Shown one piece after another: positions 1-21,264 of a DNA stretch of 21,264 nt. Within the stretch, counting starts at the first letter, position 1. Each line of letters begins with the position of its first letter. The notes under the pieces were generated by a model. That model saw only the letters and a program-made list of their open reading frames with translations, ran no database searches and had not been told where the DNA came from. This DNA is from a virus, in the IMG/VR virus record IMGVR_UViG_3300031658_000170, positions 1 through 21,264 of that record; one strand, written 5' to 3'. Position numbers and translations under genes: made by a program.

Positions 1-81
1 TATATGGGAGAAGACGCTACAAAAAAATTAAAAATACCTAAATATTTAACAGATGAATTACCGGTACCTACAAATGAATAG
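1..81 (+). CDS. C-terminal end of an upstream gene (partial)
   Basis: An open frame runs in from the left edge and stops at TAG (79-81). It reads YMGEDATKKLKIPKYLTDE then LPVPTNE. An ATG lies at base 4, but with no ribosome binding site in view the simplest reading is the tail of a longer protein that begins outside the window. The end is rich in charged residues and prolines, and no domain can be named. Its stop codon overlaps the start of the following small membrane protein by eight bases, the sort of junction expected between co-translated phage genes. Confidence 0.55.
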   Translation, partial: YMGEDATKKLKIPKYLTDELPVPTNE

Positions 82-262
82 AAAAACTAATACAGCATTA
101 ATAGCATTACTTGGTACAATACTAATGGGTTTAGCTACCTGGACTTTAGTCACACTTATAGAACTTCAATTAATAGTAACCATGATTCAGTCTGACTTGA
201 TGTCTATTGATAAGCAATTCGGAAGGGTTTACAATTTCATCGATTCTGTTAGAGGTAAATAA
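74..262 (+). CDS. Small single-pass membrane protein, holin candidate
   Basis: A 62-residue protein with a short basic N-terminus (MNRKTNT) and one hydrophobic segment, about residues 8-30, followed by an amphipathic region with alternating hydrophobic and acidic or basic residues. An in-frame ATG at 53 would add seven residues. I prefer 74 because the overlap with the upstream stop is then only eight bases and the protein starts with the usual charged residues before a membrane segment. It lies directly upstream of a peptidoglycan peptidase gene, joined by a TAATG overlap. Size, topology and position fit a holin or another lysis accessory protein in the inner membrane. No conserved holin signature is visible, so the function is inferred from context. 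Confidence 0.7.
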   Translation: MNRKTNTALIALLGTILMGLATWTLVTLIELQLIVTMIQSDLMSIDKQFGRVYNFIDSVRGK

Positions 263-735
263 TGAAAATTTCTAGAAACTTTAATCTTCAAGAGCTTATT
301 AAATCGGACACTGCTGTCCGTAAGGGTATAGATAATAATCCTAACTCAGATCAAATAGCAAAACTAAAACTACTGTGTGATAATATTTTACAACCTGTCA
401 GAGATCATTTTGGTCCTGTAGTAGTTACTAGCTGTTATAGATCCCCAGAGTTATCAGTTGCAATAGGTAGTTCAGTTAATAGTCAGCACTGTGATGCAGA
501 AGCCGTTGATTTTGAGTGTCCAGGAGTAGATAATGCAGAACTTTGTGATTGGATTTATAAAAATCTTAATTTTGACCAAATGATTCTCGAGTTCTACAAA
601 AAAGGAGAACCTTCAAGTGGATGGTGTCATTGTAGTTATATCGAAAATAAACCTAGGAAGCAGTTCTTGCATGCCTTTAGAGAAGATGGTAAAACTAAAT
701 ATAAACCAATTTTAGGAAAAGCAGTAGATTTATAA
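262..735 (+). CDS. Peptidase M15-family endolysin
   Basis: A 157-residue protein with the layout of the M15 zinc peptidases (Peptidase_M15_3 type), which cut peptide cross-links of peptidoglycan. After an N-terminal helical part (FNLQELIKSDTA) comes the strand and turn SCYRSPELS, then the zinc motif SQHCDAEAVDF with His76 and Asp83. The third ligand is His123 in GWCHCSY, preceded by Trp121. Its length fits a bare catalytic domain with no separate wall-binding domain. There is no signal peptide, so it would need a holin to reach the wall. The small membrane protein upstream, which ends in a TAATG overlap with this start, is the obvious candidate. GAGG just upstream can serve as ribosome binding site. 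A virion-associated wall hydrolase is a less likely alternative. Confidence 0.88.
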   Translation: MKISRNFNLQELIKSDTAVRKGIDNNPNSDQIAKLKLLCDNILQPVRDHFGPVVVTSCYRSPELSVAIGSSVNSQHCDAEAVDFECPGVDNAELCDWIYKNLNFDQMILEFYKKGEPSSGWCHCSYIENKPRKQFLHAFREDGKTKYKPILGKAVDL

Positions 736-893
736 TGGCAATAACTAGAGCGTCAATGACCAAACAATTAGAACCGGGTTTAGGTAGTAGTAATAAAGGT
801 TGGACTAAAAAGGAAAAAGCAGAATTTAAAAAGGTATTGGTTAAAACTCATGGTAAAATCTACAAACCCAATAGCCAAAAACCTAAGGTCTAG
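735..893 (+). CDS. Small basic protein (52 aa), unknown function
   Basis: ATG at 735 shares one base with the TAA of the endolysin gene (TAATG), and the frame stays open for 52 codons to TAG at 891-893. The protein begins MAITRASMTKQLEPGLG and continues with a lysine-rich stretch (WTKKEKAEFKKVLVKTHGK). The same stop/start coupling joins most real genes in this part of the window, which supports it as a gene despite its length. A gly/ser hinge followed by a basic helix would fit a small nucleic-acid or virion-associated protein, but no family can be assigned. Its last 44 bases overlap another small frame that begins at 850. Confidence 0.65.
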   Translation: MAITRASMTKQLEPGLGSSNKGWTKKEKAEFKKVLVKTHGKIYKPNSQKPKV

Positions 894-1002
894 AACTTAC
901 CGCTCTCAAGTGGTACAATCAAAGAAGTTGTACAACCGCAAAAAGGAGATGTTATACACTCTCAAAGCGGCCGCTATAAATAAAGGAGAAACAAATGGCT
1001 AA
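850..1002 (+). CDS. Overlapping-frame small basic protein (50 aa)
   Basis: In the frame one base ahead of the preceding small gene, ATG at 850 opens 50 codons to TAA at 1000-1002. The protein starts MVKSTNPIAKNLRSRTYRS and continues QVVQSKKLYNRKKEM. The core pattern, NPIAK then an arginine-rich Y-R-x-x-V-V-x-S-K-K-x-Y-x-R-K-K stretch, resembles short basic proteins I recall from several marine phages. It would overlap the upstream gene by 44 bases and the next gene by eight. No good Shine-Dalgarno sequence precedes it; the nearest purine run is about 15 bases upstream. It accounts for a stretch that would otherwise be a roughly 100-base gap. Function unknown; possibly nucleic-acid binding from its charge. 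Confidence 0.5.
   Translation: MVKSTNPIAKNLRSRTYRSQVVQSKKLYNRKKEMLYTLKAAAINKGETNG
927..936 (+). repeat. Ten-base palindrome GTTGTACAAC with an upstream near-copy
   Basis: GTTGTACAAC is a perfect palindrome, and GTGGTACAAT (910-919) is a partial copy 17 bases upstream. Both lie in the short stretch between the clear small genes, just before the all-GC octamer GCGGCCGC (967-974). The region may instead be coding (frame 850-1002), in which case these sites are incidental. Confidence 0.3.
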
Positions 1003-1198
1003 ATCAAAAGGTCCTTGTTGGGACGGTTATGAAATGATTGGAATGAAGTCTAAAGGTGGACGTAAAGTTCCTAATTGTGTACCTAAAAAATCAAAAGGTG
1101 GAGAGATGGAATATAATGGATCTCTAATTAATTCAGAAATAGACGGAGTTACTTACAATAATAAATCATATGAGGATTACTATAAGGATATTCTGTAG
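995..1198 (+). CDS. Small CWDGY-motif protein ending in YYKDIL
   Basis: A 67-residue protein with a strong ribosome binding site (AAGGAG at 983-988, six bases before ATG). The first half holds the motif PCWDGYEMIGMKSKGGRKV followed by PNCVPKK, with Cys8 and Cys28 and many Lys/Gly residues. I recall this pattern from small proteins of marine phages, where its function is unknown. The second half ends SYEDYYKDIL. The next two genes end almost identically, and the codons for YKD contain AAGGA, which lies nine bases upstream of the next start and can act as its ribosome binding site. The stop TAG overlaps the next GTG start by one base (TAGTG). It may be a minor virion or scaffold-associated protein. 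Confidence 0.72.
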   Translation: MAKSKGPCWDGYEMIGMKSKGGRKVPNCVPKKSKGGEMEYNGSLINSEIDGVTYNNKSYEDYYKDIL

Positions 1199-1665
1199 TG
1201 AAAAAAAATAAACTTAAAGTTAAAAAGCTTAGAGGTGGTGGAATGGACATGGGTAATGCAGCCAATCAAGCCGCTAGCGCTGCTATAGGTAACGCAGGAG
1301 CAACTGCTGCAGCAAATACAGGTAATGTAAATCTAGGAGATACAGGACCTCAAGGTAGTGAGTCAATCACTTCTTTTAAAGATAATTATTTAGCTAATTT
1401 TAGAGCAAGAGGTAAGGGAAACTTTATCCCTGGAGCTCAAATATTAAATACTTTACAAACTGTTAGAGACACTAATGCAGGTAATAAAGCTATGGGAATA
1501 AAATATAAACCTCCTGTTGAACAACAAGGAAGTGATTCAGGTCCTATGGTTTGTCCTCCAGGACAAGTAATGCAAGGGGGAACTTGTGTTCAAAGACTTT
1601 CTAAAGGAGGAGAGTTTTCTTTTAATAAAGTAACTCAACAAGATTATTATAAGGATGTACTGTAG
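1198..1665 (+). CDS. Ala/Gly-rich small protein with CPPGQ motif, ending YYKDVL
   Basis: A 155-residue protein starting at GTG (1198), which overlaps the previous stop by one base. The start is supported by AAGGA within the upstream gene. The N-terminus is very basic (MKKNKLKVKKLRGGG), then comes an Ala/Gly/Asn-rich low-complexity region, about residues 20-50. A more ordered middle follows (SFKDNYLANFRARGKGNFIP), and then a cysteine-containing segment, MVCPPGQVMQGGTCV, near residues 117-131. It ends QQDYYKDVL. No catalytic motif is visible. The composition and position just before neck genes suggest a minor virion component or assembly factor. The tail is shared with both neighbours and again carries the next gene's ribosome binding site. 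Confidence 0.72.
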   Translation: MKKNKLKVKKLRGGGMDMGNAANQAASAAIGNAGATAAANTGNVNLGDTGPQGSESITSFKDNYLANFRARGKGNFIPGAQILNTLQTVRDTNAGNKAMGIKYKPPVEQQGSDSGPMVCPPGQVMQGGTCVQRLSKGGEFSFNKVTQQDYYKDVL

Positions 1666-1889
1666 TGAAAAAAGAAAAAATGTTACTTGGTGGATTATTA
1701 AGTGCTGGCATTAGATATGGAGTTAAGAGATATGCTAAAGCTAGTGGTAAAAAACTTATTGATTTAACTAAAGGACAATCTACAAAATTAGGTAAAGCAG
1801 ATAAAGTTGAGGCTATAAAATTGCATGGTGCTACAAAATTATCTAAATTAGAAAAAATTAAATTAAATTATTATAAGGATATATTATAA
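1665..1889 (+). CDS. Small basic protein (74 aa) ending in YYKDIL
   Basis: Starts at GTG (1665), overlapping the previous TAG by one base, with AAGGA in the upstream coding end as ribosome binding site. The sequence opens MKKEKMLLGGLLSAGIRYG, a short hydrophobic Gly-rich patch flanked by lysines, and continues with a long lysine-rich region (KVEAIKLHGATKLSKLEKI). It ends LNYYKDIL. The hydrophobic patch is too short and interrupted to be called a confident membrane segment. This is the third consecutive gene with this C-terminus. Its stop TAA overlaps the next ATG by one base. Function unknown; the high positive charge would suit contact with DNA or with an acidic virion surface. Confidence 0.68.
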   Translation: MKKEKMLLGGLLSAGIRYGVKRYAKASGKKLIDLTKGQSTKLGKADKVEAIKLHGATKLSKLEKIKLNYYKDIL

Positions 1890-2584
1890 TGGCTACTTCA
1901 GGAACAACTAGTTTTAATTTAACTATAGAAGAAATTATAGATGAGGCATTTAACAGATGTGGAGTACGACCTAACTCTGGAAATGATTTAAGAAAAGCAA
2001 GAAGAAATTTAAACGTATTGTTTTCTGACTGGGGCAATAGAGGGGTTCATTTATGGAAAGTTGAATTAGATGAGATAGCTCTTGTTGCAGGACAAGCAGA
2101 ATATACTTGTAATTCAGATGTAAGTGATGTCTTAGAAGCTTTTGTTTCAACTACGGGAGGAGGAAATGATACAGCTAATACTCAAGATGTGTCTTTAACT
2201 AAAGTAGATAGATCTAATTATGCTGCTCTTCCTAATAAACTAAATCAAGGTCAACCTTCTCAATATTACGTTGATAGACAAACCACTCCTAAAATTTATT
2301 TATATCAAGCACCCGATGCTTCGACTTATACTTATGTAAAATTTTATGTAGTTAAAAGAATTGAAGATGCTGGAGCTTATTCAAATAATCCAGATGCGGT
2401 ATTTAGATTTTTACCGTGCATGATTGCAGGGCTAGCTTATTACCTGTCTTTTCAATATGCAGCAGATAGAGTGCCTCTTTTAAAACAAACTTATGAAGAT
2501 GAAATGATTAGAGCTTTAGATGAAGATGGTCAAAGAACTTCTTTATATGTTTCGCCAATGACTTACTTTGGAGATGGAGTATAA
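1889..2584 (+). CDS. Neck / tail accessory adaptor protein (P22 gp4-like)
   Basis: A 231-residue protein that begins with a helical segment, LTIEEIIDEAFNRCGVRP, followed by LRKARRNLNVLFSDWGNRGV and a short beta region around VAGQAEYTC. This order, a bundle of N-terminal helices, a small beta insertion and a C-terminal helix (LAYYLSFQYAADRVPLLK), is typical of the adaptor and head-completion proteins that sit below the portal ring, such as phage P22 gp4. It would join head to tail in the particle. It is coupled by TAATG to the genes on both sides, and its own end contains GGAG for the next start. The later gene at 2943 has a related overall design and may form a second neck ring. The assignment rests on pattern memory, not alignment. 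Confidence 0.7.
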   Translation: MATSGTTSFNLTIEEIIDEAFNRCGVRPNSGNDLRKARRNLNVLFSDWGNRGVHLWKVELDEIALVAGQAEYTCNSDVSDVLEAFVSTTGGGNDTANTQDVSLTKVDRSNYAALPNKLNQGQPSQYYVDRQTTPKIYLYQAPDASTYTYVKFYVVKRIEDAGAYSNNPDAVFRFLPCMIAGLAYYLSFQYAADRVPLLKQTYEDEMIRALDEDGQRTSLYVSPMTYFGDGV

Positions 2585-2943
2585 TGTCTTACGCTCAAGG
2601 TAGAAGATCAATGGCAATATCTGACCGTTCAGGTCAGGCGTTTCCATATAAAGAAATGGTTAGAGAGTGGACGGGAGCTCTTGTCCATACTTCAGAGTTC
2701 GAGCCTAAGCATCCACAGATAAGACGTAAAAGAGTTGTTGGAGATGCTATAGCTTTACAGAATCCTAGAGCACAAGATTTTACATTTAAATCGGGGGGAA
2801 CTAGGTTTACTACAATAGATTTAACTTTACCGGGACTATTTGCTTTTAATTCAAATGGAATGCAACCAGACGATGGTGCTGCTCAAAATAGAGCAAGACA
2901 AATAGGAACTCAAATAGGGCAAATAACAGTGGAGATTTCATAA
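2584..2943 (+). CDS. Small conserved virion-region protein, cysteine-free zinc-ribbon-like start
   Basis: A 119-residue protein with ATG in a TAATG overlap. Its N-terminal half reads AISDRSGQAFPYKEMVREW then TGALVHTSEFEPKHPQ. I recall a common phage family with a similar segment in which two C-x-x-C pairs stand where this protein has S-D-R-S and H-T-S. If that comparison is right, the zinc-binding cysteines have all been replaced here. The second half has strands typical of small beta domains (FKSGGTRFTTIDLTLPGLF). It lies between two neck-type genes and is probably a minor structural or assembly protein. No enzymatic residues stand out. Confidence 0.68.
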   Translation: MSYAQGRRSMAISDRSGQAFPYKEMVREWTGALVHTSEFEPKHPQIRRKRVVGDAIALQNPRAQDFTFKSGGTRFTTIDLTLPGLFAFNSNGMQPDDGAAQNRARQIGTQIGQITVEIS

Positions 2944-3602
2944 TGGCAATTAGTTACACAGATTTTTTAGCTCAAATAAGAAGTTATACAGAAGTAGATT
3001 CTAATGTATTAACGGATACTTTAATTGATCAATTTACTACTAACACAGAATTAGATATTGCGGGTAAAGTAGATTATGATGATTTAAGAAAATACTCAAC
3101 TGCTAGTTTTATCTCTGGTCAAAGATATATATCTTTACCTTCTGATATGCTTGTTTTAAGATCTGTACAGACTATTATATCCGATACTAGAACTTTTTTA
3201 GAAAAAAGAGATACTAGTTTTATCTCTGAATATAATAATGATGGAGCTACAGGCTCTCCTTTATATTATGCAAACTGGGATGAGAATAATTTTTTAGTAG
3301 CCCCAACACCAGATGCCACGGCAGCAGCTGGACAAGTTCAAATTAATTATATTAAATATCCCCCTCATTTTACGAGTTCTAACACTACTTACTTATCTAC
3401 CTACCAGCAATCATTACTATTGTACGGAGTTTTAGTAGAATCCTTTGCTTATTTAAAAGGACCTGCTGATATGTACAAACTGTATTCAGACAAGTATAAT
3501 GAACAAATACAATCTTTTGCTTTACAACAAATGGGCAGAAGACGTAGAGACGAATACACCGATGGAGTGCCACGAGTTAAAGTGTCCTCTCCATCACCAT
3601 AA
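2943..3602 (+). CDS. Phage adaptor protein (SU10-adaptor-like), neck component
   Basis: A 219-residue protein starting in a TAATG overlap. N-terminal helices (YTDFLAQIRSYTEVDSNVLT, then LIDQFTTNTELDIAGKVDYD) lead to a beta region with ISLPSDMLVLRSVQ, FLEKRDTSFISEYN, SPLYYANWDENNFLVAPTP and INYIKYPPHF. It finishes with helices (SLLLYGVLVESFAYLKGP) and a basic tail rich in arginine. The series of P-x-D-x-L-x-L-R, L-E-K-R-D and Y-Y-A-N-W-D elements is what I know from adaptor proteins of podovirus necks like that of phage SU10, found in many marine phages. It would form a ring between portal or first adaptor and the tail nozzle. The next gene has its own ribosome binding site after a 24-base gap. 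Confidence 0.75.
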   Translation: MAISYTDFLAQIRSYTEVDSNVLTDTLIDQFTTNTELDIAGKVDYDDLRKYSTASFISGQRYISLPSDMLVLRSVQTIISDTRTFLEKRDTSFISEYNNDGATGSPLYYANWDENNFLVAPTPDATAAAGQVQINYIKYPPHFTSSNTTYLSTYQQSLLLYGVLVESFAYLKGPADMYKLYSDKYNEQIQSFALQQMGRRRRDEYTDGVPRVKVSSPSP

Positions 3603-3626
3603 AAATTATAAAATAGGAGAAAAATT

Positions 3627-4067
3627 ATGGCTATTACTACAAATGCAATCACGAACTCTTTTAAAGAACAAACTTTTCAAGGGCTACATAACTTTGCCGC
3701 AAGTGGCGGAGATGTTTTTAAATTAGCACTATACACAAGTGCGTCAACTATCGGAGCTGATACTACTTCATACGCAGTAGGTGTTGGTGGACAAGTTGGA
3801 GACAGTGGACAATACGCAGCCGGTGGCGGAGCGCTAGTTAACGCTTTAGTTTCTGTAAATGGAACTACAGCTTTTACTGACTTTAATGATTTATCATTCA
3901 CTGGAGTTACATTAACAGCAAGAGGAGCTTTGATTTACAATACATCTGAAGCTGCTAAATCTGTATGTGTACTTGACTTTGGTGGGGACAAAACTGCAAC
4001 AGCTGGAACATTTACTATTCAGTTCCCTAATGCAAACGATACTCAAGCGATTTTAAGAATATCGTAA
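3627..4067 (+). CDS. Virion structural protein, likely decoration or tail surface
   Basis: A 146-residue protein with AGGAG (3615-3619) seven bases before its ATG. It starts ITTNAITNSFKEQTFQGLHN, then FKLALYTSASTIGADTTSYA, a Gly/Ala-rich loop (YAAGGGALVNALVS), and a strand series (FNDLSFTGVTLTARGALIYN, VCVLDFGGDKTATAGTFTI). The motif V-x-L-D-F-G-x-D-K-T-(A/S)-T-A-G-T-F-T is one I recall from an abundant marine-phage protein. It is beta-rich, without enzyme motifs. The position after the neck genes and before fibre-type genes suggests a virion surface protein. Codon use and base composition look like the neighbours. Confidence 0.72.
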   Translation: MAITTNAITNSFKEQTFQGLHNFAASGGDVFKLALYTSASTIGADTTSYAVGVGGQVGDSGQYAAGGGALVNALVSVNGTTAFTDFNDLSFTGVTLTARGALIYNTSEAAKSVCVLDFGGDKTATAGTFTIQFPNANDTQAILRIS

Positions 4068-4085
4068 TCAAGGACTTAAAATGAT

Positions 4086-5555
4086 ATGGCTACTGGATGG
4101 GGTAATAAACTTTGGGGCGAGGATGCTTGGGGCGACCTAAGTGATGTCTTCACTCAACCCAGTGGCCAATCATCTACATTAAGCGTTGCAGGAGTAACTA
4201 CTACTGCAGATTCCAACATAACGGTAAGTGGTATTCAACTTACATCTACAAGTGGAAATACATTTGTAAGATTGGATGCCGAGGTTGACATTTCAGGTAA
4301 TCAAGCATCATCAAATATTGGAACAACTGAAGCTATAATTGATCATCAAATAGTTTTAACTGGTCAGCAACTTTCTTCATTAATAGGAACTATAATTGTC
4401 GAGGGTGTAATCCAAATAGGTTGGGGAGGAGACACTTGGAGCGAAAATGAATGGGGCGATCTTTCGGGGTCTAAACCAATTGTTGTTGGACAACAACTAA
4501 ATTCAAGTATTGGAACTTCTACTGCACAGGCAAATGCTGATATAGTTGTATCAGGGATAGCTGCTTCGTATATACTACCGGGAGTAGTTGCAGGTGCTTC
4601 AGTTGAAGTAAGTCCTAGTGGAATTTCTTTAGCTACAGCGATAGGTGTTTCACTCACAGAAATAGGTGTCGCTATTACAGGAATAGCTGCTACAGGAGGA
4701 ATTACCTCAGTAACTATAACTGAACAAGGATTAATAGGTTCAGGTTGGGGAAGAGATCAATGGGGATCTATGCAATGGGGCGAAGCTTACTCTGTAATAA
4801 CAGGTTCTGCTTCTGCACAAACTGCAATTGGTTCAGCGTCTGCATTCACTGATGTATCTATATCAGTTCAAGGTCTTGCTTTATCTTCCAATATTGGTAA
4901 TGAGGAATCATTTACTGATGTAATTGTAACTCCTAATGGAATTTCTTTAACAGGTTCGATAGGGGAAACTCAAGCTTTAACTATTCAAGGTACCGGACTT
5001 TCTACGGGAGTAGGTTTAGTAGATATTCAAGCAGGTGGAAACATATTTATTCAAGTAGATGAACATACTCTTGATACAGGAATAGGTTCAGTAAATATAG
5101 AAATTGCCGTAGAAATATTCCAAGAAGGAATGCAACTTAATACATTTATTGGTGATGGGGAAGCCTTTATTGATGTAACTGTATCTCCTGCGGGTATAGC
5201 TTTAGCTATAGCTCAACAAGAAATTGTAGTAGATCTTAATACTCCAGTAGATGTGACAGGTAGTAGTTTAGCTATTGCAATAGGTGATGAGGAAGCCTTT
5301 ACTAATGTTACTGTAGAAGTTACTGGAACATCTATGACATACGCTTTGGGCGATGTTATTCCAGAAAGTAAATATTCAGTAGATGGGATACCTTTATCTG
5401 CAGCAATAAATTCAGTAACTATTAATGCTAGTGCTGTAGTGACTCCTACAGGCATAGGCTTGACAATTACAGCGGCTAACCCTAATATAATTGCATGGGC
5501 TGAGGTGGATGTAGGTACAGAAGTTACCTGGACACCTGTTGATCTAGCAGCTTAA
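4086..5555 (+). CDS. Repetitive tail/fibre protein with periodic Trp motifs
   Basis: A 489-residue protein with two repeat types. Three Trp/Gly segments, GWGNKLWGEDAWGDL (residues 4-18), GWGGDTWSENEWGDL (112-126) and GWGRDQWGSMQWGEA (220-234), are spaced exactly 108 residues apart. Between and after them run many short beta units of the form V-x-G-x-x-L-x-x-x-I-G followed by an acidic strand, for example TPNGISLTGSIGE and SPAGIALAIA. The C-terminus, WAEVDVGTEVTWTPVDLAA, is a type I recall at the end of many marine-phage fibre proteins. It has almost no basic residues. The repetitive beta design fits a tail fibre or spike shaft. AAGGA at 4070-4074 serves as ribosome binding site. An overlapping ATG at 4081 is out of frame and not used. 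Confidence 0.75.
   Translation: MATGWGNKLWGEDAWGDLSDVFTQPSGQSSTLSVAGVTTTADSNITVSGIQLTSTSGNTFVRLDAEVDISGNQASSNIGTTEAIIDHQIVLTGQQLSSLIGTIIVEGVIQIGWGGDTWSENEWGDLSGSKPIVVGQQLNSSIGTSTAQANADIVVSGIAASYILPGVVAGASVEVSPSGISLATAIGVSLTEIGVAITGIAATGGITSVTITEQGLIGSGWGRDQWGSMQWGEAYSVITGSASAQTAIGSASAFTDVSISVQGLALSSNIGNEESFTDVIVTPNGISLTGSIGETQALTIQGTGLSTGVGLVDIQAGGNIFIQVDEHTLDTGIGSVNIEIAVEIFQEGMQLNTFIGDGEAFIDVTVSPAGIALAIAQQEIVVDLNTPVDVTGSSLAIAIGDEEAFTNVTVEVTGTSMTYALGDVIPESKYSVDGIPLSAAINSVTINASAVVTPTGIGLTITAANPNIIAWAEVDVGTEVTWTPVDLAA
4095..4787 (+). repeat. Three Trp/Gly-rich repeats spaced 324 bases apart
   Basis: Within the fibre-type gene, codons for G-W-G-x-x-x-W-x-x-x-x-W-G begin at 4095, 4419 and 4743, exactly 324 bases apart each time. 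The DNA has diverged more than the protein, so this is an old, selected periodicity and not a fresh tandem duplication. The intervening sequence is made of shorter beta units that are only loosely alike. Confidence 0.7.
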
Positions 5556-5599
5556 TTATAGTAATATTGTAATATATAAAAACAGGAGCATAAAATTTT

Positions 5600-6688
5600 A
5601 TGACATCAAGTTATTCAGATCTCGGTTTAGAACTTATGGTGACTGGCGAAAACGCTGGTACATGGGGAGATAAAACAAATTCTAATTTAAACTTAATTCA
5701 ACAAGCAATTGCGGGTTATCAAGCTGTAACGGTAAACGGTACAGGAGCGACTACTTTAGCAATGACTGACGCAACAATTTCGAATGCAAGAAACCAAATT
5801 TTAAAACTATCAGGTACAATTACAGGTAACATAACTGTAACTGTTCCAGATTCTATTGAGAAATCTTACATAGTATTTAACTCAACAACTGGAGCACATA
5901 CAGTACAATTTAAAACTGTTTCAGGAACAGGTCCAACTTTTGCTACAACTGATAAAGGAACAAAACTTGTTTACGCAGATGGAACTAATGTTGTAGACAC
6001 AGGTTTTTCATCAGCAGGTATTGATGCTGTTGTCGAGGATACTTCTCCACAACTAGGTGGTGATTTAGACGCTAACGGAAACAATATTTTAATAGATAGT
6101 GGTAATTCAATTAATGATGAAAACAATTTAGAACAAATTAAATTTTCAACTACTTCAACAGCAGTAAATGAATTTACTGTTAAAAATGCAGCTACAGGTA
6201 ATGCACCTGATTTACAAGCAACAGGTGGTGACACTAATATTGATTTAAATTTAACACCAAAAGGTATTGGTAGAACAACTTTTAATGGTCAAGGTAAAAT
6301 TGAAAGTGTTGCAGAAAAAGTAACTACGGCTGCAGTTGCAGCTACTGGTACAGTTGCTTACGATGTTCTTACACAAGCAGTTTTAAACTACACAACTAAT
6401 GCTTCAGCTAACTGGACATTAAATGTCAGAGGAGATGGATCTAATTCATTAAACTCAATTATGGATACAGGTGAGTCAATCACAATAGCTCACATTGTTT
6501 CACAAGGTGGGACAGCTTATTACAATAATGCATTTCAAATTGATGGGTCAAGTGTTACTCCAGAGTGGCAAGGTGGGTCAGCTCCTGATGCAGGTAATGC
6601 AAGTTCATTAGATACATATTCATATACAATTATAAAAACAGCAGATGCTACATTTACTGTATTAGCATCACAAACACAGTTTGCATAA
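5600..6688 (+). CDS. Tail fibre-like structural protein
   Basis: A 362-residue protein with AGGAG (5584-5588) 11 bases before ATG. The N-terminus SYSDLGLELMVTGENAGTWG followed by DKTNSNLNLIQQAI is a signature I know from phage tail fibre proteins of marine phages and probably forms the virion-attachment part. The middle has strand-rich Thr/Val repeats and the segment EDTSPQLGGDLDANGNNI, common in fibre shafts, followed by LNLTPKGIGRTTF. The last 130 residues form a further beta domain with conserved Trp (NYTTNASANWTLNVRGDG). It is low in charged residues, and no enzyme motif is seen. It is followed closely by a glycine-rich adhesin gene, a usual order of shaft first, tip next. Confidence 0.78.
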   Translation: MTSSYSDLGLELMVTGENAGTWGDKTNSNLNLIQQAIAGYQAVTVNGTGATTLAMTDATISNARNQILKLSGTITGNITVTVPDSIEKSYIVFNSTTGAHTVQFKTVSGTGPTFATTDKGTKLVYADGTNVVDTGFSSAGIDAVVEDTSPQLGGDLDANGNNILIDSGNSINDENNLEQIKFSTTSTAVNEFTVKNAATGNAPDLQATGGDTNIDLNLTPKGIGRTTFNGQGKIESVAEKVTTAAVAATGTVAYDVLTQAVLNYTTNASANWTLNVRGDGSNSLNSIMDTGESITIAHIVSQGGTAYYNNAFQIDGSSVTPEWQGGSAPDAGNASSLDTYSYTIIKTADATFTVLASQTQFA

Positions 6689-6698
6689 GGAGATATAA

Positions 6699-7463
6699 AT
6701 GCCTTTATTAGCTACAAGAGCAGCAGGTTCAGCAAGAGGATTTGGATTTGCTGGAGGTAGTTTAAAATTTATGATTGCAACTGGTGGAACTATTACTCAA
6801 GATGGATCCTATCAAGTACACACATTTACTTCAGGTGGAACATTCGAAGTAACTCAATTAGCAACAGACCCTGCTAATGACGTAATTCAATATTTATTAT
6901 CTGCCGGTGGCGGCGGAGCAGGAAGCAATGGATCTAGTGGTTTATGGGGAGCAGGAGGTGCGGGTGGTTGTAAAACTGAATCTGGCCGACCTGTATCTGC
7001 AACAACTTACCCAGTAAGTGTAGGAGGAGGCGGAGGACATGGCGGTGCTGGTGGTTCATCTTCTTTTTATAGTCAAACAGGTAATGGCGGAGGTCGAGGC
7101 GGCGGACAAGATCAAGGTGGAGTATCGGGTGGTTCTGGCGGTGGCGGCGGTATGGGCTCAGGCTCAGGCGGTGGCGGCGGTCAAAGTGGCTTTGGAAATC
7201 CAGGCGGTTCTGGCGGAAGTGGTTGGTCATATTCTGGAGGTGGCGGTGGTAAAAATGGTGGCGGCGGAAGTAGTCCTAAAGCTGGTGGAGCAGCATTACC
7301 TTCTTCAATCTCAGGATCAACTGAAAATTATTCAGGTGGTGGCGGCGGAGCACCTGGTGGGCCTTCAACTAGCTGTATTGCTGGAAAAGGACAAAATGGT
7401 GGATCAAGTTCTCCAGGACAAGCGGGAAGAGTTGTTATTAGATATCAATATGCGAAATTATAA
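6699..7463 (+). CDS. Glycine-rich adhesin / fibre tip protein
   Basis: A 254-residue protein with an excellent ribosome binding site (AAGGAG 6687-6692, six bases before ATG). After a short leader (MPLLATRAAGSARGFGFAGG), residues 25-70 form a beta segment, YQVHTFTSGGTFEVTQLATD, that resembles the start of glycine-rich phage domains. From residue 70 nearly to the end, Gly makes up most positions, in runs of three to six broken by Ser, Ala, Asn and Gln. The protein ends GRVVIRYQYAKL. Polyglycine blocks of this kind build the layered polyglycine-helix core of phage adhesins such as S16 gp38, with specificity loops between. It is probably a receptor-binding tip. The DNA is locally GC-rich (many GGC/GGT codons), unlike its neighbours. 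Confidence 0.75.
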   Translation: MPLLATRAAGSARGFGFAGGSLKFMIATGGTITQDGSYQVHTFTSGGTFEVTQLATDPANDVIQYLLSAGGGGAGSNGSSGLWGAGGAGGCKTESGRPVSATTYPVSVGGGGGHGGAGGSSSFYSQTGNGGGRGGGQDQGGVSGGSGGGGGMGSGSGGGGGQSGFGNPGGSGGSGWSYSGGGGGKNGGGGSSPKAGGAALPSSISGSTENYSGGGGGAPGGPSTSCIAGKGQNGGSSSPGQAGRVVIRYQYAKL

Positions 7464-7465
7464 TT

Positions 7466-7879
7466 ATGGTTTATTTTATAGAAATTAACGATTCAAATAT
7501 AGTAGTTGACCTAACTATTTGGGAAGATAGTATTTTAGGAGATCCTTCATCAGAACAAAATGGAAAAAATTATTTAGCTAATTTTTTTAGTAAATCAGCA
7601 GACAAGTTTGTACAAGCTTTTCAAGATGGAACTAGAAAACAATATCCGGGAGTTGATTGTACGTGGGATGCAGCAAATAATGTTTTTATTTTACCAAAAC
7701 CTTTTACGTCTTGGACACTAGACCCTAACTATGATTGGCAACCTCCTGTAGCAAATCCAAATACTGAAGGTTATGAAACAAGGTGGAATGAAGGTTTATT
7801 GACTTGGGATGGTTTAAAACTATCTGATAATACAGAATGGGTATGGAATACTACTACTAACGAGTGGGATTCAGTATAA
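7466..7879 (+). CDS. Small fibre-associated / assembly protein
   Basis: A 137-residue protein starting three bases after the adhesin stop. No clear ribosome binding site is visible, so translational coupling is likely. N-terminal strands (MVYFIEINDSNIVVDLTIWE) are followed by helices and then FILPKPFTSWTLDPNYDWQP then PVANP, and WNEGLLTWDGLK, ending with WVWNTTTNEWDSV. The P-K-P-(F/Y)-x-S-W-T-L-(N/D)-x-x-x-x-x-W-x-x-P-V-x-x-P pattern is one I recall from small proteins next to fibre genes in marine myoviruses and podoviruses. Its role there is not established; it may cap the fibre or help its folding. It is Trp-rich and has no catalytic motif. It is the last gene before the accessory island. 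Confidence 0.7.
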   Translation: MVYFIEINDSNIVVDLTIWEDSILGDPSSEQNGKNYLANFFSKSADKFVQAFQDGTRKQYPGVDCTWDAANNVFILPKPFTSWTLDPNYDWQPPVANPNTEGYETRWNEGLLTWDGLKLSDNTEWVWNTTTNEWDSV

Positions 7880-7888
7880 TCATTGTAG

Positions 7889-7917
7889 TTTATTTATTTT
7901 TATTATATAAATATAAT
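7889..7917 (+). promoter_or_regulatory. Candidate promoter before the oxygenase island
   Basis: A perfect -10 box TATAAT (7912-7917) lies 17 bases after TTTATT (7889-7894, three of six matches to the -35 consensus). The -10 ends seven bases before the ATG at 7925, and no Shine-Dalgarno sequence precedes that ATG. A transcript starting here would have almost no leader. The -10 also falls inside an inverted repeat. The sequence is very AT-rich, so chance matches are easy. Confidence 0.35.
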
Positions 7918-7918
7918 A
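7901..7918 (+). repeat. Inverted repeat over the candidate -10 box
   Basis: TATTATAT (7901-7908) and ATATAATA (7911-7918) are perfect inverted copies around a two-base centre. They could form an operator for a dimeric regulator, or could simply reflect AT-rich composition. The first 11 bases, TATTATATAAA, recur at 14148-14158 upstream of another gene that lacks a ribosome binding site. Confidence 0.4.
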
Positions 7919-7924
7919 GAAATT

Positions 7925-8542
7925 ATGAATTTAAAAAATACTTTTTGGTTTTTTGAAAAAGCTTTAACACCAGAATTTTGTGATAAAATAATAAAATTAG
8001 GTATTAAAAAAAATCCTAGTTTAGGTGTTATCAACAAATATCAAAATAAAAAAATTACTTCTAAAGATTTAAAAGATTTAAAAAAGACTAGAAATTCAAA
8101 TACTGCTTTTATAGATGATGCAGAATTATATAAAAAAATAGATGAACTTTTTTTAGTTGCAAATCGTAATGCTGGTTGGAATTTTGATTTTAACTATTAT
8201 GAATCGACTCAATTTACTGTTTATAAAAAAGGTCAACATTATAATTGGCATGCAGACAGCAATGGTGAAACATATTCAATAGACAGTGGTCCAAGTTTTA
8301 AAGGGAAAATTAGAAAACTTTCTGCAACAATAGCTTTAAATGATTCTAAAGAATATAAAGGAGGTGATTTTTTAATTGATGATTCAAATCCTTTAAAGAA
8401 AAAAATATATAAAGTGCCGGCATTAAAAAATAAAGGTTCTGTTGTTGTGTTCCCATCACATTTACACCACAAAGTATCTCCTGTTACAAAAGGAACTAGA
8501 TATTCTTTAGTTATATGGGCATTAGGTTTTCCATGGCGCTAG
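7925..8542 (+). CDS. 2-oxoglutarate/Fe(II) oxygenase, prolyl-4-hydroxylase type
   Basis: A 205-residue protein with the full double-stranded beta-helix signature. The iron ligands are His109 and Asp111 in HYNWHADSNGE and His182 in HHKVSPVTKGTRYSLVIW, and Arg192 is placed to bind 2-oxoglutarate. KIRKLSATIALND then EYKGGDFLIDD is the usual central strand pair. Enzymes of this type hydroxylate an unactivated carbon of a protein or small molecule using O2 and 2-oxoglutarate. Related genes are common in T4-like cyanophages, where the substrates are mostly unknown. The start has no ribosome binding site but follows a candidate -10 box closely. The end overlaps the next oxygenase by ten bases. Its place among fibre genes makes a virion protein a plausible substrate, which is inference. 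Confidence 0.87.
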   Translation: MNLKNTFWFFEKALTPEFCDKIIKLGIKKNPSLGVINKYQNKKITSKDLKDLKKTRNSNTAFIDDAELYKKIDELFLVANRNAGWNFDFNYYESTQFTVYKKGQHYNWHADSNGETYSIDSGPSFKGKIRKLSATIALNDSKEYKGGDFLIDDSNPLKKKIYKVPALKNKGSVVVFPSHLHHKVSPVTKGTRYSLVIWALGFPWR

Positions 8543-9129
8543 TAAAATATAAGATAATTAAAAAGGCTATTACTAAAGACCTTGCTGAATTTTGTTTTAA
8601 CTATTTTAATTTAAAAAAACAAGTAACAGATAATTTATTTTCAACTAATTTTTTACCCAAAGATACTACCTTGTTTGGAACTTATGACGATCAACAAGTA
8701 CCAAATACATATTCTCATTATGCTGATTTAGTGATGGAAACTTTATTATTAAAGTGTCAAGAAAAAATAGAAAAACAAATAAAAATAAAAATACAGCCTT
8801 CTTATTCTTATGCACGAATATACAAAAAGGGGGATGTTTTAAAAAAACATAGAGATAGATTTAGTTGTGAGCTTTCAACTACTTTAAATCTAGGGGGATC
8901 TCCATGGCCTATATATCTTAAAGATAAAAAAACAATTAAAGTTGATCTAAAACCAGGGGATATGTTATTTTATAGAGGTTGTGAACTAGAGCATTGGAGA
9001 AATAAATTTCAAGGGAGTAATTGTACTCAAGTATTTTTACACTATAATCAATTTACAAAAGATTCAATATATAATATATATGATGGAAGACCAATGCTGG
9101 GATTTCCATCAGAATTGAAAAAAATATGA
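8533..9129 (+). CDS. 2-oxoglutarate/Fe(II) oxygenase, second type
   Basis: A 198-residue protein. I chose ATG 8533 (MALVKYKIIKKAITKDLAEF) over 8515 because homologs I recall start at KYKIIKKAI and the overlap with the upstream gene shrinks to ten bases. Conserved segments are QVPNTYSHYADLVMETLL, PSYSYARIYKKGDVLKKHRD, LNLGGSPWPIYL and KPGDMLFYRGCELEHWR. The likely iron ligands are His106 and Asp108 (H-R-D) and His154. The family is widespread in marine phages and clearly differs from the first oxygenase. The reaction is expected to be hydroxylation with an unknown substrate. It ends in an ATGA overlap with the next gene, so the three plus-strand island genes are translated as a unit. Confidence 0.85.
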   Translation: MALVKYKIIKKAITKDLAEFCFNYFNLKKQVTDNLFSTNFLPKDTTLFGTYDDQQVPNTYSHYADLVMETLLLKCQEKIEKQIKIKIQPSYSYARIYKKGDVLKKHRDRFSCELSTTLNLGGSPWPIYLKDKKTIKVDLKPGDMLFYRGCELEHWRNKFQGSNCTQVFLHYNQFTKDSIYNIYDGRPMLGFPSELKKI

Positions 9130-9599
9130 AAATAAAACTATTACAACCAAAACTACATACTTCTCCTTTTTCTTTTTTCTTTAGATTTTTTATAGGTATT
9201 AAAAAAATAAAATCTAAAATAACTAATATTGATGATGATTTTGAATTTGAATTAAGAAAAGTTTTTACAGAATATTGCACAGCGATAAAAATTGTTCCTG
9301 AAACATGTTATTATCAAATAACTAAAAAATCTAGTAAAGCTGATATCAATGAATGGTCTTATTTAAAAGGTGTACTTAATTTAGACAGTAATGGCGAAAC
9401 AATATTTAAAACACCTTTTACTTTTAATGGTAAGTATTGTGACGTTAAAATTAAAAATAAAAAAAATCAAGTATTAATTTGTGAAGAAAATTTAAATGTT
9501 CAAACAAAAGGAAAAAATATTTATTTTAATTTATTTTTTCATAAAAACCCAAAACATAAAAAGGGTAAGTTATTAATTGATTTAAGTTCTGGTGATTAA
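9126..9599 (+). CDS. Unrecognised island protein (157 aa)
   Basis: Starts within the stop of the oxygenase gene (ATGA). The N-terminus is basic with a Phe-rich stretch (SPFSFFFRFFIGIKK), not long enough for a sure membrane span. The middle reads EFELRKVFTEYCTAIKIVPE, and a later part, WSYLKGVLNLDSNGETIFK, has the strand and turn pattern of an oxygenase-like beta-helix (compare GETILF in the minus-strand oxygenase). However, no H-x-D pair is present, so if related it is not an active iron enzyme of that class. It is Lys/Asn/Ile-rich like the rest of the island. Possible roles are a partner or substrate-recognition subunit of the oxygenases; I cannot name a function. Its TAA shares the TTAA at 9596-9599 with the stop of the opposing gene. 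Confidence 0.6.
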   Translation: MKIKLLQPKLHTSPFSFFFRFFIGIKKIKSKITNIDDDFEFELRKVFTEYCTAIKIVPETCYYQITKKSSKADINEWSYLKGVLNLDSNGETIFKTPFTFNGKYCDVKIKNKKNQVLICEENLNVQTKGKNIYFNLFFHKNPKHKKGKLLIDLSSGD

Positions 9600-10117
9600 T
9601 TAAAAGTATAAACTAGAACTACTCTCCTACCTTCTTTAGGTGAAATGCCAACATGCCAGCACTTAGGGAAACTAACAGCTCTAAATTGTTTTGATTTTAT
9701 TTTTTTTATTATTGTTTTTTTATTGTCTTTAAATAAAATAGTTTCACCTTCTTTGTTATCTGTTAGATATATAAGTAAATGATTATAATCACACTCATGA
9801 TCAATATGCATAAAAGATTTATTTTTTTGAGCAAAATTAGTATTAATGCAACATCTAAGTATTTTTTTATATTTGATTTTATTTTTTTTACAAAATTTAT
9901 TTAATAGTGAGATACAAAAAGAACTGAGATAAGAATTGTGTCTACCTCCTTCTTCTATTCTGTCAATTACACTATGAGAATAAAACCAATAACCATCTCC
10001 TGAAACAGCATCTTTGTTATAATACCAAGGGAAGTCATATTTTAAAATTGTATCGTCTATATAATTTATTTCTTTTTTACTTAAAAAATTATCTGTAATT
10101 AAAATTGGATATTTCAT
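9596..10117 (-). CDS. 2-oxoglutarate/Fe(II) oxygenase, third type (minus strand)
   Basis: A 173-residue protein. The metal site is visible as FMHIDHECDYNHLLIYLTD with His104 and Asp106, and FPKCWHVGISPKEGRRVVLV with His155. Arg164 or Arg165 is well placed for the 2-oxoglutarate carboxylate. GETILFKDN supplies the central turn. The compact size and the H-I-D then H-x-x-x-x-P pattern resemble short oxygenases of cyanophages. It starts 29 bases inside the end of the halogenase-like gene, so the two form a minus-strand operon. A GGGAG sequence, read on the minus strand, lies about 12 bases upstream. A joint role with the halogenase on the same product is a reasonable guess, without direct evidence. 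Confidence 0.82.
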   Translation of the reverse strand: MKYPILITDNFLSKKEINYIDDTILKYDFPWYYNKDAVSGDGYWFYSHSVIDRIEEGGRHNSYLSSFCISLLNKFCKKNKIKYKKILRCCINTNFAQKNKSFMHIDHECDYNHLLIYLTDNKEGETILFKDNKKTIIKKIKSKQFRAVSFPKCWHVGISPKEGRRVVLVYTFN

Positions 10118-11237
10118 TTTTTTTAGTTACTCCCTCTTTCCATAAATTTATGTTCCATGTTTCCCATTGAGCATATTCAATATCGTTATTAGTTATGCTT
10201 CTTAAATAAGATTGTTTTTTATTTTTCATATTCTTTAAAATTAAATCTAAATCTCTACCTCTATTATTTTTTGAAAGTTTTTTAGCATATGTCCAAAAAG
10301 GTGTATTATAAGTTGAGCCAGTTTCATAGTGCCATAAAATAAAGTTTTGTATTTTAGTAATATAGTCTTTAATTCTTTTAGTGGAATGATCTAAAGTACA
10401 TGTTTTATCTATAATAGCATCCCAAATATATTGACACCAAACTTGATATGTATTTACAGCAGTAGCCTCCAAAGGCTCTAAAAAGAAAAATCTATTACCA
10501 TTTAATATAACTCTATTATCTATGACGGGATTTTTAACAACATATTGTTCAAAAGGAAAATGTGCGTTTGTTTTTTCTAAACCAAATAATTCTTTAAAAT
10601 TGTCTTCTGCTTTTTTTATTGAAGTAATCTTATCGTTAAAGTTATAACCTAGAGAAACTCTATCCTGTAAGGGAATATAAAAGCACCAACCATCTTTAGT
10701 GGCAATTGTTCTAGTCCAAGTAACATCATCTTGTTTAACAGGTAAAGAACCTAAAACCACATGATTAAGAGGGTTTATAAGTTTATCATAACCTTTAAAT
10801 GATTTTGGAGTTCCCCTACAGTCTATGATATAATCAGAATCTATTTCATCATATGTAACTATATTTTCATCTTTTTCTACAAAATTTACTTTTAAATTAT
10901 CTAATACAAATTTTTGAAATTGTGATGGATTAAAATGCATAGAATATGAACCAAAAGGAAAATGATGCATAATTAATTTATTTTTCTTACCCCAATTTTC
11001 ATACATAATACCAGTCTTTTGTGTATAAGAAAATTTAGATGTTATATCAGCTCCTAGCGCCTGCCAAAGTAATCTAGGTAAAGGTAAAGTTGTAGCTTGT
11101 CCTACAGGAACAGGTGATATTTTACTATCATGAATAACTTCAATTTCTAAAGGTGTTTTTAAAAATTGACTCCAGTAATGAAAGTGTAATGCGGAAACAC
11201 AACCAGCGTTTCCTCCACCTAAAATAGTTATTTTCAT
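10089..11237 (-). CDS. Flavin-dependent halogenase-like protein
   Basis: A 382-residue protein of the tryptophan-halogenase fold. The N-terminal FAD loop is ILGGGNAGCVSALHF (residues 5-19). PVPVGQATTLPLPRLL (42-57) matches the family's G-x-G-E-A-T segment, with Gln in place of Glu. YTQKTGIMYENW carries Lys74, in the position of the catalytic lysine (Lys79 of PrnA). GWCFYIPLQDRVSLGYNF (183-200) corresponds to the W-x-W-x-I-P fingerprint with Phe instead of the second Trp. FFLEPLEATAVN (251-262) aligns with E-P-L-E-S-T, where Glu257 matches the active-site Glu. It is shorter than PrnA or RebH (over 500 residues). A cyanophage halogenase, VirX1, is known to iodinate. No flavin reductase gene is in view, so reduced FAD would come from the host. 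Halogenation is likely but not certain. Confidence 0.8.
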   Translation of the reverse strand: MKITILGGGNAGCVSALHFHYWSQFLKTPLEIEVIHDSKISPVPVGQATTLPLPRLLWQALGADITSKFSYTQKTGIMYENWGKKNKLIMHHFPFGSYSMHFNPSQFQKFVLDNLKVNFVEKDENIVTYDEIDSDYIIDCRGTPKSFKGYDKLINPLNHVVLGSLPVKQDDVTWTRTIATKDGWCFYIPLQDRVSLGYNFNDKITSIKKAEDNFKELFGLEKTNAHFPFEQYVVKNPVIDNRVILNGNRFFFLEPLEATAVNTYQVWCQYIWDAIIDKTCTLDHSTKRIKDYITKIQNFILWHYETGSTYNTPFWTYAKKLSKNNRGRDLDLILKNMKNKKQSYLRSITNNDIEYAQWETWNINLWKEGVTKKNEISNFNYR

Positions 11238-11246
11238 ATATAAGGC

Positions 11247-11274
11247 ACTATATGCTACAAAAAATAAATTTCAA
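11247..11274 (-). promoter_or_regulatory. Candidate minus-strand promoter of the halogenase/oxygenase operon
   Basis: On the minus strand TTGAAA (plus 11269-11274) and TATAGT (plus 11247-11252) are 16 bases apart, a good sigma70-type pair with only two mismatches in all. The -10 ends nine bases before the ATG at 11237. No Shine-Dalgarno sequence lies between, so the leader would be very short. Confidence 0.5.
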
Positions 11275-11301
11275 GTATGGATTTAATCCAATAGGCTAAT
11301 C

Positions 11302-11330
11302 TTTATAGAAATAAGGTATTAGTGTATAAT
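11302..11330 (+). promoter_or_regulatory. Candidate plus-strand promoter of the nozzle-type gene
   Basis: TTTATA (11302-11307, four of six matches) and a perfect TATAAT (11325-11330) are 17 bases apart. The -10 ends six bases before the ATG at 11337, so transcription would begin at or next to the start codon. There is no usable ribosome binding site: AAGG at 11313-11316 is 20 bases away. With the minus-strand promoter this makes a divergent control region of about 100 bases. Confidence 0.5.
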
Positions 11331-11332
11331 AC
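11316..11332 (+). repeat. Inverted repeat overlapping the -10 box
   Basis: GTATTA (11316-11321) and TAATAC (11327-11332) are perfect inverted copies separated by five bases, and the right arm covers most of the TATAAT box. This is the geometry of an operator for a dimeric repressor. A chance dyad in AT-rich DNA cannot be excluded. Confidence 0.4.
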
Positions 11333-11336
11333 TTTT

Positions 11337-13484
11337 ATGGCTTTAAATTTAATTAATATAAGACCAGGATTTAACAAACAAATTACAGATACTGCTGCTG
11401 AAGGGCAATATGTAGATGGAGATTTTGTAAGATTTCGTTACGGATTCCCTGAAAAAATAGGAGGATGGTCTTCTATTACTTCAGACACTTTAGCCGGTGC
11501 CGTAAGAGCACAGCATCAATGGTCTGATTTAGATGGCAATAGATATGTAGCACTTGGATCTCAAAGAGCATTATATATTTATTATGGAGAAGTATATTAC
11601 GATATTACTCCATTAGAGACAGCGCAAACGGGAGGCACATTCGATACTACTAATACTTCACCAACGGTCACTGTAAACCTAACGGCTCATGGTATGCTTG
11701 CCGGAGACTACTTTACTTTTACAAGTGTGACCGCACCAACTGGTGCAGGATACACTGCAGCTAATTTTACTGATCAAACTTTTGAAGTAATTACTTCCAC
11801 GTTTAATACTTTTACAATAACTATGGCAACTAATGCTGGAGTTACTGTTGCAGCGTCAGGTGCGTGTACTATAAATAGATATGTTAAAGTAGGTCCTATT
11901 GGACAAACAGTTGCTTTTGGATTTGGTACGGCATCTTACGGAGGAGCATCTGGACTTACTACAACTTTAAATGGTGCTTTATTAGACGACACTGCAGGTA
12001 CTGGAGGATCTGGAACTTCTATTACACTTACATCAACAACAGGGTTTCCGACATCAGGAGTAATTAAGGTTGGAGCAGAATTTATTTCTTACACTGGTAT
12101 ATCTACAAATGATCTTACAGGAATTACAAGAGCAGTGGCTGGAACACGATCAGCTCATTCTACTTTAACAGCGGTAGAATACTATACTGCATGGGGCGAA
12201 GCTTCTTTATCTTCTACTGTTACACTAGATCCAGCTAATTGGAGTTTAGATAATTTTGGACAAATACTAACAGCTACTATATTTAAAGGAAGAACTTTTA
12301 CATGGCAGCCTATAAGTAATAATAACGATGCTTTACAGGTTAGGGCAACTCTTATGTCGGGGGCCCCTACTAAAACAGTTGTTTCAATTGTATCAGACAC
12401 GGATAGACATTTTGTACATTTAGGAACGGAAGTAACAATTGGGGATACAACAACTTATGATCCAATGTTAATAAGATTTTCCGACCAAGAAAACTTTAGT
12501 GATTATCAACCGACTTCTATTAATACAGCAGGTACTTTTAGAATAGATGATGGAACTGAAATTGTAGGTGCGGTAAAAGCAAAAGATTATATTTTAATTT
12601 TTACAGATACTGCAGCATATACAATGCAATATGTCGGAGCACCTTTTACTTTTAGTATTAGAAAGGTAGGATCTAATTGTGGTTTAATGAGCCCACATTC
12701 TATGGCTTTTGTAGACGGAGTTGTTTATTGGATGGATGATGCGGGTTCTTTTAATGCTTACAATGGAACAGTTGTTAAAATACCTTGTTCAGTTGAAGAT
12801 TTTGTATTCAATACAACTAACCCAGGAGACTTAGGTTTTAATTATAATGCTGGAAAACTAACTTACGCTAGCCACAATTCATTATTTAATGAAATAAATT
12901 GGTTCTATGCTTCGAGTTCAGCTACTGAAATAGATAGATGTGTTACATATAATTACTCGGAAAAAGTTTGGTATACAAGTTCTTTAGCTAGAACCTCTTA
13001 TTACGATGCTCATTTATTTGATAAACCTTATGCTACTTCTTTTTATGCTACAGGAGTACCTACTTTCCCAGTTATACAGGGAGTGACAAATACTTCTGGA
13101 TCTGCTACATATTGGACACATGAAACGGGAGTGGATCAATTGGATAATGGAACAACTACAGCAATCTCTTCTTATATTGAAACTGGAGATTTTATGATAC
13201 ACGTAGAAGGTGACGGAGAATATTTTACAAAAGTTAGAAGATTTATACCTGATTTTCAAAGATTAGATGGAACTGCAACAGTTACGATTTTATTAAAAGA
13301 CTATCCATCAGATACAGCGGCTAGTTCTTCTTTAGGACCTTTTTCTGTAACCTCAAGTACTCAAAAAATAGACACACGTGCTAGAGGAAGATCAGCTAGT
13401 TTAAAAATAGCTAATCTATCTAGTGGAGAGACTTGGAGATACGGAACTTTTAGAGCGGACATACAACCTGATGGTAGAAGATAA
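11337..13484 (+). CDS. Large tail nozzle / hub protein
   Basis: A 715-residue protein. A GTG at 11322 is in frame, but I chose ATG 11337, since MALNLINIRPGFNKQITDTA matches the N-terminus of this family as I know it. GQYVDGDFVRFRYGFPEKIG then GW is the most conserved early element. A Thr-rich domain of about residues 95-180 follows (TVNLTAHGMLAGDYFTF). Next comes an inserted unit around 220-285 with ISYTGISTNDLTGITRAVAG, and then propeller-like strands (NFGQILTATIFKGRTFTW, DRHFVHLGTEVTIGDTT, AYTMQYVGAPFTFSIRKVGS). These features suit the nozzle or stabilisation protein below the adaptor ring in short-tailed phages, comparable to P22 gp10. It is probably transcribed from its own promoter and is coupled to the next gene by TAATG. 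Confidence 0.72.
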   Translation: MALNLINIRPGFNKQITDTAAEGQYVDGDFVRFRYGFPEKIGGWSSITSDTLAGAVRAQHQWSDLDGNRYVALGSQRALYIYYGEVYYDITPLETAQTGGTFDTTNTSPTVTVNLTAHGMLAGDYFTFTSVTAPTGAGYTAANFTDQTFEVITSTFNTFTITMATNAGVTVAASGACTINRYVKVGPIGQTVAFGFGTASYGGASGLTTTLNGALLDDTAGTGGSGTSITLTSTTGFPTSGVIKVGAEFISYTGISTNDLTGITRAVAGTRSAHSTLTAVEYYTAWGEASLSSTVTLDPANWSLDNFGQILTATIFKGRTFTWQPISNNNDALQVRATLMSGAPTKTVVSIVSDTDRHFVHLGTEVTIGDTTTYDPMLIRFSDQENFSDYQPTSINTAGTFRIDDGTEIVGAVKAKDYILIFTDTAAYTMQYVGAPFTFSIRKVGSNCGLMSPHSMAFVDGVVYWMDDAGSFNAYNGTVVKIPCSVEDFVFNTTNPGDLGFNYNAGKLTYASHNSLFNEINWFYASSSATEIDRCVTYNYSEKVWYTSSLARTSYYDAHLFDKPYATSFYATGVPTFPVIQGVTNTSGSATYWTHETGVDQLDNGTTTAISSYIETGDFMIHVEGDGEYFTKVRRFIPDFQRLDGTATVTILLKDYPSDTAASSSLGPFSVTSSTQKIDTRARGRSASLKIANLSSGETWRYGTFRADIQPDGRR

Positions 13485-13648
13485 TGGCTAAGGTAACTAA
13501 TTTTATTCCAGAACCTACTCCAGATTATGATCCACAAAATCAACAACAACTTCTTCAATCATTAGAGACAATGAAAAATCAATTAAATAGTTCTTTTCAA
13601 GAAGATTTAAAACAAGAAGTAGAAAGATACACTTGGTTTGTAAATTAA
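13484..13648 (+). CDS. Small acidic/coiled protein (54 aa)
   Basis: ATG overlaps the TAA of the nozzle-type gene by one base, and the frame runs 54 codons to TAA at 13646-13648, directly followed by the next ATG. The protein reads MAKVTNFIPEPTPDYDP, then a Gln/Leu/Glu-rich helix (LLQSLETMKNQLNSSFQ, EDLKQEVERYTWFVN) with heptad-like hydrophobic spacing suited to a coiled coil. The tight stop/start junctions on both sides support translation. It has the look of a small tail-associated or chaperone-like protein; no family is recognised. Confidence 0.72.
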   Translation: MAKVTNFIPEPTPDYDPQNQQQLLQSLETMKNQLNSSFQEDLKQEVERYTWFVN

Positions 13649-13993
13649 ATGGCTAATATATATAAAAACGCAAAACTTGATTTAACGGCTGCTACAGTTA
13701 CAACCTTATATACTGTACCATCAAATTCTAGAGCTATTATAAAATCATTATTGGTTAGTGATGATAGTGGTAGTGGCAGTACTTTAACAGTAGATTTATT
13801 TAATGGAGACCCAGCAACAGCGGACAAATTTAATTTATTTAAAACAAAAACTCTTACTGCTAATGAAACATTACAGTTTTTAACTGAACCTTTAATAATG
13901 GAAGAAAATGAAGTGTTACAGGTAACAGCAGCAGATGCCAATAGATTGTTTGTAGTAGCTTCTATATTAGAAATAAACAGAGAAGATGTATAA
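13649..13993 (+). CDS. Small beta-rich virion structural protein
   Basis: A 114-residue protein whose ATG follows the previous stop without a gap. Segments IYKNAKLDLTAATVTTLYTV, SRAIIKSLLVSDDSGSGSTL, ETLQFLTEPLIMEENEVLQV and NRLFVVASILEINRE form a regular beta-sandwich pattern. I recall proteins of this type as common, abundant small structural proteins in marine phages, placed near nozzle and fibre genes. There are no enzyme motifs and no membrane segment. A role as a tail- or head-surface component is likely. It is coupled to the next tiny gene by a TAATG overlap. Confidence 0.72.
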   Translation: MANIYKNAKLDLTAATVTTLYTVPSNSRAIIKSLLVSDDSGSGSTLTVDLFNGDPATADKFNLFKTKTLTANETLQFLTEPLIMEENEVLQVTAADANRLFVVASILEINREDV

Positions 13994-14130
13994 TGGCTAA
14001 AAAATCTAAAGAACATCACGAACGTAATCAGCCTAAAAAAAGAGGTCCTCGAAAGCATAAGAAATGTTTATCTAAAAGTGAGAAACGTCAAAAAAGATTA
14101 AAACGTTACAAAGGACAAGGTAAAGGCTAG
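13993..14130 (+). CDS. Very basic 45-residue protein
   Basis: ATG overlaps the previous TAA by one base, and the frame ends at TAG (14128-14130). The sequence MAKKSKEHHERNQPKKRGPR then KHKKCLSKSEKRQKRLKRYK consists mostly of Lys, Arg and His, with one Cys and hardly any hydrophobic residues. Such composition suggests binding to DNA, RNA or acidic protein surfaces, for example as a packaged, DNA-neutralising peptide. The coupling junction and matching base composition support it as a real gene. The stop codon overlaps a possible -35 box for the next gene. Confidence 0.65.
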   Translation: MAKKSKEHHERNQPKKRGPRKHKKCLSKSEKRQKRLKRYKGQGKG

Positions 14131-14156
14131 ACAAACAACTTAAAAAGTATTATATA
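14128..14156 (+). promoter_or_regulatory. Candidate promoter before the 63-residue gene
   Basis: TAGACA (14128-14133, five of six matches to TTGACA) is 17 bases before TATATA (14151-14156); TATAAA at 14153-14158 is an alternative -10. The ATG at 14163 follows six bases after the -10 and has no ribosome binding site, as at the other candidate leaderless starts. TATTATATAAA at 14148-14158 also occurs at 7901-7911. Confidence 0.35.
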
Positions 14157-14162
14157 AACTAT

Positions 14163-14354
14163 ATGGAAATAAAAAGAATACCAGCAAAAGCAAAAGAAAT
14201 TGTTAAACACAAAAGAACGGGTGTAATCTACACTGATAAAGCAGCATTTGATGCAGATGTAGCTGATTCAAATACAGATACTACAGCAGAAGATTTTCAA
14301 CAAGATTTAGAAATTACTGTAGCTTCTATGTCTGTGGACGGCGAAACTCAATAA
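14163..14354 (+). CDS. Small conserved marine-phage protein (63 aa)
   Basis: A 63-residue protein: a basic start (MEIKRIPAKAKEIVKHKRTG), then VIYTDKAAFDADVADSNTD and an acidic, Thr-rich end (TAEDFQQDLEITVASMSVDG). The motif V-K-H-K-x-T-G-x-(I/V)-Y, followed by an Ala/Asp helix and D-x-x-x-D-(L/V)-x-I-x-V, is familiar from short proteins of many marine phages, where its function is not known. No ribosome binding site is present upstream; a possible -10 box lies six bases before the ATG. The charge split, basic first half and acidic second half, suggests a protein-protein contact role. Confidence 0.68.
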   Translation: MEIKRIPAKAKEIVKHKRTGVIYTDKAAFDADVADSNTDTTAEDFQQDLEITVASMSVDGETQ

Positions 14355-14364
14355 CAATTAATTT

Positions 14365-15309
14365 ATGCAACCATTAGGTGGAACGGAGCTTCAATATGCT
14401 CAGTTATATAAACACGTAGATAATACGTTGTTAGATAAGTTTCAGATAACTACATCTATTCCAGAAAAAATACCTTTATCTAAAGATAAAATTAATATTC
14501 TTTGGGCGCAAAACTCATATGACCAAGGTAATCTGGCTCCATGGTTTAAAGATAAATCTAATCATAACAAATACGATTGGTATGTGTTTAACTCTCATTG
14601 GTGTGCTGAAAAATTTAGAATGGCTTTTGAAGTACCTCCTGAAAAATGTGTAGTTATTAAAAATGCTATAGAGAAATTTGCGGATAAACCTACTCACAAG
14701 AACGGTGATAAAATAAAATTAATATATACATCTACTCCATGGAGAGGATTATCTGTATTACTAGGTGCCATGCAGTTAATTAAAAATCCTTTAATTGAAC
14801 TAGATGTTTATTCATCTACTCAAATATATGGAGATAGTTTTAAAAAAGCTAATGATACCTCTTATCAAGATTTATATGAACAAGCTAAAAAATTACCTAA
14901 TGTAAATTACATAGGCTATGCTTCTAACGAAAAAATAATGAACAAGATGGGAGAGTATAAAATATTTGCTTATCCTAATATATGGGAAGAAACTTCTTGT
15001 ATGTCAGCTATTGAAGCTTTAGGAAGTGGACTTCATGGAATTGTAACTAATTACGGAGCTTTGTTTGAGACGTGTTCAGAGTGGCCAACTTACGTTCAAT
15101 ACGATAGAGATTACAGAAATTTAGCTAAATGTTTTGCTTATGCAATTGAAGGAATTGCAGAACAACTTCATTCAGTAGGAATGCAACAGTTATTAGATTC
15201 TCAAGTATCTTTTTATAAGAAATTTTATAGTTGGGAAAATAGAAAAAACGAATGGACTAACTTTTTACAAGGAGCATATGATTCAAAATCACGAACCAAT
15301 TTGGTTTAA
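14365..15309 (+). CDS. GT-B glycosyltransferase (GT4-like)
   Basis: A 314-residue protein. The N-terminus MQPLGGTELQYAQLYKHV contains the G-G-T-E element usual near the acceptor side of GT4-type enzymes. INILWAQNSYDQ and YDWYVFNSHWCAEKF continue the first Rossmann domain. KLIYTSTPWRGLSVLLGAM begins the donor-binding domain. PNIWEETSCMSAIEALGSG (residues 204-222) holds the E-x7-E motif, Glu209 and Glu217, that contacts the nucleotide sugar. It is somewhat shorter than bacterial relatives. An in-frame stop just upstream of ATG 14365 fixes the earliest start, and there is no ribosome binding site. It overlaps the next glycosyltransferase by 32 bases. The likely job is transfer of a sugar to phage virion protein or host surface; the acceptor is unknown. 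Confidence 0.82.
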   Translation: MQPLGGTELQYAQLYKHVDNTLLDKFQITTSIPEKIPLSKDKINILWAQNSYDQGNLAPWFKDKSNHNKYDWYVFNSHWCAEKFRMAFEVPPEKCVVIKNAIEKFADKPTHKNGDKIKLIYTSTPWRGLSVLLGAMQLIKNPLIELDVYSSTQIYGDSFKKANDTSYQDLYEQAKKLPNVNYIGYASNEKIMNKMGEYKIFAYPNIWEETSCMSAIEALGSGLHGIVTNYGALFETCSEWPTYVQYDRDYRNLAKCFAYAIEGIAEQLHSVGMQQLLDSQVSFYKKFYSWENRKNEWTNFLQGAYDSKSRTNLV

Positions 15310-16102
15310 CGAAGAACCCTCGACACCGGACACTAAGAAAGAAGCAGGCTATTCTTTATTTGTAGCAACACCCGTTCATAGTGAATGTTCTATTCATTAT
15401 GCTCAAGCTTTATTAAATCTACAAAAATATTGTTTTAAAAAGAATGTAAAATTATGGTTTCAAATAATGAAGTCTTCATTAGTTACTCAAGGAAGAAACA
15501 TGTGTGTAAGCGCATTTCTACAACAGAAAGATGCTACTCATTTATTATTTGTTGATTCAGATATTTCTTTTAATGAATCTGCTCCAGAAAGATTAGTTGC
15601 TTGTGATAAGGATGTTATCTCTATTCCATATCCCTTAAAAGATATAAACTGGGATAAGGGAATGCATATGATCAATGAAGGTAAGATTAAAGAAGCTAAA
15701 GATTTAAGAAACAAAGGTTTTTACAGATACCCTATGAAAGTAGAAAATAATTCTGCTATTAAAATTAAAGATGGAGTTATTAAAGTAGAGCATTCTCCAA
15801 CAGGTTTTATGTTAATAAAAAGAGAAGTAATCCTTAAAATGATAAAGGCTTATCCAGAAATGAGAATTGATCAAGACCAAATTATTAATGGTAAGAATGA
15901 AAAACTACCTGATTTTTGGAACTTCTTTGATACTCAATTTGATCCTGTCAAACATACTTACACAGGAGAAGACTTTGCTTTTTGCCAAAGATGGAAAGAC
16001 ATTGGAGGCGAATGCCATGCTTGGATTATGGATCACATAACTCATATTGGAGAACATCAATATACCGGTCGTTTTGCGGATGAGTTGATAAAGACTGACT
16101 AA
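15278..16102 (+). CDS. GT-A fold glycosyltransferase (GT2-like)
   Basis: A 274-residue protein with AAGGAG (15269-15274) three bases before ATG, inside the preceding gene. YSLFVATPVHSECSIHYAQA starts the nucleotide-binding strand. HLLFVDSDISF (residues 88-98) holds the D-x-D metal site, Asp93 and Asp95. VEHSPTGFMLIKREV is the acceptor-side segment, and YTGEDFAFCQRWKDIGGE is the usual E-D-x-x-F-C-x-R-x-x-x-x-G-G block, followed by HITHIGEH, a conserved His-rich end. This type is frequent in T4-like cyanophages. Together with the GT-B enzyme it could add two sugars in turn. The target is probably a virion protein, since the pair lies between tail and internal-protein genes. Confidence 0.82.
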   Translation: MIQNHEPIWFNEEPSTPDTKKEAGYSLFVATPVHSECSIHYAQALLNLQKYCFKKNVKLWFQIMKSSLVTQGRNMCVSAFLQQKDATHLLFVDSDISFNESAPERLVACDKDVISIPYPLKDINWDKGMHMINEGKIKEAKDLRNKGFYRYPMKVENNSAIKIKDGVIKVEHSPTGFMLIKREVILKMIKAYPEMRIDQDQIINGKNEKLPDFWNFFDTQFDPVKHTYTGEDFAFCQRWKDIGGECHAWIMDHITHIGEHQYTGRFADELIKTD

Positions 16103-16112
16103 AATGGTAGAA

Positions 16113-16136
16113 TTTATAAGTTATATAACTTATAAA
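16113..16136 (+). repeat. Perfect 24-base palindrome between two genes
   Basis: TTTATAAGTTAT (16113-16124) is followed directly by its exact reverse complement (16125-16136). It fills much of the 55-base gap between the second glycosyltransferase and the next gene. It has no GC-rich stem or terminal T-run, so it is a poor intrinsic terminator. As DNA it could be a binding site for a symmetric protein or a cruciform; as RNA, a weak hairpin upstream of the ribosome binding site. Confidence 0.75.
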
Positions 16137-16146
16137 ATTTAGGAAC

Positions 16147-16151
16147 AGGAG
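16147..16151 (+). promoter_or_regulatory. Ribosome binding site that fixes a TTG start
   Basis: AGGAG ends six bases before TTG at 16158, the best spacing. The first in-frame ATG (16173) is 21 bases away, too far for this site. This supports initiation at TTG. Confidence 0.6.
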
Positions 16152-16157
16152 CTAAAA

Positions 16158-17195
16158 TTGGACCCATTTACAATGGCATTAATGACTTTTGGTACACAAA
16201 AGCTCAGAGGTAAATCTACTAAAAGATCTTTCAGAGACGCTATGCTAATAGGTGGTCTAGGCCAATTAGGAGGAGCTTCTATAGGAGTTACCCCTTTTGG
16301 ATCAGCAGGGACTGCAGGAACTATTCAAGGTTTAGGACAAACTTCAGCGGCTCAAGGTTTAAGAGGTCTATTCCCACAATTCGCTTCACAAGCAGCAACA
16401 GCACCAGTAGCAGCAATACCAGCAGGTACTGGAACAGTAGCAGCTAACTCACCTTTTGCAGCAGCTGGAAGTTCTGCTATGTCAGGAACGGGAGCAGCGG
16501 CAGCAAAAAAAGGAACGGTGGCAAAAACAGGAATTATGGAAACTTTAAAAGGTTTACTTCCTACATCTGATGCAGGAAGAATAGCAGCAGCATCTATGGC
16601 ACTTCCTTTACTAGCCGGTGATGATGGTCCTAATAAAATGTATTTACCTGTACCTAATCAAGCTTACACAAAATATGCTAATGCTGGTTTTGGAGGAACT
16701 CCAACTGGATTTCAAACAAGAGATTATTCAACAGGAATAAATTCTCCTTTAGTACAACCTGGAGAGTTTGTAACACCAGAAGAAGTTTTAGGAGACGAGC
16801 CTACTCAAACATTTAAAGCAGTTGAAATGAATACTGGTGGACTTGCTAGTATTGCAAAATTTAATGAAGGTGGAATGGGACAAGTTCTTCCTACTAAAAT
16901 GACTCATGATGAAAATGATTCTAATAACTATGACAGAGCAAACGGTTTTGTATTAGATGGAACAGGTCATGGAAAAGATCACGAAGATACTATGTTAGCT
17001 CAATTAGCTGATGGAGAGTTTGTATCTAGATCTCATGCAGTTTTAGGTGCGGGTATTATTGCTGGAGCAAATCCTAGTGATAAATCAGATCAAAGAAAAA
17101 AAGGTTCTAAGTTTTTTTACGATCAACAAAAACAATTTAAAAGAATTTTTGATTTAATAAATGCAAACAAAAACAGAACTGATTCAGTTCACTAA
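16158..17195 (+). CDS. Internal virion-type protein with DGEFV motif
   Basis: A 345-residue protein initiated at TTG with AGGAG six bases upstream. The first 150 residues are Ala/Gly/Thr-rich and low in charge (AAAGSSAMSGTGAAAAKKG), with hydrophobic patches that might insert in a membrane. A Pro/Gly-rich middle (LVQPGEFVTPEEVLGDEP) leads to GHGKDHEDTMLAQLADGEF and VSRSHAVLGAG (residues 270-299), a motif I know from marine-phage virion proteins and tape-measure-like proteins. The C-terminus is a basic helix (FFYDQQKQFKRIFDLINANK). It begins a block of large proteins that resembles the internal or ejection proteins of short-tailed phages. A role in DNA ejection across the envelope is inferred from position and composition. 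Confidence 0.68.
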   Translation: MDPFTMALMTFGTQKLRGKSTKRSFRDAMLIGGLGQLGGASIGVTPFGSAGTAGTIQGLGQTSAAQGLRGLFPQFASQAATAPVAAIPAGTGTVAANSPFAAAGSSAMSGTGAAAAKKGTVAKTGIMETLKGLLPTSDAGRIAAASMALPLLAGDDGPNKMYLPVPNQAYTKYANAGFGGTPTGFQTRDYSTGINSPLVQPGEFVTPEEVLGDEPTQTFKAVEMNTGGLASIAKFNEGGMGQVLPTKMTHDENDSNNYDRANGFVLDGTGHGKDHEDTMLAQLADGEFVSRSHAVLGAGIIAGANPSDKSDQRKKGSKFFYDQQKQFKRIFDLINANKNRTDSVH

Positions 17196-17583
17196 AGAGG
17201 AGATAGACGGTATATGGAATTTAGTAAAAAATCTAATTCGAAAAGCGTGTATCAGAGCGGGAGGATTTGTAAGTGAAGAACATATTAAAGAATATTGTAA
17301 ACAAGGTAAAATGCAGCTTTGGGTGGTTATTACAGAAACTAACGAAGTTCTTTGTGTTTGTGTTACTGAAATTAGAAAATACCCTAATTACAGTGTTTGC
17401 GACACTAAAATTGTCACTGGTAAACGTTATAAAGAGTGGTTTGACTATGTTGATAAAATTTCTGAATGGGCTAAAGAACAAGGTTGTAAAAAAATGGAAA
17501 TATTTTCAAGGCCGGGTTATGTCTCTATGTTCAAAGAAAAAGGTTACTCAGCAACACATGTACAAGTAGAAAAAGAATTATGA
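17161..17583 (+). CDS. GNAT-like acetyltransferase-fold virion-region protein
   Basis: A 140-residue protein that overlaps the upstream gene by 35 bases. The order helix (KEEIDGIWNLVKNLIRKAC), strand (MQLWVVITETNEVLCVCVTE), strand (YPNYSVCDTKIVTGKRY), helix (EWFDYVDKISEWAKEQGCKK) and strand plus terminal helix (MEIFSRPGYVSMFKEKGYSA) is the GNAT fold. The usual R/Q-x-x-G-x-G/A acetyl-CoA loop is not evident: the corresponding part reads VTGKRYKEW, so enzymatic activity is doubtful. Small GNAT-like proteins occur among the internal core genes of T7-like phages (gp13 position), which fits the place between two internal-virion-type genes here. It ends in an ATGA overlap with the next gene. Confidence 0.65.
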   Translation: MQTKTELIQFTKEEIDGIWNLVKNLIRKACIRAGGFVSEEHIKEYCKQGKMQLWVVITETNEVLCVCVTEIRKYPNYSVCDTKIVTGKRYKEWFDYVDKISEWAKEQGCKKMEIFSRPGYVSMFKEKGYSATHVQVEKEL

Positions 17584-18665
17584 TAGATATTAAAAAATTA
17601 AATATAAAAGAAAAAATAGAGTTATTTAAAAAACTAGGTAAAGAAATTGCTAGTAAAGGTATTAACGGGGATACAGAATTAGCTCATATTAATCCTTTTG
17701 AAAAAAGATTATTAATTAGCCACGGTGGTTCTGGAACAATAAATTTAGAAACAGGTTTACCACAATACTTTGGTGGTGGCGGGGGTGGTGGAGCACAGCC
17801 TTCTACTACTACACAATATATAAGAGAAGCACCAGGGATAGAAGAAAGAAAACTTGGTTTAATGGATACTGCAGCGGAGCTTGCAAAAACTCCAGTTAAC
17901 ATTCCTCAAATTAATGTACAAGGAATGAGTGCATTAGAGAACCAAGGTATTACTCAATCAGGAACTACAGGGGTTGGTGCTAATACTATGAATGCAGGTA
18001 TTGGATCAGTATTAAATGCACAAAATGCGGCAGCTTTAGATCCTACTTCTTCACAGTTTCAAAATTATTTAAATCCTTATTCATCTTACATTACAGATGA
18101 AATTAATAGACAATCTCAAATGCAGCAGAACCAACTAAGTCAAAATGCAGTTATGGGCGGAGCATTTGGTGGCGGACGTGAAGGCGTTCAAAGAGCAGAA
18201 TTAGGTGGAAGAACTTTATCAGCAATAGGACAAGCTCAAGGTACAGCTTTCCAAAATGCACTGAACTCATTTCAAAATAATCAATCATTACAAGCTCAGA
18301 CAAATTTGAATGCAGGTTCTCAATATGCTCAAATGGGTCAGGCACAACAAGGTATGGCTCAACAAGACATTAATCAATTAATGGCTGCTGGTGGCTTACA
18401 AAGACAGTTAGGGCAACAAGCACTTGATGCAACTAGACAAACTGAATTACAAAGATCTTACGAACCTTACCAAAGAATGGAGTTTGTTAAAAATATGTAT
18501 GCTGCAGGACCTACAACTCAGTCTGCTATTACTCAATCTACTTCTCCAGGGACTAATCCACTTGCTCAAGCAGCAGGTGCTGGTTTAGGAGCATACGCAA
18601 CTTACTCAGCTTTAAATAAAGCTCCTGCACTTCAAAGCGCAGCAGCAACTACTGGAAGAGCGTAG
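17580..18665 (+). CDS. Internal virion-type protein, Gln/Asn/Ala-rich
   Basis: A 361-residue protein starting in an ATGA overlap. Residues 28-66 (INGDTELAHINPFEKRLLIS, then HGGSGTINLETGLPQYFGGG) form a conserved block I recall from marine-phage virion proteins. It is followed by a seven-glycine linker. After that the sequence is alpha-helical and rich in Gln, Asn and Ala (MQQNQLSQNAVMGGAFGGGR, QQGMAQQDINQLMAAGGLQR), ending with YEPYQRMEFVKNMYAAGPTT and a small-residue tail (AAGAGLGAYATYSALNKAP). Such long polar helices with Gly/Ala patches are typical of proteins stored inside the head and ejected with DNA. No lytic or nuclease motif is visible. Confidence 0.68.
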   Translation: MIDIKKLNIKEKIELFKKLGKEIASKGINGDTELAHINPFEKRLLISHGGSGTINLETGLPQYFGGGGGGGAQPSTTTQYIREAPGIEERKLGLMDTAAELAKTPVNIPQINVQGMSALENQGITQSGTTGVGANTMNAGIGSVLNAQNAAALDPTSSQFQNYLNPYSSYITDEINRQSQMQQNQLSQNAVMGGAFGGGREGVQRAELGGRTLSAIGQAQGTAFQNALNSFQNNQSLQAQTNLNAGSQYAQMGQAQQGMAQQDINQLMAAGGLQRQLGQQALDATRQTELQRSYEPYQRMEFVKNMYAAGPTTQSAITQSTSPGTNPLAQAAGAGLGAYATYSALNKAPALQSAAATTGRA

Positions 18666-18669
18666 CATT

Positions 18670-20868
18670 ATGGATAAAACCTTAATGAGACCTTTATTCA
18701 GAAAGAGAGCTACTCAACTTAGAGTAGTTGATAGTAAAGCTGTTCCTAAATTTTTCGTTGGTGGAATTATGTCAGCAGCAAATACTGCTAGAGCAGTCGC
18801 TGCTCCTGCATTTAGATATTTAGGAAATAAAATGGCGGGACCAAAAGTTTCAACTGCACTAACAGGATTAGAAGCAGGTTCTGCAGGTTATGGTATTAAT
18901 GAAATGGCCAAAGGAGTTAGAGATGGAGACACAGGACAATTTTTAGAAGGTGCTGCTTACGCTGTACCAGGTGCTGCTTTTTTACCCTCTACTGCTAGAA
19001 GATCTGGAATTGCAGCTATAAGAGAACTAGGAGAATTTGGAGCATCAAAAACAACTCCTGTTGCTCAAGCATTAATAAACAATCCAGGTAAAACAGCTGT
19101 AGGATCTATTGGTACAGCTTTAGTTGGCCAAGGTATGCAAGGAGATGGAACTGCATCTGATTTAAGTCAAGTTTCTGAAGGAGTAAAATCTATTGAAGAA
19201 AGATTAATTTATTCTAAACCAGAATACGAACCAGATCCAAAGAAAAAAGTTACTCAAAATTTAAAAGATTATAAGGAAATGGAAAAAAACTTTAAACCTA
19301 AAGTTATTGGAGTTGAAAATCCTTCTACTCCAGAAGAACTTCAATTAAATGAAGACTTACCTAAAGCAAATAAAATTATAGCAATTGCAGAAGAACTTGG
19401 ATTAGATGTAAATAATCTTGCTTCAGTAGGAGAAGAAACTTTAAAAAAAATAGCTGAACAAACTGATGTACCTTTACCAGATGTTCTTAGACTATCAGGA
19501 TTTGACGGAAATGGTCAAGATCCAGAACCTGTTGCACCTACTATAGATGGACAGATTAATCAAGTGACTCAAAATATTGAAGGAATGACAGATGATGAAG
19601 TAAATAGAATGGTTAAGAATAGACAGAATGAAATTAAAAAAGCAAATAATCTATCTCCATTAAGTAAAGAGTTTCAAACATTTAAAAATGAATTAGACCA
19701 AATGACAGGTGGTAGTGGTAATTTAAATAATTTAGTAGCTATGAAATTTGCAGCAAAATTAATGACAGGAAAAAGTAATCAAAGAGGTTTGTCTGGATTA
19801 GTAGATATAGCAGGACAAGGTTTAGAATCTGCAAGTACTGACTTAATGAACATAGCCTTAGCTCAAAAAAATCAAGATATGGTTTTAGCTCAATCATTTT
19901 TAAAATCTAAAGCTGCAGCTGCAAAAGCTGCAAAAGCTGGACCAGGTTTTGTAGGTGGAGATAAAGTATTTAGAATAGAAGATCCAGCATACCCAGGACA
20001 GTTTTTTAATGTAAAAGGTATGAGAGGAAAAGATGGAAGAAACTATGTTTTAAATAAAAACAATGAAGTATCATTAGCTCCTCCAGGATCAATTGGATAT
20101 GAGACGGGAGAAAATAAAGATAAAATGGCTTTATATGCATCTAACTTAGAAGAAAATAAAAGAGGAGCTGAAATGATTGACTTTGTTATCAACTCTCTTC
20201 CACAAGATGGAACTTTTAGTGCTGCATTTGGTTTAGCAAAAGAAGATATATTTGGAACTCTTGAACAAGTTACTGGAACAAATGGAATAACAGGTTCTGA
20301 TTTTGATTCTGAAATAAAATCTTTAATGAGAGATGGTAGAAATAGTGCAGAAGAACAGGAATTAATGATTAAAAACTACGATAAAGACATGGCTAAAGTA
20401 GAGAAAAGAGCAAATGAAATGGCTAAAGCTTCTTATAAAGAAAGAGGAGGAGGATTCTTTTCAAGACCTTCTGATGATGAATTAGCAAGATTTACTAAAT
20501 TAGCTTTAATTGAACAACGTATGAAATATCTTGTTGCGAATGCAAACAAAGCAGAAGATAGATTGACTCAAAAAGATATTGAAAATGCTGCTCAACGTAC
20601 AGAAATTATTAAATTTTACGGTTCATCTAAAACAGTTAGAGCAAACTATCAAAATTTAAAAAACGAATTTGAACAAAAAGCTCAGTCATTTGCTATGTCA
20701 TACAGACAAAATGGTGGAACGGAATCTTCTATGCAATACTTTAAAGAGAATGTACCTGGAGTATCGCAGTTATATTCTAAACAACAAGCAGATTTCTTAT
20801 CTAAACAAAGAACAAAAAATAAAACTGAAAGAAATAATATTTTAAATACTTTACCCGGGGTACAATAA
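18670..20868 (+). CDS. Large internal virion-type protein
   Basis: A 732-residue protein four bases after the previous stop, with no strong ribosome binding site. A basic N-terminus (MDKTLMRPLFRKRATQLRVV) leads to an Ala/Gly-rich part of about residues 35-160 (YAVPGAAFLPSTARRSGIAA). A highly charged middle follows (ENPSTPEELQLNEDLPKANK, DVNNLASVGEETLKKIAEQT), then an Ala/Lys stretch (SKAAAAKAAKAGPGFVGG), a small beta region (RIEDPAYPGQFFNVKGMRG) and a long helical C-terminal half with GGGFFSRPSDDELARFTKLA. Length, helical content and order among its neighbours suggest an ejected internal protein. No enzyme motif is recognised. TAATG couples it to the last gene. Confidence 0.7.
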   Translation: MDKTLMRPLFRKRATQLRVVDSKAVPKFFVGGIMSAANTARAVAAPAFRYLGNKMAGPKVSTALTGLEAGSAGYGINEMAKGVRDGDTGQFLEGAAYAVPGAAFLPSTARRSGIAAIRELGEFGASKTTPVAQALINNPGKTAVGSIGTALVGQGMQGDGTASDLSQVSEGVKSIEERLIYSKPEYEPDPKKKVTQNLKDYKEMEKNFKPKVIGVENPSTPEELQLNEDLPKANKIIAIAEELGLDVNNLASVGEETLKKIAEQTDVPLPDVLRLSGFDGNGQDPEPVAPTIDGQINQVTQNIEGMTDDEVNRMVKNRQNEIKKANNLSPLSKEFQTFKNELDQMTGGSGNLNNLVAMKFAAKLMTGKSNQRGLSGLVDIAGQGLESASTDLMNIALAQKNQDMVLAQSFLKSKAAAAKAAKAGPGFVGGDKVFRIEDPAYPGQFFNVKGMRGKDGRNYVLNKNNEVSLAPPGSIGYETGENKDKMALYASNLEENKRGAEMIDFVINSLPQDGTFSAAFGLAKEDIFGTLEQVTGTNGITGSDFDSEIKSLMRDGRNSAEEQELMIKNYDKDMAKVEKRANEMAKASYKERGGGFFSRPSDDELARFTKLALIEQRMKYLVANANKAEDRLTQKDIENAAQRTEIIKFYGSSKTVRANYQNLKNEFEQKAQSFAMSYRQNGGTESSMQYFKENVPGVSQLYSKQQADFLSKQRTKNKTERNNILNTLPGVQ

Positions 20869-21264
20869 TGGTTGCTTTAAATAAAGTACAAAAAGCTATT
20901 GATGCAAAACAAATAGACACTCGTTCTTTAAGTCAAGAACAGTTAGGTGCTTTAGATGATGCATTTAAAACAGGAGAATTAACTGGATATAAAAACGTAG
21001 GTGAGTACGAAAGATTAATTGACTTGGGGGCCATGAGTGTAGCTAAAGGTAAAATGGCAAGGTTAAAACCTATGGAATCTTCTACAGGAATTGGTAGAGG
21101 AGATATGGTATTAGCAGGAACATTAGGTTTTGGAATGCTTCCTTACATGGTAGAAAGAGAATCTTTAATAAGTTCTTATGTTAAAAATGGTTTCAAAGAT
21201 AATTACGGTATAGACAACAGATACGTAGCAGGATCAAGTATTTACGATAAAAGATTATCTAAAA
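20868..21264 (+). CDS. Start of a further internal virion-type protein (partial)
   Basis: ATG overlaps the upstream TAA by one base, and the frame stays open for 132 codons to the right edge, where it is cut. The N-terminus MVALNKVQKAIDAKQIDTRS then LSQEQLGALDDAFKTGELTG is helical. After a linker comes GRGDMVLAGTLGFGMLPYMV, a Gly-rich hydrophobic stretch that may be a membrane-active segment, and then polar sequence (KDNYGIDNRYVAGSSIYDKR). The pattern resembles N-termini of the largest internal proteins of marine short-tailed phages. Whether a lytic transglycosylase or other enzyme domain follows cannot be seen. Confidence 0.7.
   Translation, partial: MVALNKVQKAIDAKQIDTRSLSQEQLGALDDAFKTGELTGYKNVGEYERLIDLGAMSVAKGKMARLKPMESSTGIGRGDMVLAGTLGFGMLPYMVERESLISSYVKNGFKDNYGIDNRYVAGSSIYDKRLSK

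What the first reader, a model, noticed from the sequence alone, without database searches (positions are those of the whole stretch)
7925..11237. Accessory island of three distinct Fe/2-oxoglutarate oxygenases plus a flavin halogenase inside a tail operon
Seen: three proteins with H-x-D...H metal sites of three different sequence types, an unrecognised protein, and a halogenase-like flavoprotein, all between fibre genes and the nozzle-type gene. Known: phage 2-oxoglutarate oxygenases and one cyanophage halogenase (VirX1) exist, with mostly unknown natural substrates. Inferred: this dense oxidative set, placed among fibre genes and a few kb from two glycosyltransferases, may be a tailoring module that hydroxylates and halogenates a phage protein, or a host metabolite or surface molecule. 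I do not know of a described phage system with this combination.
Basis: partly seen in the sequence, partly recalled or inferred. Interest (0 to 1): 0.8.

Follow-up and report, generated by a model that had tools for sequence, protein, structure and literature searches.

The report
Phage tail-fibre-linked oxidation and halogenation cassette
This ocean-bacterium virus carries a cassette of hydroxylating enzymes and a halogenase-like enzyme that, in its relatives and in unrelated marine viruses, travels with one particular type of tail fibre, which suggests that the enzymes chemically finish the part of the virus that grips its host.

Summary
The five genes are real, at the stated places, under purifying selection and low in GC. 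The window is an HTVC023P-type (SAR11-phage-like) podovirus fragment. OX1, OX2 and OX3 keep the 2-oxoglutarate-oxygenase H-x-D…H site. HAL has the flavin-halogenase fold, Lys and Glu, but is a short form with WxFxIP instead of WxWxIP. UNK stays unassigned.

Oxygenase clusters in this slot are the rule: all 39 anchored fibre-to-nozzle intervals hold 2-7. The oxygenases follow the fibre type, not the virus backbone: fibre type needs 2 changes on the OX2 tree and 6 on the nozzle tree. OX2 from every sampled Gly-rich-fibre phage, including a second podovirus type and T4-like myoviruses, falls on one side of a 100/98 branch. In 49 of 55 close relatives HAL lies within 2.5 kb of an oxygenase. VirX1, the characterised viral halogenase, sits in the same layout in cyanophage Syn10, as does S-SSM6a's published halogenase/carbamoyltransferase cluster.

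So a fibre-linked tailoring module is well supported; that the fibre is the substrate is inferred (about 0.45). The combination is not undescribed, but its fibre coupling, the halogenase variant and the VirX1 context were not found in the papers read.

The parts
6699..7463 (+). Gly-rich fibre/adhesin-type protein (gly6699); defines fibre type A; candidate substrate
   Evidence: phrog_2295 1.1e-21; PF21722 Gly_rich_2 E=0.0038 in the window (below cut-off), but 7.7e-16 in the HTVC023P homologue and 6.7e-18 in HTVC008M
7466..7879 (+). Trp-rich small protein (g7466) that follows the Gly-rich fibre gene in type-A loci; chaperone or fibre part, function unknown
   Evidence: phrog_7759 5.5e-17; synteny in the type-A loci, HTVC023P, HTVC033P and HTVC008M
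7925..8542 (+). OX1, PKHD/prolyl-hydroxylase-like 2OG-Fe(II) oxygenase
   Evidence: PF13640 2.5e-15; profile hits PKHD hydroxylase PiuC 8e-9; H109xD111/H182/R192 invariant
8515..9129 (+). OX2, 2OG-type oxygenase of the phage family labelled 'ferrochelatase' (phrog_2954)
   Evidence: phrog_2954 1.9e-49; HxD and distal H invariant in 16 relatives; hhalign to OX1 family probability 67%; no ferrochelatase Pfam hit
9126..9599 (+). UNK, conserved protein of unknown fold, found only in this cassette
   Evidence: 70-73% identity in L001, L002, L006; pN/pS about 0.33; no family; AlphaFold2 pLDDT 34
9596..10117 (-). OX3, short 2OG-type oxygenase of the phage family labelled 'DNA endonuclease V' (phrog_274)
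   Evidence: phrog_274 2.4e-33; HxD...H...R motif kept in the closest orthologues
10089..11237 (-). HAL, short flavin-dependent-halogenase-fold protein (382 aa), WxFxIP variant
   Evidence: PF04820 3.8e-34; phrog_2928 4.4e-70; GxGxxG, K74 and E257 invariant, second Trp of WxWxIP is Phe; fold match to PyrH/PrnA
11238..11321 (.). divergent intergenic gap between HAL (minus) and the nozzle-type gene (plus); promoter-like hexamers facing both ways
   Evidence: -35/-10 like sites 11274-11247 (-) and 11302-11330 (+), each 10/12; total number of sites is not above shuffles
11322..13484 (+). virion structural gene (phrog_3287) that bounds the slot; used as backbone marker
   Evidence: phrog_3287 4.3e-82; 50-58% to the HTVC023P/HTVC027P homologues
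14365..16102 (+). GT1 glycosyltransferase and GT2 (phrog_1574, unknown function); neighbouring variable slot that also takes carbamoyltransferases and oxygenases in relatives
   Evidence: PF00534 1.7e-8 for GT1; no glycosyltransferase family is significant for GT2; C496 carbamoyltransferase next to or near GT1 in L022, L035, L041, L073, L076

Best explanation
The island is a fibre-linked tailoring module of an HTVC023P-type phage. Shown by sequence: a set of 2OG-Fe(II) oxygenases, here with a short flavin-halogenase-fold enzyme, sits next to the Gly-rich fibre (adhesin) gene and is exchanged together with that fibre type between virus backbones and virus lineages. Inferred: during late infection the enzymes act on the new virion adhesin. 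OX1-OX3 would hydroxylate side chains in the Gly-rich/loop region (PKHD-like chemistry, as in known peptide/protein hydroxylases) and HAL would halogenate exposed Trp/Tyr (or oxidise them), with FADH2 from a host flavin reductase. This would stabilise the adhesin or widen the chemistry of its receptor-binding surface. Probability that it is a functional module coupled to the fibre: about 0.85. Probability that the fibre protein itself is the substrate: about 0.45.
For: (1) All 39 anchored fibre-to-nozzle intervals in the family hold 2-7 2OG genes. (2) Fibre type A/B/C needs 2 changes, the minimum, on the OX2 tree but 6 on the nozzle tree; shuffled mean 15.4, 0 of 200 as low. (3) With other phages added, OX2 of every Gly-rich-fibre phage (HTVC023P-type, HTVC033P, T4-like HTVC008M, Mosig, Syn10, Sf-FR1) is on one side of a 100/98 branch, while type B and C members with up to 91% identical nozzle are on the other. 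(4) HAL is tied to it: 49/55 HALs of at least 46.6% identity have a 2OG gene within 2.5 kb, and a distant HAL clade occupies the same slot in L086/L087/L089. (5) VirX1 (full-length match to 6qgm) lies in Syn10 right after two Gly_rich_2 fibre genes and before about ten oxygenases, one JmjC_2. (6) S-SSM6a's halogenase/carbamoyltransferase cluster follows Gly_rich_2 genes and a tail-assembly-chaperone gene (PF16778). (7) OX1 matches PKHD hydroxylases; JmjC_2 members recur. (8) Purifying selection, pN/pS 0.18-0.46.
Against: No modified residue has been seen. Some cyanophage halogenases sit away from fibres (S-SSM5, S-SSM7, P-TIM40, S-PM2, S-RIM44). Carbamoyltransferases in the slot fit sugar or small-molecule substrates as well as proteins. 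Trp in Gly-rich regions next to HAL is only slightly higher (0.58 v 0.34%, p=0.04 uncorrected in eight tests, non-independent, one locus misflagged). Position in a hypervariable recombination hot spot could by itself make genes co-travel. HAL lacks the second Trp of WxWxIP and may not halogenate.
Confidence: 0.45

Rival explanations
1. The enzymes modify the host surface receptor that the co-carried fibre recognises, so that progeny do not stick to debris and rival phages cannot bind (superinfection exclusion). Fibre and receptor-modifying enzymes would then also have to be exchanged together.
For: Explains the fibre-type coupling as well; glycosyltransferases and carbamoyltransferases lie in or near the same slots; pelagimyophage host-recognition clusters with glycosyltransferases were read this way (PMC7029224).
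Against: Halogenase and PKHD/JmjC-type enzymes have no obvious glycan target (established chemistry of these families); OX sets are universal even where no carbamoyltransferase is present.
Confidence: 0.2
2. The set makes or alters a small molecule: a halogenated amino-acid or sugar-derived metabolite (Iyer 2021), or it draws down 2-oxoglutarate to steer host nitrogen metabolism (Sullivan 2010).
For: Iyer et al. proposed capsule decoration or a secondary metabolite for the S-SSM6a cluster; Sullivan et al. proposed a 2OG/nitrogen role for cyanophage oxygenases; VirX1 accepts many free aromatics in vitro (PMC8407142).
Against: Neither predicts that oxygenase subfamily follows fibre type across virus lineages; no carrier protein, synthetase or transporter gene was identified in the window.
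Confidence: 0.2
3. The genes are loosely useful cargo that accumulates in a recombination hot spot beside the fibre genes; coupling to fibre type is hitch-hiking by block exchange, not function.
For: The slot is highly variable in number, order and strand of genes; metaviromic islands of marine phages overlap host-recognition genes and list Fe(II) oxygenases (PMC3909814).
Against: OX2 coupling persists across different virus lineages and over deep divergence; at least two oxygenases are always present; genes are under purifying selection.
Confidence: 0.15

Closest known systems
2OG-Fe(II) oxygenase / 'ferrochelatase' partner AMGs of HTVC023P-type pelagiphages (Wittmers et al. 2022, PMC9599517)
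   Same: Same virus group; same co-located oxygenases; our OX2 family is their 'ferrochelatase' partner.
   Different: The paper reads them as host-metabolism AMGs; the text search found no mention of halogenase or 'tail fiber', and it takes 'ferrochelatase' at face value. Here that family has an HxD...H site and no ferrochelatase Pfam hit.
Jumbo-cyanophage halogenase/carbamoyltransferase/2OG/cupin cluster, S-SSM6a AGH07737-07747 (Iyer et al. 2021, PMC7824862)
   Same: Halogenase plus several DSBH oxygenases in one cluster; directly downstream of Gly-rich fibre genes.
   Different: Full-length halogenase, two carbamoyltransferases and a methylase there; the window has a short halogenase and neither of the others. 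The authors propose a secondary metabolite or capsule decoration.
VirX1, flavin-dependent halogenase of cyanophage Syn10 (PDB 6qgm; reviewed in PMC8407142)
   Same: Same fold family, GxGxxG, catalytic Lys and Glu; same gene layout: Gly-rich fibre, small protein, halogenase(s), oxygenases.
   Different: VirX1 is 530 aa with WxWxIP and iodinates many free aromatics in vitro; HAL is 382 aa, WxFxIP, lacks a large inserted segment and is untested.
Pelagibacter myophage HTVC008M oxygenase cluster and Trp halogenase (KC465899)
   Same: Gly-rich fibre, g7466 homologue, then OX2 and four further oxygenases on the minus strand; a PhyH gene beside a Trp halogenase about 3.5 kb further on.
   Different: T4-like virus; halogenase is the long 467-aa form and not inside the oxygenase cluster.
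Viral prolyl 4-hydroxylase of PBCV-1 (Eriksson 1999, cited in PMC9301287)
   Same: A virus-encoded 2OG enzyme that hydroxylates peptides.
   Different: Single eukaryotic-virus enzyme; no halogenase and no fibre-linked array.

Membership tests
Flavin-dependent halogenase (PF04820) | FAD-binding GxGxxG motif and FDH fold | tested here: met
   G7, G9, G12 invariant in 20 HALs; Pfam 3.8e-34; Foldseek best hits PyrH/PrnA, E about 1e-20
Flavin-dependent halogenase (PF04820) | Catalytic Lys (PrnA K79) and Glu (PrnA E346) | tested here: met
   K74 and E257 invariant and aligned to PrnA-type sequences
Flavin-dependent halogenase (PF04820) | WxWxIP motif | tested here: not met
   WxFxIP in the window and nearly all of its clade (WxFxIH in a few); so it is filed as a divergent FDH-like subfamily, not a canonical Trp halogenase
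Flavin-dependent halogenase (PF04820) | Halogenating activity with a reduced-flavin supply | not testable with these tools
   No flavin reductase recognised in the window; no assay possible
2OG-Fe(II) oxygenase | H-x-D...H metal triad and distal Arg/Lys (OX1) | tested here: met
   H109, D111, H182, R192 invariant; PF13640 above cut-off
2OG-Fe(II) oxygenase | H-x-D...H triad and superfamily homology (OX2) | tested here: inconclusive
   Triad H112/D114/H160 invariant; hhalign to OX1 family 67%; no significant Pfam or PDB hit
2OG-Fe(II) oxygenase | H-x-D...H...R (OX3) | tested here: met
   HID...CWH...RR in the window and matching residues in L001/L002/L006; PF13640 only E=0.16
Ferrochelatase (PHROG label of OX2) | Ferrochelatase domain homology | tested here: not met
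   No Pfam family at E<=1
DNA endonuclease V (PHROG label of OX3) | Endonuclease V domain homology | tested here: not met
   Only Pfam hit is 2OG-FeII_Oxy_3 at 0.16
S-SSM6a-type halogenase cluster (Iyer 2021) | Halogenase plus 2OG oxygenases next to Gly-rich fibre genes | tested here: met
   Window and L197 compared
S-SSM6a-type halogenase cluster (Iyer 2021) | Carbamoyltransferase and amino-acid methylase | tested here: not met
   None seen in the window; carbamoyltransferase is present in the same slot of L032-L034, L050, L051, L067
HTVC023P-type pelagiphage | Syntenic structural module and nozzle homologue | tested here: met
   NOZ 58% to HTVC023P, 50% to HTVC027P; same gene order
HTVC023P-type pelagiphage | Placement in the PolA/multigene tree | not tested
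   No PolA gene was recognised in the 21-kb fragment; host not shown directly

The most novel reading that the evidence does not exclude
Marine phages carry exchangeable, fibre-type-specific post-translational tailoring modules that hydroxylate and halogenate (and in relatives carbamoylate) their own adhesins, giving receptor-binding proteins a chemistry beyond the 20 amino acids; this would be the native role of VirX1-type viral halogenases.
Probability: 0.33. Interest if true: 0.9.

Novelty: new variant of a known kind. Interest (0 to 1): 0.66.

Why it matters
The natural substrates of phage 2OG oxygenases and viral halogenases are unknown although the genes are very common in the sea; [quoted passage not shown] Tying these enzymes to a fibre type turns an open question into a direct test: weigh the fibre peptides of a cultured phage such as HTVC023P or Syn10. 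It also argues against reading them mainly as host-metabolism genes, and flags a family-wide probable misannotation ('ferrochelatase', 'DNA endonuclease V').

Tried and rejected
UNK fold by AlphaFold2: pLDDT 34, unusable; its profile gives only weak, non-significant similarity to oxygenase profiles. Profile comparison of OX2 with shallow alignments gave nothing; deeper alignments gave 67% with OX1. Trp/Tyr enrichment of Gly-rich fibres next to HAL: marginal, treated as inconclusive. YN00 dN/dS failed; replaced by pN/pS counts. 'All phage halogenases are fibre-linked' was considered and rejected. A bacterial origin or context for HAL: only four distant MAG loci at 37-42%, none in an oxygenase-rich setting, so uninformative. 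Promoter and terminator scans were no better than shuffles.
Full report
WHAT IS THERE. The window is a 21,264-base virus record from IMG/VR. Its structural genes match HTVC023P-type pelagiphages: the large gene at 11322-13484 is 58% identical to the HTVC023P homologue and 50% to HTVC027P, and up to 91% to uncultured contigs. The five genes of the finding are present at the stated coordinates. GC falls to 23-27% across them against about 33-40% in the flanks. OX1, OX2 and UNK read with the tail genes; OX3 and HAL read against them, from an 84-base divergent gap.

THE ENZYMES. OX1 is a PKHD/prolyl-hydroxylase-like 2OG oxygenase: PF13640 E=2.5e-15, profile match to PKHD hydroxylase PiuC 8e-9, and H109-x-D111, H182, R192 invariant. 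OX2 belongs to a phage family labelled 'ferrochelatase' (phrog_2954). It has no Pfam hit, but its H-x-D and distal H are invariant in 16 relatives, and its deeper profile aligns to the OX1 family at 67% probability, so oxygenase is likely though not proven. OX3 (phrog_274, labelled 'DNA endonuclease V') keeps H-x-D...H...R. HAL is a halogenase-fold flavoprotein: PF04820 3.8e-34, AlphaFold2 pLDDT 83, best fold matches PyrH and PrnA. The catalytic Lys and Glu known from PrnA correspond to K74 and E257, both invariant in 20 relatives. The WxWxIP motif reads WxFxIP, and a large segment between the Lys region and the next conserved stretch, present in the long HTVC008M form, is missing. UNK is conserved (70-73% identity) but unassigned. 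pN/pS of 0.18-0.46 shows purifying selection on all five.

THE SLOT. The region between the fibre genes and the nozzle-type gene was mapped in 80 contigs retrieved with the nozzle gene, 20 retrieved with HAL and cultured phages. All 39 intervals anchored by an upstream structural gene hold 2-7 2OG-type genes, counted with iterated profiles at E<=1e-5; several intervals are near-copies of each other. Three fibre types are seen: A (Gly-rich fibre plus the Trp-rich small protein g7466), B (two proteins of about 146 and 248 aa) and C (a collar-type fibre plus a protein of about 129 aa). The five genes in this order are found only in L001, L002 and L006 (which hold one or two extra oxygenases between them), where the nozzle is just 39-56% identical while HAL is 79-86% and OX1 64%. 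Contigs whose nozzle is 91% identical to the window carry type B fibres and oxygenases only about 32-38% alike. The fibre and its enzymes are therefore exchanged as a block.

COUPLING TEST. On an OX2 tree of 57 loci the fibre type needs 2 changes, the minimum; on the nozzle tree of the same loci it needs 6. Shuffled labels need 15.4 on average and none of 200 was as low; shuffles show clustering only, and near-copies help it, so the contrast between the two trees is the stronger point. With HTVC033P, HTVC008M, Mosig, Syn10 and Sf-FR1 added, all Gly-rich-fibre phages, whether podoviruses or T4-like myoviruses, lie on one side of a branch with 100/98 support. Types B and C, which share the window's own backbone, lie on the other. 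The oxygenase follows the fibre more closely than it follows the virus. Some of the added cyanophage rows have long branches, so their exact place is less sure.

HALOGENASE. Of 55 loci whose HAL is at least 46.6% identical to the window's, 49 have a 2OG gene within 2.5 kb; of 34 at 37-46% only 6 do, many of these lying among what look like T4-type head genes. A distant 415-aa halogenase occupies the same slot in L086/L089, and L134 holds two different halogenases. Other enzymes also enter the slot: carbamoyltransferases (L032-L034, L050, L051, L067), a JmjC_2/cupin protein (L092) and a cryptic PhyH-like family (23 members, hhalign 86%).

VIRX1 AND S-SSM6A. The characterised viral halogenase VirX1 is CPUG_00131 of cyanophage Syn10 (full-length match to 6qgm). 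In that genome the order is: two Gly_rich_2 fibre genes, a 164-aa protein, a second halogenase, VirX1, a phrog_7084 protein (also found in type B pelagiphages), then about ten genes that include 2OG families, a JmjC_2 protein and an OX2-like protein. Sf-FR1 repeats the layout. The S-SSM6a cluster described by Iyer et al. 2021 (PMC7824862) lies directly after Gly_rich_2 genes and a gene with a tail-assembly-chaperone domain. Not every phage halogenase does this: those of S-SSM5, S-SSM7 (the petE-region copy), P-TIM40, S-PM2 and S-RIM44 lie among metabolic genes.

HOW IT MOST LIKELY WORKS. Shown: co-location, block exchange, coupling to fibre type, kept catalytic residues. Inferred: the enzymes hydroxylate and halogenate residues of the Gly-rich adhesin or its partner late in infection, stabilising it or widening its receptor-binding chemistry. 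Support for a protein substrate comes from the PKHD and JmjC_2 kinship of some enzymes (families with known protein or peptide hydroxylases, established knowledge) and from the shortened, possibly more open HAL. A composition test (Trp in Gly-rich regions beside HAL) was only marginal. Rivals are receptor modification, which would also couple to fibre type; small-molecule or nitrogen-metabolism roles (Iyer 2021; Sullivan 2010, PMC3037559); and hitch-hiking in a variable region (Mizuno 2014, PMC3909814).

NOVELTY. Each enzyme type, the oxygenase clustering in HTVC023P-type phages (Wittmers 2022, PMC9599517) and a halogenase-plus-oxygenase cluster (Iyer 2021) are published. I did not find in the papers read: the coupling to fibre type across virus lineages, the fibre-adjacent setting of VirX1, the short WxFxIP halogenase clade, or the correction of the 'ferrochelatase' label. 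Subscription papers, including the original VirX1 paper, were not available, so absence from the literature is not shown.

Noticed in passing
L032:5027, L033:8364, L034:1418 (530 aa); L050:7607, L051:4333, L067:5779 (496 aa); L022, L023, L035, L036, L041, L073, L076 next to GT1 or the nozzle gene: Carbamoyltransferases (PF16861/PF02543) of two families occupy the oxygenase slot or the glycosyltransferase slot of relatives.
   Followed up: partly
L184 (HQ634191.1 104000-140000): Syn10 encodes two tandem halogenases, CPUG_00132 (507 aa) and VirX1, between Gly-rich fibres and about ten oxygenases.
   Followed up: yes
window 8515-9129 and 9596-10117; many GenBank/PHROG records: Labels 'ferrochelatase' (phrog_2954) and 'DNA endonuclease V' (phrog_274) are attached to families that carry oxygenase-type HxD...H motifs; probably propagated misannotation.
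   Followed up: partly
L008:2268-2783 and 22 homologues: A cryptic family (about 170 aa) that often follows HAL or g7466 is PhyH-like by profile comparison (86%), so oxygenase counts in these loci are probably underestimates.
   Followed up: partly
L003:5363, L005:5210 and homologues in other type-A loci: A small hydrophobic, probably membrane protein (116-117 aa) sits beside HAL in several type-A loci.
   Followed up: no
L041:7856-8602; L184 CPUG_00130; L185 SfFR1_86: phrog_7084-type protein (about 250 aa, unknown) links type-B pelagiphage cassettes with the VirX1 island of cyanophages.
   Followed up: partly
L134:1986 and L134:4262: One contig carries both a short HAL and a separate 490-aa halogenase-family protein in the same cassette.
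   Followed up: no
L197 (HQ317391.1 219312-221705): S-SSM6a Gly-rich fibre proteins AGH07731-07733 are unusually rich in Cys, Trp, Tyr and His, good candidates for modification mapping.
   Followed up: no
window 11302-11337: The nozzle-type gene probably starts at ATG 11337 rather than GTG 11322; a promoter-like site overlaps the first codons of the longer form.
   Followed up: no
literature, S-TIM4 experimental evolution (PMC6224464): A 2OG gene (ORF23) was among the few non-structural genes mutated when a cyanophage adapted to poor hosts, where most changes were in fibre/baseplate genes.
   Followed up: partly
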